A DNA stretch of 64,000 nucleotides from Xanthomonas sp. CFBP 8443 (lineage in GTDB: Bacteria > Pseudomonadota > Gammaproteobacteria > Xanthomonadales > Xanthomonadaceae): assembly GCF_025666195.1 (NCBI RefSeq), contig NZ_CP102592.1, forward strand, positions 2,046,001 through 2,110,000. Direction: 5' to 3'. Position 1 is the first letter of the stretch, and the number at the start of each line of letters is the position of its first letter. Below the pieces are notes generated by a model. That model ran no database searches, had not been told where the DNA came from, and saw only the letters and a list, made by a program, of their open reading frames with translations. Both the position numbers and the translations under genes were made by a program. Shown one piece after another: positions 1-64,000 of the stretch.

Positions 1-756
1 GTCGCCGACGCCGCCGGCCATGATCATCACCCCGAAGGCCAGCGTCACCAGGGTCAGGATGCCGGCGATGTAGGCGCGCGGAATGGTGCGCCTGGGGTCC
101 TTGGCCTCCTCGGCGGCCATCGCCGCACCTTCGATCGCCAGGAAGAACCAGATCGCGAACGGGATCGCGGCGAAAATGCCGCCGACCGCCGCCAGGCTGA
201 AGCTGTCCGACCCGGCCCAGCCGCCGCGCGCGAAGTTGGCCACGCTGAAGCCCGGCGCGACCACGCCCATGAACACCAGCAGCTCGATCACCGCCAGCAC
301 GGTGACGATCAATTCGAAGGTGGCGGCGATGCCGACGCCGAGGATGTTCAAGGTCATGAAGATGGCGTAGGCGCCGACCGCGGCCAGGCGCGGGTCCAGC
401 GTCGGGAACTGCACATTGAGGTAGGCGCCGATCGCCATCGCGATCGCCGGCGGTGCGAACACGAACTCGATCAGCGTGGCGATGCCGGCGATCATCCCGC
501 CGGCGGTGCCGAATGCGCGCAGGCTGTAGGCGAACGGGCCGCCGGCGTTGGGAATGGCGGTGGTCAGTTCGGTGAAGCTGAAGATGAAGCAGGTGTACAT
601 CACCGCCACCAGCACCGTGGTGACCAGGAAGCCGAGCGTGCCGGCGGCGCCCCAGCCATAGCTCCAGCCGAAGTATTCGCCGGAGATCACCAGGCCCACG
701 GCGATGCCCCACAGGTGCAGGGTTCCGAGGGTGGGTTTGAGCTTTTCGATCGTCAT
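1..756 (-). CDS. eat: Ethanolamine permease (APC family), C-terminal part beyond the window edge
   Basis: This is an inner-membrane amino acid/amine permease of the APC superfamily, read on the minus strand from the ATG at 756. The 252 codons present begin MTIEKLKPTLGTLHLWGIAV and continue with GLVISGEYFGWSYGW, a start that is characteristic of the ethanolamine permease subgroup. At least six hydrophobic segments follow. The segment after residue 215 carries the conserved E-G-A-A-M-A-A-E-E-A-K-D-P-R-R loop. An AGGAG ribosome site lies seven bases before the ATG. Substrate specificity (ethanolamine) is inferred from family resemblance; the usual partners (ethanolamine ammonia-lyase genes) would lie left of the window and cannot be seen. 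The gene is cut by the window boundary, not broken. Confidence 0.85.
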   Translation of the reverse strand, partial: MTIEKLKPTLGTLHLWGIAVGLVISGEYFGWSYGWGAAGTLGFLVTTVLVAVMYTCFIFSFTELTTAIPNAGGPFAYSLRAFGTAGGMIAGIATLIEFVFAPPAIAMAIGAYLNVQFPTLDPRLAAVGAYAIFMTLNILGVGIAATFELIVTVLAVIELLVFMGVVAPGFSVANFARGGWAGSDSFSLAAVGGIFAAIPFAIWFFLAIEGAAMAAEEAKDPRRTIPRAYIAGILTLVTLAFGVMIMAGGVGD

Positions 757-1247
757 GCGCACATCTCCTGGACGGGGGGAGGGAGAGCGAACGCCGCGGC
801 GAGATCCGCCGCGGGGACTGCGATTGCGCATTGCGCGCCGTTGCGGGCGCCCGGCCACCGCTGCAGGCTGGCCGCCCAGCGGTTATACCGCAAAGCAGCA
901 TGGCGTCGCGCGCCTGGCCCGCGGCCGCATTTGGATACGATCGATGGTGGTGGCTGCGCTATGCTCGGCGCAGAGGTCAGGGGGGCCGTCAGTCCGGTAG
1001 GGACGGGCTACGCCGTGTTCGGCGCGGACGGGACGAGGAAGATCGAGTGGATTCATGCCGATGAGCGGGCGCGTGTCGCCGCCGTACCGGGCGCGCGCAA
1101 GCGCGTCCGGCCGGTTCGTCGTGTTCGGTGCCCAGGCGCCTGCGCGCCATCGACAGGCGGCGGCGAGCCGTGGCGCCAGGCGCGCAGTTGGACGCCGGGT
1201 ACGCAGCGTGGCCCAGCCCCGGCGCGCCGACAGGCCATGATCGACGT
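757..1247. other. Intergenic region between divergent permease and diguanylate cyclase genes
   Basis: About 490 bases without a gene I can support. All open frames here are high-GC shadows with Arg/Ala/Pro-rich translations and no recognisable start context. It must hold the divergent promoters of the flanking genes, but I see no clear -35/-10 pair, operator palindrome or RNA hairpin. Confidence 0.5.
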
Positions 1248-2933
1248 ATGACGCGCACGTGCCGTTGGTCGCGCTGGCTGCTGTTGCTGTGCGTGTGCGC
1301 GGCCGACGCCGCGCTCGCGCAGCGCGTGCACTTGCAACGCCTGCCCGCCGATCCGCCGGCCGCGGAGGTGGTGGCGGGCGCACACCTGGCGCAACTGCAG
1401 GACGACCTGCATGGCAGCACCTTGTACGAGCCGTTGAAGACGCCGACCTGGTGGCGGGTGCGCGCCGATCGGGCGATCGGCGCCGACGGCGATCCGCAAC
1501 TGGTGCTGCAGGCGCCGTACCTGACCCGGGTGGAAGCCTGGGTGCCGGGCCAGGCCGCGCCGACCCGGCATGCGCTGTACGGCGCCGACGCCGACCTGGG
1601 CTATTCGACCCGCGCGCTGGTCATCGCGCTGCCGCATGGCCTGCCGCAAGGCGCCTCGGTCTGGCTGCGGGTGCAGGCGCCGGCGGCGGTCCCGATGCCG
1701 GTGTCGATCGCGCCGCTGGCGCAGGTGCATCGCGACGATCTGCACTACGTCGGCTGGCGCGCCTTCATCATCGGCTCGACCGCGGTGCTGGCGATCCTGG
1801 CCATCGCGTTGTGGGCGCGATTGCGCGAGCGGGTCTACGGCTATTTCACCGCCAACGTCCTGTGCGTGCTGCTGTACCTGCTCGGCATCGGCGGCGAAGC
1901 GCGGGCGGTGCCGGGCCTGGACGTCCTGTTCGCTTCTTCGCCGGCGCCGATACGGATCGTGGCGGCGCTCGGCGGCTTCTTCATCATCAACTTCCAGCGC
2001 CGGCAACTGGAAATGCACCGGCATCTGCCGCGGCTGGACCGGGTGCTGCAAGCCTGCGCGACCGTCCTGCTGTGCATCGCCGTGGCCTGCCTGGTGTCGA
2101 CGGCGTCCTGGCTGAGCCTGCTGGGCAACCTGGCGCTGATCCTCGGCGCCATGTTGCTGCTGCCGTGCTCGCTGCTGCTGGCCTTGCGCGGGCAGCGCTA
2201 CGCCTGGCACCTGCTGGCGTCGTGGGCGCCGCTGCTGACGTTCTGCGTGCTGCGTTGCCTGGAGCTGAGCGGCTGGCTGCGCCTGGACCAGGCCACGCCG
2301 TGGGTGGCGCACGGGATCAGCCTGGCGCTGGCCAGTTCGTGCCTGCTGGTGACGATCGGCCTGGCCGAGCAGATGCTGGAGCTGCGCCGCGATCGCGACC
2401 GGGTGAGCCGGCTGGCGACGGTGGACGGCCTCACCGGCATGCTGACCCGCGCGGCCACGCAGCAGCGCCTGGCGCAGGCGATGCTGGACGCCACGGCCGC
2501 CGCGCAGCCGCTGGCCGTGGCCTATATCGACATCGACCACTTCAAGCGCATCAACGACGTGCACGGCCACGCCGCAGGCGACGACTGCCTGCGCTGGGTC
2601 GCCGCATGCGCCCGTGCGCGCCTGCGCAGCACCGACACGCTCGGCCGTCAGGGCGGCGACGAGATGCTGGTGCTGATGCCGGGCGCCACGCTTGCCGCGG
2701 CGCGACGCGTGGCCGAGGACATCTGCAGGCATCTGCACGAACAGCCCCTGCAGCGCGACGGGCAGACGCTGGCATGCACGCTGAGCGTCGGCGTGGCCCA
2801 ATGGCGGCCAGGCGAAAGCATCGAGTCGCTGTTGCAGCGCGCCGACGCCGCGCTCTACGCCAGCAAGGCCGCCGGCCGCAACCGGGTCAGCGTTTCCGCG
2901 ATCACGTCCACCCACCAGGAGTCTCCGCCATGA
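1248..2933 (+). CDS. Membrane diguanylate cyclase with periplasmic sensor domain
   Basis: A 561-residue signalling protein predicted to make cyclic di-GMP. The ATG at 1248 is chosen because it gives a clean signal peptide (MTRTCRWSRWLLLLCVCAAD, cleavage near ALA-Q24); a longer frame from 1128 would bury it. Residues about 25-165 form a periplasmic beta-rich 7TMR-DISM-like domain, 170-380 hold about seven membrane helices, and 395-550 are a GGDEF domain. The signature is G-G-D-E-M at residues 469-473, with Met in place of the usual Phe. The substrate/metal motif YIDIDHFKRIND is intact, and an inhibitory site R-S-T-D lies five residues before the signature, so the enzyme should be active and product-inhibited. 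The stop overlaps the next start (ATGA), so the peptidase downstream is translationally coupled. The ligand sensed is unknown. Confidence 0.85.
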   Translation: MTRTCRWSRWLLLLCVCAADAALAQRVHLQRLPADPPAAEVVAGAHLAQLQDDLHGSTLYEPLKTPTWWRVRADRAIGADGDPQLVLQAPYLTRVEAWVPGQAAPTRHALYGADADLGYSTRALVIALPHGLPQGASVWLRVQAPAAVPMPVSIAPLAQVHRDDLHYVGWRAFIIGSTAVLAILAIALWARLRERVYGYFTANVLCVLLYLLGIGGEARAVPGLDVLFASSPAPIRIVAALGGFFIINFQRRQLEMHRHLPRLDRVLQACATVLLCIAVACLVSTASWLSLLGNLALILGAMLLLPCSLLLALRGQRYAWHLLASWAPLLTFCVLRCLELSGWLRLDQATPWVAHGISLALASSCLLVTIGLAEQMLELRRDRDRVSRLATVDGLTGMLTRAATQQRLAQAMLDATAAAQPLAVAYIDIDHFKRINDVHGHAAGDDCLRWVAACARARLRSTDTLGRQGGDEMLVLMPGATLAAARRVAEDICRHLHEQPLQRDGQTLACTLSVGVAQWRPGESIESLLQRADAALYASKAAGRNRVSVSAITSTHQESPP

Positions 2934-3886
2934 GCGCACGTCCCGCCGTCTCCGCACTCGATCCCGCGCAACTGCGCGTCGCCGACATCCTGCTGCAGCT
3001 GGGCCGCGGCCCGGTCTCGGAACTGATCGCCTGGTGCGGCGACAGCATCTACAGCCATGCCGCGATCGTGGTCGACCAGGACCAGTTGATCGAAGCGGCG
3101 GCCGACGGCGTGCGCCGCTATCCGCTGCAGCAGCGGCTGGCCGATACCGGCAACTATCTGCTGATCGATGCCTACCGGCCGCTGAGCGACGCCGGCATCG
3201 CGCTCGAGGACGCCGATCGCGCCAGCGTGCTGGCCAAGGCGCAGTCCTTGCTCGGAATCCCATATCCGCTGGACAGCCTGGCCACGCTGGGCGTGCTGGT
3301 GGCGATCCGCGGCAAGTGGCCGCAACACTGGCTGGCGCGGATCGTGGTGCGCGAGGCGCTGGACCATCTGGTCCGCGACACCCCCTCGCACATGGTGTGC
3401 AGCGAAGTGGTGTATCGCGCCCTGGCCGAATGCGACGCACAGCCGAGCGGGCGGCTGGCGCCGCAGATCGTGCTCAGCGGTCCGACCCACCTGCCGTTCC
3501 CGGACATGGACTGGAAGGCGCTGTGGGAGGAGGTCTGGCAGTTGCTGCACCCCAAGCGGCAGCAGGCGCTCGGCGACGTGGCGCAGCGCCTGGCCGCGGT
3601 GGAGGGGGCGCCGGCGGGCATGCTGGCGTCGTCGCTGACCATGGTCGACGACGACGAACTGGCCGCACGCGCCAATGCGGTCCGCGCCGGGCTTGGCCTG
3701 GACCCGCTGCCGATCACCACGCAAGCGCAGGACGACGGTTCGCTGCTGCTGGAGGCCACCGCCGACGCCACGCCGACGCCGCTGCCGCATCCCAATCCGA
3801 AGCTGGTGATGCCGCTGGATCTGGCCAACAGCCCCTCGCACGTGGTGTTGGGCCGGCTGCTGCAGGCGGAGGATGCGCCGGCATAG
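2930..3886 (+). CDS. Permuted papain-fold (NlpC/P60-like, YiiX/YebB type) cysteine peptidase
   Basis: A 318-residue protein starting on the ATG that overlaps the upstream stop. The N-terminal domain has the order seen in permuted NlpC/P60 proteins: an early histidine block (YSHAAIVVD, about residues 42-50) and a late cysteine block (HMVCSEVVYRAL, near residue 155). These are the likely catalytic His and Cys; the order is opposite to ordinary papain. The substrate could be a peptide, amide or lipid ester. No signal peptide or membrane helix is visible. The last 120 residues are a Pro/Ala-rich extension with no domain I recognise. Coupling to a diguanylate cyclase suggests a cell-envelope or biofilm role, but that is only inference. 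Confidence 0.7.
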   Translation: MSARPAVSALDPAQLRVADILLQLGRGPVSELIAWCGDSIYSHAAIVVDQDQLIEAAADGVRRYPLQQRLADTGNYLLIDAYRPLSDAGIALEDADRASVLAKAQSLLGIPYPLDSLATLGVLVAIRGKWPQHWLARIVVREALDHLVRDTPSHMVCSEVVYRALAECDAQPSGRLAPQIVLSGPTHLPFPDMDWKALWEEVWQLLHPKRQQALGDVAQRLAAVEGAPAGMLASSLTMVDDDELAARANAVRAGLGLDPLPITTQAQDDGSLLLEATADATPTPLPHPNPKLVMPLDLANSPSHVVLGRLLQAEDAPA

Positions 3887-3982
3887 CTTCAGGGTGGGAT
3901 GCGGGAAACTGCGTCAGCTGTGACTGCTGCATCAGCTGCGACGGTTGTGGCAGCTGCGGCAGTGCGTTGGCGGATAGTGCCT

Positions 3983-4222
3983 GTCGCGGCTGAAGCCGCT
4001 CCTACAAGGGACGCGGACGCTTGCCATGTGCACTGTAGGAGCGGCTTCAGCCGCGACCTTGCCGAAGCCGGAAGGTCCGCCGCTGCGCCGATCGCGACCG
4101 AAGCCGGTGCTACAGAAGGGCAAGCGCGCTTCGACATTTGTGGGAGCGACTTCTGTGGGAGCGACTTCAGTCGCGACGGGCTCTACCGGTAAGGCCCGTC
4201 GCGACTGAAGTCGCTCCCACAA
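3983..4222. repeat. Cluster of REP-like palindromic repeats (two inverted pairs)
   Basis: Short palindromic units of the form TGTAGGAGCGGCTTCAGCC / GGCTGAAGCCGCTCCTACA occur at 3983-4006 (minus) and 4034-4057 (plus). A variant with GACTTCAGTCGC occurs at 4154-4177 (plus) and 4199-4222 (minus), with a decayed copy near 4090-4117. Each pair points in opposite directions and could form one long hairpin at the convergent ends of the peptidase (plus) and the M23 gene (minus). The same family recurs at 25067, 38722-39344, 40592 and 40864. They look like non-autonomous repeats mobilised by a REP-associated transposase located elsewhere; the region 3887-4235 holds no gene. Confidence 0.85.
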
Positions 4223-4235
4223 AAAACAGTTGCTG

Positions 4236-5096
4236 TTACTTGGTCCGCTCCAGCACCAGCAGCGGATCCACACGCACGTCGAACCAGTTCATTCCCCAAT
4301 GCAGGTGCGGACCGGTCGCGCGGCCGGTGGCGCCGACTGCGCCGAGCACCTGGCCCTGGGCGATGCGGTCGCCGACCTTCACGTCGATCCGCGACAGGTG
4401 CAGGAAATTGGAGCTGACCCCGTAGCCGTGGTCGAGCAGCACGGTGCCGCCGGTCAGGTACAGGTCCGGCGCGGCGAAGGTGACCACCCCGGCCGCCGGC
4501 GCCTTGACCGGGGTGCCGGTGGGCACGGCGATGTCCATGCCGGAGTGGCCGGCGCCGGCTTGCCCGTTGTACACGCGGGCGTTGCCGAAGCGGCCGCTGA
4601 TGCGGCCCTGCACCGGCCAGATGAAGGGCGCGGCGAAGTCGGTGCGGTCGTCGTCGCGGTCGCGCGCGGCGCTGACCTGGGCCTGTTCGCGCTTGATCCG
4701 CTCGGCGACCGCCGGCGGCGGGTTGACCGTCTTCGGCGGCACGCCGTTGACGCGTTCGAGCGGCCAGTCGCGCGGGGTCACCGCGATGTCGATGGTCTCG
4801 CTGCCGCCGTCGGCGCGCTGCACCAGGAGCCGCAGCGGGCCGCGTTCGTCGCGGCCGATGCCGAACACCACGCTGCCGTAGCCGCTGACCCGCAGCGTGC
4901 GCCCGGCGTACTGCACGCGGCTGCCCGGCGGCACCTTGCCGATCACCAACGCACCCTGCGAGGTGCTGGCGGGGAATACGCTGCGCGTGTCGGCGCTGGC
5001 GGCGGGCGCGGCCTGCGCCTGCAGCGACGGCATCGCCGCGCCCCACGCCAGCAGGCCGAGCGCCAGCGCGGCGCCCGGCAGCATCGTGCGCCGCAT
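4236..5096 (-). CDS. M23 (LytM-type) zinc endopeptidase, exported
   Basis: A 286-residue exported peptidoglycan hydrolase or hydrolase activator. The ATG at 5096 overlaps the last base of the dihydroorotase stop and opens a signal peptide (MRRTMLPGAALALGLLAWGA, cleavage near LQAQA). Residues about 35-105 form a beta-rich region, and 155-275 are the peptidase M23 domain. The zinc ligands are visible: GHSGMDIA (His and Asp) and the HLHWG block, with a catalytic His in NFLHLSRI. All metal ligands are present, so it should be an active enzyme and not a degenerate EnvC/NlpD-like activator. It is the last gene of a run with yidD and dihydroorotase. A longer reading frame running up to 5588 exists but is the shadow of dihydroorotase. 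Confidence 0.88.
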   Translation of the reverse strand: MRRTMLPGAALALGLLAWGAAMPSLQAQAAPAASADTRSVFPASTSQGALVIGKVPPGSRVQYAGRTLRVSGYGSVVFGIGRDERGPLRLLVQRADGGSETIDIAVTPRDWPLERVNGVPPKTVNPPPAVAERIKREQAQVSAARDRDDDRTDFAAPFIWPVQGRISGRFGNARVYNGQAGAGHSGMDIAVPTGTPVKAPAAGVVTFAAPDLYLTGGTVLLDHGYGVSSNFLHLSRIDVKVGDRIAQGQVLGAVGATGRATGPHLHWGMNWFDVRVDPLLVLERTK

Positions 5097-6433
5097 CAGC
5101 GGTCGAACGCCAGGCGCTGTCCGTTGGGGCTGCCGACCAGACGGGTGCCGTCCCAGGCCAGCTCGCCGTTGACCCAGGTCGCGGCGATCCTGGAGCGGAA
5201 CGTGCGGCCCTCGAACGGCGACCAGCCGCACTTGGACAGGATGTCCTCGCGGCGCACGGTGAAGGAGACGTCGTCGATCAGCACCAGGTCGGCGTGGTAG
5301 CCCTCGCGCAGGAAGCCGCGCTCGTGCACGTCGAACAGCAGCGCCGGCGCATGCGCGAATTTGTGCACCACCTGCGCCACGCTGAGCCGGCCCTCGTGCA
5401 CCAGTTCCAGCGCCGCGACCAGCGCGTACTGCACCAGCGGCAGGCCCGACGGCGCCTGCGCATACGGCTTGCTCTTCTCTTCCCAGGTGTGCGGCGCGTG
5501 GTCGGTGGCGAGCACGTCGATCACGTCCTCGGCCAGCGCGCGGATCAGCGCCTCGCGGTCGCTGGCGTCCTTGATCGCCGGGTTGCACTTGATCAGGTTG
5601 CCCAGCGTGGCGTAGTCGGCGCGGTCGAAGCGCAGGAAGTGGATGCAGGTCTCTGCGGTGATGCGCTTGCCCTGGATCGGGCCGGGCGCGAACAGCGCCA
5701 GTTCGTCGGCGGTGGAGATGTGCAGCACGTGCAGGCGGGTGCCGTGCTTCTTGGCCAGCGACACCGCCAGCTGCGAGGATTTCAGGCAGGCCTCGCGCGA
5801 GCGGATGTCCGGGTGCATCTCCGGGGTCAGCGCCTCGCCGTACTTTTCCTTGAACGCGGCCAGGGTCGCGTCGATGGTCGGGGTGTCTTCGCAGTGGGTG
5901 ATGATCGGGGTCGGCGCGTCGCGGAAGATCGCGTCCAGGGTCTGCGGGTTGTCCACCAGCATGTTGCCGGTGGAGGCACCCATGAACACCTTGATCCCCG
6001 GTGCGGTCTTCGGGTCCAGGGTCTGGATCGCGGCCAGGTTGTCGTTGCTGGCGCCCAGGTAGAAGCCGTAGTTGCCCCAGGCGCGGCCGCCGGCGGCGTC
6101 GTACTTGGCCTGCAGCGCGGCCGCGTCCAGGGTCGGCGGGTTGGTGTTGGGCATGTCCATGAAGCTGGTCAGGCCGCCGGCCACCGCGGCCGCCGACTCG
6201 CTGGCGATGTCGCCCTTGTGGGTCAGGCCGGGTTCGCGGAAGTGCACCTGGTCGTCGATCATGCCGGGCAGCAGCCAGCGCCCGGCGGCGTCGACCACGG
6301 TCTCGCCGTCGCGGGCGGCCAGCTGCGGGGCGATCGCGGCGATGCGGCCGTCGGCGATGCGCAGGTCGCCCTGGGTTTCCCGGCCTTCATTGACCAGGCG
6401 GGCGTTGACGATGAGGGTGGAGGAGGCGGGCAT
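5096..6433 (-). CDS. pyrC: Dihydroorotase (class I-like, PyrC of the DDQVHFREPG subgroup)
   Basis: A 445-residue amidohydrolase that closes carbamoyl-aspartate to dihydroorotate in pyrimidine synthesis. The metal motif appears as MIDDQVHFREPGLTHKGD (about residue 58), followed by SFMDMPNTNPPT, and ITHCEDTP and LHVLHISTADEL carry further metal-binding histidines; VLATDHAPHTWEEK holds the catalytic Asp. Gln stands where many class I enzymes have the first His of H-x-H; I believe this is normal for this subgroup. The ATG at 6433 directly follows the yidD stop (6434), and the stop overlaps the M23 start, so all three genes are probably one transcript. An allantoinase is the main alternative, but the REPGLTHKGD block favours dihydroorotase. 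Confidence 0.88.
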   Translation of the reverse strand: MPASSTLIVNARLVNEGRETQGDLRIADGRIAAIAPQLAARDGETVVDAAGRWLLPGMIDDQVHFREPGLTHKGDIASESAAAVAGGLTSFMDMPNTNPPTLDAAALQAKYDAAGGRAWGNYGFYLGASNDNLAAIQTLDPKTAPGIKVFMGASTGNMLVDNPQTLDAIFRDAPTPIITHCEDTPTIDATLAAFKEKYGEALTPEMHPDIRSREACLKSSQLAVSLAKKHGTRLHVLHISTADELALFAPGPIQGKRITAETCIHFLRFDRADYATLGNLIKCNPAIKDASDREALIRALAEDVIDVLATDHAPHTWEEKSKPYAQAPSGLPLVQYALVAALELVHEGRLSVAQVVHKFAHAPALLFDVHERGFLREGYHADLVLIDDVSFTVRREDILSKCGWSPFEGRTFRSRIAATWVNGELAWDGTRLVGSPNGQRLAFDR

Positions 6434-6688
6434 TCAGTGTTTTCCTGGGCTGCGGCAGGCCGGCGGCGCCGCGGGATCGGGCACCGGGTCGAACCCGCCG
6501 GGGTGGAAGGGATGGCAACGGCCGACGCGGCGGGCGGCCATCCAGCCCCCGCGCAGCGCGCCGTAGCGGGCAAGGGCGGTGACCGCATAGGCTGAGCAAC
6601 TGGGCACGAAACGGCAGCGCGGACCCAGCAGGGGGCTGATGAAGCGCTGGTACAGGCGCAGCAAGGCGATGAGAGCGCGGGCGATCAC
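6434..6688 (-). CDS. yidD: YidD membrane protein insertion efficiency factor
   Basis: An 84-residue protein starting with GTG at 6688 ([20 protein letters not shown]). The family blocks are clear: [21 protein letters not shown] and [24 protein letters not shown], including the three conserved cysteines. YidD is a small amphipathic inner-membrane-associated protein that helps YidC insert proteins. It is usually found between rnpA and yidC; here it instead heads a run with dihydroorotase. No ATG is available in frame near the N-terminus, which is why GTG is chosen. Confidence 0.9.
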
Positions 6689-6748
6689 CCGGCCATGATA
6701 TGCCAGTTGCGCGACGGGCCGCCGTTCACCGGCGTGTAGGCCGTGTGG

Positions 6749-6777
6749 TTGCCGCTGGGGGGCGGGTAGGCTATAAA
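6749..6777 (+). promoter_or_regulatory. Sigma-70-type promoter of dksA
   Basis: TTGCCG (6749-6754) and TATAAA (6772-6777) are separated by exactly 17 bases, about 45 bases before the dksA GTG. It is the best vegetative promoter match visible in this GC-rich window. The same stretch lies upstream of yidD on the other strand, so the intergenic region is divergent. Confidence 0.6.
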
Positions 6778-6821
6778 GGCCCGCTTTCCCGGGCCCCGGG
6801 GAAACCAAGGAAGAGCGATTC

Positions 6822-7925
6822 GTGGCTGCTAAAAAACCTGCAAAGAAGGCCGTCAAGGCCGCCAAGAAGCCCGTCCCGCCCGTTGCCAAGAAGGCGACGG
6901 CGTCCGCTGCTGCCAAGCCGCTGAAGAAACCGGTGGCGAAGCCGGCAGCCAAGCCTGCGCCGGCAAAGAAGGCCCCGGCCAAGGCGGCGGCGAAGAAGCC
7001 GGCGCCCAAGCCGGCCGCCGCGCCCGCCAAGAAGGCCCAGGCCAAGCCGCCCGCCAAGCCAGCCAAGCCGGCGGCCAAGCCCGCCGCCGCGCCAAAGCAG
7101 GCCGCGCCCGCAGCAAAGTCGGCCACGCCGGCGGCGAAGCAGGCCGTGCCCGCAGCAAAGCAGAAATCGGCTACCGCCCCGGCCACCCCGGCGGTGTCCA
7201 AATCCGTACCGAAGCCGGCTGCCAAGCCGGCGCCGGCCAAGTCTGTCCCGGCCAAGGCCGTCACGCCTGCCGCAGCCCCGGTGTCCAAGCCGGTCGCCGC
7301 CAAGCCTGCCGCGCCCTCGGCCCCGCCACATAAGAATCCCGTGTCCGTTTCGAAATCCTCCGCGAAAACCCCGACCAAATCCGAATCCACCCCCAAGGCG
7401 CCGATCGCCAAGCCGACCGGCAAGGTTGCCGTCGCCGTGACCGCCAAGTCCAACACGCCCACCAAGCCGGCCAAGTACAAAGTGGTCGAGTACAAGACCG
7501 ACGAAGCCACGGGCCGTCCGATCCTGCCCAAGGGCTACAAGCCGGCCGGCGACGAGGAGTACATGAGCACGCTGCAGCAGGAGTACTTCCGCCAGCGCCT
7601 GCTCAACTGGCGCGCCGATCTGGTGGAGGAGTCCAAGCAGACCATCGAGAACCTGCGCGACGAAGTCCGCGACATCGGCGACGAGGCCGAGCGCGCCACC
7701 CGCGAGACCGAGAACTCGCTGGAACTGCGCACCCGCGACCGCTACCGCAAGCTGATCGGCAAGATCGACAGCACGCTCAAGCGCCTGGATGCCGGCGACT
7801 ACGGCTACTGCGTCGATACCGGCGAAGAAATCGGCCTGGAGCGCCTGGAGGCGCGCCTGACCGCCGAGCGCACCATCGACGCGCAGGAACGCTGGGAACA
7901 CCTGCAGAAGCAGCAGGGCGACTGA
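6822..7925 (+). CDS. dksA: DksA-family RNA polymerase-binding protein with Lys/Ala/Pro-rich N-terminal tail and lost zinc ligands
   Basis: A 367-residue protein from the GTG at 6822. Residues 1-210 are an Ala-Lys-Pro tail resembling histone H1 C-termini, probably binding nucleic acid. Residues 240-365 are a DksA/TraR domain: the coiled coil with tip motif D-E-A-E-R-A (matching the D-x-x-D-x-A that reaches the polymerase active site), followed by the [17 protein letters not shown] block. The four zinc-finger positions read Cys330, Thr333, Thr351, Ala354 instead of four cysteines, so the globular domain probably folds without zinc. DksA acts with ppGpp on rRNA and amino acid promoters. The gene has its own promoter and terminator and stands alone. 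The tail is known in Xanthomonas DksA annotations to my knowledge. Confidence 0.88.
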
Positions 7926-7948
7926 GCCGTCTGCCTGGCGACAACATC

Positions 7949-7977
7949 AAGGGCCGGTCCAATGACCGGCCCTTTTT
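7949..7977 (+). terminator. Rho-independent terminator after dksA
   Basis: An 11-bp perfect stem, AAGGGCCGGTC and GACCGGCCCTT, with a CAAT loop and a following T-run. It sits between the convergent dksA and Cys-rich peptide genes and clearly serves the plus strand. Confidence 0.9.
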
Positions 7978-7994
7978 CGTTGCTGCGATTGAGG

Positions 7995-8189
7995 TTAGGG
8001 CAGCAGACAACACCCGATTCTCTGACCGCCATACTGACATCCGGGCTTGCACGGGCACCCTGTATCGGGGTTGACGCACTTGCTGCCGGAGCTGTGGGAG
8101 CTCACCGCCTGCGCTGCGCCGAAGCTCAGGGATCCGATCACTGCCAATGCCACCAGGGCACCCTTGATTCGCTGTGCTGCCGTCTTCAT
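7995..8189 (-). CDS. Small exported six-cysteine peptide
   Basis: A 64-residue precursor. The ATG at 8189 is chosen because it is preceded by GGAGC at a suitable distance and gives a signal peptide (MKTAAQRIKGALVALAVIGS, cleavage near AQA-V29). The mature part of about 36 residues contains six cysteines (38, 45, 47, 51, 60, 61), including a C-P-C and a terminal G-C-C, with many Gly and Pro. The start lies 13 bases after the stop of the redoxin gene, so both are one operon. I recognise no family. The arrangement suggests a disulphide-rich or cofactor-bearing periplasmic peptide whose thiols are handled by the neighbouring redoxin. It could also be a small metal-binding protein. Confidence 0.7.
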   Translation of the reverse strand: MKTAAQRIKGALVALAVIGSLSFGAAQAVSSHSSGSKCVNPDTGCPCKPGCQYGGQRIGCCLLP

Positions 8190-8202
8190 GGTTGGAGCTC
8201 CG

Positions 8203-8775
8203 TCATTGGATCGCGACCGACGCATCCTTGCGCGCGGCCTTGATCATCAGGTGGGTCACGTCGTCCTTGTTCTTGTTGGTGATCAGCCCGACATGGGAAT
8301 AGAGAACCTTGCCGTCGTCATCGATCAGCACCAGGAGAGGTACCTGCTTTGCCCCCAACAAGTGCTGGGATTTGCCGGAAAGCTGTGCCACCGGGAATGC
8401 GAACGCATTGCTCTGGGCGTAATGCCGAAGCGCCTGCGCTGCGCCACTGCCCATCCCGATCATCGACGGCGCTGCGGTCCCTGCCTGTTGCAGGGTTTGC
8501 TGCAACGACCTGACGGCAGCATTGGAGCGCTCGCAGACAGGACAGCCGGGTTGAAAGAAATAGATCAACTGTCCGCTCCCGCCGGCCACGGTCAACGCCC
8601 GCCCCTGCACATCCACCATTTCGAGCGGTGGCAGCCATGTGCCCGGCTGCGGCCGCAGGCTTCGGTAAAAGGCTTGGTCCTGAAGCTCTTGCAACTGGCG
8701 GTTCTGATAGCCGAGCACGGCGACCAGGCTGCAGGCGACTGCCAAGGCAATGGCCAACAAGGGCGTACTTCTCAT
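8203..8775 (-). CDS. Membrane-anchored periplasmic redoxin (thioredoxin fold, MauD/TlpA-like)
   Basis: A 190-residue protein read from the ATG at 8775, which has GGGAG nine bases upstream; a start at 8790 is possible. Residues 5-22 are an uncleaved or cleaved N-terminal membrane segment. Residues 45-185 form a thioredoxin-like domain with the redox pair C78-P-V-C81 in FFQPGCPVCERS and the conserved cis-proline in QVPLLVLID. The CPVC active site and the short domain recall MauD, the disulphide factor for amine dehydrogenase maturation, and TlpA-like reductases. Its partner is the Cys-rich peptide 13 bases downstream. Direction of the reaction (oxidising, reducing or isomerising) cannot be told from sequence. 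Confidence 0.8.
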   Translation of the reverse strand: MRSTPLLAIALAVACSLVAVLGYQNRQLQELQDQAFYRSLRPQPGTWLPPLEMVDVQGRALTVAGGSGQLIYFFQPGCPVCERSNAAVRSLQQTLQQAGTAAPSMIGMGSGAAQALRHYAQSNAFAFPVAQLSGKSQHLLGAKQVPLLVLIDDDGKVLYSHVGLITNKNKDDVTHLMIKAARKDASVAIQ

Positions 8776-9098
8776 CGTGAGATCTCCCATATCCAGGGTG
8801 CGCGTTTGCAGTGAGCACTGCCGCACGCCGTCGTCCTTGTCCGCAGAGTAAGCGCGAGCTGCGAACCCGGTGATGGATGCTCATCCCAGTTCGCCGAACG
8901 CACCTAGGACAGCGGAAAGGGCGCGCCGCATCCGCTTGCAGCATTGCCGATTCGCGCACGTCGGCAGAGCAACTGCCGGCGTGTCGAACCATGGCATTGG
9001 CGCCGGTCATGCCTCGCGCTTTCGGCGGTGGTGCGCTTGTCGCCTGCAATCGCTAGCATGCGCCAGGGCGGTAGTGTCCGGGCGCGAGGAGACCGATC
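8776..9098. other. Divergent intergenic region, redoxin operon / S41 peptidase
   Basis: About 320 bases with no supportable gene. It separates the minus-strand redoxin operon from the plus-strand S41 peptidase and must contain both promoters. An AGGAG ribosome site for the peptidase (9086-9091) is the only signal I can point to. Confidence 0.5.
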
Positions 9099-10145
9099 AT
9101 GTGGCGGATGGCGATTTACGGGGCGGCGGCGTGGGCATTTCTCTGCCTGCAGACGCCGGCACAGGCGCAAACCGCAGCGGTGACTTCTGCCGAGCGGGAC
9201 GCACTGATCCATGCGGTGGCGGTCAAGTTGGAAGCGGAGTACATCGATCCAGCGCTGGCCAGAAAAATGGGCAAGGCGCTGCAGCGTCACGCCGCGCGCG
9301 GCGACTACGAACGTATCGACGACCCCGCCGCACTGACCCGCCGCCTGACCGAGGACCTGCGCGCGGTCAGCCACGACGGGCACCTGTGGCTGGAATACCA
9401 CCCGGAGGGCGCCCGCGACGAACCGCTGTATCCCAGCCGCGCCGACCTGGATGCGGCGCGGCCGGCGGTCGCCAGGGACAACTTCGCCTTCGACAAGGTC
9501 GAGCGGATGCAGGGCAACGTCGGCTACGTCAAGTTCCGCATCTTCGCCTATCCCTACCTGGCGGCGGCGACCGCCAGCTCGGCGATGGACTTCGTCGCCA
9601 ACACCGATGCGCTGATCATCGACCTGCGCGAGAATTTCGGCGGCGATCCGGCGATGGTGGCGTTCATCGCCAGCTATCTGTTCGACGGCCGCGTGCACTT
9701 GAACTACATCTACACCCGCAAGGACGGCGCGACCGAGCAGTTCTGGACCACGCCGACGGTGCCCGGGCGCGCGTTCGGCGGCAGCAAGCCGGTGTACGTC
9801 CTGACCAGCAAGCAGACGTTCTCCGCGGCCGAGGATTTCGCCTACGCGCTGAAGCATCTCAAGCGCGCCACCGTGGTCGGCGAGGCCACCGGCGGCGGCG
9901 CGCATCCCAGCCGCGCCTTCCGGCTCACCGAGCATTTCGCCATCAGCGTGCCGTATGCGAAATCGGTGAGCCCGATCACCGGCGGCAACTGGGAGGGTGA
10001 CGGGGTGGCGCCGGATGTCGCGGTGCCGGCGGCGCAGGCGTTGCAGACGGCCTACCGCATGAGCCTGGAGGGCCTGCTGGCGGCGAGCCGCGATGCGGGC
10101 GAGACCGAACGCCTGCGCGGGTTGCTGGAAACGCTCGGCAAATAG
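9099..10145 (+). CDS. Secreted S41-family peptidase (IRBP/tricorn-like)
   Basis: A 348-residue protein with a signal peptide (cleavage near AQA-QTAAV, residue 24). Residues 28-110 resemble the helical N-terminal domain of retinol-binding-protein-like S41 members, and 130-320 are the S41 catalytic core. The probable nucleophile is the serine in TSKQTFSAAEDFAYAL (near residue 242), with ALIIDLRENFGGD as the conserved strand-glycine block and GEATGGGAHPS nearby. No PDZ domain is present, which separates it from CtpA-type tail-specific proteases. The AGGAG ribosome site upstream supports the ATG at 9099. The biological substrate is unknown; no linked gene suggests one. Confidence 0.85.
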   Translation: MWRMAIYGAAAWAFLCLQTPAQAQTAAVTSAERDALIHAVAVKLEAEYIDPALARKMGKALQRHAARGDYERIDDPAALTRRLTEDLRAVSHDGHLWLEYHPEGARDEPLYPSRADLDAARPAVARDNFAFDKVERMQGNVGYVKFRIFAYPYLAAATASSAMDFVANTDALIIDLRENFGGDPAMVAFIASYLFDGRVHLNYIYTRKDGATEQFWTTPTVPGRAFGGSKPVYVLTSKQTFSAAEDFAYALKHLKRATVVGEATGGGAHPSRAFRLTEHFAISVPYAKSVSPITGGNWEGDGVAPDVAVPAAQALQTAYRMSLEGLLAASRDAGETERLRGLLETLGK

Positions 10146-10656
10146 CCGGCGCGCGCAGCGACGGCGGTACCGGCGCATGCGACCGAGATGCGGCCGCGCT
10201 CGTGCCTGCGCCGCGCGCTGGCGACGCCCCGCGCGGTGGCCACCAGCGACGTTGCAGATGCGGCGCCGCACGCGGCGTGCATTGCGTTGCATGGCGGCCT
10301 GGCCGAGGTCCAACGCCGGCAGCTGCAGCAATAACCGATTACCCATGATCATCTGTCCGATCACTAGGCTCGGTCCTGGGTGACGCGGTGCATGCCGGGC
10401 AGGTGCCGTGGCTTAAATCCGCCTGTCATGCCGTCGCCGCAGACTGGACGCGTGGCGCATGGCCACGCGGCCGCCGCCTCCCGATGCTTTTCAGTCGCCT
10501 TTCCCGGATGCCGCAGTGCGTGGCCGTGACGATCGCGCACGCGCCTGCAACGGCGTGCCGCATCGTCGCGCGTAGCGTGCGCGCGGCGCAGCACCAGCAG
10601 CCGAGGATGCCGACGTGGGCGCGGCGCTGCCCGCGTCGGGCCGCGGGAGCATGCGC
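10146..10656. other. Long intergenic region without a recognised gene
   Basis: About 510 bases between two same-strand genes. Open frames on both strands are Arg/Ala-rich and lack ribosome sites, so I do not call them. A lower-GC stretch around 10330-10375 could be a promoter for a small transcript or for the hydrolase, but I see no convincing hairpin or -10/-35 pair. Confidence 0.5.
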
Positions 10657-11772
10657 ATGAGCCGCGCATCCGTGCGCGCTGCGCTGCGGTCGGGCCGACG
10701 CGGCGGCAAATGGCGCAGACTGCGCTGGCCGCTGCTGATCGTGCTGGTGCTGCTGGCGGCGCTGGCGCTCGGGCCGCGGGTCGATTCGGCGCTGCCGCAG
10801 GTCGCGATGCCGAGCGTGCCGCAGGATCCGCTTGCGCTGCAGGCCTGGCTGGACGCGCGCGAACGCGCCACCCCGGGCCTGCGCAAGGACAACCAGGCGC
10901 GCATCGTCTGGGCCGACCCGGCGCATCCGGGGCGCCGCGATTGCGCCATCGTCTACCTGCACGGCTTCACCGCCAGCCAGGGCGAGGGCGCCCCCACCCA
11001 TCTGCGCCTGGCGCGCAGCTTCGGCTGCAATCTGTACCTGCCGCGATTGCCGGGGCACGGCCTGGTCGCCGCCGACGCCTTGCGCGGCGTCGATGCGCCG
11101 CGTCTGCTCGGCGGCGCGGCCGAGGCGCTGGCGGTGGCGCGAGTACTGGGCCGGCGGGTGGTGGTAATCGGCAACTCGATGGGCGGCGCGCTGGCGCTGC
11201 AGACCGTGGCTGCGCATCCGCAGCAGGTGCAGGCCCTGGTGCTGTGGTCGCCGCTGGTGCGCGAGCACGGCGAGCAACTGCAGCCGCTGCTGTGGCCGTG
11301 GGGCGCGCAGTTGCTGCTGTGGTCGCGCAACGGCGGCGATCCGGTCATGCGCTATCCGGTCGACAGCGGCTACTGGGCCGACGCCACCCATGTCGACGGC
11401 TACCGCGCGCTGGCCGCGCTGACCCGCGGCGGCATGCTGCCGGCGACCTATGCGCGGATCCGTGTGCCGGTGTTCCTCGGCTACTACTATCGCGACGCGC
11501 AGCAGCAGGACGCGACGGTGTCGGTGGCGGCGATGCAGGCGATGTTCGCGCAGCTGGGCACCCCAAAGGCGCTGCGCCAGGCGGTGGATTTTCCGGAGGC
11601 CGGCAACCATGTGCTGGCCTCGCCGATCCGCTCCAGGGCGGTGCCGGCGGTGTTCGCGGCGACGTGCCGGTTCCTGGCCGGCAAGGGCGGACTGACCCAG
11701 CCGGCGGAGCTGCCCGACTGCGCCGCGGCGTGGGCTGCCGACGAGCGCGCGGACGCGGCGGCGGCGCGCTGA
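10657..11772 (+). CDS. Membrane-anchored alpha/beta hydrolase (carboxylesterase-like)
   Basis: A 371-residue protein. The ATG at 10657 has GGGAG seven bases upstream, whereas the ATG at 10651 would be too close to it. After a basic stretch (RRGGKWRR) one membrane helix (about residues 26-45) anchors it, so the hydrolase domain is probably periplasmic. The fold's landmarks are visible: oxyanion block YLHGFTASQGEG, nucleophile elbow GNSMGGA, and the histidine in PEAGNHVLASP. The G-x-S-x-G elbow and HGF block recall monoglyceride lipase/Est30-type carboxylesterases. It ends 22 bases before the convergent MFS gene. Substrate is not predictable. Confidence 0.8.
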   Translation: MSRASVRAALRSGRRGGKWRRLRWPLLIVLVLLAALALGPRVDSALPQVAMPSVPQDPLALQAWLDARERATPGLRKDNQARIVWADPAHPGRRDCAIVYLHGFTASQGEGAPTHLRLARSFGCNLYLPRLPGHGLVAADALRGVDAPRLLGGAAEALAVARVLGRRVVVIGNSMGGALALQTVAAHPQQVQALVLWSPLVREHGEQLQPLLWPWGAQLLLWSRNGGDPVMRYPVDSGYWADATHVDGYRALAALTRGGMLPATYARIRVPVFLGYYYRDAQQQDATVSVAAMQAMFAQLGTPKALRQAVDFPEAGNHVLASPIRSRAVPAVFAATCRFLAGKGGLTQPAELPDCAAAWAADERADAAAAR

Positions 11773-11794
11773 GCGGCGCGCCGCCCGCACGCCG

Positions 11795-13042
11795 TCATTG
11801 CAGTTCGCGCAGGTCCAGCTTGCGCAGTTTCGGCGCCTTCCAGGCGGTGGTCGCGACCACGCCCAGGGTCACGCAACCGCCGATCACCACCGCCGGCACC
11901 AGGCCGACCAGTCGCGCCATGACACCGTCGTAGAACGCGCCCAGCTCGTTCGACGAGCCGATGAAGATGCCGCTGATCGAGGACACCCGCCCGCGCATCG
12001 CATCCGGCGTGGCCAGCTGCAGGATGGTCGAGCGCACGATCACCGACACGCCGTCGCACATGCCGTAGACCAGCAGGATCGCCGCCGACAGCCAGAAATG
12101 CCGCGACAGGCCGAAGGCGATGGTGCACAGGCCGAAGCCGGCCACCGCCAGCAGCAGGATGCGACCCGCATTGCGCTGCAGCGGGCGCCGCGCCAGCCAC
12201 AGCCCGACCAGCACCGAGCCCAGCGCCGGCGCGCCGCGCAGGATGCCCAGGCCCTCGGGACCGTAGTGCAGGATGTCGTGGATGAAGGCCGGCAGCATCG
12301 ATACCGCGCCGCCGAGCAGCACCGAGAACATGTCCAGCGCCATCGCGCCGAGCATGATCTGGTTGGAGAACACGAACTGCGCGCCCTCGGCGATGCTGCG
12401 GAAGATCGGCGCGCGCGGGCCGTCGTTGACCGGCTCGGCGACGCGCAGCAGGAACAGCGCCAGCATCGCCACGCAGGCCACCGCCATCGCCACGCCGTAG
12501 GACAGGCCCTTGCCGCCCCAGCCGACCAGCACCCCGCCCAGCGCCGGCCCGATCACCATGCCGGTCTGGAACACCACGCTGCCGATGCTGGCGCCGCGCG
12601 CATACGCCTCGCGCGGCAAGGCGCGCGCGAACAGCGCGTTGTAGACCGGCGACAGGAACGCGCGCGCGGCGCCGGTCAGCGCGATCGCGGCGTAGATCGG
12701 CCATACGCCGTGCATCGGCAGCCAGCCACGGGTCAGCGCGGTCAGTACTCCTGCGGTCGCGACCAGGCCCAGGCTGGCGAGCATGCCCAGCCGGCGCCGC
12801 GGCAGGTGATCGACCAGGTAGCCGGCGAACGGCGCGATGCAGAAGAACGGCAGGATCTCGGCCAGCCCGATCAGCCCCAGCGAGAACGGATTGCGGGTGA
12901 TCTCGTAGATGTGCCAGCCGACCGTGACCGCGACGATCTGGTAGGACAGCATCGTGCAGATGCGGTAGGCCAGCACCAGCGCGAAGCCGGGATGCGCCAG
13001 CAGCGTGCGCAGACTTTGTGCAGGAGGGAGCGGGGCGCTCAT
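11795..13042 (-). CDS. MFS transporter (MFS_3, enterobactin-exporter-like)
   Basis: A 415-residue inner-membrane protein with about twelve hydrophobic segments. The ATG at 13042 overlaps the sufE stop (ATGA), which fixes the start and shows translational coupling. The first helices carry YQIVAVTVGWHIYEITRNPFSLGLIGLAEILP, cited here only as the region of residues 34-66, followed by the cytoplasmic VDHLPRRRLG loop typical of this family. MFS_3 members include EntS-like siderophore exporters and macrolide efflux pumps. The cargo is unknown. Pairing with sufE may reflect shared transcription only. Confidence 0.82.
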   Translation of the reverse strand: MSAPLPPAQSLRTLLAHPGFALVLAYRICTMLSYQIVAVTVGWHIYEITRNPFSLGLIGLAEILPFFCIAPFAGYLVDHLPRRRLGMLASLGLVATAGVLTALTRGWLPMHGVWPIYAAIALTGAARAFLSPVYNALFARALPREAYARGASIGSVVFQTGMVIGPALGGVLVGWGGKGLSYGVAMAVACVAMLALFLLRVAEPVNDGPRAPIFRSIAEGAQFVFSNQIMLGAMALDMFSVLLGGAVSMLPAFIHDILHYGPEGLGILRGAPALGSVLVGLWLARRPLQRNAGRILLLAVAGFGLCTIAFGLSRHFWLSAAILLVYGMCDGVSVIVRSTILQLATPDAMRGRVSSISGIFIGSSNELGAFYDGVMARLVGLVPAVVIGGCVTLGVVATTAWKAPKLRKLDLRELQ

Positions 13043-13476
13043 GCCTGCGCGCGCGCGCTGTCCTGGATGAACGCCAAAATCGCGGCCAGGCCGTTGCTGC
13101 GGGTCGGCGACAGGTGCTTGCCCAGGCCGATGGCGGCGACGAAGTCCGGCGCGGTGGCGAGGATGTCGGCGGCGCTGCGCCCGGAGTAGACCCGCAGCGC
13201 GAGGTAGATCAGGCCGGAGACGATCGCCGAATCGCTGATCGCATGGAACACCAGGCGCTGCGCATCGCCCTCGGGCACGATCCAGACCATCGACTGGCAG
13301 CCGTGCAGGCGGTGTTCCTCGATTTTCCATTCCTCGGGGAACGCGGGCAGCTTGCGGCCCAGATCGATCAGGTACTGGTAGCGCTCGGACCAGTCGCCGA
13401 AGAAGCCGAATTCTTCGGCGATGGCGGCCTGGGCGTCGGCGGGCGTGGGTTCGAGCGGGAAGTCGGTATCGGTCAT
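13039..13476 (-). CDS. sufE: SufE-family cysteine desulfuration protein
   Basis: A 145-residue cytosolic protein that takes persulfide sulfur from a cysteine desulfurase (SufS/CsdA) for Fe-S cluster assembly. The acceptor cysteine is Cys60 in the block HRLHGCQSMVWI. The rest follows the family (EEFGFFGDWSERYQYLIDLG near the start, SGRSAADIL and GLGKHLSPTRSNGL later). Start at the ATG 13476. The 5' end of this gene, with its start codon, is repeated at 13689-13794. The stop overlaps the MFS start. Confidence 0.9.
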   Translation of the reverse strand: MTDTDFPLEPTPADAQAAIAEEFGFFGDWSERYQYLIDLGRKLPAFPEEWKIEEHRLHGCQSMVWIVPEGDAQRLVFHAISDSAIVSGLIYLALRVYSGRSAADILATAPDFVAAIGLGKHLSPTRSNGLAAILAFIQDSARAQA

Positions 13477-13551
13477 CGCAAATCCAAGATCAATCGGTAA
13501 AGCCCCTCTCCCCCCGGGAGAGGGGTTGGGGTGAGGGTACGGGCGCAGCCT
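13446..13551. repeat. First copy of a duplicated segment spanning the sufE 5' end
   Basis: These 106 bases include the first ten codons and start of sufE plus the left part of a dispersed intergenic repeat. The same segment recurs 243 bases on, at 13689-13794, with only two differences that I see (13462/13705 and 13489/13732). Similarity fades over the following 15 bases. Confidence 0.85.
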
Positions 13552-13895
13552 TGCGAGAAATCGATGCACACCGCTTCGCTCGTAGCCTCATCGGCGCTGC
13601 CGTACCCTCATCCGCCCCTTCGGGGCACCTTCTCCCGGTGGGAGGGAAAGAGCTCGGCTGCGATTCCAGCACGCGCCTTTTCGAGGACTGGGTTCGAGCG
13701 GGAAATCGGTATCGGTCATCGCAAATCCAAGTTCAATCGGTAAAGCCCCTCTCCCCCCGGGAGAGGGGTTGGGGTGAGGGTACGGGCGCAGCCTCGTGAA
13801 AAATCGACGCCAGTTGCTTCGCCCGTACCCTCATCCGGCGCTGCGCGCCACCTTCCCCCGAAAAGGGGGCCGTGGTCCCGATGGGAGAAGGAAGC
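13499..13895. repeat. Two dispersed palindromic intergenic elements (CCCCTCTCCC...GGGAGAAGG type)
   Basis: Each element starts with a hairpin CCCTCTCCCCCCGGGAGAGGG followed by TTGGGGTGAGGGTACG. Each ends with an inverted, diverged counterpart, CGTACCCTCATCCG... then ACCTTCTCCCGGTGGGAG. The first spans about 13499-13650 and the second about 13742-13895. A third member lies at 18879-19108. The inverted ends and interior without a gene are what a miniature inverted-repeat element would look like. Coding of any protein is not apparent. Confidence 0.75.
13689..13794 (-). pseudogene. Duplicated remnant of the sufE 5' end
   Basis: Second copy of the 13446-13551 segment. It keeps an ATG (13719) and about nine sufE codons read on the minus strand, then runs into unrelated sequence, so it cannot make SufE. 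The copy probably arose together with the dispersed intergenic repeat that forms its other half. It lies between sufE and cysS and may carry a duplicate of the sufE ribosome site and leader. Confidence 0.75.
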
Positions 13896-13897
13896 GC

Positions 13898-15307
13898 TCA
13901 GCCGCGCTTCCAACGCACGCCTTGCGCGGTGTCTTCCAGCACCACGCCTTCGGCGGCCAACTGCTGGCGGATCGCGTCGGCGCGGGCGAAGTCGCGGCTC
14001 TGCTTGGCGGCGCTGCGTTCGTCGATCAACGCCTGGATGCGCGCATCGTCGCCGTCGCCGGCGCCACGGTTGAACCAGGCCGTCGGTGTCTGCTGCAGCA
14101 GGCCCAGCGCCAAGCCTGCGCCGAGCAGGTCGGATTTGGCCTGCCGCAACTGCGCTTCCAACTGCACGTCGCGCGTTGCATCGGCAGCGCCGGCCGGCGC
14201 GAGCAGTTGCCGCGCGGCAGCGGCAATCCGCGACACTTCCGCCAGCGCCTGGGGGGTGTTGAGGTCGTCGTTCAGCGCCTCCTCGATGGCCGCCGGAATC
14301 GCAGCGGCCGCCTGGATGCCGTCCAGATCGCGCAACGTCCCATACAGCCGGTCCAGGGTGCGCACCGATTGCTCGATCAGCGCATCGGACCAGTCCAGCG
14401 GCTGCCGGTAGTGCGCGCTGAGCAGCGCGTAGCGCAGCGCTTCGGGCGGGTGCCGGTCGATCAGTGCGTGCACGGTCTCGATGTTGCCCAGCGACTTGCT
14501 CATCTTGGCGCCGCCGAAGTTGAGCATGCCGTTGTGCAGCCAGAACCGGGCGAAGGTGGCGCCGCCGTGGGCGCACTCGCTCTGCGCGATCTCGTTCTCG
14601 TGGTGCGGGAACTGCAGGTCCACGCCGCCGGCGTGGAGGTCGATGGTCGGCCCCAGGTGCGCGGCGGCCATCGCCGAGCACTCGATGTGCCAGCCTGGAC
14701 GGCCGCGGCCCCACGGCGAATCCCAGCCGGGCAGGTCGTCGCTGGACGGCTTCCACAGCACGAAGTCGCCCGGGTCGCGCTTGTACGGGGCGACCTCGAC
14801 GCGGGCGCCGGCCAGCATCTCCTCCGGGTCGCGGCGCGACAGCTTGCCGTAGCCGGCGAAGCTGGCCACCGCGAACAGCACGTGGCCCTCCGCCGCATAG
14901 GCGTGGCCGCTGCCGACCAGCCGTTCGATCATCGCCACGATCTGCGGGATGTGCGCGGTGGCCTCCGGCTCCAGGTCCGGCGGGGTCACGCCCAGCGCGG
15001 CCATGTCCTGCCGGTAGATGGCGGCGAAGCGGTCGGTGATGGTGCCGATCGGCACGCCCTGCGCCTGCGCGGCGGCGTTGATCTTGTCGTCCACGTCGGT
15101 GATGTTGCGCGCGTAGCGCAGCGCGCCGTAGCGGCGCCGCAGCAGCGCGGCGAGCACGTCGAACACCACCGGGCCGCGCGCGTTGCCGATATGCGCGTAG
15201 TTGTAGACGGTGGGGCCGCAGACATACAGCGTGGGGCCGGCCACCGGGTCGAGCGGTTCGAAGGCGTCGACCCGGCGGGTCAGGTTGTTGTGCAGGCGCA
15301 GGGTCAT
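13898..15307 (-). CDS. cysS: Cysteinyl-tRNA synthetase
   Basis: A 469-residue class I synthetase that charges tRNA-Cys. The ATG at 15307 ([13 protein letters not shown]) matches the usual start; one at 15313 adds two residues. Landmarks: [19 protein letters not shown] with the HIGN signature and a zinc cysteine, [13 protein letters not shown] and [12 protein letters not shown] with the other zinc ligands, and the KMSKSLGN loop near residue 265. The C-terminal helical anticodon domain is complete. It stands alone on the minus strand behind two intergenic repeats, with a divergent intergenic region upstream. Confidence 0.96.
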
Positions 15308-15696
15308 CGGCATCGGGCGTGGGGAAGCCGGTCGATTCTACCGGCAGCGGCCCGGGGCGTCTCATCCGTTGCCGTGGCCGCCGAATCGTGTCCGGCAGGC
15401 CCCAGCCGGCAAGGGCGGCAGTCACGACCGGCGGCCAGCGGCCAGAGTGCGCCAGGCGCCTGACAGCCTGCGGGCAGCAGCTTCGACCGTCGCCTGTCGT
15501 GCGTCCGACCGGCGCATCGAACGCATGCGGGCGCGCATTCGCTGCCTCTCACTTCCTCGCGCCGCGCACGCGACGCCTGTCCCGAATGGACGGGTGCCCC
15601 GGGGCGGGGCAGGCAGCCTGGGCGTAGGCTCGCGTTCAGCCCGACGCAAGGCGCCATGCCTACACTGCTCGTTCTGTCCTTCGAAGCCTGGTGCCG
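15308..15696. other. Divergent intergenic region cysS / exported protein
   Basis: Almost 390 bases without a gene I can support. Several short Arg-rich frames on both strands have no start signals. The region must hold the cysS promoter on the minus strand and that of the plus-strand exported protein; I see no distinct motif. Confidence 0.5.
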
Positions 15697-16233
15697 ATGC
15701 GTCCGTACCTGTTGTTGCCGCTGGTCGGCCTGTTCGCATGCGGCGCGGCGCCGGTCTGGGCGCAGGACAGCGAGACGCGCAACCGCGTGGTGGTGATCGA
15801 GAACGTCAGGCTCGACTACGCGCAGGTCCTCAACGTGGAGCCGGTCTACCAGACCTTGCGCGCGACCCGCACCGAGCAGCAGTGCGACGCGGTGGAGGCG
15901 CCACCCCCGGCCCCGGCCGCGGCCAAGCCGGCGCAGGACGACAGCCGCTTGAACCGGTTGATGGATTCGGTGAAGGACATCTTCAGCCGCCGCCACGAAG
16001 AGGCGCCCGCGCCGGTGGCCGCCGCGGCGCCGGCGCCGCCGTCGAGCGGGCGCAACTGCCGCATGGTCGAGGTCGGCCGCGAGTTCCGCCGCCCGATCGC
16101 CTACGACGTGGACTATGTGTACAAGGGCACCAAGTACCGCTCGCGACTGCCGGAGGATCCGGGCAACCGGCTGCGCATCCGCGTGTCGGTGGCGCCGTAC
16201 GTGCCCGATGCGCTCGTGGTGCCGCCGCGCTGA
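15697..16233 (+). CDS. Exported protein of unknown function with a surface-antigen-like C-terminal block
   Basis: A 178-residue protein with a signal peptide (MRPYLLLPLVGLFACGAAPV, cleavage near VWA-Q). The ATG at 15697 is preferred to the GTG two codons earlier. Residues 65-120 are Pro/Ala-rich. The C-terminal block YDVDYVYKGTKYRSRLPEDP (about residues 140-160) followed by LRIRVSVAP resembles the ending of many glycine-zipper 'surface antigen' proteins of proteobacteria, but the glycine zipper itself is absent. Two cysteines (one before the Pro-rich stretch, one in GRNCRMVEVGREFRRP) could form a disulphide. It lies upstream of the arginine operon but probably has its own transcript. Confidence 0.6.
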   Translation: MRPYLLLPLVGLFACGAAPVWAQDSETRNRVVVIENVRLDYAQVLNVEPVYQTLRATRTEQQCDAVEAPPPAPAAAKPAQDDSRLNRLMDSVKDIFSRRHEEAPAPVAAAAPAPPSSGRNCRMVEVGREFRRPIAYDVDYVYKGTKYRSRLPEDPGNRLRIRVSVAPYVPDALVVPPR

Positions 16234-16278
16234 GCGCGCGCTTGCGCCTGCGGCGTGCGCGTGCGAGGATGCGCGCCG

Positions 16279-16380
16279 ATGAAAGCGAACCTGCCCCAGC
16301 ACGATCTCAGCGCCGCCCGCATGGCCTCGGGCATGACGTCGCGCGCGCGCCGACCGGAATCCCACATCCTGGCTGGGTAA
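16279..16380 (+). CDS. Candidate arginine leader peptide of the arg operon
   Basis: A 33-codon open frame with ATG at 16279, GAGGA at 16265-16269 as ribosome site, and TAA at 16378. It encodes MKANLPQHDLSAARM... and ends ...TSRARRPESHILAG. Three of four consecutive codons (16342-16353: CGC, GCG, CGC, CGA) are for Arg, with another CGC at 16318. The stop codon lies inside GGCTGGGT-AA, which can pair with the left arm of the terminator hairpin 30 bases downstream. This is the layout of a ribosome-stalling leader peptide as in trp or his operons. No conservation data are available to me, so it remains a candidate. Confidence 0.5.
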   Translation: MKANLPQHDLSAARMASGMTSRARRPESHILAG

Positions 16381-16433
16381 CCGGAGCGCTGTGCCGTTCG
16401 TTCTGAAAACCCAGCCCGAGGCTGGGTTTTTTC
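16371..16433 (+). promoter_or_regulatory. Candidate transcription attenuator upstream of argF'
   Basis: Three segments can pair in two ways. Segment 1 is GGCTGGGT (16371-16378), within the leader peptide's last codons and stop. Segment 2 is AACCCAGCC (16408-16416). Segment 3 is GGCTGGGTT (16420-16428). Segments 2 and 3 make an intrinsic terminator followed by T's; segments 1 and 2 make an 8-bp antiterminator. A ribosome stalled at the Arg codons (16342-16353) would leave segment 1 free and favour read-through. A ribosome that reaches the stop would cover segment 1 and favour termination. The logic fits arginine control of the operon but is inferred from pairing alone. Confidence 0.5.
16406..16433 (+). 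terminator. Rho-independent terminator hairpin between 15697 gene and argF'
   Basis: AAAACCCAGCC, a CGA loop and GGCTGGGTTTT, followed by further T's: an 11-bp stem with a T-run. It certainly looks like an intrinsic terminator. Whether it simply ends the upstream gene or attenuates the arginine operon is discussed with the leader peptide. Confidence 0.88.
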
Positions 16434-16529
16434 GTTTTCATGCCCCGGAAAGGTTTCACCCGTAAAGAACTAACCGCGCGTCCCGCGCACGCCACCGCCC
16501 GGTGGCTCCACGCAGCAAAGGATGGATCG

Positions 16530-17555
16530 ATGTCTCTGAAGCACTTCTTGAACACCCAGGACTGGAGCCGGGCCGAGCTAGATGCGCTGTTGACCCAGGC
16601 CGCGCTGTTCAAGCGCAACCGGCTGGGCAGCGAGCTGAAGGGCAAGTCGATCGCGCTGGTGTTCTTCAACCCGTCGATGCGCACCCGCACCAGCTTCGAG
16701 CTGGGCGCGTTCCAGCTGGGCGGGCATGCGGTGGTGCTGCAGCCGGGCAAGGACGCCTGGCCGATCGAATTCGAGCTGGGCACGGTGATGGACGGCGACA
16801 CCGAGGAGCACATCGCCGAGGTGGCGCGGGTGCTGGGCCGTTACGTCGACCTGATCGGGGTGCGCGCGTTCCCGAAGTTCGTGGACTGGTCCAAGGACCG
16901 CGAGGACCAGGTGCTGAAGAGCTTCGCCAAGTATTCGCCGGTGCCGGTGATCAACATGGAGACCATCACCCATCCGTGCCAGGAGCTGGCGCACGCGCTG
17001 GCGCTGCAGGAGCATTTCGGCACCCAGGACCTGCGTGGCAAGAAGTACGTGCTGACCTGGACCTACCACCCCAAGCCGCTGAACACCGCGGTGGCCAATT
17101 CGGCGCTGACCATCGCCACCCGGCTGGGCATGGACGTGACCCTGCTGTGCCCGACCCCGGACTACGTGCTGGACGAACGCTACATGGGCTGGGCGGCGCA
17201 GAACGTGGCCGAGAGCGGCGGCTCGCTGACCGTCAGCCACGACACCGACAGCGCCTACGCCGGCGCCGACGTGGTCTATGCCAAGAGCTGGGGCGCGCTG
17301 CCGTTCTTCGGCAACTGGGCCCCGGAGAAGCCGATCCGCGACCAGTACCAGCACTTCATCGTCGACGAGCGCAAGATGGCGCTGACCAACAACGGCGTGT
17401 TCTCGCACTGCCTGCCGCTGCGCCGCAACGTCAAGGCCACCGACGCGGTGATGGATTCGCCCAACTGCATCGCCATCGACGAGGCCGAGAACCGGCTGCA
17501 TGTGCAGAAGGCGATCATGGCGGCCCTGGTGGGCCAGGGCCGCCGGGATTCGTGA
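16530..17555 (+). CDS. argF': N-acetylornithine carbamoyltransferase (AOTCase)
   Basis: A 341-residue transcarbamylase that turns N-acetylornithine and carbamoyl phosphate into N-acetylcitrulline, replacing the ornithine route. The ATG at 16530 has AAAGGA eight bases upstream. The carbamoyl phosphate loop reads PSMRTRTSFELGAF, and HPCQELAHALALQEHFG and HCLPLRRNVKATDAVMD are conserved. The S-M-R-T-R loop and the long FGTQDLRGKKYVLTWTYHPKP block are those of the Xanthomonas AOTCase and not of ordinary ornithine transcarbamylase. The last codons (GRRDS) are encoded by a short-period repeat whose other arm encodes the ArgG N-terminus. First gene of the arginine operon, behind the attenuator candidate. 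Confidence 0.93.
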   Translation: MSLKHFLNTQDWSRAELDALLTQAALFKRNRLGSELKGKSIALVFFNPSMRTRTSFELGAFQLGGHAVVLQPGKDAWPIEFELGTVMDGDTEEHIAEVARVLGRYVDLIGVRAFPKFVDWSKDREDQVLKSFAKYSPVPVINMETITHPCQELAHALALQEHFGTQDLRGKKYVLTWTYHPKPLNTAVANSALTIATRLGMDVTLLCPTPDYVLDERYMGWAAQNVAESGGSLTVSHDTDSAYAGADVVYAKSWGALPFFGNWAPEKPIRDQYQHFIVDERKMALTNNGVFSHCLPLRRNVKATDAVMDSPNCIAIDEAENRLHVQKAIMAALVGQGRRDS

Positions 17556-17670
17556 TTCGGGATTGGGGATTCGCAACGGCGACCTCCCTTCCCGCTCTTA
17601 ATTTAGTCAACCGCAGAGAGACTCCCCCATGTCGCAGCAAACCGCTTCTACGAATCCCGAATCCCCAATC
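17544..17670. repeat. Short-period inverted repeat pair spanning argF' end and argG start
   Basis: The left arm (17544-17573) is a run of near-7-bp units GATTCGG/GATTGGG. The right arm (17650-17670) is the reverse complement, CGAATCCCGAATCCCCAATC. Thirteen bases match exactly (GATTGGGGATTCG). The left arm encodes the last ArgF' codons and the right arm encodes ArgG residues about 8-14. The argG ribosome site and start codon lie in the loop between them. Confidence 0.85.
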
Positions 17671-18870
17671 TCCACTCCCGGCACCAAGGACATCGTGCTG
17701 GCCTTCTCCGGCGGCCTGGACACCAGCTTCTGCATTCCCTATCTGCAGGACAAGGGCTACGCCGTGCACACGGTGTTCGCCGACACCGGCGGGGTGGACG
17801 ACGAGGAGCGCGACTTCATCGAGAAGCGCGCCGCCGAGCTGGGCGCGGCCAGCCACGTCACCGTCGATGGCGGCCCGGCGATCTGGAGCGGTTTCGTCAA
17901 GCCGTTCGTGTGGGCCGGCGAGGGCTACCAGGGCCAGTACCCGTTGCTGGTGTCCGACCGCTACCTGATCGTCGATGCCGCGCTCAAGCGCGCCGACGAG
18001 CTGGGCACCAAGGTCATCGCGCACGGCTGCACCGGCATGGGCAACGACCAGGTGCGCTTCGACCTGGCGGTCAAGGCGCTGGGCGATTACGAGATCGTGG
18101 CGCCGATCCGCGAGATCCAGAAGGAGCACACCCAGACCCGCGCCTACGAGCAGAAGTACCTGGAAGAGCGCGGCTTCGGCGTGCGCGCCAAGCAGAAGGC
18201 CTACACGATCAACGAGAACCTGCTAGGCGTGACCATGTCCGGCGGCGAGATCGACCGCTGGGAAGCGCCGGGCGAGGGCACCCGCGGCTGGTGCGCGCCG
18301 CGCAGCGCATGGCCGATCGAGCCGCTGACGGTGACGGTGAAGTTCGAGCACGGCGAAGCGGTGGCGGTGGACGGCAAGCCGCTGGAAGGCGCCAAGCTGC
18401 TGGCCAAGCTCAACAAGCTGTTCGCCCCGTACGGCGTGGGCCGCGGCATGTACACCGGCGACACCGTGATCGGGCTGAAGGGCCGCATCGTGTTCGAGGC
18501 GCCGGGCCTGATCGCGCTGCTGGCCGCGCACCGCGCGCTGGAAGACGCGGTGCTGACCAAGCAGCAGAACCGCTTCAAGCCGGACGTGGCGCGCAAGTGG
18601 GTGGAGCTGGTCTACGAAGGCTTCTATCACGATCCGTTGAAGACCGACCTGGAGGCGTTCCTGGATTCCTCGCAGGCCAAGGTCAACGGCGAGGTGACGC
18701 TGGAGACCCGCGGCGGCCGCGTCGATGCGGTGGCGGTGAAGTCGCCGCACCTGCTCAACGCCAAGGGCGCGACCTATGCGCAGTCGGCGGACTGGGGCGT
18801 GGCCGAGGCGGAAGGCTTCATCAAGCTGTTCGGGATGAGCTCGACGTTGTACGCCCAGGTCAATCGCTGA
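17629..18870 (+). CDS. argG: Argininosuccinate synthase
   Basis: A 413-residue enzyme joining citrulline (here made by deacetylation of acetylcitrulline) and aspartate with ATP. The ATP-binding P-loop is [16 protein letters not shown] (from residue 24), followed by [15 protein letters not shown] and the C-terminal block. The only usable start is the ATG at 17629, giving a 20-residue N-terminal extension before [10 protein letters not shown]. Residues 8-15 of it (TNPESPIS) are encoded by one arm of the inverted repeat shared with the end of argF'. It lies 73 bases after argF'. Function is secure from the P-loop and overall length. Confidence 0.96.
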
Positions 18871-18878
18871 AGCTCAAA

Positions 18879-19108
18879 GCCCCTCTCCCGTCGGGAGAGG
18901 GGTTGGGGGCGCCGCAGGAAAGCTTCGGGACCCTCATGATGAACGCGTCGCCACGCGCCAGCCATGGGGAACCACTGCAACGCCTACTTCCATTGTTCTC
19001 CATACGGGCGCGTGGCGACGCGTTCGTCCCGGTTGCTTCTCGAAATTTCTTGAGGCGCCCCTCGTCCGCCCCTTCGGGGCACCTTCTCCCGGTGGGAGAA
19101 GGATCTGT
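18879..19108. repeat. Dispersed palindromic intergenic element with nested inverted repeat
   Basis: The left end is CCCCTCTCCCGTCGGGAGAG followed by GGGTTGGGGGC. The right end is CCTCGTCCGCCCCTTCGGGG with ACCTTCTCCCGGTGGGAGAAGG. Inside is a second inverted pair, GAACGCGTCGCCACGCGCC (18942-18960) and GGCGCGTGGCGACGCGTTC (about 19008-19026). Same family as 13499-13895. It fills most of the argG-GNAT gap of 250 bases and contains no gene. Confidence 0.8.
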
Positions 19109-19120
19109 TGCGATTAATCC

Positions 19121-19564
19121 ATGAGCCAACTGCGCATCAGCACCGACAAGCAGGACCTGGATCTGCCGTTGATCCATCGCTTCCTCAGCGAGCAGGCCTA
19201 TTGGTGCCTGGGCATCCCACTGGACACGGTGCAGCGGGCGATCGCCGGTTCGCTGTGCTTCGGCGGCCATGTCGCCGGCGCGGGACAGGTGGCGTTCGCA
19301 CGGGCGATCACCGACGGCGCGACCTTCGCCTACCTGGCCGATGTGTTCGTGCTCGACGCCTACCGCGGCCGCGGCTACGGCAAGCAGCTGGTCGCCGCGG
19401 TGATGGCGCATCCGCAGCTGCAGGGGCTGCGCCGTTTCATGCTCGCCACTTCCGACGCGCATGCGCTGTACGCCCAGCATGGCTTCGCCGCGCCGGCGCG
19501 TCCGCAGTCGCTGATGGAAATCGCCCATCCCGACCTCTACCGCACCAGCACCCCGGCTGCCTGA
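19121..19564 (+). CDS. GNAT-family N-acetyltransferase
   Basis: A 147-residue acetyltransferase of the GNAT fold with the acetyl-CoA loop YRGRGYGKQLVAAV (about residues 84-97) preceded by the strand ADVFVLD. The C-terminal LYAQHGFAAP block is the usual final strand-turn. No ribosome site stands out because the repeat element ends just before it. It lies between argG and argE' in an operon that uses acetylated intermediates, so an arginine-related substrate is possible. It is much shorter than ArgA-type synthases and the NAGS activity here most likely belongs to ArgB. Confidence 0.8.
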   Translation: MSQLRISTDKQDLDLPLIHRFLSEQAYWCLGIPLDTVQRAIAGSLCFGGHVAGAGQVAFARAITDGATFAYLADVFVLDAYRGRGYGKQLVAAVMAHPQLQGLRRFMLATSDAHALYAQHGFAAPARPQSLMEIAHPDLYRTSTPAA

Positions 19565-19569
19565 CCGCC

Positions 19570-20667
19570 ATGACCGATCTGCTCGAACCCACCCTCGCGC
19601 ACCTGCAGCAGCTGGTGTCCTTCGACACCCGCAATCCGCCGCGCGCGATCGGCACCGATGGCATCTTCGACTATCTGCGCGCGCAGCTGCCCGGGTTCCA
19701 GGTCGAGGTCATCGATCACGGCGCCGGTGCGGTCAGCCTGTACGCGGTGCGCGGCACGCCGAAGTATCTGTTCAACGTGCACCTGGACACGGTGCCGGAT
19801 TCGCCGCACTGGAGCGCCGACCCGCACGTCATGCGCCGCAGCGACGACCGCGTGGTCGGCCTGGGCGTGTGCGACATCAAGGGCGCGGCCGCGGCGCTGC
19901 TGGCCGCGGCCAATGCCGGCGACGGCGATGCCGCGTTCCTGTTCTCCAGCGACGAGGAGGCCAACGATCCGCGCTGCATCGCCGCGTTCCTGGCGCGCGC
20001 CATTCCCTACGAAGCGGTGCTGGTGGCCGAACCGACCATGGGCGAGGCGGTGTTGGCGCACCGCGGCATCAGTTCGGTGCTGATGCGCTTCGCCGGCCGC
20101 GCCGGGCATGCGTCGGGCAAGCAGGATCCGTCGGCCAGCGCGCTGCACCAGGCGATGCGCTGGGGCGCGCGGGCGCTGGACCATGTCGAGACGCTGGCGC
20201 ATGCGCGCTTCGGCGGCCTGACCGGGTTGCGCTTCAACATCGGCCGGGTCGAAGGCGGCATCAAGGCCAACATGATCGCGCCGGCGGCCGAGCTGCGTTT
20301 CGGCTTCCGGCCGCTGCCGTCGATGGACGTGGATGCGCTGCTGGCGACCTTCGCCGGTTTCGCCGATCCGGCCGCCGCGCAGTTCGAGGAGACCTTCCGC
20401 GGGCCGAGCCTGCCGAGCGGGGACATCGCGCACGCCGAGGACAAGCGCCTGGCCGCGCGCGACGTCGCCGATGCGCTGCACCTGCCGATCGGCAATGCGG
20501 TGGATTTCTGGACCGAAGCCTCGCTGTTCTCGGCCGGCGGCTACATCGCCCTGGTCTACGGCCCGGGCGACATCGCTCAGGCGCATACGGCCGACGAGTT
20601 CGTGACGCTGGAGCAACTGCAGCGTTACGCGACGTCGGTGGACCGCATCATCAACGGCGCGCGCTGA
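19570..20667 (+). CDS. argE': N-acetylcitrulline deacetylase (ArgE-like M20 peptidase)
   Basis: A 365-residue zinc hydrolase of the M20 family removing the acetyl group from N-acetylcitrulline, the partner step to AOTCase. The metal and catalytic residues are visible: [11 protein letters not shown] (His, Asp), [12 protein letters not shown] (bridging Asp), SSDEEANDP (catalytic Glu pair), AEPTMGEAV, and a late His in [13 protein letters not shown]. The dimerisation domain occupies about residues 165-275. The ATG at 19570 is six bases after the GNAT stop. Its sequence alone would fit acetylornithine deacetylase; acetylcitrulline is inferred from AOTCase in the same operon. Confidence 0.9.
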
Positions 20668-20752
20668 GCCGCGCTTCGTCCCGTTCCTGGCCCGCGCCGT
20701 TGGGCTGCCCACACCCGTTCATCTGGATTCTTTCGGAACTGCCATCGCCGCC

Positions 20753-22069
20753 ATGCACGCCAACAAGCAAACCCGCCAGACCATCGTCCGCCTGCTCTCG
20801 AGCATGGCCAGCGCCAAGGAGATCAGCCAGTACCTCAAGCGCTTCTCGCAGCTGGACGCCAAGCGCTTCGCCGTGGTCAAGGTCGGCGGCGCGGTGCTGC
20901 GCGACGACCTGGAGGCGCTGACCTCGTCGCTGTCGTTCCTGCAGGAAGTCGGGCTGACACCGATCGTGCTGCACGGCGCCGGTCCGCAGCTGGACGCGGA
21001 ACTGGCGGCGGCCGGGATCGAGAAGCAGACCGTCAACGGCCTGCGCGTGACCTCGCCCGAAGCGCTGGCGATCGTGCGCAAGGTGTTCCAGGCCTCCAAC
21101 CTCAAGCTGGTCGAGGCGCTGCAGCAGAACGGCGCGCGCGCCACCTCGATCACCGGCGGGGTGTTCGAGGCGCAGTACCTGGACCGCGACACCTACGGCC
21201 TGGTCGGCGAGGTCAAGGCGGTCAACCTGGCGCCGATCGAGGCCAGCCTGCAGGCCGGCTCGATCCCGGTGATCACCAGCCTGGGCGAAACCCCGAGCGG
21301 GCAGATCCTCAACATCAACGCCGATTTCGCCGCCAACGAACTGGTGCAGGAACTGCAGCCGTACAAGATCATCTTCCTCACCGGCACCGGCGGACTGCTC
21401 GACGAGCAGGGCAGGGTGATCGACTCGATCAACCTGTCCACCGAATACGACACCCTGATGCAGCAGCCGTGGATCAACGGCGGCATGCGAGTCAAGATCG
21501 AGCAGATCAAGGACCTGCTGGACCGGCTGCCGCTGGAGTCGTCGGTGTCGATCACGCGCCCGGCCGACCTGGCCAAGGAGCTGTTCACCCACAAGGGCTC
21601 GGGCACGCTGGTGCGGCGCGGCGAGAAGGTGCTGCGCGCCACGGCGTGGAGCGAGCTGGATACGCCGCGGCTGCAGTCGCTGATCGAATCCAGCTTCGGC
21701 CGCACCCTGGTGCCGGACTATTTCGACAAGACCCGGCTGCTGCGCGCCTATGTCAGCGAGAACTACCGCGCCGCAGTGATCCTCACCGACGAGGGTGGCT
21801 ACACCTACCTGGACAAGTTCGCGGTGCTCGACGACGCGCAGGGCGAGGGCCTGGGCCGCGCGGTGTGGAACGTGATGCGCGAGGAGACCCCGCAGCTGTT
21901 CTGGCGTTCGCGCCACAACAACCAGGTCAACATCTTCTACTACGCCGAGTCCGACGGCTGCTTCAAGCAGGAGAAGTGGAAGGTGTTCTGGTACGGGCTG
22001 GAGGACTTCGAGCAGATCCAGCACTGCGTGGCGCATTGCGCCACCCGCACGCCGACCCTGCTGGGCTGA
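20753..22069 (+). CDS. argB: Bifunctional N-acetylglutamate synthase/kinase
   Basis: A 438-residue fusion performing the first two steps of arginine synthesis. Residues 1-285 are an amino acid kinase domain with [36 protein letters not shown] and [11 protein letters not shown]. Residues 290-436 form a GNAT (vertebrate-type NAGS) domain ending in [18 protein letters not shown] followed by WYGLED. This architecture is known in Xanthomonas and relatives and resembles animal NAGS more than E. coli ArgA. Arginine feedback on the kinase domain is expected from the family. The start at 20753 gives the normal N-terminal helix used in tetramer formation. Confidence 0.94.
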
Positions 22070-22074
22070 GCGCG

Positions 22075-22686
22075 ATGAGCCTGGAATTGCTGCCTGCGCT
22101 GTGGCGCGAGGTGCCGACTCTGCAGGGCCTGCATGCGTCGCTGGAGCCGTTGCAGGCCGCGCATGCCGACGCCTTGCGCACGGCGCTGCACGGCAGCGGC
22201 CTGGAGCGGCTTTGGTACACCAGCGTGCCGGCGCCGGACAAGGTCGAGGGCTACGTGGCCGCCGCGCTGGACGCGCAGGCGCAGGGCCGCGTGCTGCCGT
22301 TCGTGGTGCGCGATACGGCCGGCACGGTGGTCGGCAGCACGCGTTTCTACGGGCTCGACGCCGAGGTGCCGACGCTGCTGATCGGCTACACCTGGTACGC
22401 GCCGCGGGTGCAGCGCAGCGGAGTCAACACCGAGGTCAAGCGCATGCTGTTGCAGTACGCGTTCGAGACCCTGCAGTGCATCAGCGTCGGCTTCGAGACC
22501 AGTTGGTTCAACCACACCTCGCGCACCGCCATCGCCCGGCTCGGCGCCAAGCAGGACGGCGTGCTGCGCAACCACAAGCGCCACGCCGACGGCACCCCGC
22601 GCGACACCGTGGTGTTCTCCATCATCGACACGGAATGGGCCGGGGTGAAACGCCACCTGCAGTTCCGCCTGGACTCGCATACATGA
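22075..22686 (+). CDS. GNAT acetyltransferase (RimJ/RimL-like), arg operon
   Basis: A 203-residue GNAT protein starting five bases after the argB stop and overlapping argC by four bases (ATGA). It has the RimJ/RimL-type pattern: [20 protein letters not shown] as the first core strands, [25 protein letters not shown] for the CoA-binding loop, and [19 protein letters not shown] with the Asn/Ser motif. The usual Q/R-x-x-G-x-G/A loop is altered (R-V-Q-R-S-G-V-N). Tight coupling between argB and argC suggests a role tied to acetylated intermediates or to modification of a pathway enzyme, but no substrate can be named. Confidence 0.8.
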
Positions 22687-23654
22687 CTACCAAGACCTAT
22701 GGCGTCGGCATCGTCGGCGCGCGCGGCCATACCGGCGCCGAACTGATCAAGCTGGTCGCCGCGCATCCGCAGCTGCAGCTGGCGTTCGTCTCATCGCGCG
22801 AGCTGGCCGGTCAGCGCGTGGCCGAGCACAGCAGCGCCTACCAGGGCGAGCTGCGCTACGAGAACCTGGACGCCGACGCGGTCGCGGCCAAGCAGGCCGA
22901 CGCGGTGGTGCTGGCGCTGCCCAACGGCAAGGCCGCGCCCTACGTCGCCGCACTGGATGCGGCGCTGGCCGCCGATCCGGCCGCGGTCGATCCGGTCGTG
23001 GTCGACCTGTCGGCCGACTACCGCTTCGATCCGGCCTGGTACTACGGCCTGCCGGAACTGACCCGCGACCGCTACGCCGGGCAGAAGCGGATCAGCAATC
23101 CCGGCTGCTACGCCACCGCGATGCAGCTGGCGATCGCGCCGCTGCTCGACCAGCTGGCCGGCCCGCCGCAGTGCTTCGGCGTGTCCGGCTATTCCGGCGC
23201 CGGCACCACGCCGTCGGACAAGAACAACCCGGAGCTGCTGCGCGACAACCTGATGCCGTACGCACTGACCGACCACATGCACGAGCGCGAAGTGTCCGCG
23301 CAACTGGGCGTGCCGGTGGAGTTCATGCCGCACGTGGCGGCGCATTTCCGCGGCATCACCATGACCGTGAACCTGTGGCTGCAGCAACCGCTGGCGCTGG
23401 ACGCGATCCAGCGCCGCTACCGCGAGCGCTACGCCGGCGAACCGCTGATCGAGGTACTCGACGAAGCGCCATGGGTCAGCCGCATCGCCGGCAGGCACGG
23501 CGTGCAGATCGGCGGCTTCACCCTGGCCCCGGGCAACAAGCGCCTGGTGCTGGTGGCGACCCTGGACAACCTGCTCAAGGGCGCGGCGACGCAGGCGATG
23601 CAGAATCTGAACCTGGCGCTCGGCTTGGACGAGCTGACCGCGATCCCGCTGTGA
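22683..23654 (+). CDS. argC: N-acetyl-gamma-glutamyl-phosphate reductase
   Basis: A 323-residue NADPH-dependent reductase forming N-acetylglutamate semialdehyde. The Rossmann start [20 protein letters not shown], the catalytic cysteine in [16 protein letters not shown] (near residue 143) and [20 protein letters not shown] are diagnostic. The ATG at 22683 overlaps the GNAT stop, fixing the start. The next gene is separated by a 107-base GC-rich hairpin region. Confidence 0.95.
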
Positions 23655-23657
23655 TCA

Positions 23658-23748
23658 ACGGGACCGGGGACCGGGGACCGGGGACCCGGAAGAGCAAGAG
23701 CACGCGCTCCTGCTTTTCCGGGTCCCCGGTCCCGGGTCCCCGGTCCCC
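23658..23748. repeat. Long inverted repeat of GGGGACC units between argC and argH
   Basis: The left arm 23659-23689 has four GGGACCG/GGGGACC units, and the right arm 23718-23748 has the reverse complement GGTCCCCGGTCCC units. The 28-base spacer (AGAGCAAGAG... CTCCTGCTTTT) is itself partly self-complementary. The transcript could fold almost entirely into one hairpin of about 90 bases immediately before the argH ribosome site. No T-run follows, so it is not an ordinary terminator. Confidence 0.88.
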
Positions 23749-23761
23749 ATAAGGACCCCCA

Positions 23762-25060
23762 ATGACCAACCTGCTCTGGCAAAAACCCGGCGTCGCCGTC
23801 GACGCCAAGATCCAGGCCTTCCTGGCCGGCGACGACGTGATCCTGGACCGCGAGTTCTTCCTGCACGACATCGCCGCCAGCGGCGCGCATGCCGAAGGCC
23901 TGCAGCGCATCGGCATCCTGTCGGCCGACGAACTGGCCGGGCTGCAGCGCGAGCTGGCGATCCTGGCCGAGGATTTCCGCAGCGGCGCGTTCGTGCTCGA
24001 CGAGCGTTTCGAGGACGGCCATTCGGCCATCGAGGCGCGGCTGACCGAGCGCCTGGGCGATGCCGGCCGCAAGATCCACACCGGGCGCAGCCGCAACGAC
24101 CAGATCCTGGTCGCCACCCGGCTGTGGCTGAAGGAACGGCTGGCGCAACTGGCGCAGCTGAGCCGCGAGATCGCCAAGGTCGCGCTGGACCGCGCGCAGG
24201 CCGAGCAGGCGCTGCCGCTGCCGGGCTACACCCATATCCAGCGTGCCGTGGTGTCCTCGGCCGGGATGTGGTGGGCGGGCTGGGCCGAAGCCTTCATCGA
24301 CGATGCGATCCGCGCCAGCGACACGTTGCGCCTGATCGACGCCAATCCGCTCGGCACCGCCGCCGGCTACGGCGTCAACCTCAAGCTCGACCGCGAACAC
24401 ACCACCGCCGCGCTCGGCTTCGCGCGCATGCAGGTGAGCCCGATCTACGCGCAGCTGTCGCGCGGCAAGTTCGAGATGGCCGCGCTGGAAGCGCTGGGCA
24501 GCGCGACCCTGGACCTGCGCCGGCTGGCCTGGGACCTGTCGCTGTTCACCAGCGGCGAGTTCGGCTTCGTCGCGTTGCCGGCGCAGTACACCACCGGCAG
24601 CTCGATCATGCCCAACAAGCGCAACCCGGACGTGATCGAACTGATGCGCGCCACCCACGCCAGCGTGGCCGCCGCGCGCACCGAGATAGAGCAGTTGCTG
24701 TCGCTGCCGTCCGGCTACCACCGCGACCTGCAGAGCAGCAAGGGCGCGATCTTCCACGGCTTCGGCCGCGGCCTGGCCGCGCTGGAGCTGCTGCCGGCAT
24801 TGCTGGCCAACCTGGAGTGGCGCGAAGACAGGCTGCGCGCGGCGATCGACTCGGGCATGTACGCCACCGACGTCGCGGTCGAAGCGGCGCTGGCCGGCGT
24901 GCCGTTCCGCGAGGCCTACCAGGCCGCCGCCGCCGCGTCGGACAGCGCAGGGCAGGGCCGCACGCCGGAAGGCAGCCTGGCCGCGCGGGTTTCGCCCGGC
25001 GCCGCCGCCGACCTGCGCCTGGTCGAACTGCAGGCGCGCTGGCAGGCGCTGGACGCTTGA
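23762..25060 (+). CDS. argH: Argininosuccinate lyase
   Basis: A 432-residue member of the fumarase/aspartase superfamily that splits argininosuccinate into arginine and fumarate. [16 protein letters not shown] and the flexible signature loop [16 protein letters not shown] (serine nucleophile near residue 280) are present, with [16 protein letters not shown] carrying the substrate-binding His. The length is a little short of E. coli ArgH but typical for Xanthomonas. It lies behind the GC hairpin and closes the arginine pathway. Confidence 0.96.
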
Positions 25061-25066
25061 TCCATC

Positions 25067-25132
25067 CTGTAGGAGGGCTTCAGCCCCAACGCGGTTACCG
25101 GTAAGGCGTCGCGGCTGAAGCCCCTCCTGCAA
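25067..25132. repeat. REP-like inverted pair after argH
   Basis: TGTAGGAGGGCTTCAGCCCC (25069-25088) and GTCGCGGCTGAAGCCCCTCC (25109-25128) face each other across a 20-base spacer, forming a potential hairpin between argH and the yciI-like gene. Members of the same family as 3983-4222, in the 'GGGCTTCAGCCCC' variant. Confidence 0.8.
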
Positions 25133-25200
25133 AGAGCGTTCGCCGCGGTGCGCGGCGAAAATGCCGAACATTCGAACCGATGCACAAGGAACACCGTAGG

Positions 25201-25458
25201 ATGAAGCACTACCTGGTTCTGGCGATGCGCAAACCGAGTTTCGACGAGGCCGTGGTCGCCCCGCACCTGGCCTTCCTCGACGCACTGCGCGAGCGCGGCC
25301 TGCTGGCGCTGACCGGCGGTTTCAGCGACCGCAGCGGCGGCGCCTACCTGCTGCAGGGCGTGGACGACCTGGCACAGGCGCAGGCGATCGTGGCGGCCGA
25401 TCCGCTGGCGATCCACGACTGCTCCGAACTCACCGTCCACGAATGGAACACGCGCTGA
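25201..25458 (+). CDS. YciI-like protein
   Basis: An 85-residue protein of the YCII-related (dimeric ferredoxin-like alpha/beta) fold. Start at the ATG 25201 (MKHYLVLAMRKPSFDEAVV); the ATG at 25180 would add seven residues of no family resemblance. The conserved elements are the H in PHLAFLDAL, the GGFSDRSGGAYLL strand and ADPLAIHDCSELTVHEW, where the Asp-His pair is typical. The family includes a 5-chloro-hydroxyhydroquinone dehydrochlorinase-related domain, but bacterial YciI function is unsettled. It lies 4 bases before proB, so it is part of the same transcript. Confidence 0.85.
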   Translation: MKHYLVLAMRKPSFDEAVVAPHLAFLDALRERGLLALTGGFSDRSGGAYLLQGVDDLAQAQAIVAADPLAIHDCSELTVHEWNTR

Positions 25459-25462
25459 GCCC

Positions 25463-26647
25463 ATGACCCCGCAGACGCCATCGCCCTTCGCCGAGCAACG
25501 CCTGCCGCCGTGGCGGCGCGCGGTGCTCAAGGTCGGCAGCAGCCTGCTCGCCGCCGACGGCGGTGGCGGGCTGTCGCCGCGCTTCGCGCTGGGGCTGGCG
25601 CAGTTCGTCTCCGCCAACCTGGCGGCCGGGCGCGAACTGGTGATCGTGTCCTCCGGCGCGGTCGCCGCCGGCCGCGCGATTCTGCCGCGCGCCGCCGAAG
25701 CCGGCGCGGCGATCGCCGCGCGGCAGGCGCTGGCCGCGCTCGGCCAGGCGCAGCTGATCGCGCTGTGGCAGCGTTTCTTCGAGCGCCCGGTGGCGCAGGT
25801 GCTGCTGACCCACGACGACCTGCGCAACCGCCGCCGCTACCTCAACGCGCGCGCCACCCTGGGCGAACTGCTGCGGCTGGGCGCGCTGCCGGTGGTCAAC
25901 GAGAACGACACCGTGTCGGTGGACGAACTCAAGCTCGGCGACAACGACAACCTGGCCGCGATCGTCGCCGCGCTGGTCGATGCCGACGCGCTGTTCATCG
26001 CCACCGACATCGACGGCCTGTACACCGCCGACCCGCGCAGCGATCCGCACGCGCAGCCGCTGGACGAGGTGACCGAACTGACCGCGGCGGTGCTGGCGAT
26101 GGCCGGCGGCAGCGGCAGCAGCGTCGGCACCGGCGGCATGCGCACCAAGCTGGAGGCCGCGGCCAGGGCCGGCGCCGCCGGCATCGAGACCTACCTGTTC
26201 AACGGCCGCAGCGCCGAGGTGGTGCGCGGCCTGGCCCAGGACCGCCTGCGCGGCACCCGCATCCATCCCGCGCGCACCCGCATCGCCGCGCGCAAGTACT
26301 GGCTGCGGCAGGTGCCGGTCGAGCCCGGCGCGATCCTGGTCGACGCCGGCGCCGCCGCCGCGCTGGCCGACAGGGGCGCCTCGCTGCTGCCTGGCGGCGT
26401 GGTCGGTGCCGAAGGCGATTTCCGCCGCGGCGACATGGTCGAAGTGCGCCTGCGCGACGCCGCCGGCGAACGCTGCCTGGCGCGCGGCGTCAGCCAGTAC
26501 TCGGCCGCCGACGTGCGCCGCATCGCCCGCCGCCACTCGCGCGACATCGAATCGATCCTGGGGTACAACTATGGGGAGAATGTGATTCACCGCGACGATC
26601 TGGTTGTTATTCGGGACTCGGGACTCGGGACTCGGGACTCGACGTAA
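25463..26647 (+). CDS. proB: Glutamate 5-kinase with PUA domain
   Basis: A 394-residue enzyme phosphorylating glutamate for proline synthesis. Residues 18-265 are the amino acid kinase domain (VLKVGSSLLAADGG, VIVSSGAVAAGR, PVVNENDTVSVDELKLGDNDNLAA, GTGGMRTKLEAA). Residues 285-380 are a PUA domain. The final residues after VVI ([11 protein letters not shown]) are encoded by a run of GGGACTC units, the left arm of an inverted repeat; other ProB proteins end near HRDDLV. The feedback site for proline lies in the kinase domain. proB and proA sit downstream of the arginine genes and share glutamate as precursor. Confidence 0.95.
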   Translation: MTPQTPSPFAEQRLPPWRRAVLKVGSSLLAADGGGGLSPRFALGLAQFVSANLAAGRELVIVSSGAVAAGRAILPRAAEAGAAIAARQALAALGQAQLIALWQRFFERPVAQVLLTHDDLRNRRRYLNARATLGELLRLGALPVVNENDTVSVDELKLGDNDNLAAIVAALVDADALFIATDIDGLYTADPRSDPHAQPLDEVTELTAAVLAMAGGSGSSVGTGGMRTKLEAAARAGAAGIETYLFNGRSAEVVRGLAQDRLRGTRIHPARTRIAARKYWLRQVPVEPGAILVDAGAAAALADRGASLLPGGVVGAEGDFRRGDMVEVRLRDAAGERCLARGVSQYSAADVRRIARRHSRDIESILGYNYGENVIHRDDLVVIRDSGLGTRDST

Positions 26648-26797
26648 GCGCGCGAGACCGGTGCGACGTCGCGCGGAAAAGGAATCGCGTGGCGTGCTCG
26701 CAGCGATCGCGAAAATGGCGATGCGTTCCGCTCCGACGGCTTGACAATCCCGATCGCCCGCACAGCCTTCCCGAGTCCCGAGTCCCGAGTCCCGAGC
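26611..26797. repeat. Short-period inverted repeat pair spanning proB end and proB-proA gap
   Basis: The left arm 26611-26643 has four TCGGGAC units (TCGGGACTCGGGACTCGGGA...) and lies inside the proB reading frame. The right arm 26769-26797 is the reverse complement (CCCGAGTCCCGAGTCCCGAG). The spacer of 125 bases has no gene. The unit is related to those at 17544, 45029 and 49354. Confidence 0.88.
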
Positions 26798-26812
26798 AAA
26801 CTGGAACCATCC

Positions 26813-28060
26813 ATGAGCACGATCCGATCCCAAGCCCTGCAATGCCGCGACGCCGCGCAGGCGTTGGCGCAGTTGTCCTCGGCGGCCAAGCAGGCCTTGC
26901 TGGAGGCGATGGCGGCGGCGCTGGACGCGGACGCGGAAACGATCCTCGCCGCCAATGCGCGCGACCTGGAGGCGGCGCGGGCCAGGGACGTCGGCAGCGC
27001 GATGCTGGATCGGCTGGCGCTGGACGGCACGCGCCTGGCCGGTGTCGCCGCGGCGCTGCGCGAGGTCGCGGCGCTGCCCGATCCGGTCGGCCAAGTCACC
27101 CGCGACGACGTGCGCCCGAACGGCATCCGCGTGCAGAAGGTGCGGGTGCCGCTGGGCGTGATCGCGATGATCTACGAGGCGCGCCCGAACGTCACCGCCG
27201 ACGCCGCGGCGCTGTGCATCAAGGCCGGCAACGGGGTGATCCTGCGCGGCGGCTCCGAAGCAATCCGTTCCAACACCGCCATCGCCGCGGCGCTGCGGCG
27301 CGCGCTGCGCGAGGCCGGAATCGGCGAGGACGCCCTGACCCTGGTGCAGGATCTGCGCCGCGAGACCATGCTGGAACTGCTGCAGCTCAACGACATCGTC
27401 GACCTGGCGATCCCGCGCGGCGGCGAGGGTCTGATCCGTTTCGTCGCCGAGCATGCGCGGGTGCCGGTGATCAAGCACTACAAGGGCGTGTGCCATCTGT
27501 TCGTGGACGCCTCGGCGGACCTGGACTTGGCGGTGAAGCTGCTGGTGGACGGCAAGACCACGCGTCCGGCCGCCTGCAATTCGCTGGAGACGCTGCTGGT
27601 GCACGCCGATGTCGCCGCGCGCTTCCTGCCGCTGGCGGCGCAGGCGCTGCAGCAGCGCGGGGTGGTCTTGCGCGGCGACGACGCCAGCCGCGAATTGCTG
27701 CCGGACATCGACGCGGCCAGCGATGCCGACTACGCCGCCGAATTCCTCGACCTGATCCTGGCGATCCGCGTGGTGCCGGGCCTGGACGCGGCGATCGCGC
27801 ACATCCGCCACTACGGCTCGGACCACACCGAGGTCATCGCCACCGCCGATGCGGCCAATGCCGAGGCATTCGTGCAGGCGCTGCGCGCGGCGGTGGTGAT
27901 GGTCAACGCGTCTTCGCGCTTCTCCGACGGCGGCGAGCTGGGCCTGGGCGCGGAGATCGGCATCTCCACCACGCGCCTACACGCCTACGGCCCGATGGGG
28001 CTGGAAGCGCTGACCGTGGAGCGCTTCGTGGTGCGCGGCGCGGGGCAGGTGCGGCACTGA
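26813..28060 (+). CDS. proA: Gamma-glutamyl phosphate reductase
   Basis: A 415-residue NADPH enzyme of the aldehyde dehydrogenase superfamily producing glutamate semialdehyde for proline. The ATG at 26813 is used because the frame upstream (from 26741) only translates the repeat. Key blocks: [35 protein letters not shown], the catalytic cysteine in [15 protein letters not shown] (near residue 262), and [16 protein letters not shown]. It is the last gene of the arg-pro run; the minus-strand diguanylate cyclase converges 51 bases beyond. Confidence 0.95.
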
Positions 28061-28111
28061 TCGCTGCAGCCTCCTGCCTGCGCTGCGGCAATGGCGCGGC
28101 AGGCGGCGCGC

Positions 28112-29272
28112 CTAGGATCCGGTCGGCAGCGGATCGTGGTTGATGCTGGAGACCACGCGGTTGCGTCCGGCGGCCTTGGCCCGATACAGCATGCGGTCGG
28201 CTTCCGCCACCAGCGCATCGATCCGCGGCACGCCGCCGACGGAGGTCGCCACGCCGATGCTGATGGTCGCGTCGATGCGGCGTCCTTCCACTTCCCGGGC
28301 ATCGGCCATGAACGCAAGGCGCAGCCGTTCGGCCATCGCATTGGCCTGCGCCAGGTCGGTGTCCGGCAGCACGCAGACGAACTCTTCGCCGCCGAAGCGG
28401 AAGATCCAGTCGCCCTTGCGCAGGCTGCGCCGCGCGATCTGCGCGGCCAGCACGATGACCGCGTCGCCGAGCCGGTGGCCATGGCGATCGTTGATGCGCT
28501 TGAAGTGGTCGATGTCGAAGAACAGCACCGAGCGGCGGCGCGCGCCGCGATCGCGCCATTGCTCCGCGCGCTGCTCGAAGAAGCGGCGGTTGTACAGGCC
28601 GGTCATCGGATCGCGTACCGAGTCGTCGTAGTAGCGCAGCGCCTCGCGCTCCTTGTGCATGGCCACCAGCAGCGCGCTCGCCAGCAGCACGTGCAGCAGG
28701 ATTCTCACGTTGTAGAAGACCACCGCCCAGGTCTGCGCGGGCGCCGCGCCCAACGGCTGCGGCAGCCAGTGCGCGAAGGCCACCGCCAGCGCCGCCAACC
28801 CTGCGGCCACCCCGAACACGATGGCGAGCAGCTTGGCCGATGGAAGGCCGCCGTTGCGCCGGCGCCACAGTTCCCTCGCCGGCAGCGCGCTGTAGAGGCA
28901 GACCAAGCCGACGCGCAAGCCCGCGTTGGCCATGGCCCAGCCGTAGCGGTCGAACACGACGATCGCCAGGCCCAGCCACAGCAGCGCCGGCAGCAGCAGC
29001 CAGCCCCATTTCGGCGGACGGTCGTAGAACGCGCGGATCGCCTGCCAGCCGAACGCGTAGGCGAGGGTGATGCAGAACGCGCCCAGTTGCAGGCCGAGCC
29101 TGCCGGGAAACGCCTGCGGCTGGATCAGGAAGGCGCAGCCGCAGGCGCCGGCGAAGAACGGCATCGCCAGCCACAGGCGCTTGCCCGCCTGCGGGCGCGC
29201 GATCAGCACCAGCAACGACAGGCACAGCAGCACCACGGTGGTGTAGCCGAGCAGCGTGGGGACATCGACCAT
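28112..29272 (-). CDS. Membrane-bound diguanylate cyclase
   Basis: A 386-residue protein from the ATG at 29272 (MVDVPTLLGYTTVVLLCLSL); an upstream ATG at 29332 behind a G-run would add 20 hydrophilic residues. Seven or so hydrophobic helices fill residues 5-205, followed by a GGDEF domain (220-375). The signature is GGEEF in FRFGGEEFVCVLPD, with FFDIDHFKRINDRHGH for metal and nucleotide and an inhibitory site R-K-G-D five residues before the signature. Both active and inhibitory sites are therefore complete. No separate sensor domain is recognisable. It converges on proA and is divergent from the ester hydrolase gene. Confidence 0.85.
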   Translation of the reverse strand: MVDVPTLLGYTTVVLLCLSLLVLIARPQAGKRLWLAMPFFAGACGCAFLIQPQAFPGRLGLQLGAFCITLAYAFGWQAIRAFYDRPPKWGWLLLPALLWLGLAIVVFDRYGWAMANAGLRVGLVCLYSALPARELWRRRNGGLPSAKLLAIVFGVAAGLAALAVAFAHWLPQPLGAAPAQTWAVVFYNVRILLHVLLASALLVAMHKEREALRYYDDSVRDPMTGLYNRRFFEQRAEQWRDRGARRRSVLFFDIDHFKRINDRHGHRLGDAVIVLAAQIARRSLRKGDWIFRFGGEEFVCVLPDTDLAQANAMAERLRLAFMADAREVEGRRIDATISIGVATSVGGVPRIDALVAEADRMLYRAKAAGRNRVVSSINHDPLPTGS

Positions 29273-29502
29273 GGCGGCAACGAAGGCCTTGTGCTGGCGG
29301 GCTGCCAGACAGGCCTTATCGGAAAACGCCATTATCCCCCCATTGTTCCGACGCGGGCGGGGCGCGTTGCCGACGCCTTTCCGCGCCGCGGCCTGGCGCT
29401 TCAGGTTCACGACGCAGCCGCCATACGCACCGAGGCGGCTGCGACACTTCCGCGCGGGCGGCAGTTGCGCCTACAGTCGCCTTCTCACTGTCCGGAGGTC
29501 CC

Positions 29503-31419
29503 ATGCGACCCATCGCCGCCCGCTTGCTCGTCACCGTCATCGCCGCCGCACTGGCCGCCGCCGCCCAGGCGCAGACCGCGCCGATGACCCCCGACATCAC
29601 CGGCAAGACCTTCGTCGCACCGACCGAGGGCAACGACTACGTCAAGCGCGAGGTGATGATCCCGATGCGCGACGGGGTCAAGCTGCACACGGTGATCGTG
29701 CTGCCCAAGGGCGCGCAGCATGCGCCGATGCTGTTGACGCGCACGCCCTACGACGCCAGCGGCCGCGCCAGCCGGATGGCCTCGCCGCACATGCGCGACC
29801 TGTTGCCGCAGGGCGACGAAGTGTTCGTCGACGGCGGCTACATCCGCGTGTTCCAGGACATCCGCGGCAAGTACGGTTCGCAGGGTGACTACGTGATGAC
29901 CCGGCCGCTGCGCGGCCCGCTCAACGGCAGCAAGGTTGACCACGCCACCGACGCCTGGGACACCATCGACTGGCTGGTCAAGAACGTGCGCGAATCCAAC
30001 GGCAAGGTCGGCATGATCGGCTCGTCCTACGAAGGCTTCACCGTGGTGATGGCGCTGACCGATCCGCATCCGGCGCTGAAGGTGGCCGCCCCGGAAAGCC
30101 CGATGATCGACGGCTGGATGGGCGACGACTGGCTCAACTACGGCGCCTTCCGCCAGGTCAACTTCGACTACTTCACCGGCCAGCTCACCCAGCGCGGCAA
30201 GGGCAGCGGCATTCCGCGCCAGGGCCACGACGACTACAGCAACTTCCTGCGCGCCGGCTCGGCCGGCGATTACGCCAAGGCCGCCGGCCTGGAACAGCTG
30301 CCGTGGTGGCGCAAGCTCACCGAACATCCGGCCTACGATGCGTTCTGGCAGGGCCAGGCGCTGGACAAGGTGATGGCGCGCACGCCGCTCAAGGTGCCGA
30401 CGCTGTGGCTGCAGGGCCTGTGGGACCAGGAGGACATGTGGGGCGCGATCCACAGCTACCAGGCGATGGAGCCGCGCGACGCCGGCAACGACAAGAACTA
30501 CCTGGTGATGGGGCCGTGGCGGCACAGCCAGGTCAACTACGACGGCGCGTCGCTGGGCGCGCTGAAGTTCGATGGCGACACCGCGCTGCAGTTCCGCCGC
30601 GACGTGCTCAAGCCATTCTTCGACCAGTACCTGGTCGACGGCGCGCCGAAGGCCGATACGCCGCCGGTGTTCATCTACAACACCGGCGAAAACCACTGGG
30701 ATCGCCTGCAGGCCTGGCCGCGCAGCTGCGCGCAGGGCTGCGCGGCGCGCAGCAAGCCGCTGTACCTGGCCGCCGGCGGCACGCTGTCGTTCGACGCGCC
30801 GGCGGCCGGGCAGGGCGACTACGAAGAGTACGTGTCTGACCCGGCCAAGCCGGTGCCGTTCGTGCCGCGCCCGGTCGACTTCGGCGACCGCGACGTGTGG
30901 ACCACCTGGCTGGTGCACGACCAGCGCTTCGTCGACGGCCGCCCGGACGTGCTGAGCTTCGTCAGCGAACCGCTGGACGCGCCGCTGAGCATCGCCGGCG
31001 TGCCCGAAGTGAACCTGCAGGCCTCCACCAGCGGCAGCGACAGCGACTGGGTGGTGAAGCTGATCGACGTGTATCCGGACGAGATGGCGTCCGATCCGAA
31101 GATGGGCGGCTACGAACTGGCGGTGTCGATGGCGATCTTCCGCGGCCGCTACCGCGAAAGTTTCGAAACGCCCAAGCCGATCGCGCCGAACCAGCCGCTG
31201 GCCTACAACTTCGGCCTGCCCACCGCCAACCACACCTTCCAGCGCGGCCACCGGGTGATGGTGCAGGTGCAGTCCAGCCTGTTCCCGCTGTACGACCGCA
31301 ACCCGCAGACCTACGTGCCCAACATCTACTTCGCCAAGCCGGGCGACTACCAGAAGGCGACGCAGCGCATCTGGCACACGCCGCAGCAGGCCAGCTACAT
31401 CAGCCTGCCGGTGCGTTGA
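29503..31419 (+). CDS. Alpha-amino acid ester hydrolase (CocE/NonD family), exported
   Basis: A 638-residue periplasmic hydrolase with signal peptide (cleavage near AQA-QTAPM). The catalytic residues follow the X. citri alpha-amino acid ester hydrolase at an offset of one: Ser175 in GSSYEG, Asp308 in W-D-Q-E-D-M-W, His341 in GPWRHSQV. The carboxylate cluster that binds the substrate ammonium group is also present (Asp209 in MGDDW, Glu310, Asp311). The C-terminal jelly-roll starts near residue 430. These enzymes hydrolyse or transfer alpha-amino acyl groups, including beta-lactam side chains in vitro; the natural substrate is not known. An AGGT-type site precedes the ATG and the gene stands alone. 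Confidence 0.93.
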   Translation: MRPIAARLLVTVIAAALAAAAQAQTAPMTPDITGKTFVAPTEGNDYVKREVMIPMRDGVKLHTVIVLPKGAQHAPMLLTRTPYDASGRASRMASPHMRDLLPQGDEVFVDGGYIRVFQDIRGKYGSQGDYVMTRPLRGPLNGSKVDHATDAWDTIDWLVKNVRESNGKVGMIGSSYEGFTVVMALTDPHPALKVAAPESPMIDGWMGDDWLNYGAFRQVNFDYFTGQLTQRGKGSGIPRQGHDDYSNFLRAGSAGDYAKAAGLEQLPWWRKLTEHPAYDAFWQGQALDKVMARTPLKVPTLWLQGLWDQEDMWGAIHSYQAMEPRDAGNDKNYLVMGPWRHSQVNYDGASLGALKFDGDTALQFRRDVLKPFFDQYLVDGAPKADTPPVFIYNTGENHWDRLQAWPRSCAQGCAARSKPLYLAAGGTLSFDAPAAGQGDYEEYVSDPAKPVPFVPRPVDFGDRDVWTTWLVHDQRFVDGRPDVLSFVSEPLDAPLSIAGVPEVNLQASTSGSDSDWVVKLIDVYPDEMASDPKMGGYELAVSMAIFRGRYRESFETPKPIAPNQPLAYNFGLPTANHTFQRGHRVMVQVQSSLFPLYDRNPQTYVPNIYFAKPGDYQKATQRIWHTPQQASYISLPVR

Positions 31420-31737
31420 GCGCGGTCCCCGGCGCGCATCATGCGTGCCCGGGGACGTATGCGTGTGGCGCCTTCGCCGGCGCGACCGCAGCAGATGGAT
31501 GCGCCTTGCCACGGCACGCCGACGTGCGCGCGCTACGGCCATCGTGAGGAGCGCGATCCTGCGGTGGACCGGTCCACGGGCTGCACGATCGGCTGGGCAG
31601 GAGTTGGGAGGTGTTCGCCCGACGGTGCGGACACGCGGTGTCGGCTCAGCAGCGGGGCAGGGCATGACATCTGCCCCGTGACCGGCCGCCGCAGGCGCGC
31701 GCGGGGCGCAACCTCGCCGGCGCCGTTCCGCAGGCAC
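31420..31737. other. Intergenic region between ester hydrolase and tRNA-Pro, with palindromes
   Basis: About 320 bases without a gene. A large hairpin follows the hydrolase: GTCCCCGG...CCGGGGAC (about 31425-31456) with inner arms GCGCAT/ATGCGT, lacking a T-run. A perfect 14-bp palindrome GTGGACCGGTCCAC lies at 31564-31577. Neither can be assigned a function. Confidence 0.55.
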
Positions 31738-31768
31738 AAAAAAACCCGGAAAACGTTGGTTTTCCAGG
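31738..31768 (-). terminator. Rho-independent terminator after tRNA-Pro
   Basis: Read on the minus strand: CCTGGAAAAC, loop CAAC, GTTTTCCGGG, then seven T's. The stem has one G-T pair. It begins 20 bases after the CCA end of the tRNA gene. Confidence 0.88.
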
Positions 31769-31787
31769 CTTCTTGTGACCTTGAAAC

Positions 31788-31864
<77 letters not shown>

Positions 31865-31924
31865 AAGGAGCCGCACATGATACGGGGGTCACCCGCATTC
31901 GGCAAGATCCTTTGCGAAAAAATT

Positions 31925-32035
31925 TCAGTCCGCGGCGTCCGTGGTGGCCGCCTCGCGGGCCTCGAACCACATGCCGTTGAGGATGGCGGCGGTGGAGGCC
32001 AGGCCGACACCGAGAATCCAGGCGAAATACCACAT
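31925..32035 (-). CDS. cydX: CydX-type small subunit of cytochrome bd oxidase
   Basis: A 36-residue single-span membrane protein starting with ATG at 32035. It begins MWYFAWILGVGLASTAAILN and continues GMWFEAREAATTD. This matches the CydX/YbgT pattern (M-W-Y-F-x-W-I-L-G, then N-G-M-W-x-E) required for stability and activity of the CydAB oxidase. GGAGAT lies before the ATG. It follows cydB by 34 bases and completes the cydABX operon. It is easily missed because of its length. Confidence 0.95.
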   Translation of the reverse strand: MWYFAWILGVGLASTAAILNGMWFEAREAATTDAAD

Positions 32036-32069
32036 GGTGCAATCTCCTATGCGATCGGGTTGAGCGCGC

Positions 32070-33221
32070 TCAGTACGCGTTGGGGTTTTCGTCCATCGAC
32101 GCGGCGCTGACCTTGCCCTTCAGCACCCGGTACACCCAGGTGGTGTAGCCGATGATGATCGGCAGGAACACGACGGTGGCCAGCAGCATGATCCACAGGG
32201 TCAGGCGGCTGCTGGAGGCGTCCCACACGGTCAGGCTGGAGCCGGGCTGGCTGGAGGAGGGCAGCAGGAACGGGAAGATCGCAAAGCCCACGGTCAGGAT
32301 GATGCCGGCGATGGCCGTGCCCGAGGCGATGAACGCCAGCCCGCCACGGCGCTTGTGCAGCAGCAGTGCGCTGAGCAGCAGGCCGAGCAGGCCGGCGACC
32401 GGCGCCAGCGCGGTCAGCGGCATCGTCTGGTAGTTGTGCATCCAGCCGCCGACCTCGCCCAGCACCGCGGTCTTCAGCAGCGGGTTGGTGGCGCCGTCGG
32501 TGACCACTTGCGAGGTCACCGCATAGCCGGGCAGACCCATCGCCACCCACACGCCAGCGGCGGCGAACAGCGCGCAGGCCACCAGCGCGGCCACGCTGCC
32601 GTAGCGCGCCGCGCGCTCGGCCACCGGGCCGTCGGTCTTCAGCACCAGCATCGCCGCGCCGTGCGCCACCAGCATGCTCACGCTGAGCAGGCCGGCGAGC
32701 AGGGCGAACGGCATCAGCAGGCCGAAGAAGCCGCCGGTGTAGAACACCCGCAGCGTGTCGTCGAAGTGGAACGGCACGCCGAGCAGCACGTTGCCCACCG
32801 CCACGCCCATGATCAGCGCCGGGATGAAGCCGCCGATGAACAGCGCCCAGTCCCAGCCGTTGCGCCAGCGCTGGCTGGGCAGCTTGCCGCGGAACTTGAA
32901 CCCGACCGGACGCAGGATCAGCGCGAACAGGATCACGAACATGGCCAGGTAGAAGCCGGAGAAGCTGACCGCGTACAGCGGTGGCCAGGCGGCGAAGATC
33001 GCGCCGCCGCCGAGCACCAGCCAGACCTGGTTGCCTTCCCAGACCGGGCCGATGGTGTTGACCACCAGCCGGCGTTCGGCGTCGTTTTTGGCCACGAACG
33101 GCAGCAGCGCGCCGACGCCCAGGTCGAAACCGTCCATCACCGCGAAACCGATCAGCAGGATGCCGAGCAGCAGCCACCAGATCAGGCGCAGCGTGGTGTA
33201 GTCCAATGCAATGAAGTCCAT
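32070..33221 (-). CDS. cydB: Cytochrome bd ubiquinol oxidase subunit II
   Basis: A 383-residue inner-membrane protein. The ATG at 33221 ([20 protein letters not shown]) has AGGAG seven bases upstream; the ATG two codons earlier is too close to it. Family blocks: [60 protein letters not shown]. Pairs with CydA to reduce oxygen using quinol at low oxygen tension. It lies 19 bases after cydA. Confidence 0.96.
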
Positions 33222-33240
33222 CGTCATTCTCCTGCCGGGA

Positions 33241-34830
33241 TCAGAGTTGACCGGCGGCCGCGGTGGCGGCAAGGGGCGCGGCGGGGCGCGGGGTCGGCTG
33301 CAGCAGCGCCGGCAGGTCGTCGGGACCCTTGCGGATCGCCTTGAGCATCAGCTTGATCTCGATGACCAGCAGCACGGTGTAGATCGCCACGAACCCGGCC
33401 AGGGTGATCAGGATGTCGTGCAGGGCCAGGCCGGAGGCGGCGTAGAAGGTCGGCAGTACGCCTTCCACCGCCCACGGCTGACGGCCGTATTCGGCGACGA
33501 ACCAGCCGCATTCGATCGCGATCCACGGCGCCGGCAGGGTCCACACCGCCAGCTTCAGGAACCAGCGCTTTTGCTCGAAGTTGTGCTTGCACGAGAACCA
33601 CATCGCGGCGATGAAGAACGCGATCAGGTAGAAGCCCAGGCCGGCCATGACCCGGAACGTCCAGAACAGCGGCAGCACGCGCGGCACGGTGTCCAGTGCC
33701 GCCTTGGAGATCTCCTCGGGAGTGGCGTTGAGGATGTCGTCGCGGTAGCGCTTGAGCAGCAGGCCGTGGCCCAGGTCCTGCCAGTGGCGGTCGAATACCT
33801 CGCGCGCCTGCGCGTCGTTGCGGTCGGCCTTGAGTCGCTCCAGCGCGCCGTAGGCGATCTGGCCGCCGCGGATGCGGTGTTCGGCGCGGCCGACCAGTTC
33901 CAGGATGCCGGGAATCGGCGTGTTCAACGAGCGCGTGGCGACCAGGCCCATCAGGTACGGCACCTTGATCGCGTAGTCGTTCTTGCCGGTGGTCTGGTTG
34001 GGGATGCCGAAGGCGGTGAAGTCGGCCGGGGCCTGCTCGGTCTCCCACATCGCCTCGATCGCGGCCAGCTTCATCTTCTGGTGTTCGTTGGCGGCGTAGC
34101 CGCTCTCGTCGCCGAGCACCACCACCGACAGCGAGGACGCCAGGCCGAACGCGGCGGCGACCGCGAACGAGCGCCGCGCCATGTCGCGGTGCTTGCCGCG
34201 CAGCAGGTACAGCGCGCTGATCGACATCACGAACACCGCGCCGGTCACGTAGCCGGCGCTGACCGTGTGCACGAACTTGGCCTGCGCCACGGGGTTGAAC
34301 AGCACCGCCATGAAGTCGACCACCTCCATGCGCATCGTGTCCGGGTTGAACACCGCGCCGGTCGGGTTCTGCATCCAGCCGTTGGCGATCAGGATCCACA
34401 CCGCCGACAGGTTGGTGCCCAGCGCCACCAGCCAGGTCACCATCAGGTGCTTGACCGGCGAGAGCTTGTTCCAGCCGAAGAAGAACAGGCCGATGAAGCT
34501 GGCCTCCAGGAAGAACGCCATCAGCCCCTCGATCGCCAGCGGCGCGCCGAAGATGTCGCCGACGTAGTGGCTGTAGTAGGACCAGTTCATGCCGAACTGG
34601 AACTCCATCACGATGCCGGTGGCCACGCCCATCGCGAAGTTGATGCCGAACAGCACGCCCCAGAACAGGGTCATGCGCCGCCACACCTCCTTGCGGGTCA
34701 TGACGTACACGCTCTCCATGATCGCGATCATGAAGGACAGGCCGAGAGTGAGCGGGACGAACAGGAAGTGGTACATCGCGGTCATGGCGAACTGCAGCCG
34801 CGACAGCTCTACGACAGTGGTGTCGATCAT
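33241..34830 (-). CDS. cydA: Cytochrome bd ubiquinol oxidase subunit I
   Basis: A 529-residue haem-bearing subunit with about nine membrane helices. The N-terminus contains the haem ligand His in [16 protein letters not shown]. The region between helices VI and VII (Q-loop, roughly residues 255-390) is of the long E. coli type, with [33 protein letters not shown] near residue 445 is the family signature. Transcription is likely anaerobically or microaerobically induced: a perfect FNR-type box lies 90 bases upstream of the ATG and is shared with cydDC. Confidence 0.97.
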
Positions 34831-34919
34831 GGCTGTGCTACCTCGTGGAGAATGTGCATCTGGGTGGCCGGGTGGCGGTAGGTTGGGGGCGATGTTCCGC
34901 TTCCGTCGCGGATCCGGCC

Positions 34920-34933
34920 TTGATCCAGATCAA
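34920..34933. promoter_or_regulatory. FNR/ANR-type binding box between cydABX and cydDC
   Basis: TTGATCCAGATCAA is an exact match to the TTGAT-N4-ATCAA palindrome recognised by FNR-family regulators. It lies about 90 bases before the cydA ATG and 98 before the proposed cydD start, in the only gap between the two divergent operons. It could therefore control both. The regulator gene is not in the window. Confidence 0.8.
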
Positions 34934-35031
34934 TGCCGGTGCCGGCCGGGATCGGCATCGTGGCGGCACGCGGCGGCCCCGACCGGGATGCCGCCTTACA
35001 ATGGCGGCCCGTTCGCCGCGCCGAGCCCGTT

Positions 35032-36999
35032 TTGACCGATCCCGCCGAGTCGTCCGCCGCATCGCCTGCCGAGTCGCCGCACCTGCGGCAGCAGCGCGTG
35101 CGCTGGCTGGCGTCGCTGGCCGCGGCGGCGCGTGGGCCGCAACGGGTGGCCGCCGCGGCGATCAGCCTATCCGGGACGCTGTTGATCGTGCAGGCCGGCG
35201 CCATCGCCTGGCTGCTGCAGGCCTTGCTGGTGGAGCGTGGCGAGCTGCAGCAGGCGCTGCCCGCTTTCGCCGTGCTGGCGCTGGTATTGGTTGTACGCGC
35301 GTTGCTCGGCGCCTGCGCGCAGCGCGCCGCCGGCGACGTCGCCGATGCGGCCAAGTTCGAGCTGCGCCGGCGCGTGTACCGGCGCCTGCTGCAGCGCGGC
35401 CCGCTGTGGCTGCGCGGCCAGCGCAACGGCGAGCTGGGCGAACTGCTGCTGGCGCACGGCGACGCGCTGGACGGCTACTACGCCGGCTATCAGCCAGCGC
35501 GGCTGGAAGTGAGCGTGGTGCCGCTGCTGATCCTGCTCGCGGTCGGCTGGAGCGACTGGGTGGTGGGCCTGCTGTTGCTGTTCACCGCGCCGCTGGTGCC
35601 GATCTTCATGATGCTGGTCGGCTGGGGCGCCGAGGCCGCCGGGCGCCGCCAGCTGCGCGAGCTGGCACGGATGGGCGGGCATTTCGCCGACCGGCTCAAG
35701 GGCCTGGGCCTGCTGCGCCTGTACGGCCGCGGCGAGGACGAGCTGCGCGGCATCGCCGCCGCCGCCGAGGGCGTGCGCGAACGCACGTTGAAGGTGCTGC
35801 GCATCGCGTTCCTGTCCTCGACCGTGCTCGAGTTCTTCGCCTCGGTCAGCGTGGCGATGGTGGCGATGTACCTGGGCCTGAGCTACCTGGGCATGATCGC
35901 GCTGCACGCGGCGGTGCCGACGCTGGGCGTGGGCGTGTTCTGCCTGCTGCTGGCGCCGGAGTTCTACGCGCCGCTGCGGCGCCTGGCCGCGCACTACCAC
36001 GACCGCGCCAACGCGCTGGCGGCCGCGGCCGAGGTGGAGCGCCTGCTCGGCGAGCTGCCGGATGCGGCGGCATCGTTGGCGCCGTTCGTGTCGTCGCCGT
36101 CCGTTGCCGCGCCGCCTGCGTCGCTGACGCCGCCGTTGTCTGCGCTGGCTGCTCCTGCGACGCCGGCGGCACCTGATGGAGTCGTAGCGCCCGCGTCGCC
36201 TGCAGCGCCCGTAGTGCCTGCGGCATCCGGGGCACCTGCAGCACCTTTAGCATCTGCTGGGGCACCCACGGTGCCTGCAACGCGCGCAGTGCCTGAAGGA
36301 TCCTCATTGCCCGCCATGCCCACAGCGGTGGCGACGCCGGCAGCGCCCACCCAGCCGCTGCTGCGCGCCGAGGACGTGACGCTGCGGCCGCAGGGCGCGC
36401 GCTGCGATGCGTTGCGCGATCTGTCCTTCAGCCTGCAGCCTGGCCAGCGTCTGGCCCTGGTCGGGCCCAGCGGCAGCGGCAAGAGCACGCTGCTCGAAGC
36501 GCTGGCCGGCTGGCTGCCGCCGCGCGCCGGCCGCCTGCAGCTGCGTCCCGGGCTGCGCGTCGGCTATGCCGGGCAGCGCCCTTACCTGTTCCACGGCAGC
36601 ATCGCCGACAACCTGCGCCTGGCCGATCCGCAGGCCAGTGCCGCGCAATTGCAGGCCGCGGCCGAGGCGGCGCAGGTCATGCGCTTCGCCGCGCGCCTGC
36701 CGCTGGGCCTGGACACCGTGATCGGCGAACGCGGCTTCGGCCTGTCCGGTGGCGAGGCGCGGCGCATCGGTCTGGCGCGGTTGCTGCTGCGCGATCCGGA
36801 CCTGCTGCTGCTGGACGAACCCACCGCCTTCCTCGATCCGCAGACCGAGGCCGAACTGCTACGCACGCTGGCCGCCTTCAGCCACGGCCGCAGCGTGATC
36901 GTCGCTACCCACAGCGAGGCGGCGATGCGCTGGGCCGACAGCGTGCTGCGGCTGCCGGCGCGCGCCGCGGCCGACGCCGCGATCGGAGCGGCGCCATGA
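35032..36999 (+). CDS. cydD: Thiol reductant ABC exporter subunit CydD
   Basis: An ABC half-transporter that, with CydC, exports glutathione/cysteine and is needed for cytochrome bd assembly. I propose the TTG at 35032 (LTDPAESSAASPAES), as the ATG at 34933 overlaps the FNR box; this start is uncertain. Residues about 25-320 are the six-helix domain, and the last 220 are the ATPase: Walker A GPSGSGKST, signature LSGGEARR, Walker B DLLLLDEPT, and the switch His in VATHSEA. Between them is an unusual linker of about 100 residues rich in Ala, Pro, Val and Ser (coded by about 36055-36355). The stop overlaps cydC. Confidence 0.92.
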   Translation: MTDPAESSAASPAESPHLRQQRVRWLASLAAAARGPQRVAAAAISLSGTLLIVQAGAIAWLLQALLVERGELQQALPAFAVLALVLVVRALLGACAQRAAGDVADAAKFELRRRVYRRLLQRGPLWLRGQRNGELGELLLAHGDALDGYYAGYQPARLEVSVVPLLILLAVGWSDWVVGLLLLFTAPLVPIFMMLVGWGAEAAGRRQLRELARMGGHFADRLKGLGLLRLYGRGEDELRGIAAAAEGVRERTLKVLRIAFLSSTVLEFFASVSVAMVAMYLGLSYLGMIALHAAVPTLGVGVFCLLLAPEFYAPLRRLAAHYHDRANALAAAAEVERLLGELPDAAASLAPFVSSPSVAAPPASLTPPLSALAAPATPAAPDGVVAPASPAAPVVPAASGAPAAPLASAGAPTVPATRAVPEGSSLPAMPTAVATPAAPTQPLLRAEDVTLRPQGARCDALRDLSFSLQPGQRLALVGPSGSGKSTLLEALAGWLPPRAGRLQLRPGLRVGYAGQRPYLFHGSIADNLRLADPQASAAQLQAAAEAAQVMRFAARLPLGLDTVIGERGFGLSGGEARRIGLARLLLRDPDLLLLDEPTAFLDPQTEAELLRTLAAFSHGRSVIVATHSEAAMRWADSVLRLPARAAADAAIGAAP

Positions 37000-38672
37000 G
37001 CGGTCCCGCGCGCGACGACCTGCGCGGCGTGTTCGGCCGCCACTACGGCCGCCTGCTGCTGACCGCGCTGTTGTTGCTGTGCACGATGCTGGCCGGGGTC
37101 GGCCTGCTCGGCCTGTCCGGCGGCTTCCTGACCGCCGCGGCGCTGGCCGGCGTGGCCGGCATGGGCAGCGGCTTCAACTTCTTCTCGCCCTCGGCCGGCA
37201 TCCGCGCGCTGACCTTCGCGCGCATCGCCTCGCGCTACGGCGAGAAGCTGGTCGGCCACGACGCCACCTTGCGCATCGCCCGCGACCTGCGCGTGTGGTT
37301 CTTCCGCCGCGCGCTGCCGCTGGCCCCGGCCAGGCTCGGCGCCAGCCGCACCGGCGAACTGCTGGCGCGCTTGATGTCCGACATCGGCGAGGTCGATGGC
37401 ATGGTGGTGCGCGCACTGGGACCGCTGGCGGCGCTGCTCGGCGTCGGCGCGGTCGGCGTGGCCGCGGCGGCCGCGATCTATTGGCCGGCGGCGCTGGTGT
37501 TGGCGCTGTTGGCGTTGGCGATCGGCGCCGGCGTGCCGTGGGTGGTCGCGCGCGGCGGGCGCATGCGCGAGCAGCGCCGCGCGCAGCGGCGCGAGACCTT
37601 GCGCACGCTGGCCTACGAAGGCCTGGAAGGCGCCGCCGACCTGGCCGCGCTGGACGCCCAGGCCGGCTGGATCGCGCGCGTGGACGCCAGCGCGCACGAC
37701 CTGCGCGCGCAGGATCGACAGCAGCGGCAGCGCCTGATCGGCGGCAATGCGCTGCATGCGCTGTGCGCTGCGCTCGGCTTGCTGGCGATGCTGTGGCTGG
37801 CGCTGGGCGCGGCGCGCGCCGACCGGATCGGCGCCGAACAGGCGGCCGGCCTGCTGTTCCTGACCGTGGCCCTGCTCGAGGTCTGGGCCGGTGCCGGCTT
37901 GGCCTGGCAGGCGCTGCAATCTGGGCGCGTGGCCGCGCAACGGCTGCAGGCGATCGCCGGGCAGCGCCCGCCGGTGGCCGACAGTGCGCAGCTGCAGCCG
38001 GTGCCCGCGGCAGGCGAGGTGCGGTTCGACGCGGTCGGCTTCGCCTGGCCCGGCGAGACCCGGTGCGTGCTCGATGGCATCGACCTGCGCATCGCGCCGG
38101 GCGAGCGCATCGCCATCAGCGGCGACAGCGGCAGCGGCAAGACCACCTTGTCGGCGCTGCTGCTGCGGCTATGGGATCCGCAGCAGGGCAGCATCCGTTT
38201 CGCCGGCGTCGACCTGCGCGACCTGGCGCAGGCGCAATGGCACCAGCGCATCGCTTGGCTGCCGCAGGGCGCCCCGGTGTTCGCCGGCAGCGTGCGCGAC
38301 AACCTGCGCCTGGGCGCGGCCGACGCCGACGACGCCACACTGCAACGCGCGCTCGCCGACGTACGCCTGGACGCATGGCTGCTCGAAGTCGGCGGCCTGG
38401 ACGCCTGGCTGGGCGAGAACGGCGCGACCATGTCCGCCGGCCAGGCCCGGCGCCTGGCCCTGGCCCGCGCGCTGCTGCGCAACGCGCCGCTGCTGGTGCT
38501 GGACGAGCCCACCGAAGGCCTCGATGTGGACACTGCGCAGGCCTTGTTGCGCGACCTGACCCAGGCGCTGGGCCAACGCAGCCTGCTGCTGATCAGCCAC
38601 GACGCGCTGCCCGAAGGCGTGGTGCATACGCGTTACCGCATGCAGCAGGGGCGACTGCAGGCCGAGCCGTAG
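36996..38672 (+). CDS. cydC: Thiol reductant ABC exporter subunit CydC
   Basis: A 558-residue ABC half-transporter, partner of CydD. The ATG at 36996 overlaps the cydD stop (ATGA). Residues 1-310 are the membrane domain, with FNFFSPSAGIRALTFARIAS and RYGEKLVGHDATLRIARDLR near the second and third helices. Residues 330-555 are the ATPase: Walker A GDSGSGKTT, signature MSAGQARRLALARALL, Walker B LLVLDEPTEGLD and H-loop LISHDAL. In contrast to CydD it has no extra linker. A REP-rich region follows. Confidence 0.94.
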   Translation: MSGPARDDLRGVFGRHYGRLLLTALLLLCTMLAGVGLLGLSGGFLTAAALAGVAGMGSGFNFFSPSAGIRALTFARIASRYGEKLVGHDATLRIARDLRVWFFRRALPLAPARLGASRTGELLARLMSDIGEVDGMVVRALGPLAALLGVGAVGVAAAAAIYWPAALVLALLALAIGAGVPWVVARGGRMREQRRAQRRETLRTLAYEGLEGAADLAALDAQAGWIARVDASAHDLRAQDRQQRQRLIGGNALHALCAALGLLAMLWLALGAARADRIGAEQAAGLLFLTVALLEVWAGAGLAWQALQSGRVAAQRLQAIAGQRPPVADSAQLQPVPAAGEVRFDAVGFAWPGETRCVLDGIDLRIAPGERIAISGDSGSGKTTLSALLLRLWDPQQGSIRFAGVDLRDLAQAQWHQRIAWLPQGAPVFAGSVRDNLRLGAADADDATLQRALADVRLDAWLLEVGGLDAWLGENGATMSAGQARRLALARALLRNAPLLVLDEPTEGLDVDTAQALLRDLTQALGQRSLLLISHDALPEGVVHTRYRMQQGRLQAEP

Positions 38673-38721
38673 CGCCCGGAATCGGCCGCGATGATCAGAT
38701 CAGCGCATGGGCTGAGGGTGG

Positions 38722-39292
38722 ATGCAGTCGGGACTGAAGTCCCTCCCACAAGAGCAGCAGCATGCCGTTGCCTCGTCGCGCGAGCGGTGCCGCGTAGCCT
38801 GGCGCCATCAACCATGACGAGAAACCGCGAGCCATCCGTCAGCGAGCACATCTCGGGGCCGAACTACATGTCGGGGCTGAAGCCCCTCCTACAGAAAGCA
38901 GCAGATTCCTGCGATCGCAAGAAGCTCCATGTAGGAGCGGCTTCAGCCGCGACCAACGCAACAGGCAGCAGCGAACTTTCCGAGACAGGATGCAGTCGGG
39001 ACTGAAGTCCCTCCCACAAGGGCAGCAGCGTGCCGTTGCCTCGTCGCGCGAGCGGTGCCGCCTAGCCTTGCGCCATCAACCATGACGAGAAGCCGCGAGC
39101 CATCCGTCAGCGAGCACATCTCGGGGCCGAACTACATGTCGGGGCTGAAGCCCCTCCTACAGAAAGCAGCAGATTCCTGCGGTCGCAAGAAGCTCCCTGT
39201 AGGAGCGGCTTCAGCCGCGACCAACGCAACAGGCAGCAGCGAACTCTCCGAGACAGGATGCAGTCGGGACTGAAGTCCCTCCCACAAGAGGC
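38722..39292. repeat. 268-bp tandem duplication made of REP-like units
   Basis: Unit 1 is 38722-38989 and unit 2 is 38990-39257, more than 95% identical by eye. A third partial copy starts at 39258 (about 35 bases). Each unit holds three palindromes: GTCGGGACTGAAGTCCCTCC, TCGGGGCTGAAGCCCCTCC and GTAGGAGCGGCTTCAGCC, plus unique spacers. Short open frames of 72-104 codons across the units are translations of the repeat only. One more REP is at 39321-39344. The whole gap 38673-39399 has no gene. Confidence 0.92.
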
Positions 39293-39399
39293 CTTGGGCC
39301 TCTACGTTGCCGGAAATCCTTGTGGGAGCGACTTCAGTCGCGACGAGCAGAGCGCTGAATCATCCGCCTGCCATTGCGGCCGGAGCACACATCCGCCCG

Positions 39400-40512
39400 C
39401 TACAGCGCGTCCAGAAACCCCTTCACCGCCGGCCCGAAGCGCGCGAAATCCACCAGGAACGCATCATGCCCCTGTGGCGAGTCCAGGCCCAGGAACTGGG
39501 CGTCGGCGCCGCCGGCGCGCAGGCCGTCGGCGATCTGCTGCTGTTGCTGCACCGGAAACAGGATGTCGGTGTTGGCGCCGATCGCCAGCGCGCGCTCAAC
39601 GCGGATCGTCGCCAATCCGGCGAGCACGTCGCCATCGGCGTATTCGGCCAAGTCGAACCAGTCCATCGAACGGCTCAGGTACAAGTAGCAGTTCGGATCG
39701 AAGCGGCGCACGAAGCGCCGCGCATGGCCTTCCAGATAGCTTTCGACCTGAAATTCCAGGCCGAACGGATCGTCGTGCGCCTGCTCCGAGTCCAGCCGCA
39801 CGCGGCCGAAGCGGCCGTCCCATTCCAGTGCCGAGCGGTAGGTGATGACGCCCAGCTTGCGCGCCATGCGCATGCCCGACTCCGGATACGTGGCCTCGTC
39901 GTAGTCGCCGCCGTTCCAGTTCGGATCCAGGCGGATCGCCTCGCGCTGCAGGGAGCGGATCGCGATCGAGAACGGCAACGCCTGCGCGCTGCCGGAGATG
40001 TTGATGTGGCTGCGCGCCAGCCCCGGATGCCGGCGCAACAACGCCAGCGCAGTCATGCCGCCCATCGAGTTGCCGATCAGGCAGGCCAGCCGTTCGATGC
40101 CCAACGCACGCACCACGTGCGCGGCGGCATCGGCGACGTCCTCGATCGACAGCTCCGGGAAGCGCAGGCGATACGGCTGCGCGTCGTCCGGATGCGGCGA
40201 GGACGGGCCAGTCGAGCCCTTGCAACTGCCCAGCGAATTCACGCAAATCACGAACCAGCGCTGGGTGTCGATCGGCTTGCCGGCGCCGAGCATCGCTTCC
40301 CACCAGCCGGGGCTGGGATCGTCGGCATGCGCGGCGGCGTGCGCATCCGGCGACAGCCCGGTGACGATCAGGATCGCGTTGCTGCGGTCCGGCGCCAGCG
40401 TGCCCCAGGTTTCGTAGGCGACGCGCGCATCGCGCAGCTGGCCGCCGCGCTTCATCGGGAACGGCGAGGGCAGGGCGAGGAAGCGGCTGCCGGGGGGGAT
40501 GAATTCGGTCAT
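39400..40512 (-). CDS. metX: MetX-family O-acyltransferase (homoserine/serine O-succinyl- or acetyltransferase)
   Basis: A 370-residue alpha/beta hydrolase-fold acyltransferase. The nucleophile elbow is GNSMGGMTALALLRRHPGL, the catalytic Asp lies in IGANTDILFPVQQQQQ and the His in SPQGHDAFLVD. The oxyanion/acyl block is NSLGSCKGSTGPSSPHP, where classical homoserine O-acetyltransferases have GGC-x-G. To my knowledge several Xanthomonadaceae proteins with this variant act as serine O-succinyltransferases feeding cysteine synthesis, so that is my preferred reading. The donor and acceptor cannot be settled here. The start at ATG 40512 fits the family; the gene stands alone between REP tracts. Confidence 0.88.
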   Translation of the reverse strand: MTEFIPPGSRFLALPSPFPMKRGGQLRDARVAYETWGTLAPDRSNAILIVTGLSPDAHAAAHADDPSPGWWEAMLGAGKPIDTQRWFVICVNSLGSCKGSTGPSSPHPDDAQPYRLRFPELSIEDVADAAAHVVRALGIERLACLIGNSMGGMTALALLRRHPGLARSHINISGSAQALPFSIAIRSLQREAIRLDPNWNGGDYDEATYPESGMRMARKLGVITYRSALEWDGRFGRVRLDSEQAHDDPFGLEFQVESYLEGHARRFVRRFDPNCYLYLSRSMDWFDLAEYADGDVLAGLATIRVERALAIGANTDILFPVQQQQQIADGLRAGGADAQFLGLDSPQGHDAFLVDFARFGPAVKGFLDAL

Positions 40513-40591
40513 GCGCCGATTCTAGCCGTGCGGCGGCGGGCGCGGCGTTGCGAAGGAAGATGCGGAACGACGGGAACACGGCCGATGCACC

Positions 40592-41087
40592 CCTGTAGGA
40601 GCGGCTTCAGCCGCGACATCGGCGCCGGAAGGATGTCGGCTACGGAAAATCTCTGTCGCGGCTGAAGCCGCTCCTACAGGAGCATCCGTCAGGCTCTCCG
40701 ATCACTAACTCCACTGGCGCCGCCGCGGGGAGCGTTACCGTGACCGGCACAGTTTTTAGGGCGCCTTCCTGGCGCATCGCGTTGCCGCTGTTCGAGAGCC
40801 GCGGCAGGACCTGCGTACGGTGTGGCGAAGGACGATGCGGCGGCGACGCGCAAGGTCACTGCTCCCTGTAGGAGCGGCTTCAGCCGCGACATTGGTGCCG
40901 GAAAGATGTCGGCTGCGGAAATTGCTGTCGCGGCTGAAGCCGCTCCTACAGCAGCATCCGTCAGCGCTTTCCGATCACCAGTTCCACCGGCGTCGCCGTC
41001 GGCAGCGTCACCGTGACCGGTGCCGATTCCAGGTCGCCTTCCTGGCGCATCGCGTTGCCGCTGGCCGAGAGCCGCGCCAGGACCTGC
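40592..41087. repeat. Tandem duplication of the ccmI 3' end with REP pairs
   Basis: Copy 1 (40592-40813) and copy 2 (40864-41087) each start with a REP inverted pair (GTAGGAGCGGCTTCAGCC ... GGCTGAAGCCGCTCCTAC). They then continue into about 110-120 bases of the ccmI 3' end, including its stop. Copy 2 contains the real end of ccmI (stop at 40961). Copy 1 is diverged by point changes and is not linked to an intact reading frame. The 50 bases between the copies are unique. Confidence 0.88.
40689..40813 (-). pseudogene. Diverged duplicate of the ccmI 3' end
   Basis: Minus-strand sequence matching the last forty or so codons of ccmI (its equivalents of LPTATPVELVIGKR) but with substitutions such as an altered stop context. 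It lies downstream of the real gene stop. It is part of a segmental duplication that includes two REP pairs. It cannot be translated from ccmI unless the ribosome reads through. Confidence 0.7.
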
Positions 41088-42037
41088 ACCTGCTTCAGTT
41101 GCGACAGCTTCTGCGTCGGCATCGGGCTGTCGGCGTCGCTCAGGGTCACGCGCAGCGGCAGCGCTTGCAGCGGATGCTTCTGCACCGCGACCGGCATCGG
41201 CGGGCCGCCGGGCACGCGCGCGATCACGAACACGCTGGCGTCGCTGCGCAGGCGCGCGCGTGCGGCGAATTCCGGGTCCAGCGATACCGCAACGCTGAGC
41301 GTGCCGGTAGCGGCAGGGGCAGGCGAAGCTGTGGCGTTCGGCGCGGACGTTGCGCTTGCGGTGGCCGTTGCCGCCGCGCCTGACGCAGTAGCCGGCAGCG
41401 CCGGCAACCCGGCATCGGCGCGCGCCGCGTCGATCTGTGGGCGCAGCGCGGCGGCGGTGGCCGCATCCACGCGCGGCAGCAGCGCTTCCCAGGTGGCGGC
41501 GGCCTCGGCGTTCTGGCCGCGCTGGCGCTGCGCGATGCCCAGGAACCACGCGGCGCGCTCGCTGTCCGGCGCCACCTGCAAGGCGTGCCGCAGCCACGCG
41601 ATGCCCTGGTCGTCGAACTGGCGCTGCGGATCGGCCAGCGCACGCGCTTCTGCCGCCGGCACCAGCCATTGCGCTTCGTCCGGCGCCAACTGCACCGCGC
41701 GCGCGAACGCGGCGGCGGCCTCGGCGGGGCGGCCCAGCGACATCTGCGAGCGCGCCAACAGCGCCCAGCCGTCGGCGCGATTGGGGTCCTTGGCCAGCGC
41801 CGCCTTTAGTTGCGCCACGCCGTCTTCCAGGGTGCGCGGCGCCTCGCGGTTCTGCGCCTGCAGCGCGCGCGGCGTGCCGACCAGCGCGTACAGCGCGGCC
41901 GACGCCACGCCCAGCGCCAGCACCGCCACGACCAGCAGCGCCATTCCGCCACGGCCGCGCCGCAACGGCCACAGCACCGCGGCGAAGACCAGCGCGGCCA
42001 GGACCGCCGCGGCGGCATGCATGCCCCAGCTCAGCAT
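40961..42037 (-). CDS. ccmI: Cytochrome c biogenesis protein CcmI (CycH-like)
   Basis: A 358-residue apocytochrome chaperone. The ATG at 42037 (MLSWGMHAAAAVLAALVFAA) lies four bases after the ccmH stop. Two membrane helices (about residues 5-25 and 33-52) flank a cytoplasmic loop, then TPR-like repeats (residues 70-190: RADGWALLARSQMSLGRPAEA), an Ala/Thr/Pro linker, and a C-terminal periplasmic domain ending VELVIGKR. In E. coli this part is fused to CcmH; the split arrangement is common elsewhere. Its 3' end has been duplicated downstream. Confidence 0.9.
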   Translation of the reverse strand: MLSWGMHAAAAVLAALVFAAVLWPLRRGRGGMALLVVAVLALGVASAALYALVGTPRALQAQNREAPRTLEDGVAQLKAALAKDPNRADGWALLARSQMSLGRPAEAAAAFARAVQLAPDEAQWLVPAAEARALADPQRQFDDQGIAWLRHALQVAPDSERAAWFLGIAQRQRGQNAEAAATWEALLPRVDAATAAALRPQIDAARADAGLPALPATASGAAATATASATSAPNATASPAPAATGTLSVAVSLDPEFAARARLRSDASVFVIARVPGGPPMPVAVQKHPLQALPLRVTLSDADSPMPTQKLSQLKQVQVLARLSASGNAMRQEGDLESAPVTVTLPTATPVELVIGKR

Positions 42038-42041
42038 CGGC

Positions 42042-42485
42042 TCACCATTCCTGTTCGTCCTGCGCCGGCGGCGCCGCGTCGGCCGGCGCGCGGCGGCGCA
42101 CCACCCACACCAGCAGCAGCGCGCCCGCACCGAGCAACGCCAGCGGTCCGAACCACAGCAGCCAGGTGCGCGATTCCACCTGCGGCCGATACAGCACGAA
42201 TTCGCCGTAGCGATCGACCAGGAAGCGCTTGATCTGCGCGTCCGATTTTCCCTGCTGCATCAATTGCAGCACTTCGCGACGCAGGTCCAGCGCGATCTGC
42301 GCATGCGAGTCGGCCAGCGACTGGTTCTGGCATTGCACGCAACGCAGTTCGGCGGTCAGCGCATGGAAGCGCGCTTCCTCGGCCGCCGAGCGATAGGCCA
42401 GCGGCGTCGGGTCGGACGCCGGCTGCGCGCCTGCGTGCGCGGCGCAGGTCAGCAGTACCAGCAGCACGAGCCAGCGGCAGTTCAC
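42042..42485 (-). CDS. ccmH: Cytochrome c biogenesis thioredoxin-like protein CcmH
   Basis: A 147-residue membrane protein. The start is GTG at 42485 because it overlaps the ccmG stop as GTGA and opens a signal segment (VNCRWLVLLVLLTCAAHAGA). The redox motif is LRCVQCQNQSLADSHA (C-V-Q-C), with LLLVWVVRRR as the C-terminal anchor. CcmH reduces the apocytochrome haem-binding cysteines together with CcmG. Confidence 0.93.
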   Translation of the reverse strand: MNCRWLVLLVLLTCAAHAGAQPASDPTPLAYRSAAEEARFHALTAELRCVQCQNQSLADSHAQIALDLRREVLQLMQQGKSDAQIKRFLVDRYGEFVLYRPQVESRTWLLWFGPLALLGAGALLLVWVVRRRAPADAAPPAQDEQEW

Positions 42486-43087
42486 GGCGCAGCCCGGCCC
42501 TGTTTGGAGGTCGGCGCATCGCGTTCGGCCTTGAGCAGCGCCGGCAGCAGTTCGTTCTGGACGATCTGGTCGGTCAGCGCGCCGGAATGCTTCCAGCGCA
42601 CCACGCCGTGCGCGTCGACCAGGAACGTCTCCGGCGCGGCGGCCACGCCCCAGTCGATCGCGGTGCGCCCGTCCGGATCGAACAGCACCACGAAGAACGG
42701 GTTGCCCAACTGCTCCAGCCAGTGCAGCGCGTCTTCGCGCGTGTCCTTCCAGTCGTAGCCGATCACCCGCACGCGCTTGGTCAGCGCGAAGCGGGTCAGC
42801 ACCGGATGTTCCTCGCGGCACGCCGGGCACCAGCTGCCCCACACGTTGAGCACGTACGGCGCGCCGCGCAGCTCGGTGCTGCTCACGCGGATCGACGCAT
42901 CGTGCAGTACTGGCAGCTCGAACGCCGGCGCCGGCTTGCCGATCAGCGCCGACGGCAGCGCGTCGCGATCGGCCATGCCCGAACGCTGTACCGCATAGAA
43001 CATCAGCGCCAGCAGGCCGAGGAAGAACAGGGCGCCGAGCACGATGGCGGCAAGCGGCAGGCGGCGGCGGGGAGCAGGGGCGGACAT
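42482..43087 (-). CDS. ccmG: Thiol:disulfide interchange protein CcmG (DsbE)
   Basis: A 201-residue periplasmic thioredoxin-like protein with an N-terminal membrane anchor (residues 12-34). The active site is NVWGSWCPACREEHPVL, the standard C-P-A-C; VAAAPETFLVDAHG carries the cis-proline. The start overlaps the ccmF stop by one base, and its own stop overlaps the ccmH GTG. It keeps apocytochrome c thiols reduced. Confidence 0.95.
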   Translation of the reverse strand: MSAPAPRRRLPLAAIVLGALFFLGLLALMFYAVQRSGMADRDALPSALIGKPAPAFELPVLHDASIRVSSTELRGAPYVLNVWGSWCPACREEHPVLTRFALTKRVRVIGYDWKDTREDALHWLEQLGNPFFVVLFDPDGRTAIDWGVAAAPETFLVDAHGVVRWKHSGALTDQIVQNELLPALLKAERDAPTSKQGRAAP

Positions 43088-45021
43088 CAGGATTTCTCCG
43101 GGGAACGACGGAAGCGCCGGTCGCCGGCGGTGACAAAGCCACCCAGCGCCATCAGCGCCGCGCCGAGCCAGATCCAGCGAACGAACGGTTTGACATGCAG
43201 GCGCATCGCCCAGGCGTTGCCGCCCAGCGGTTCGCCCAGGGCGATGTAGACGTCGCCGAACAGGCCGGGGTGGATGCCGGCCTCGCTCAGGCTCTGGCCA
43301 CCGCTGGCGTACACGCGCTTCTCCGGATGCAGCAGCGCCAGCGGATGGTCGTCGCGCAGCACCTGCACGTGTGCGCGTTCGGACACGTAGTTGGGGCCGC
43401 GGATCTCGTCCAGGCTCTGGAACTCGAAGCGGTAGCGGCCCATCTGCAGGCTCTGCCCCGGCGCCAGCGCCACTTCGCGTTGCTGGTCCAGCGCTTCGAC
43501 CAGCAGCGCGCCGGTCAGGAACACCGCGATGCCGGCGTGGGCCAGGGTCATGCCCAGCATCTCGGCGGTGAAGCGGCTGCCCTTGAGCTGGAAGCGGCTC
43601 CACACGAAGCGCGCGGTGCCGAGCAGCACCCAGGCCGCACCGGCGACGCCGGCGGCGGTCTTCCACGGGCTCTGCGGCGCCAGGAAGAAGCCGAGCACGC
43701 CGGCCAGCATGGCAAGCCCGGCCCATGGCGCCAGCAGCGCCAGCGGCCGCGACGGCTGTTCGCGCTGCCAGCGGGTCAGCGGCCCGAACGGCAGCAGCGC
43801 CACCAGCGGCGCCATCAGCACCACGAACAGGGTGCCGAAGTAGGGCGGACCGACCGACAGCTTGCCCAGGCCCAGCGCGTCGGCCAGCAGCGGATACAGC
43901 GTGCCCAGCAGCACCATCGCGCAGGCGCAGGTCAGTAGCAGGTTGTTGGCCAGCAGCAGGGTCTCGCGCGAGGATGCGGCGAAGCGCTGGCGCTCGTCGC
44001 CGGCCGTGGCGCCGATGCGCCCGCCGCGCAGCGCGTACAACAGCAGCGCGCCGCCGCAGACCAGGCTCAGGAACACCAGGATGAACAGCCCGCGGCTGGG
44101 ATCGGCGGCGAACGAGTGCACGCTGGTCAGCACCCCCGAGCGCACCAGGAACGTGCCCAGCAGCGACAGCGAGAACGCGGCGATCGCCAGCAGCAGCGTC
44201 CAGGCGGTGAAGCTGCCGCGCTTTTCGGTCACCGCCTGCGAATGCAGCAGCGCCGCGCCGGCCAGCCACGGCATGAAGCTGGCGTTCTCCACCGGGTCCC
44301 AGAACCACCAGCCACCCCAGCCCAGCTCGTAGTACGCCCACCAGCTGCCCAGCGCGATGCCGATGGTCAGGAAGCCCCAGGCCACGTTGGTCCACGGCCG
44401 CGTCCAGCGCAGCCAGCGCGCATCGACATGGCCGTCGAGCAGCGCGGCGATCGCGAACGCGAACGGCACCGCGAAGCCGACGTAGCCGGCGTACAGCAGC
44501 GGCGGGTGGATCACCAGGCCCGGGTCCTGCAGCAGCGGATTGAGGTCGCGGCCTTCCAGCGGCGCCGGCAGCAGCCGCGCGAACGGGTTGGAGGTGAACA
44601 GCAGGAACGCCAGGAAGCCCAGGCTGACCAGCGCCAGCGTGCCGATCACCCGCGCCATCACCGGCGTCGGCAGGCTGCGCGAGAACAGCGCCACCGCGCC
44701 GGTCCACAGCGCCAGGATCAGCGTCCACAGCAGCAGCGAGCCTTCGTGCGCGCCCCATACCGCCGAATAGCGGTACATCAGCGGCAGCAGCGAATTGGAG
44801 TTCTCGGCCACGTAGCGCACCGAAAAGTCCTGCACCAGGAATGCATGGGTCAGCACCGCGAAGGCGCCGGCGACCAGCGCCAGCTGCGCGAACGCGGCCG
44901 GCCGCGCCACCGCCATCCAGCGCGCGTCGCCGCGCTGCGCACCGGCTAACGGCACCACCGCCTGCAGCAGCGCCGCCAGCAGGGCCAGGATCAGCAGGAC
45001 TTGGCCGAGTTCAGGGAGCAT
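43087..45021 (-). CDS. ccmF: Cytochrome c haem lyase subunit CcmF
   Basis: A 644-residue protein with about fifteen membrane helices that ligates haem to apocytochrome c. The tryptophan-rich WWD signature is GWGGWWFWDPVENASFMPWL (near residue 235), with histidines in PLLQDPGLVIHPPLLYAGYVG and later loops as haem ligands. The ATG at 45021 (MLPELGQVLLILALL) follows GGGAGC; the frame upstream only translates a repeat. It lies 120 bases after ccmE, with an inverted repeat between. Confidence 0.96.
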   Translation of the reverse strand: MLPELGQVLLILALLAALLQAVVPLAGAQRGDARWMAVARPAAFAQLALVAGAFAVLTHAFLVQDFSVRYVAENSNSLLPLMYRYSAVWGAHEGSLLLWTLILALWTGAVALFSRSLPTPVMARVIGTLALVSLGFLAFLLFTSNPFARLLPAPLEGRDLNPLLQDPGLVIHPPLLYAGYVGFAVPFAFAIAALLDGHVDARWLRWTRPWTNVAWGFLTIGIALGSWWAYYELGWGGWWFWDPVENASFMPWLAGAALLHSQAVTEKRGSFTAWTLLLAIAAFSLSLLGTFLVRSGVLTSVHSFAADPSRGLFILVFLSLVCGGALLLYALRGGRIGATAGDERQRFAASSRETLLLANNLLLTCACAMVLLGTLYPLLADALGLGKLSVGPPYFGTLFVVLMAPLVALLPFGPLTRWQREQPSRPLALLAPWAGLAMLAGVLGFFLAPQSPWKTAAGVAGAAWVLLGTARFVWSRFQLKGSRFTAEMLGMTLAHAGIAVFLTGALLVEALDQQREVALAPGQSLQMGRYRFEFQSLDEIRGPNYVSERAHVQVLRDDHPLALLHPEKRVYASGGQSLSEAGIHPGLFGDVYIALGEPLGGNAWAMRLHVKPFVRWIWLGAALMALGGFVTAGDRRFRRSPEKS

Positions 45022-45028
45022 GGTGAAG

Positions 45029-45128
45029 CCGGGACTCGGGACTCGGGACTCGGGACCCGGAAAAGCCAACGCTCAGGCCGCGCGCGGTCTTGCTGTTACG
45101 AGTCCCGAGTCCCGAGTCCCGAGTCCCG
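45029..45128. repeat. Short-period inverted repeat pair between ccmE and ccmF
   Basis: The left arm 45029-45060 consists of GGGACTC units (CCGGGACTCGGGACTCGGGA...), and the right arm 45099-45128 is the reverse complement (ACGAGTCCCGAGTCCCGAGT...). The spacer is 38 bases. Transcribed from the ccm operon, the two arms would make a stem of about 25-30 bp next to the ccmF start. Same unit as proB-proA (26611) and 49354. Confidence 0.88.
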
Positions 45129-45141
45129 CAAAACACTCCCG

Positions 45142-45594
45142 TCACTGCGCCGTCTCCGGCACAGCGTGCTTGCGATGCGCACTGCCCATCTTGTCTTCCA
45201 GTTCCTTGGGCATGTAGGTCTCGTCGTGCTTGGCCAGCACGTCCTCGGCCACGAACACGCCGTCGCGCATGCGCCCGGTGGCCACCACCGCCTGGCCCTC
45301 GCGGAACAGGTCGGGCAGGATCCGGTCGTAGCTGACGGTCAGCTGCGCGTCGCCGTCGGTGACCCGGAACCGTGCCAGCAGCGAACCGGGCGCGCGCTGG
45401 AACGAGCCTTTCTCGACCATGCCGCCGAGACGGAAGCGCGCGTGCTCGCCGGTCTTGCCGGCCAGCACTTCGGCCGGGGTGTACAGGTAGGCGGTATTGC
45501 GCTGCAGGGCCATCGCCACCAGCGTGGTGGTCAGGCCGGCGGCCAGCACCAGCACCATCAGCAGCAACAGGCGGCGCTTGCGCTGCGGGTTCAT
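45142..45594 (-). CDS. ccmE: Cytochrome c maturation haem chaperone CcmE
   Basis: A 150-residue periplasmic haem chaperone with an N-terminal anchor (residues 8-28) and OB-fold domain. The haem-binding histidine is in the strictly conserved [14 protein letters not shown] (about residue 131), with Tyr four residues on. The start overlaps the ccmD stop (ATGA). It passes haem from the CcmABCD complex to CcmF. Confidence 0.95.
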
Positions 45595-45764
45595 CGGCTC
45601 AGGTCCAGCGTGGCCGGGTCGGTCTTGGGTTGCTGCTTGCGCTGCGCGCGCAGCCGCACCGCGCGCAGGGCGCTGCGCAGCTGCAGCCGCGCCAGCACGA
45701 AGTCGGCCAGCAGCACGCCGACGAACACCGCATAGGCGCCGATCACGTAGGGCAGGTAGTTCAT
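45591..45764 (-). CDS. ccmD: Haem exporter accessory protein CcmD
   Basis: A 57-residue membrane protein with one helix ([20 protein letters not shown]), followed by the charged [11 protein letters not shown] tail typical of CcmD. Starts on an ATGA overlap with ccmC and ends on an overlap with ccmE. It helps release haem-loaded CcmE from CcmABC. Confidence 0.92.
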
Positions 45765-46510
45765 GCGCGCGCCTCCGCCAGTTTCGCCACCCAGTCCTTG
45801 CCGGCCTCGCGGCGCAGGTTGTCGGCGCGCGCGCGCGCCAGCAGCGAGCCGGCGAACCAGAACTTGGTCGCCGCCACCATCAGCCACAGCGGCGGCAGCA
45901 TGCTCGCATCCATGCTCGACTCGCCGAACAGGCGGATGGTCTGGCCCTGGTGCAGCGAATTCCACCACACCACCGAATAGCGGATCACCGGCAGCAGCAC
46001 CACGCCGACGATGGCCAGCAGCCCGGCGGCGCGGGCGGCGTTGCGGCGGTCCTCGATCGCCAGGTACAGGCCCATCACCCCGATGTACAGGAACAGCAGG
46101 ATCAGTTCGGTGGTCAGGCGCGGGTCCCAGTCCCACCAGGCGCCCCACATCGGCTTGCCCCAGATGCTGCCGGTCAGCAGGGTGATCAGGGTGAAGGCGG
46201 CGCCGATCGGCGCGCAGGCCATCGCCAGCACCTCGCACAGCTTGATCCGCCACACCGCCGCGATCGCCGCGTACAGCGCCATCAGCCCGAACACGAACAG
46301 GCTCATCCACGCGCTGGGCACGTGGATGTAGAGGATGCGGAAGGCGTCGCTCTGCAGGCGGTCGGCCGGCACCACGAACAGCGCCTGCCAGATGCCCAGC
46401 CCGCCCAGCAGCAGCGCGGCCAGGTAGCACCACGGCGTCCAGCGCGCGGCGAAGCGGTCGAAGGCGGGGGGCGAGCCGAGTTGGTGGAACCAGCGGACGA
46501 CGGAGGACAT
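45761..46510 (-). CDS. ccmC: Haem exporter/ligase protein CcmC
   Basis: A 249-residue protein with six membrane helices that loads haem onto CcmE. The WWD block is [20 protein letters not shown] (near residue 120), with histidines in [11 protein letters not shown] and in [13 protein letters not shown] on either side, as required for haem coordination. The start at 46510 gives the conserved N-terminus. It is separated from ccmB by 115 bases in which I see no distinct element. Confidence 0.95.
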
Positions 46511-46625
46511 GCGGTCGATTCTAGCGGGCGGAGGGCTTGCTACGGTGCGGCGACAACGGTGCGACGATAGCGCAGGACAAGGCGATGGTGCGGCCCGCGA
46601 CGCGTTGGCGCTGCGCCACGTGCGC

Positions 46626-47317
46626 TCAGCTCAACGAGATGCGGATCGCCGCCGCCGCCGCCAGCGGCGCCAGCACCAGTCCCAGCACCAATCCGGCCGC
46701 CAGCAGCAGCAGGCCGCCGCTGGGGTCCAGGCCCTGCGCGGCGGCCGCTACGCTGCCGGCGCCGAACACCAGCACCGGCACGTACAGCGGCAGCGCCAGC
46801 AGCGCGACCAGGATCCCGGCGCGCTTCATGCTCACCGTCAACGCCGCCACCACTGCGCCGATCAGGCTCAGCAGCGGCGTGCCCAGCGCCAACGATGCCA
46901 GCAGCACCGGCATGCGGTCATGCGGCAGGTGCAGCAATTCGCCGAGCAGCGGGGTCGCCACGATCAGCGGCAGCGCGGTGGTCAGCCAGTGCAGCAGCAC
47001 CCGTACCAGCACCAGCCAGGCCAGCGGCACCGGCGCCAGCAGCCACTGTTCCAGCGAGCCGTCCTCGGCGTCGCCGCGGAACAGGCTGTCCAGCGCCAGC
47101 AGCCCGGCCAGCAGCGCCGCCAGCCACAGCGCGGCGCCGGCGACCTCGCCGAGCAGGCGCGGCTGGTTGCCCAGCGCCAGCGCGAACAGGGCCACGATCA
47201 GCAGCGCGAACAGCGCCGGCTGCAGTGCGTCGCCACGGCGCCGCCACAGCAGGCGCAGGTCGCGCAGCAGCAGCGCGCGGGTGGCCTGCCACAACGAGGG
47301 CACCGGCGCGGCCAGGC

Positions 47318-47321
<4 letters not shown>
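46626..47321 (-). CDS. ccmB: Haem exporter protein CcmB
   Basis: A 231-residue membrane subunit (six helices) of the CcmAB ABC transporter. Family blocks: [40 protein letters not shown] and [19 protein letters not shown]. The ATG at 47321 overlaps the ccmA stop (ATGA). Together with CcmA it provides the ATP-dependent step releasing holo-CcmE. Confidence 0.94.
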
Positions 47322-47965
<644 letters not shown>

Positions 47966-48195
47966 TGGCGAAGGGCCGCAGCGGACGGCGCGGCGGCAGG
48001 CGGTGGGTGCGGGAGGCGCGCATTGTATCGGCATGCGGCCGCCCGCCGCGGGCGCCGCTGCACCGCGTGCGGCGCCTGGTGGCATGGGGCGGCGACGCAC
48101 GCCGTGCAGGGAACGCTGTTTTGCGTGGCGGCGGCGCATCGCCGGCAAGCGGCTTTGCGTACACTCGGCGCTTTCCCGCTCCCGTACCCGGACGC

Positions 48196-49344
48196 ATGCA
48201 CCCGCAGACCAAGCTGCCCAAGGTGGGCACCACCATCTTCACCGTGATGTCGCAACTGGCCGCCGAGCACGGCGCGGTCAACCTGGGCCAGGGCTTTCCC
48301 GACTTCGCCGCGCCGGCGCGGCTGATCGACACGCTCGCCCAGGCGATGCGCGACGGCCACAACCAGTACCCGCCGATGACCGGGGTGCCGGTGCTGCGCC
48401 AGGCGATCGCCGGCAAGGCGCTGCGCTGCTACGGCGCGCAGGTCGACCCGGACACCGAGGTCACCGTGACCAGCGGCGCCACCGAGGCGCTGTTCAACGC
48501 GATCCATGCGGTGGTGCGGCCGGGCGAGGAAGTGATCGTGCTGGATCCGGCCTACGACAGCTACGAGCCGGCGATCGACCTGGCCGGCGCGCGCGCGGTG
48601 CACGTGCCGCTGGACCCGCAGACCTTCGCGGTGGACTGGGAGCGGGTCCGCGCGGCGATCACCCCGCGCACGCGGCTGCTGATCCTCAACAGCCCGCACA
48701 ACCCGTCCGGCGCGATGCTCGGCGCCGACGACCTGCAGGCGGTCGCCGAGCTGCTGCGCGGCAGCGACATCTTCCTGATCTCCGACGAGGTCTACGAACA
48801 CATCGTGTTCGACGGCCGCCGCCACGAATCGGTGCTGCGCTGGCCGGAACTGCGCGAACGCGCCTTCGTCATCTCCAGCTTCGGCAAGACCTACCACTGC
48901 ACCGGCTGGAAGATCGGCTACGCGATCGCGCCGCCGGCGCTCAGCGCCGAGTTCCGCAAGGTCCACCAGTACAACACCTTCACCAGCTTCGGCCCGGCCC
49001 AGTACGCCTTCGCCGCGATGATCCGCGACGAACCCGAGCACGACGAGCAGCTGGGCGCGTTCTACCAGGCCAAGCGCGACCGCTTCCGCGAACAGCTGCT
49101 GACCACCCGGCTCAAGCCGTTGCCGGTGCCGGGCGGCTATTTCCAGCTGGTCGACTATTCAGCGGTCAGCGACCTGCCCGACACCGAGTTCGTGAAGTGG
49201 CTGACCATCGAGAAGGGCGTGGCCGCGATCCCGCTGTCGCCGTTCTACCAGACCCCGCCGCCCGGCCAGCGCCTGGCGCGGCTGTGCTTCGCCAAGAACG
49301 AAGCGACGCTGGATGCGGCGATCGAACGATTGGTGCGGCTCTGA
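48196..49344 (+). CDS. ybdL: Methionine/glutamine-type PLP aminotransferase (YbdL-like)
   Basis: A 382-residue class I/II aminotransferase. The start [20 protein letters not shown] with [10 protein letters not shown] is typical of the YbdL/kynurenine aminotransferase group, and the PLP lysine is in [17 protein letters not shown] (near residue 235). [20 protein letters not shown] and ISDEVYEH bind the cofactor. It likely transaminates the methionine ketoacid (KMTB) with glutamine as donor, giving alpha-ketoglutaramate that the omega-amidase two genes downstream can hydrolyse. That pathway link is inference from known YbdL/YafV pairing. The ATG at 48196 lies in a short gap divergent from ccmA. 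Confidence 0.9.
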
Positions 49345-49353
49345 TGAGCCGCG

Positions 49354-49386
49354 CCGGGACTCGGGACTCGGGACCCGGGACTGGGG
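49354..49386. repeat. Single arm of GGGACTC short-period repeat
   Basis: CCGGGACTCGGGACTCGGGA followed by CCCGGGACTGGGG, directly after the aminotransferase stop. Same unit as the paired elements at 26611 and 45029, but here I see no opposite arm within 300 bases. Confidence 0.8.
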
Positions 49387-49462
49387 AAGAAAGCTAAGCC
49401 ATAGCGGCTTTCCGCGCAGGTAGGCCTTGGCTAACGTAGTTCGATGGCTGGCGGGGAGTGTC

Positions 49463-49771
49463 ATGTCGATTGTGGGAATCTATTTCGGAGTCACCTTCGG
49501 CCTGGCCGTCGCCAGCGGTCTGGCAAGCAGTGCGCTCTTCTATGGCCATGTCCTAACCGGACTGGCCGACCGCGGTCAGCGGCTCGATCTGGATTTCAGC
49601 GTGGTGCCGTTCCGAAGGCAGCGCTACGTCGAGCGTTATCTGGCACTGCTCACGCCGCAGGAGCGCCGCACCCTCGCTAATCTGATGGTGCGCCACCTGC
49701 CGTGGGTAACCCCTACACTGGGTTTGTTGTGCCTGGTCGGCACCTTTTGCATCGGAGTACGTTGGGGATGA
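49463..49771 (+). CDS. Small two-helix membrane protein of unknown function
   Basis: A 102-residue protein. The ATG at 49463 has GGGGAG at a good distance; a TTG at 49427 would extend it by twelve residues. Two membrane helices (about residues 3-25 and 80-98) flank a basic cytoplasmic or periplasmic loop with FRRQRYVERYLALLTPQERR. The stop overlaps the omega-amidase start (ATGA), so both proteins are made together. I recognise no family. It may be an unrelated passenger or a membrane partner of the amidase. Confidence 0.7.
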   Translation: MSIVGIYFGVTFGLAVASGLASSALFYGHVLTGLADRGQRLDLDFSVVPFRRQRYVERYLALLTPQERRTLANLMVRHLPWVTPTLGLLCLVGTFCIGVRWG

Positions 49772-50610
49772 CGCAAGCGGCACAAGATCTGAGGATCTCC
49801 CTGGTCCAAGGCGACACCCGCTGGCACGATCCGGCCGGCAATCGCGCGCACTACGCCGAACTGCTGGCGCCGCTGGTCGGTGCCACCGACCTGGTGATCC
49901 TGCCGGAGACCTTCACCAGCGGCTTCTCCAACGAGGCGCTGGACCAGGCCGAGGGCATGGACGGGCCGACCGTGGCCTGGATCCGCGAGCAGGCGGCGCG
50001 GCTGGGCGCGGCGGTGACCGGCAGCGTGCAGTTGCGCGTGGCCGGCGAGGATGGGGCGACCCAGGTCTTCAATCGCCTGCTGTGGGCCACGCCCGACGGC
50101 GCGCTGCAGCACTACGACAAGCGCCATCTGTTCCGCTACGCCAACGAGCACCAGCGCTATGCCGCCGGGCGCGAGCGGCTGTGCGTGGACTGGAAGGGCT
50201 GGCGGATCAATCCGCAGGTCTGCTACGACCTGCGCTTCCCGGTGTTCTGCCGCAACCGCTACGACGTCGAGCGCCCGGGCCAGCTGGACTTCGACCTGCA
50301 ACTCTTCGTCGCCAACTGGCCGTCGGCGCGCGCCTACCCGTGGCGCACGCTGCTGCGCGCGCGCGCGATCGAGAACCTGTGCTTCGTGGCCGCGGTCAAC
50401 CGGGTGGGCGAGGACGGCAACGGCCTGCACTATGCCGGCGACAGCGCGGTGATCGATTTCCTCGGCCAGCCGCAGCTGGAGATCCGCGAGCGCGAGCAGG
50501 TGGCCACCACCACGATCTCGGCGGCGGCGCTGGCCGCGCACCGCGAGCGCTTCCCGGCGATGCTCGATGCCGACGCCTTCAGCCTCGGCGCGGCCAACGC
50601 CGATCGCTGA
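49768..50610 (+). CDS. yafV: Omega-amidase (nitrilase superfamily, YafV-like)
   Basis: A 280-residue C-N hydrolase. The catalytic triad is visible: Glu in LVILPETFTSGFS, Lys in HYDKRHLFRYANEH and Cys in NPQVCYDLRFPVFCRN. The F-R-Y-A-N-E-H block and overall length point to YafV/NIT2-type omega-amidases that hydrolyse alpha-ketoglutaramate or alpha-ketosuccinamate. It shares a direction and neighbourhood with the YbdL-like aminotransferase, which would produce such substrates. Start fixed by the overlap with the upstream gene. Confidence 0.9.
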   Translation: MTQAAQDLRISLVQGDTRWHDPAGNRAHYAELLAPLVGATDLVILPETFTSGFSNEALDQAEGMDGPTVAWIREQAARLGAAVTGSVQLRVAGEDGATQVFNRLLWATPDGALQHYDKRHLFRYANEHQRYAAGRERLCVDWKGWRINPQVCYDLRFPVFCRNRYDVERPGQLDFDLQLFVANWPSARAYPWRTLLRARAIENLCFVAAVNRVGEDGNGLHYAGDSAVIDFLGQPQLEIREREQVATTTISAAALAAHRERFPAMLDADAFSLGAANADR

Positions 50611-50700
50611 ACGGCGCCGTGCCGGACCCGGTTTCCACCACGCCGCCTTGGGCGGCGCGCTGCTAGGCTCGGCGTCGTTTTCACATCCACGGAGCGTGCC

Positions 50701-51135
50701 ATGAACAAGCTGTTGACCACCGCCGCGCTGCTCGCCGGCATCGCCTTCATGCCGCAGGCGCATGCCGCCGGCAACATCGATTGCCAGCTGCGCTTCAACC
50801 TGTCCGGCTGGTCGGTGTTCTACAAGACCGCGTCCGGCACCGGCACCATCACCTGCGACAACGGCTCCAAGATCCCGGTCAAGATCAGCGCCAAGGGCGG
50901 CGGGCTGAGCGTGGGCAAGTCGAAGATCGTCGACGGCCGCGGGCGTTTCACCGGCGCCTACACCCTCAACGACCTGTTCGGCACCTACGCAACGGCTGAG
51001 GCGCACGCCGGCGCGGCCAAGTCCTCCGACGCGCAGGTCATGACCAAGGGCGATATCTCGCTGGCCCTGGCCGGCACCGGCAAGGGCTGGGACCTGGGCG
51101 TGGCGGTCGGCGGCTTCACCATCGAGCGGCGCTGA
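50701..51135 (+). CDS. Exported protein of unknown function
   Basis: A 144-residue protein with a clear signal peptide (MNKLLTTAALLAGIAFMPQA, cleavage near AHA-A). The mature part is glycine- and serine-rich, with two cysteines (IDCQLRF and TITCDNG) that probably form a disulphide. The rest looks like a beta-sandwich: KIPVKISAKGGGLSVGKSK and DISLALAGTGKGWDLGVAVG. An upstream GGAGC supports the ATG. I do not recognise the family. It is monocistronic, with a convergent lipoprotein downstream. Confidence 0.65.
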   Translation: MNKLLTTAALLAGIAFMPQAHAAGNIDCQLRFNLSGWSVFYKTASGTGTITCDNGSKIPVKISAKGGGLSVGKSKIVDGRGRFTGAYTLNDLFGTYATAEAHAGAAKSSDAQVMTKGDISLALAGTGKGWDLGVAVGGFTIERR

Positions 51136-51171
51136 GCCGCGCGGCGCCGCCTGCGATCGCAGCGGCGCCAG

Positions 51172-51207
51172 GGCGCAGCGGGTAGCTTGAAAAAGCCCCG
51201 CTGCGCC
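51172..51207. terminator. Palindromic hairpin between convergent genes
   Basis: GGCGCAGCGGG (51172-51182) and CCCGCTGCGCC (51197-51207) form a perfect 11-bp stem, with an inner GCTT/AAGC pair. It lies 37 bases after the 50701 gene and 12 before the end of the minus-strand lipoprotein. Position suggests a shared terminator, but there is no T-run outside the stem. Confidence 0.5.
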
Positions 51208-51218
51208 GGCAGTTGCGC

Positions 51219-51911
51219 TTACTGCTGGGCGAACACCCAGGCCAGCTGGCCGCGGACCGGTTCCTTGGCGGCCAGCGCCTGCCTGTACAGCGTGCGCGCT
51301 GCCCAGCAGGCGTCTTCGTCGCTGGCCTGCGCCATCTGCGGCAACACCTTCACCAGGCGCTGCTGCTCATCGGAGGGCAGGCCGCCGATCAGGCTGCTCA
51401 TCGCCGCTTCCACGTCGGCCGGGGCCACCGTCTGCGGCGGCGTATTGCTCAGCTGCGCATCGGTGGCCTTGAGCGACACCTCGAACCAGCGATCGATCTG
51501 CGCCGGCGGCAGCGTCTCCAGGCCCTGCAGCATCGCCGCGCTCATCGCCTGCGCATCGTTGGGATTGCCGCCGCGCGCCAGCAGCGCGCACTTGGGCACG
51601 TCCACCTTCTCGCTGACCGCGGCCAGGATCTCCAGGCGCTGTTCGAGGGTGGCGTGGTCCAGCCGCGCGATGCCCTTCTGCGCCAGTTCGAAGCCGGCGC
51701 GCTGCGCCTGCGCCTTGTCGCCCTGCTTGAGCAGCGCCACGTAGCGCGGGTCGTTGACCAGCTTGCGCAGCATGCGGTCGAACGGCTCGTGCAGCGGCGA
51801 GCTCTTGGGGTAGGGGTTCTGCGCCGCGGCGACTTCTTCCTGTACTTTCTTGCAGGCGCCCAGGCTCAGCACGGCGGCGATCAACAACGGCAGCAGTATC
51901 TTCCGTGACAT
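51219..51911 (-). CDS. Lipoprotein of unknown function
   Basis: A 230-residue protein with a lipobox: MSRKILLPLLIAAVLSLGAC, lipidated Cys20, followed by KKVQEE, which suggests outer-membrane sorting. The mature protein is largely helical with no repeat or domain I can name; HEPFDRMLRKLVNDPRYVALL and several later helices could form a small alpha-alpha bundle. Two more cysteines (in VPKCALLARG and DEDACWAARTL) may bond. It is alone, with a convergent hairpin downstream and a long non-coding region upstream. Confidence 0.65.
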   Translation of the reverse strand: MSRKILLPLLIAAVLSLGACKKVQEEVAAAQNPYPKSSPLHEPFDRMLRKLVNDPRYVALLKQGDKAQAQRAGFELAQKGIARLDHATLEQRLEILAAVSEKVDVPKCALLARGGNPNDAQAMSAAMLQGLETLPPAQIDRWFEVSLKATDAQLSNTPPQTVAPADVEAAMSSLIGGLPSDEQQRLVKVLPQMAQASDEDACWAARTLYRQALAAKEPVRGQLAWVFAQQ

Positions 51912-52458
51912 GGAGATATCCCGATAGGTGAGTGCGCCGCCGAGGAGCGGCAGCGAGGCCGGCTAGGATATCGGCTTCGCGCCGCGCGCGCATGGGCGCG
52001 CACCTGCCGATCCGCCAAGGGGCGACCGGGCCAGAGACCGTCCTCATCGACGGATGCCGCCACCGGGCTGCCGACGCGCCTATGCCGCAGGCTGGGGGGC
52101 GGTTTCGCCGCGCGTGGCTCACGAGTTCCTCAATGCCTGGACCATGCGGTTCGCGGCCGGGAGCGGCGCGCAACCTGTTCGCGGGCAACGGCCTGTACAC
52201 GAGCACTTGCCCGAGCCGCAATGGGTATCGCGAACTCGATGGGGGTTCGCCGCGCGTATCCCGCGAGGCGCACGTGTCCTTGCCACGTGGTTCGCAGCCG
52301 GGCGCGGCACGCGTGCTGCTCGCGTGCGGCGGCCTGCACGCGGTCGCTAGCCCGAACCGCGGTGGGCACCGTGATCGGCGTGGGCTTGGTCCGTGTCCGG
52401 CCGGTCGTATTGCTCTGGATCAGGCCATCCGTTGCGATTAACCGTATCCGCGCCCAGC
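51912..52458. other. Intergenic region with a diverged direct repeat
   Basis: Nearly 550 bases without a supported gene. Segments 52149-52245 and 52290-52386 are alignable direct repeats (GTTCGCGGCCGGGAGCGG versus GTTCGCAGCCGGGCGCGG, then CGGCCTGTACACG versus CGGCCTGCACGCG), perhaps 70% alike. They have no open frame in common that I trust. Confidence 0.5.
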
Positions 52459-52486
52459 AAAAAGGCGCCGCTTGCGCAGGCGCCCT
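52459..52486 (-). terminator. Rho-independent terminator of the scpA-scpB-rluB operon
   Basis: On the minus strand: AAGGGCGCC, TGCGCAAGC loop, GGCGCCTT and a T-run of about five. It lies 43 bases after the rluB stop. Confidence 0.8.
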
Positions 52487-52528
52487 TGATCTTGGCCGAC
52501 GTGCCGGCGCGGACGCCGGTGCTGTCGC

Positions 52529-54091
52529 TCAGCCGCCGCCGCGCGGACCGCGGTTGCCGCCGCCGGGGCGGCCGCCGCCACCCGGACGCCCGCCGCCGGG
52601 GCGGTTGCCGCCCGGACGACCGCCGGGGCCGCCCGGGCCGCGCTTCTGTCCGTCGGCGCGCGGGCCGGCCGGTCGCGCCGAGCGCGGGGCGGCGCCGTAG
52701 GGGCTGAAACCGGGGTTGGCGTGGTCGGACGGGAAGCTCGGTGCATTGCCCGGATGCCCGTACGGGTGCGCCTTGCGCTGGCCTTGTCCCTGACCCTGGC
52801 CGCCGCGGCCCGGGCCTGCGCCCTGGCCGGCACCGGCGCCGGCGGGGCGCGGCTTGCCATAGGGCCGGCCCTGTCCCTGACCCTGGCCGCCACGGCCCGG
52901 GCCGGGACCGGCATTGCGGTGGCCGGTCGGGCCGGTGCTGACGCCGTCGGGCACGTACCAGGTGCGGAACGCGGCGGGGTTGCCGTCCGGCAGCGGCTTG
53001 GGACCCTTCGGGTTGCGCTGCTTGAACGGCTTCTGCGCCTGCTGGGCGGCCATCTCGCCGCTGACGGTGAGCCCGCCGTGCGGCTTCTTGCCGCCGCGGC
53101 CGCGGCCGCGGTCCTCGCGGAAGTTGTCGAAGCGGCGCAGCTCGCGGCCTTCGTCGGCGACGTTGTGGCCGTTGACGTAGGCGTTGCCGCCGCGGCCGAC
53201 CTGCACGGTGGCCTTGGCCGCCTTGCGCTGGCCGATCACCGGCTGCAGGGTCAGCGCCGACGGCGTGCCTTCCTCCAGCTTCAGTTCGGCGCGCAGCGCC
53301 TCGACCTTGTCCTGCGCCAGCTCCAGCGACTGCCCGCGCAGCAGTTCGCGCGGCAGCGCCACCTTGCCGTAGCGGGTGCGCTTGAGGCGGCTGACCTGGC
53401 AGCCCTGCGATTCCCACAGCCGGCGCACTTCGCGGTTGCGGCCTTCCTTGACCACGACGCGGAACCAGTCGTGCGAATCGGTGCCGCCGATGCGTTCGAT
53501 CTCGTCGAACTTGGCGCCGCCGTCCTCCAGCAGCACGCCGCGCGAGAGGCGCTCGACCATGCTGTCGGGCACCTTGTCCTCGCCTTCCGGGGCGCGCACG
53601 CGCACCACGTACTCGCGCTCGATCTCGTAGGACGGATGCATCATCGCGTTGGCCATCTCGCCATCGGTGGTCAGCAGCAGCAGCCCGGTGGTGTTGATGT
53701 CCAGACGGCCGATCGCGATCCAGCGCGCGCCCTTCAGTGCCGGCAGCGCCTCGAAGATGGTCGGGCGGCCTTCGGGATCCTCGCGGGTGGTCACTTCGCC
53801 TTCGGGCTTGTTGTAGATCAGCACGCGCGCCGGCTCGGTCAGCGCGCTGGCGACGAAGCTGCGGCCGTCCAGCTCGATCTTGTCGCCGCTCTTGACCGAC
53901 ATGCCGGTCTGCGCGACCTCGCCGTTGACCTTGACCAGGCCGTCGGCGATGCGCTGCTCCAGCGCGCGGCGCGAACCCAGGCCGGCCTGCGCCAGGACCT
54001 TGTGCAGGCGTTCTTCCAGTTTCGGCTGCTCGGCGGCATCGCGCTTGAGCGAGAGCTTGTTCAACGACGGCTTGCGGGAGGTGTCACTCAT
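52529..54091 (-). CDS. rluB: 23S rRNA pseudouridine synthase RluB with long Gly/Arg-rich tail
   Basis: A 520-residue enzyme of the RsuA/RluB family that makes a pseudouridine in 23S rRNA. Residues 26-80 are an S4 RNA-binding domain (LEERLHKVLAQAGLGSRRAL), and 85-265 are the catalytic domain with the Asp in GRLDINTTGLLLLTTDG. From about residue 300 the protein becomes a low-complexity tail, with two related blocks of GPGRGGQGQGQG (near residues 395-455) and an RPGGG-type end. Such Gly-Arg tails bind RNA non-specifically in other proteins. E. coli RluB has a shorter tail. Its start overlaps scpB by eight bases. Confidence 0.92.
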   Translation of the reverse strand: MSDTSRKPSLNKLSLKRDAAEQPKLEERLHKVLAQAGLGSRRALEQRIADGLVKVNGEVAQTGMSVKSGDKIELDGRSFVASALTEPARVLIYNKPEGEVTTREDPEGRPTIFEALPALKGARWIAIGRLDINTTGLLLLTTDGEMANAMMHPSYEIEREYVVRVRAPEGEDKVPDSMVERLSRGVLLEDGGAKFDEIERIGGTDSHDWFRVVVKEGRNREVRRLWESQGCQVSRLKRTRYGKVALPRELLRGQSLELAQDKVEALRAELKLEEGTPSALTLQPVIGQRKAAKATVQVGRGGNAYVNGHNVADEGRELRRFDNFREDRGRGRGGKKPHGGLTVSGEMAAQQAQKPFKQRNPKGPKPLPDGNPAAFRTWYVPDGVSTGPTGHRNAGPGPGRGGQGQGQGRPYGKPRPAGAGAGQGAGPGRGGQGQGQGQRKAHPYGHPGNAPSFPSDHANPGFSPYGAAPRSARPAGPRADGQKRGPGGPGGRPGGNRPGGGRPGGGGRPGGGNRGPRGGG

Positions 54092-55103
54092 TTACTTGGC
54101 TCCGGCCGGCGCGCGGTGCGTCGGCCTGTGGTTCGGAATCGGCATCGTCAACAGCCACGGTCGTCGTCGCGACGGCGTTGTCTTCGGCTTCGTTCGCATC
54201 CGCCGCGCGCTCGCCCGGCGCGGCTTCGGGTTCGCCCGTCGGGGCGGTATCGGGAAACGAGGCATCCGCCGCGGCGGCGTCTGCATCGGTGTCGCTTTCG
54301 GTGTCGGTATCGCTATCGCCATGCGCGGCGGCCGTGTCGTCCGCCGCGCGGGGATCGGCTGCGCTGTCGGCTTCGGCCTGAGCATCTGGATCGGGTGCAG
54401 TATCCGGATCGGATGTGGTGTCGTTGTCGACGTTCGCCGCGGCGGGCGGCGCGTCAACTGCGCCGGCATCCGTTGCCGACTTGGCCGCGTCGGCATGGCC
54501 ATCGGCCGCTCCGGCCTGGGCCATGTCGCCGACCGGCAGGGTGTCGCGGTCCAGCTGCAGCTGCGGTTCCAGTTCGCCGATGTCCTTCAGTTCCGACAGC
54601 GGCGGCAGTTCGTCCAGGCGCTTGAGCCCGAAGTAGTCCAGGAAGCCCTTGGTGGTGCCGAACAGCGCCGGCTTGCCGGGCACGTCGCGGTGCCCGACCA
54701 CGCGGATCCACTCGCGCTCTTCCAGCGCCTGGATGATGTTGCTGCTGACCGCCACGCCGCGCACCTGCTCGATCTCGCCGCGGGTGATCGGCTGGCGATA
54801 GGCGATCAGCGCCAGCGTCTCCAGGGTGGCGCGGGTGTAGCGGGTCTTGCGTTCGGTCCACAGCCGCGCCACCCACGGGTGCACCTCGCTGTTGACCTGG
54901 TAGCGGAAGCCGGAGGCCACTTCCACCAGTTCCACGCCGCGCCCGGCGCAGGCCTCGCGCAGCTGCTCCAGCGCGCGCTCGATGCTGCCCGGCGGCGCCG
55001 GCTCGTCCTCGGGGAACAGGCCGTGCAGCTGGGCCAGCGGCAGCGGCTGGTTGGCGGCGAGCAGGGCGGCCTCGACGATGCGGTTGATCAGCGCTTGATC
55101 CAT
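54084..55103 (-). CDS. scpB: Segregation and condensation protein ScpB with acidic tail
   Basis: A 339-residue SMC-complex subunit. Residues 1-185 contain the two winged-helix domains (YRQPITRGEIEQVRGVAVSS, GTTKGFLDYFGLKRLDELPP). From about residue 195 to the end is a disordered tail rich in Asp, Ala, Thr and Glu (DADAAAADASFPDTAPTG...). E. coli-type and Bacillus ScpB are near 190 residues, so the tail nearly doubles the protein. It begins 22 bases after scpA and acts with ScpA and SMC in chromosome segregation. Confidence 0.93.
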   Translation of the reverse strand: MDQALINRIVEAALLAANQPLPLAQLHGLFPEDEPAPPGSIERALEQLREACAGRGVELVEVASGFRYQVNSEVHPWVARLWTERKTRYTRATLETLALIAYRQPITRGEIEQVRGVAVSSNIIQALEEREWIRVVGHRDVPGKPALFGTTKGFLDYFGLKRLDELPPLSELKDIGELEPQLQLDRDTLPVGDMAQAGAADGHADAAKSATDAGAVDAPPAAANVDNDTTSDPDTAPDPDAQAEADSAADPRAADDTAAAHGDSDTDTESDTDADAAAADASFPDTAPTGEPEAAPGERAADANEAEDNAVATTTVAVDDADSEPQADAPRAGRSQVNE

Positions 55104-55125
55104 GCGTAAGTGGGTCTTCGTGGAC

Positions 55126-56064
55126 TCAGGTAGGGTCGTTGGCGGCGTCGGTGTCGTCGAACTCGCTGTTGAACTGCAGCGGTTCGTTGGTGTTGCCCAG
55201 CGCCAGCGACTTGACGTAGATCGGCGCCAGCGGCAGCCGTTCGCCGTTGCGCACGACGTGCTCCATCGGCTCCTGGACGATGTCCAGCAGCTGTTCCTTG
55301 GCCAGTTCCAGCAAGGCCAGGAAGGTGACCAGCACGCCGAGCTTGCCTTCCTCGGCGTTGAACAGCGATTCGAAGCGGTAGAACCGGCCGTCGTCCAGCC
55401 GGCTCAGCACATCGCCCATCCGCTGCCGCACGCTCAGCGCCTCGCGCTTGATCGCGTGGCCGCTGAACAGCTCGGCGCGCTTGAGCACGTCGTACAGCGC
55501 CAGCAACATCTCTTTCAGCTCCACCGGCGGCGGCAGCTTCACCGCGGCGCGGTCCGGCACGTGCGCCTGCACCGGCGTAGTGTCGCGGTCCTGCCGCGGC
55601 AGCGCGTCGATGTCCTCGGCAGCCTGCTTGAAGCGTTCGTACTCCTGCAGGCGACGCACCAGCTCGGCGCGCGGATCGGCTTCCTCGCCTTCCTGCGCCG
55701 GCGGCCGCGGCAGCAGCATGCGCGACTTGATCTCGGCCAGGATCGCGGCCATCACCAGGTATTCGGCCGCCAGTTCGAAGCGCAGCTCCTGCATCACGTT
55801 GATGTAGTCCACGTACTGCCGGGTGATCTCGGCGACGGGGATGTCCAGGATGTCCAGGTTCTGCCGGCGGATCAGGTACAGCAGCAGGTCCAGCGGGCCT
55901 TCGAACGCATCCAGGATCACTTCCAGTGCATCCGGCGGGATGTACAGGTCCTGCGGGATCTGCAGCACCGGCTGCCCATGCACCACCGCCAGCGGCATTT
56001 CCTGCTGCTGTGGCGCGGTCGGCTGGATTGGCGGGTTCGCGGCGAGCGCGAGTTCGGAGGTCAT
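55126..56064 (-). CDS. scpA: Segregation and condensation protein ScpA
   Basis: A 312-residue kleisin. The ATG at 56064 (MTSELALAANPPIQPT) is chosen; a GTG at 56148 would add 28 residues. Family blocks: FEGPLDLLLYLIRRQNLDIL followed by DIPVAEITRQYVDYI, EYLVMAAILAEIKSRMLLPR, and the C-terminal winged helix (VTFLALLELAKEQLLDIVQ). It bridges SMC heads together with ScpB. Ahead of it is 363 bases of divergent intergenic sequence. Confidence 0.94.
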   Translation of the reverse strand: MTSELALAANPPIQPTAPQQQEMPLAVVHGQPVLQIPQDLYIPPDALEVILDAFEGPLDLLLYLIRRQNLDILDIPVAEITRQYVDYINVMQELRFELAAEYLVMAAILAEIKSRMLLPRPPAQEGEEADPRAELVRRLQEYERFKQAAEDIDALPRQDRDTTPVQAHVPDRAAVKLPPPVELKEMLLALYDVLKRAELFSGHAIKREALSVRQRMGDVLSRLDDGRFYRFESLFNAEEGKLGVLVTFLALLELAKEQLLDIVQEPMEHVVRNGERLPLAPIYVKSLALGNTNEPLQFNSEFDDTDAANDPT

Positions 56065-56427
56065 CGATTGGACATCAGGTGTTGCGGTAGCGAAGGGCCG
56101 GGCAGGGGCGATCCGGCTCGGCGCCTTGCCTGCAGTACTGCGGTTCACGTCGCGTCATCCCCGCAACGCGATCCACACTTCAACAGGACACAAGGCGTAC
56201 GCCGCACGAGTCGCGGCGACGGAACAGCTCGAGGATGACGTCTGCGCGGGCGGGTATCGGGCAGCGAATCGGTCGTCGGAAGGGGCTGGGGCGCCAATCA
56301 CCGACGGGCCGCTGCATCCGGCCGCGTGCAATGGAACCAAGGGTAATGCGCATGCCGGGTCGGTGTCCAGCGCTGTGGCGCTAGAATTGTGCGGGGTTCA
56401 TATGCGAAGCGAAGGTCAGGTGGCGCG
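56065..56427. other. Divergent intergenic region scpA / yciI-like gene
   Basis: About 360 bases. It holds the possible GTG start of a longer ScpA (56148) and must hold both promoters. I see no clear palindrome or additional gene. Confidence 0.5.
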
Positions 56428-56727
56428 ATGTGGTACGTGATCGAGGGATACGACGGCGCCGATGCGCTGCCGCGGCGGGCGGCGGCGCGGCCGCCGCACT
56501 TGGCCCGGCTGGTGGCGCTGCAGGAGGCCGGACGCCTGCTGCTGGCCGGTCCATGCCCGGCGATCGACGCCGAGGATCCGGGTCCGGCCGGCTTCAGCGG
56601 CAGCCTGGTGGTGGCCGAATTCGACTCGCTGGCGCAGGCCCGGGCGTGGGCGGAGGCCGACCCGTACGTGGCCGCCGGCGTGTATGCGCGGGTCGAAGTG
56701 CGGCCGTTCCGGAAGACCTTGCCATGA
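56428..56727 (+). CDS. YciI-like protein, second copy type
   Basis: A 99-residue YCII-related protein starting [17 protein letters not shown] at the ATG 56428. The conserved pattern is [40 protein letters not shown] and the [18 protein letters not shown] ending. This variant matches E. coli YciI better than the arg-operon copy at 25201. Stop overlaps bolA (ATGA). Function of YciI is not settled; the genetic pairing with BolA-like proteins is common in proteobacteria. Confidence 0.87.
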
Positions 56728-57023
56728 GCGCGCCAGCCCCGAGCGAGGCCGCCGCAGGCCGGGTCGAGCGCATCCGCACGGCGCTGCAGGCGGCGTTCGC
56801 GCCGCAGGCGCTGGAGGTCGAGGACGACAGCCATCGCCATGCCGGCCACGCCGGTGCGCGCGACGGGCGCGGGCATTTCAATGTCCGCATCGTCAGCCCG
56901 GCCTTCGCGGGGATGGCGCCGCTGGCCCGGCACCGCGCGGTCTATGCCGCGCTCGGCGAGATGATGCAGACCGACATCCACGCGCTGTCGATCCAAGCCG
57001 AAGTGCCGCGCGACGCCGCCTGA
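56724..57023 (+). CDS. BolA/IbaG-family protein
   Basis: A 99-residue protein of the BolA fold (class II KH-like). The signature is [28 protein letters not shown], cited as residues 34-61, containing the conserved His in HRHAGH, then [20 protein letters not shown]. BolA proteins partner with monothiol glutaredoxins in Fe-S trafficking and affect morphology. The ATG overlaps the yciI stop. Confidence 0.92.
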
Positions 57024-57212
57024 CAGGCCGCCGCATTCCGGCGCAAACGGCGCGGCCAGGCCTGCCGATGCGCCGGAACATGGGCAAAAAATCCGGGATA
57101 CATGCGTCGATTATGCTGCGTCGCATCATGATTCGGCCGATTTCCCGTTTGCCCAACTGACTGAATCCAAAAGATTTTATTGGAAAAATAACAAAAGGCT
57201 TCTGCCTCGCGC

Positions 57213-57226
57213 TGAAAACGATTACA
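57213..57226. promoter_or_regulatory. Operator-like palindrome upstream of lacI
   Basis: TGAAAACGATTACA, centred on C-G as LacI/GalR-family operators are. It lies 46 bases before the regulator start, in an AT-rich promoter region (57140-57230). It matches the site at 61447-61460 in 12 of 14 positions, suggesting both bind the same LacI-type protein, which would then also regulate itself. Confidence 0.65.
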
Positions 57227-57271
57227 GTCCGCGCCAGTTTCTCACTAGTCACTGCCGCGGAGGGCGGCACG

Positions 57272-58291
57272 ATGGCGAAGAGCGCGGTCACCATCAAAGA
57301 TGTCGCACGCGAGGCGCGGGTATCCGTGGCCACGGTGTCGCGTGCGCTCAACGGCCACGAGAACGTCGCCGAGCCGGTGCGCAAGCTGGTGCTCGAGGTG
57401 GCCGAGCGGTTGCGCTACAGCCCGCACGCGGCCGCGCGCAGCCTCAGCAGCCGCTCGACCCAGACCATCGGCGTGGTGCTGCCGGACCTGTACGGCGAGT
57501 TCTTCTCCGAGCTGATCCGCGGCATCGACGGCGCCGCCCGCGCGCGCCGCCAGCACCTGCTGGTGTCCAGCTACCACGGCGATCCGGAAGAGCAGGGCCG
57601 CGCGCTGCGCGCGATGCGCGGGCGCGTGGACGGCCTGCTGGTGCTGTCGCCGTACGCCGAACGCCCCGGCTTCCTCACCGACAACCTGCCGCAGGCGTTG
57701 CCGACGGTGTTGATCAACACCCATCTGCCCGATGCCGACTACCCGGTGCTGAGCATCGACGACCATGCCGGCGCGGTGGCGATGACCGAGCACCTGCTGG
57801 CGATGGGCCATCGCCGCATCGCCTTCGTCGCCGGCCCGGAACTGAACTTCGATGCGCGCGAACGCCTGCGCGGGTTCCGCGACGTCATCGCCGCCCATCC
57901 GGGCGTGGCCGAAGGCCAGGAGTTTCCGGGCGACTTCGACGAAGCCTCGGGCCATCGCGCGGGGCAGGCGATGCTGCAGGCCGGCGCGCTGCCGGACGCG
58001 GTGTTCGCCGCCAACGACATGACCGCGCTCGGCTGTCTGTACGCCTTCGCCCAGGCCGGCGTGCGCGTGCCCGACGACGTCGCCCTGGCCGGTTTCGACG
58101 ACATCCCGCTGGCGCGTTTCGTTCACCCCTCTCTCACCACGATGCAGGTGAGTATCGCCGGCCTTGGCGAACAGGCGATGCGGCGTTTGCTGCACCTGAT
58201 CGACCAGCCGGGAAGCGACGCGGGGCATCGGCAAACGCTGACGCCGCTGCTGGTCGTGCGCGATTCGAGCATCAACGCAAGGAAACAATAG
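57272..58291 (+). CDS. LacI-family transcriptional regulator
   Basis: A 339-residue repressor. Residues 6-55 are the helix-turn-helix (TIKDVAREARVSVATVSRAL) with hinge helix [16 protein letters not shown]. Residues 65-335 are a periplasmic-binding-like sugar domain (IGVVLPDLYGEFFSELIRGI, DGLLVLSPYAERPG, GFDDIPLARFVHPSLTTMQ). It begins a locus with a TonB receptor, a GH144-like enzyme and a sugar-binding protein, so a glucan-derived oligosaccharide is the expected inducer. Operator-like sites precede it and the GH144 gene. Confidence 0.92.
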   Translation: MAKSAVTIKDVAREARVSVATVSRALNGHENVAEPVRKLVLEVAERLRYSPHAAARSLSSRSTQTIGVVLPDLYGEFFSELIRGIDGAARARRQHLLVSSYHGDPEEQGRALRAMRGRVDGLLVLSPYAERPGFLTDNLPQALPTVLINTHLPDADYPVLSIDDHAGAVAMTEHLLAMGHRRIAFVAGPELNFDARERLRGFRDVIAAHPGVAEGQEFPGDFDEASGHRAGQAMLQAGALPDAVFAANDMTALGCLYAFAQAGVRVPDDVALAGFDDIPLARFVHPSLTTMQVSIAGLGEQAMRRLLHLIDQPGSDAGHRQTLTPLLVVRDSSINARKQ

Positions 58292-58409
58292 GCGGCGCAA
58301 CGTCGTCGCCGCCTGTTCGTCGCTGTCGTTCATAACGCTTCACTTGTTGCACTTTTCTCCCTTGTTGACGCAGTCACTACAACAACCAAGAACCACCCTG
58401 GAGGGTTTC

Positions 58410-61373
58410 ATGAATCATCGTACTCACACGGCAGCCAAGCCGGTCCGCAAGCTGCTCAGCGCAGCGTTGGCCAGCTGCCTGCTGCTGAGCGCCGCGCCGG
58501 CGTTCGCGCAGAGCACCGCCGCCACGATCCGTGGCCAGGTCGCGAGCGACGCGGCGGCACAGGCCCAGGTCACCGCCACCAACCTGGCGACCGGCCTGTC
58601 GCGCACCGTGCAGGTCAACAACGGCAGCTATTCGGTCGGCGGCCTGCCGCCGGGCTCGTATCGCATCGACCTGACCGCCAATGGCCAGACCACCACCCAG
58701 AACGTCACCGTGCAGGTCGGCCAGACCGCCACGCTGAACCTCGGCGCCGCCGCGCCGGCCGCCACCGCCAACGGCGAAGGCGCCACCACGCTCGACGCGG
58801 TGCAGGTCACCGCGCCGCCGGTGCTGGTGGAGACCCGCACCTCCGAGAACGCCACCTACATCTCCAACGTGCAGATCGAGAAGCTGCCGCAGGCCACGCG
58901 CAACTTCCTCGAGCTGGCCGACAGCGTGCCCAGCGTGCAGTTCCAGCGCGACGCCAAGGGCAACACCTCGGTGCGCTCCGGCGCGACCTCGGCCAACGGC
59001 ACCAACGTCTACATCGACGGCATCAGCCAGAAGAACTACGTGCTGACCGGCGGCGTCAGCGGCCAGGATTCCAGCCGCGGCAACCCGTTCCCGCAGTCGG
59101 CGATCGGCGAGTACAAGGTCATCACTTCCAACTACAAGGCCGAGTTCGACCAGGTCAGCAGCGCGGCGATCGTCGCCTCGACCAAGTCCGGCGGCAACGA
59201 TTTCCACGGCAGCTTCTTCTGGGACACCACCAACGACGACTGGCGCGCCGAGAGCCCGCTGGAGCGCGAGGCCGGCAAGCGCGACGATTTCTCCGAAACC
59301 CAGTACGGCGCCACGTTCAGCGGCCCGATCCTGCAGGACCGCGCGCACTTCTTCGTCGCCTACGAGGCCAAGGAATACACCACGCCCAACACGGTGATCC
59401 CGGGCGGCATCTATGCCGATCGCGTCGATCAGCTGCCGGGCGAACTGCAGCCGCTGGTCGCCACCTACAGCACCCCGTTCAAGGAAGACCTGTATTTCGG
59501 CAAGATCGACTGGACGATCGGCGACAACCACCTGTTCGAACTGTCCGGCAAGTACCGCAAGGAAGACGAGCTGTCGGACATCGGCGACACCACCACCTAC
59601 CAGCACGGCAGCACCAACGGCCAGGAAGAGAAGCGCGCCAACCTGCGCTGGCAGTACACCGGCGCGGCGTTCCTCAACGATCTGAACCTGAGCTACGAAA
59701 GCGCTTACTGGACCCAGGATCCGCTGACCAACGGCAGCGGCTACGTGCTCTCGTACGTGCCGCAGGCCGGCAACGAGACCACCATCCTCACCGCCGGCGC
59801 CGGCAGCAGCTTCCAGAACAAGGGCCAGGAAGGCTGGACCCTGCAGGACGACCTGACCTTGAACAGCATGGACTGGCACGGCAGCCATACGGTCAAGATG
59901 GGCTTCAAGTACAAGGACATCGAGCTGGATTCGACCCAGATCAATCCGGCCAATCCGCAGTACTACTACAACATCCTGACCGATACCGACACGCCGTACC
60001 GGGTGCGCTGGGGCGACACCAACAGCGGCGGCTCGGTGGTGTCCAAGAACAAGCAGTACGGCATCTACCTGCAGGACGACTGGGAGGTCAACGAGCACCT
60101 GACGTTGAACCTGGGCGTGCGCTACGACTACGAGAAGACCCCGTCGTTCCTCGATTTCGTGACCCCGGCCGACGTGGCCGGCGCGCTGCAGAACTGGAGC
60201 AATCTCAACAACGCCAACTACGACATCTCCAACTACATCAGCACCGGCAACAACCGCAAGGCGTTCAAGGACGCCTGGCAGCCGCGCCTGGGCTTCTCCT
60301 ACGACCTGGCCGGCGATCAGGCGCACGTGATCTACGGCGGCGCCGGCCGTGCCTACGACCGCAACATCTTCGACTACCTGGCGCTGGAGCAGCTCAACAA
60401 CAGCTTCAAGTCGTACAGCTACTACTTCAACAGCGCCAACAATCCCTGCCTGGGCGACCCCTGCGTGGCCTGGAACGAGAGCTACGCCACCCAGGCCGGC
60501 CTGGACGGGCTGGCCACCAGCAACACCGGCGGCGGCGGTCGCGAGATCTACCTGATCGACAACAACATCAAGGTGCCGTACTCCGACCAGTTCAGCATCG
60601 GCATGCGCAACATGCTGCACTTCTGGGGCAACGACTGGTACACCGACGTGACCCTGAGCCGGATCGTGAGCAAGGACGGCTTCGTGTTCCTGCGCGGCAA
60701 CCGCCGTGCCGACGGTTCGTTCTTCCTGCCGGGCACCACCTCCGGCGTGCCGACCGAGTCGCCGGATGGGTACAGCGCGATCGTGCTGGGCACCAACGGC
60801 CTGGAGACGCGCAACAACCAGCTGGCGCTGAAGCTGGACAAGCCTTACGACAAGGAATCGGGCTGGGGCCTGACCGTGGCCTACACCTTCTCCGACGCCA
60901 AGGAGAACCGCCAGTACGGCGAGCACTACGCGCTGGACCAGGAGTCGATGGCCGGCTACGGCTGGCGCGAGGCCGGCGGCATCCCCAAGAACCGCCTGGT
61001 GGTGACCGGCATCTACGACCTGCCGTACGCCATCACCCTGTCCGGCAAGCTGTCGCTGGCCAGCCAGACGCCGCGTTACGGCACCAATTGCCTGGCAGGC
61101 AACGAGCAGTGCTATATCATTCAGTACAAGCCGGATTCCACGTTGGGCTACAAGGAATTCAGCCTGGCGGCGAACAAGGAATGGGATACCGGCGCCGGCA
61201 TCAAGTTCAACGTGCGTGCCGACGTCATCAACCTGTTCAACTGGACCAACTATGCGGACTACAACACCGCCACCGGCACCTTCGACGATCTGAACACGTC
61301 GTACGGCACGCCGAATGGGGTGCTGGCCTCGCCGATGCGCACGTTCAAGCTGTCCTTCGGCTTGAACTGGTAA
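58410..61373 (+). CDS. TonB-dependent outer-membrane receptor, Oar-like with carboxypeptidase-regulatory domain
   Basis: A 987-residue receptor. The ATG at 58410 has GGAGGG six bases upstream and opens a signal peptide (KLLSAALASCLLLSAAPAFA, cleavage near FAQ). Residues 50-115 are a carboxypeptidase-regulatory-like beta-sandwich (TIRGQVASDAAAQAQVTATN, GGLPPGSYRIDLTANGQTT). Residues 150-260 are the plug (TSENATYISNVQIEKLPQAT; FLELADSVPSVQF), and the remainder is a 22-strand barrel ending MRTFKLSFGLNW with the terminal aromatic expected for outer-membrane insertion. It should import oligosaccharides using TonB. It is 118 bases from lacI. Confidence 0.92.
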   Translation: MNHRTHTAAKPVRKLLSAALASCLLLSAAPAFAQSTAATIRGQVASDAAAQAQVTATNLATGLSRTVQVNNGSYSVGGLPPGSYRIDLTANGQTTTQNVTVQVGQTATLNLGAAAPAATANGEGATTLDAVQVTAPPVLVETRTSENATYISNVQIEKLPQATRNFLELADSVPSVQFQRDAKGNTSVRSGATSANGTNVYIDGISQKNYVLTGGVSGQDSSRGNPFPQSAIGEYKVITSNYKAEFDQVSSAAIVASTKSGGNDFHGSFFWDTTNDDWRAESPLEREAGKRDDFSETQYGATFSGPILQDRAHFFVAYEAKEYTTPNTVIPGGIYADRVDQLPGELQPLVATYSTPFKEDLYFGKIDWTIGDNHLFELSGKYRKEDELSDIGDTTTYQHGSTNGQEEKRANLRWQYTGAAFLNDLNLSYESAYWTQDPLTNGSGYVLSYVPQAGNETTILTAGAGSSFQNKGQEGWTLQDDLTLNSMDWHGSHTVKMGFKYKDIELDSTQINPANPQYYYNILTDTDTPYRVRWGDTNSGGSVVSKNKQYGIYLQDDWEVNEHLTLNLGVRYDYEKTPSFLDFVTPADVAGALQNWSNLNNANYDISNYISTGNNRKAFKDAWQPRLGFSYDLAGDQAHVIYGGAGRAYDRNIFDYLALEQLNNSFKSYSYYFNSANNPCLGDPCVAWNESYATQAGLDGLATSNTGGGGREIYLIDNNIKVPYSDQFSIGMRNMLHFWGNDWYTDVTLSRIVSKDGFVFLRGNRRADGSFFLPGTTSGVPTESPDGYSAIVLGTNGLETRNNQLALKLDKPYDKESGWGLTVAYTFSDAKENRQYGEHYALDQESMAGYGWREAGGIPKNRLVVTGIYDLPYAITLSGKLSLASQTPRYGTNCLAGNEQCYIIQYKPDSTLGYKEFSLAANKEWDTGAGIKFNVRADVINLFNWTNYADYNTATGTFDDLNTSYGTPNGVLASPMRTFKLSFGLNW

Positions 61374-61382
61374 GTCCTGCTG

Positions 61383-61412
61383 CCGCGGCTCCCGAACGAT
61401 CGGGAGCCGCGG
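61383..61412. terminator. Perfect 13-bp hairpin between receptor and GH144 gene
   Basis: CCGCGGCTCCCGA, loop ACGA, TCGGGAGCCGCGG. It lies ten bases after the receptor stop. There is no T-run, so it may act as an mRNA stabiliser or partial terminator, giving more receptor than downstream protein. Confidence 0.6.
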
Positions 61413-61428
61413 CGGTCGCAGAGTGGGG

Positions 61429-61460
61429 TATATTTTCGGGTGTGGATGTAAACGATTTCA
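61429..61460 (+). promoter_or_regulatory. Probable promoter and LacI-type operator of the GH144 gene
   Basis: TATATT at 61429-61434 is a plausible -10 box in otherwise GC-rich sequence. The operator-like TGTAAACGATTTCA (61447-61460) follows about 13 bases on, where a bound repressor would block the start of transcription. The ribosome site AGGGG (61462-61466) is immediately after. No good -35 box is seen. Confidence 0.6.
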
Positions 61461-61473
61461 CAGGGGTGGCACG

Positions 61474-63099
61474 ATGATGAAGCAGCGCGCTTTCGTACGC
61501 TTTTCGCTGGTCCTGACGATCGCGGCCGGCGTGTTGTTGACGTCGTGCAAGAAAACCGAGGAACCCGCGGTGAGCGAAAAGAAGCCGGTGCAGGTGATCC
61601 TGATCGAGGCCGAGCTGCCGCCCAAGCCGCTGAAGCCGGAACTGCCGCCGCTGTTCGGCGACATCGAACGGCGCACCTTTCAGTTCTTCTGGGACACCAC
61701 CAACGAGACCAACGGGCTGACCCCCGACCGCTTCCCGTCGCGGCCGTTCGCCAGCATCGCCTCGGTGGGGTTCGCGCTCACCGCGTATCCGATCGGCATC
61801 GAGAACGGTTGGATCAGCCGCAACCAGGCGATCGACCGCACCCTGACCACGCTGAAATTCTTCGAGGACGCGCCGGTCGGCCCGCAGCGCACCGGCAAGG
61901 CCGGCTACAAGGGCTTCTACTACCATTTCCTGGACATGCAGAACGGCCACCGCTACGACAGCTGGGTGGAACTGTCCAGCGTGGACACCGCGCTGCTGAT
62001 GATGGGCGTGCTGTTCGCGCAGTCCTACTACGACGGCGACGACCCGCGCGAAAAGCAGATCCGCGAGATCGCCGACACCCTGTACAAGCGCGTGGACTGG
62101 ACCTGGCTGCAGCAGCGCGAGCCGCTGATCTCGATGGGCTGGTTCCCCGAGAGCGGCTTCATCAGCCACGACTGGATGGGCTACAACGAGGCGATGATGC
62201 TGTACATCCTCGCTCTGGGGTCGCCGACCCATGCGGTCAGCCCGGACGCGTGGACGGTGTGGACGCGTACCTACAACAACGACTGGGGCGTGTACTACGG
62301 CCAGGAATACCTGTCGTTCGGGCCGATGTTCGCGCACCAGTACAGCCATGTGTGGATCGACTTCCGCGACCTGCAGGACCAGTACATGCGCGAGCGCGGC
62401 ATCGACTACTTCCTCAACAGCCGCCGCGCGGTGCTGGCGCAGCGCGAGTACGCGATCGCCAACCCGATGAAGTGGAAGGACTACAGCGAGGACGTGTGGG
62501 GCCTGACCGCCAGCGACGGCCCGCAGAACACCGCGCAGGACTACCGCGGCGAGCAGCGCCAGTTCCGCCACTATTCCTCGCGCGGCGCCGGCCTGCGCGA
62601 GAACTTCGACGACGGCACGCTGGCGCCGACCGCGGCGGTGGCCTCGATCGTGTTCGCCCCGGAAGTGGTGATCCCGGCCACGGTGGAGATGCACAAGCGC
62701 TACGGCGACTACATCTATTCCAGCTACGGCTTCCTGGATTCGTTCAACCCCAGCTTCAACTACGATATTCCGCTGAAGACCGGGCGCGTGGTGCCGGACC
62801 GCGGCTGGGTGTCCAGCGACTACATCGGCATCGACCAGGGCCCGATCCTGACCATGATCGCCAACTACCGCAACGAGTTCGTCTGGAACGTGATGAAGAA
62901 GAACAAGTACGTGCGCACCGGCCTGGAACGCGCCGGCTTCAGCGGCGGCTGGCTGACCCCGGAAGGCGAGGCGCAGCCGGTGCCGAAGAAGGACGAGCAG
63001 GCCGCCGCCGCGCGCGCGATCGGCATTGCCGAGTCGCGCGCCGCGTCCGCCGAGGCGCAGCAGAATCCCGCGCAGCGCCAACCGCAGAAGCCCGAATGA
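61474..63099 (+). CDS. GH144-like (glucoamylase-like domain) lipoprotein, probable beta-1,2-glucan hydrolase
   Basis: A 541-residue lipoprotein: lipobox LLTSC (Cys26) after MMKQRAFVRFSLVLTIAAGV. Residues 60-500 belong to the glucoamylase-like (alpha/alpha)6 barrel family that includes GH144 endo-beta-1,2-glucanases. Blocks: RRTFQFFWDTTNETNGLTPD, SIASVGFALTAYPIGIENGW, GFYYHFLD, DSWVELSSVDTALLMMG, WFPESGFISHDWMGYNEAMM, FGPMFAHQYSHVWID, and WGLTASDGP. Acidic residues in these loops are catalytic candidates. The last 40 residues are Ala/Gln/Pro-rich. The stop overlaps the next gene (ATGA). Beta-1,2 specificity is inferred from the family. Confidence 0.85.
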   Translation: MMKQRAFVRFSLVLTIAAGVLLTSCKKTEEPAVSEKKPVQVILIEAELPPKPLKPELPPLFGDIERRTFQFFWDTTNETNGLTPDRFPSRPFASIASVGFALTAYPIGIENGWISRNQAIDRTLTTLKFFEDAPVGPQRTGKAGYKGFYYHFLDMQNGHRYDSWVELSSVDTALLMMGVLFAQSYYDGDDPREKQIREIADTLYKRVDWTWLQQREPLISMGWFPESGFISHDWMGYNEAMMLYILALGSPTHAVSPDAWTVWTRTYNNDWGVYYGQEYLSFGPMFAHQYSHVWIDFRDLQDQYMRERGIDYFLNSRRAVLAQREYAIANPMKWKDYSEDVWGLTASDGPQNTAQDYRGEQRQFRHYSSRGAGLRENFDDGTLAPTAAVASIVFAPEVVIPATVEMHKRYGDYIYSSYGFLDSFNPSFNYDIPLKTGRVVPDRGWVSSDYIGIDQGPILTMIANYRNEFVWNVMKKNKYVRTGLERAGFSGGWLTPEGEAQPVPKKDEQAAAARAIGIAESRAASAEAQQNPAQRQPQKPE

Positions 63100-64000
63100 G
63101 CGCACTGCGGACAACCCGTCGCTGGCTGGCGCTGGGCGCGCTGATGGTGGCCATCTGCGGCTGCGCGCGCGCGCCGCAGGGCGAGGTGGTGCGGTTCTGG
63201 GCGATGGGCCGCGAGGCCGAGGTGGTGGCCGAGCTGATCCCGGAATTCGAGAAGGAGAATCCCGGCATCCGCGTGGACATCCAGAACATCCCGTGGACCG
63301 CCGCGCACGAGAAGCTGCTGACCGCGTTCGCCGCCGACGGGCTGCCGGACGTGTGCCAGCTCGGCAACACCTGGATCCCCGAGTTCGCCGCGCTGGACAC
63401 GCTGCAGCCGCTGCAGCCCTACGTGGACAGCTCCAAGGTGGTCGACCCGAAGGACTACTTCGCCGGCATCTGGGACACCAGCGTCATCGACGGCCAGCTG
63501 TACGGGGTGCCGTGGTACGTGGACACGCGCCTGCTGTTCTACCGCAAGGACATGCTCCGCGACGCCGGCGTGGAGACGCTGCCGCAGACCTGGGCCGAGT
63601 GGGAACAGGCCATGGCCGCGGTGAAGAAGCACGTGGGGCCCAAGCGCTACGCGATCCTGATGCCGATCAACGAATTCGAGCAGCAGTTGTCGCTGGGCCT
63701 GCAGCTGGACGATCCGCTGCTGCGCGATCACAACAACTACGGCAACTTCCGCAGCCCCGGCTTCCGCAAGGCGCTGGGCTTCTACGCCAACATGTTCGAG
63801 CAGGACTGGGCGCCGAAGATGTCCGAGACCCAGATCTCCAACGTGTGGGACGAGTTCTTCAACGGCTTCTACGCCTTCTACATCTCCGGGCCATGGAATA
63901 TCCGCGAGTTCCGCAAGCTGGAACCGGCGGCGCTGAAAGGGCAGTGGGGCACGATGCCGCTGCCGGGTCCGGACGGTCCGGGAGCCGGCATCGCCGGCGG
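63096..64000 (+). CDS. ABC sugar transporter solute-binding lipoprotein, incomplete at window end
   Basis: The first 301 residues of a family 1 solute-binding protein. Lipobox AICGC (Cys23) follows MSALRTTRRWLALGALMVA. The fold blocks are RFWAMGREAEVVAELIPEFE, GIRVDIQNIPWTAAHEKLLT, FAADGLPDVCQLGNTWIPEF, and YGVPWYVDTRLLFYRKDML. These match the MalE/UgpB-type oligosaccharide-binding proteins of CUT1 ABC transporters. Coupling to the GH144-like gene suggests binding of the released oligosaccharide. The expected permease genes would lie to the right of the window. Confidence 0.9.
   Translation, partial: MSALRTTRRWLALGALMVAICGCARAPQGEVVRFWAMGREAEVVAELIPEFEKENPGIRVDIQNIPWTAAHEKLLTAFAADGLPDVCQLGNTWIPEFAALDTLQPLQPYVDSSKVVDPKDYFAGIWDTSVIDGQLYGVPWYVDTRLLFYRKDMLRDAGVETLPQTWAEWEQAMAAVKKHVGPKRYAILMPINEFEQQLSLGLQLDDPLLRDHNNYGNFRSPGFRKALGFYANMFEQDWAPKMSETQISNVWDEFFNGFYAFYISGPWNIREFRKLEPAALKGQWGTMPLPGPDGPGAGIAG

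Follow-up and report, generated by a model that had tools for sequence, protein, structure and literature searches.

Leader region upstream of argF'

The window analyzed here, a 64,000-nucleotide stretch of the Xanthomonas sp. CFBP 8443 chromosome, carries on its forward strand the argF' gene (16530..17555, +) encoding N-acetylornithine carbamoyltransferase (NF003384, 648.6 bits). It is followed on the same strand by argG, a GNAT-like ORF, argE, argB, an ORF that matches no family, argC, argH, proB, and proA (17629..28060, +), and the extent of the operon within this cluster is putative. The gaps between its genes at about 17555-17620 and 26600-26760 give, when translated, repeated RIPNPESRIP-like strings, and their sequence suggests short intergenic DNA repeats.

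A 33-codon reading frame precedes argF' (16279..16380, +), running from an ATG at 16279 to a TAA at 16378-16380 and encoding the peptide MKANLPQHDLSAARMASGMTSRARRPESHILAG. Both direct reading and the family alignment place its four codons for Arg-Ala-Arg-Arg (CGC GCG CGC CGA), the candidate sensor codons, at 16342..16353 (+). They are followed on the plus strand by region 1, the predicted 5' arm of a protector hairpin (16354..16364, with CCGG at 16354-16357 and CCCA at 16361-16364), and by region 2 (16371..16384), which consists of GGCTGGGT at 16371-16378, overlapping the stop codon, and CCGG at 16381-16384. Region 3 (16406..16416, +), the left arm of an intrinsic terminator, is able to pair with region 2 or with region 4 (16420..16432, +), which comprises the right arm and a run of six T (16427-16432). 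The terminator stem (16406-16416/16420-16430) has 11 perfect pairs closed by a loop of 3 nt, and a repeat search of the window recovered the leader's repeats in both inverted and direct form. Thus, the leader frame, the Arg codons, the intrinsic terminator and the duplicated arm GGCTGGGT all read as the original prediction, made from the DNA letters alone, had described them. The only other match to the peptide core pattern in this genome (L330) was rejected as a second leader copy because it lies inside a long coding region, putatively a glucan branching enzyme gene (read without a family test).

Correspondence to sRNA-Xoo5 and placement of a probable promoter

The leader matches the Rfam family RF02242 (Xoo5) at 16277..16400 (+) over 124 of 124 model positions, with 107.2 bits against a gathering score of 50; the only other match in the window at or above its gathering score is one tRNA elsewhere. 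Xoo5 was described in X. oryzae pv. oryzae as a 124-nt RNA, with the 5' end determined by RACE and the 3' end taken from clones, and was treated by its describers as a non-coding sRNA (PMC3039613). Northern blots showed two bands in early growth, of approximately 130 and 100 nt, of which the short one alone was seen later, and the gene following Xoo5 is listed in Table 2 of that report as PXO_00353, which Table 4 names N-acetylornithine carbamoyltransferase (PMC3039613). The same Table 4 lists the argF' and argG products as reduced in an X. oryzae sRNA-Xoo1 mutant.

The first position of the RF02242 match, which corresponds to the RACE-mapped 5' end in X. oryzae (PMC3039613), places the inferred transcription start at 16277 (+), two bases ahead of the leader AUG in the alignment to Xoo5. 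The cloned Xoo5 3' end aligns to 16400, and the terminator lies further downstream. In the case of the homologous Xoo5 RNA, the mapped 5' end contradicts a start of argF' transcription downstream of 16433, which the original prediction had named as evidence against an attenuator; a further start in that interval, besides 16277, is possible.

A putative promoter can be placed at 16242..16270 (+), with the -35 hexamer TTGCGC (16242-16247), a 17-nt spacer ending in TGC, and the -10 hexamer GAGGAT (16265-16270). When distances of 2-40 nt were scanned, 133 of 140 loci of the window's family had their best -10 box 6-10 nt ahead of the start codon; of 52 loci from other families, 14 had it at this distance and 27 at 24-28 nt. 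Among 130 distinct family upstream regions, searched for a -10 box at 6-11 nt from the start codon, the spacer was 17 nt in 123 (a length slightly favored by the score), the fourth base of the -35 hexamer was C in 127, and TGC preceded the -10 box in 115, the score favoring neither of the last two features. GAGG- or AGGA-containing hexamers occurred at the supposed ribosome site in only 40 of these 130 regions.

These results do not bear out the good ribosome site proposed earlier for the leader, since GAGGA (16265-16269) lies 5' of the inferred start and coincides with the conserved TTGC-N17-TGC-xAxxAT promoter. Given the start at 16277 and the conserved placement of the promoter, the presumed ribosome site is better explained as a -10 box, and the leader mRNA is probably leaderless in the window's family; on the same grounds, Shine-Dalgarno-driven initiation from GAGGA was set aside for this family.

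Between the terminator and argF' there is a motif resembling AAAGTTTCAnCCGCAAGAA (16449-16475). Similar motifs, usually 50-100 nt before argF', are present in 53 of 130 family loci, and narrower search patterns for this downstream element matched fewer (15 of 139 and 19 of 130). It might represent a second promoter or another signal.

Conservation of the leader peptide and its arginine codons

RF02242 matches were found in 228 of 297 genomes of the family (142 over the cut-off), representing 42 of 54 genera, and in none of 14 controls. We examined 131 of the matched loci, one per genome, and all of them carry argF' on the same 1-3 kb stretch and a leader frame. As these loci had been picked by similarity, we added a set of named loci picked by argF' alone (the best 80 of 580), which includes Xanthomonas, Stenotrophomonas, Pseudoxanthomonas, Luteimonas, Lysobacter, and others, and the leader frame is present at all 80. 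The Rfam model missed 69 of the 297 genomes; among the 20 of these that were listed, all of which were sampled, 17 carry argF', each with an MTSRARR leader (16 identified by script and L336, whose frame is longer than the others, by eye), and an argF' ortholog is absent from the remaining three. The frame and its Arg codons are conserved, a check that the original prediction had called for. The RF02242 model ends before the terminator and misses leader-bearing genomes; a revised model could describe a family of cis-regulatory leaders. One contig titled Bacillus subtilis (L269) has a Stenotrophomonas-like argF' with a leader, a probable case of contamination or mislabelling.

In the 131 family loci, Ala(-6) and the core residues Met, Ser, Arg, Ala, Arg, and Arg are invariant, and Gly, Thr, and Pro of the core are nearly so, with third codon positions varying at most of the invariant residues. 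All three Arg codons are retained in every locus. The last of them is CGA in 129 of 131 loci, and in 190 of 194 when other families are added, a set biased by having been fetched partly with the core pattern; by comparison, CGA accounts for 19 of 338 Arg codons in 12 ORFs of the window. CGU, CGC, and CGA share one inosine-bearing tRNA. From the 85 loci L132-L216, the 194-locus set leaves out 11 without argF' (other pattern matches), ten of L132-L151 (refetched under other numbers), and L213 (the same place as L043). In the near families, the non-Arg core residues show the same degree of conservation as Arg; simple codon sensing would not demand this, and it counts against reading the element as an attenuator.

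Outside the window's family, 34 genomes of the order were inspected (one per genus), yielding 25 assessable argF' loci; L321, at a contig edge, and L328, a fragment, lie outside this number. In 23 of the 25, a leader frame containing an Arg run is accompanied by a terminator-like hairpin, and the peptide is often a different one. Leaders of families f2, f3, and f12 carry MTSRARR, and those of f4, f6, f7, f9, and f10 encode other peptides with Arg runs, including NPRRRRVLQSTAG, RRLRRPRTGNRAG, GRRARRTRRPLLAG, ALRRRRRLSQRRAG, and VVRRRPRPRIYAGR. In distant families the Arg run persists while the remaining peptide differs. No leader was found at L315 (f5) and L322 (f9), and region 2 is not clearly recognizable in L316. 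Four f8 genomes gave weak or partial matches only, and three f11 genomes have a carbamoyltransferase just 39-42% identical, without a leader. In L319 (f7), part of the leader sequence occurs twice upstream of argF' with N close to the repeat, possibly an assembly artefact.

Control by the arginine repressor was also considered for the argF' cluster. Profile searches for the ArgR N-terminal and C-terminal domains (PF01316 and PF02863) gave no match in the window's genome, and each domain was found in 0 of 60 family genomes, with E. coli and other controls positive. Over the order, the N-terminal domain was found in 5 of 268 genomes, all five from f11, and the three f11 genomes inspected for a leader have none. 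The usual arginine repressor seems to be absent from Xanthomonas and its relatives, and ArgR control of the cluster was set aside because ArgR was not found in the 60 family genomes.

Predicted alternative pairing in the leader RNA

An intrinsic terminator between the leader frame and the first gene was detected by script in 191 of 194 loci, and the other three (L113, L195, and L196) have hairpins with a broken T-run. In all 191 loci with a scripted terminator, region 2 begins 26-32 nt beyond the first Arg codon (at +29 in 151). Regions 2 and 3 form six or all seven of their pairs in 186 of these loci when the offset may slide, and all seven in 159 at one fixed offset. The original prediction held that a single coincidence would hardly explain all of its elements, a judgement that agrees with the presence of the frame at 80 of 80 loci selected by argF' and with shuffled sequences, at most 5 of 100 of which matched the pairing of region 2 with the left arm in 159 of 191 loci. 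A chance arrangement was set aside because the leader is kept across the family loci, the argF'-selected loci, and the Rfam-negative genomes.

Of the pairs between regions 2 and 3, only the third varies: it is chiefly U-A within the window's family, most loci elsewhere have C-G, and each group has exceptions (TA 50, CG 19, CA 3, and TG 2 among 74 rows). For a tree-based sign test of covariation, 146 of 154 loci were labelled, of which 74 rows were kept once near-identical ones had been taken out; L029, L296, L307, L315, L316, L321, L322, and L334 were omitted because they lacked the core, a terminator recognized by the script, five pairs, or a protein match of sufficient length. Paired positions mostly changed together, but with only 1-3 pairs on supported branches the test was not significant. 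The pairing is conserved, as the original prediction had asked to see, and the compensatory changes sought with it are too few on supported branches to reach significance.

The RNA of 179 distinct loci was folded only as far as region 3. With RNA free only from +18, the antiterminator (2:3) was predicted in 177 loci, and with RNA free from the first Arg codon in 101. A ribosome at the stop codon left it in 4 of 179, a figure that mostly reflects the masking of region 2 built into this setting. The window RNA is predicted to fold into the 1:2 hairpin without a ribosome, into the 2:3 antiterminator when the Arg codons are masked (-22.4 kcal/mol), and into the terminator with a ribosome at the stop codon (-18.3). 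By prediction, a ribosome on the sensor codons frees a mutually exclusive antiterminator. Once the RNA is complete, a stalled ribosome no longer prevents the terminator from being preferred (antiterminator in 11 of 175 loci), so formation of 2:3 before region 4 exists is essential to the attenuation model.

The 1:2 hairpin is part of the minimum-energy fold in 149 of 175 loci, with a stability not unusual relative to shuffled sequences (at most 1 of 30 in 15 of 175). In 138 of 191 loci, region 2 shares its final two bases with the stop codon. In about 20 of the 191 it lies 13-26 nt ahead of the end of region 2, and there the 1:2 hairpin may do the work.

Proposed attenuation model and alternative explanations

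The sequence elements, their conservation, their capacity to pair, and a published short RNA with a matching 5' end are observed features of this leader. On comparative and structural grounds, we consider it very likely (probability about 0.9) that the element is a trp-type, ribosome-mediated transcription attenuator of the argF' cluster, which senses the charging of Arg-tRNA through its arginine codons. The conserved frame, the Arg codons, and the 2:3 pairing support this interpretation, as originally put forward, and from it we infer that the leader is translated, that the ribosome stalls, that transcription terminates, and that arginine governs the outcome.

According to this model, transcription would begin at about 16277, two bases 5' of the AUG, and a ribosome would translate the leader behind the polymerase. 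When Arg-tRNA is scarce, the ribosome would pause on Arg-Ala-Arg-Arg (16342-16353) and cover region 1 (16354-16364), so that region 2 (16371-16378) would be available to region 3 (16406-16416) while region 4 is still to be transcribed; the 2:3 structure would prevent the terminator, and the arg genes would be transcribed. When arginine is plentiful, the ribosome would reach the stop codon overlapping region 2, the 3:4 terminator would form, and termination would release a short RNA, sRNA-Xoo5. For untranslated RNA, the 1:2 hairpin and termination are predicted. The predicted terminated product of about 156 nt does not fit the Northern bands of about 130 and 100 nt or the cloned 3' end equivalent to 16400 (PMC3039613) unless the RNA is processed, and our guess is that processing takes place 5' of the terminator stem.

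The near-invariant residues surrounding the Arg codons in the near families (Ala, Gly, Met, Thr, Ser, and Pro) would also be expected of a sequence-specific arrest peptide, in which GMTSRARRP stalls the ribosome on a small molecule rather than on a lack of Arg-tRNA, and Arg-Leu-Arg leader motifs are reported to stall ribosomes with antibiotics (PMC8632094; its accessible text deals with cysteine and other leader motifs and mentions neither argF nor Xanthomonas). However, the core is lost in f4, f6, f7, f9, and f10 while Arg runs persist, and a stall caused by abundant arginine would turn the biosynthetic genes on, presumably the wrong sense for this geometry, which makes an arrest peptide of this kind highly unlikely. 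A combination of both principles is conceivable but unlikely. The fixed GMTSRARRP core of the Xanthomonas family and its nearest relatives might act as a hybrid switch, in which the rare CGA codon and contacts made by the nascent chain would reinforce the stall; three Arg codons would then be enough, where several remoter families have longer runs. The released leaderless RNA (Xoo5) and the peptide might also act in trans, as has been reported for rnTrpL and peTrpL.

There is a very slight chance that Xoo5 is an independent non-coding gene for a trans-acting sRNA that merely adjoins argF'. The discrete Northern bands (PMC3039613) fit such a gene, and a small RNA could act in trans alongside attenuation, a role that is possible for Xoo5; its reading frame, however, is preserved despite varying third positions, its position ahead of argF' is constant, and the terminator left arm is complementary to region 2. 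Control of the terminator by a riboswitch or an RNA-binding protein, with the leader frame incidental, is hardly credible: alternative folds are predicted to be possible without a ribosome, but region 2 keeps a fixed spacing from the Arg codons, Arg runs recur in leaders of differing sequence, and the tRNA is the sole additional Rfam match of the window at or above gathering score.

Comparison with known regulatory systems

The original prediction knew of no leader-peptide attenuation of such an arginine operon. We found no intrinsic-terminator attenuator for arginine synthesis in searches of an open-access library, but the RNA itself had been catalogued as Xoo5, and arginine is sensed through the two Arg codons of orf34 at Salmonella speF (PMC6386406). 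Xoo5 is mentioned along with Rfam in two papers of that library, one of which merely lists it as an entry. A description of ArgR regulons (PMC5343134) does not contain the word Xanthomonadales in the text available, and argF, argG, and arginine are absent from the main text of PMC2965389. The RNA is the already catalogued sRNA Xoo5, matching the whole model of RF02242 and having the same neighbour argF', and our reading of it as an arginine attenuator differs from the published non-coding one (PMC3039613). If correct, this reading would give the orphan Rfam family Xoo5 a mechanism and a target and would account for the control of arginine synthesis in bacteria of the order without ArgR. The long Arg runs of some families and the three Arg codons within a fixed peptide of others open the relative contributions of codon sensing and nascent-peptide sensing to testing.

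At Salmonella speF, as proposed here, arginine is sensed by a ribosome that pauses on consecutive Arg codons in a short, conserved upstream frame and thereby alters the folding of the RNA, but speF is a polyamine gene and its control involves Rho-dependent termination and RNase G-dependent decay rather than arginine synthesis and an intrinsic terminator (PMC6386406). Attenuation and a leader peptide have also been discussed for Pseudomonas carA, which feeds arginine synthesis; for this different gene, however, attenuation is ascribed to pyrimidines, and arginine acts at transcription initiation (PMC4997734). The leaderless attenuator RNA rnTrpL of Sinorhizobium meliloti likewise starts at the leader AUG and was detected as a small RNA, but it responds to tryptophan, and trans action of the RNA and of the peptide peTrpL has been reported there (PMC7298713). 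With the trp- and his-type attenuators in general, the argF' leader shares a short frame containing codons for the product amino acid, an antiterminator competing with an intrinsic terminator, and a stop codon at region 2 (PMC7298713), whereas it would differ from them in sensing arginine, in having only three adjacent or nearly adjacent Arg codons within a conserved peptide core, and in being probably leaderless.
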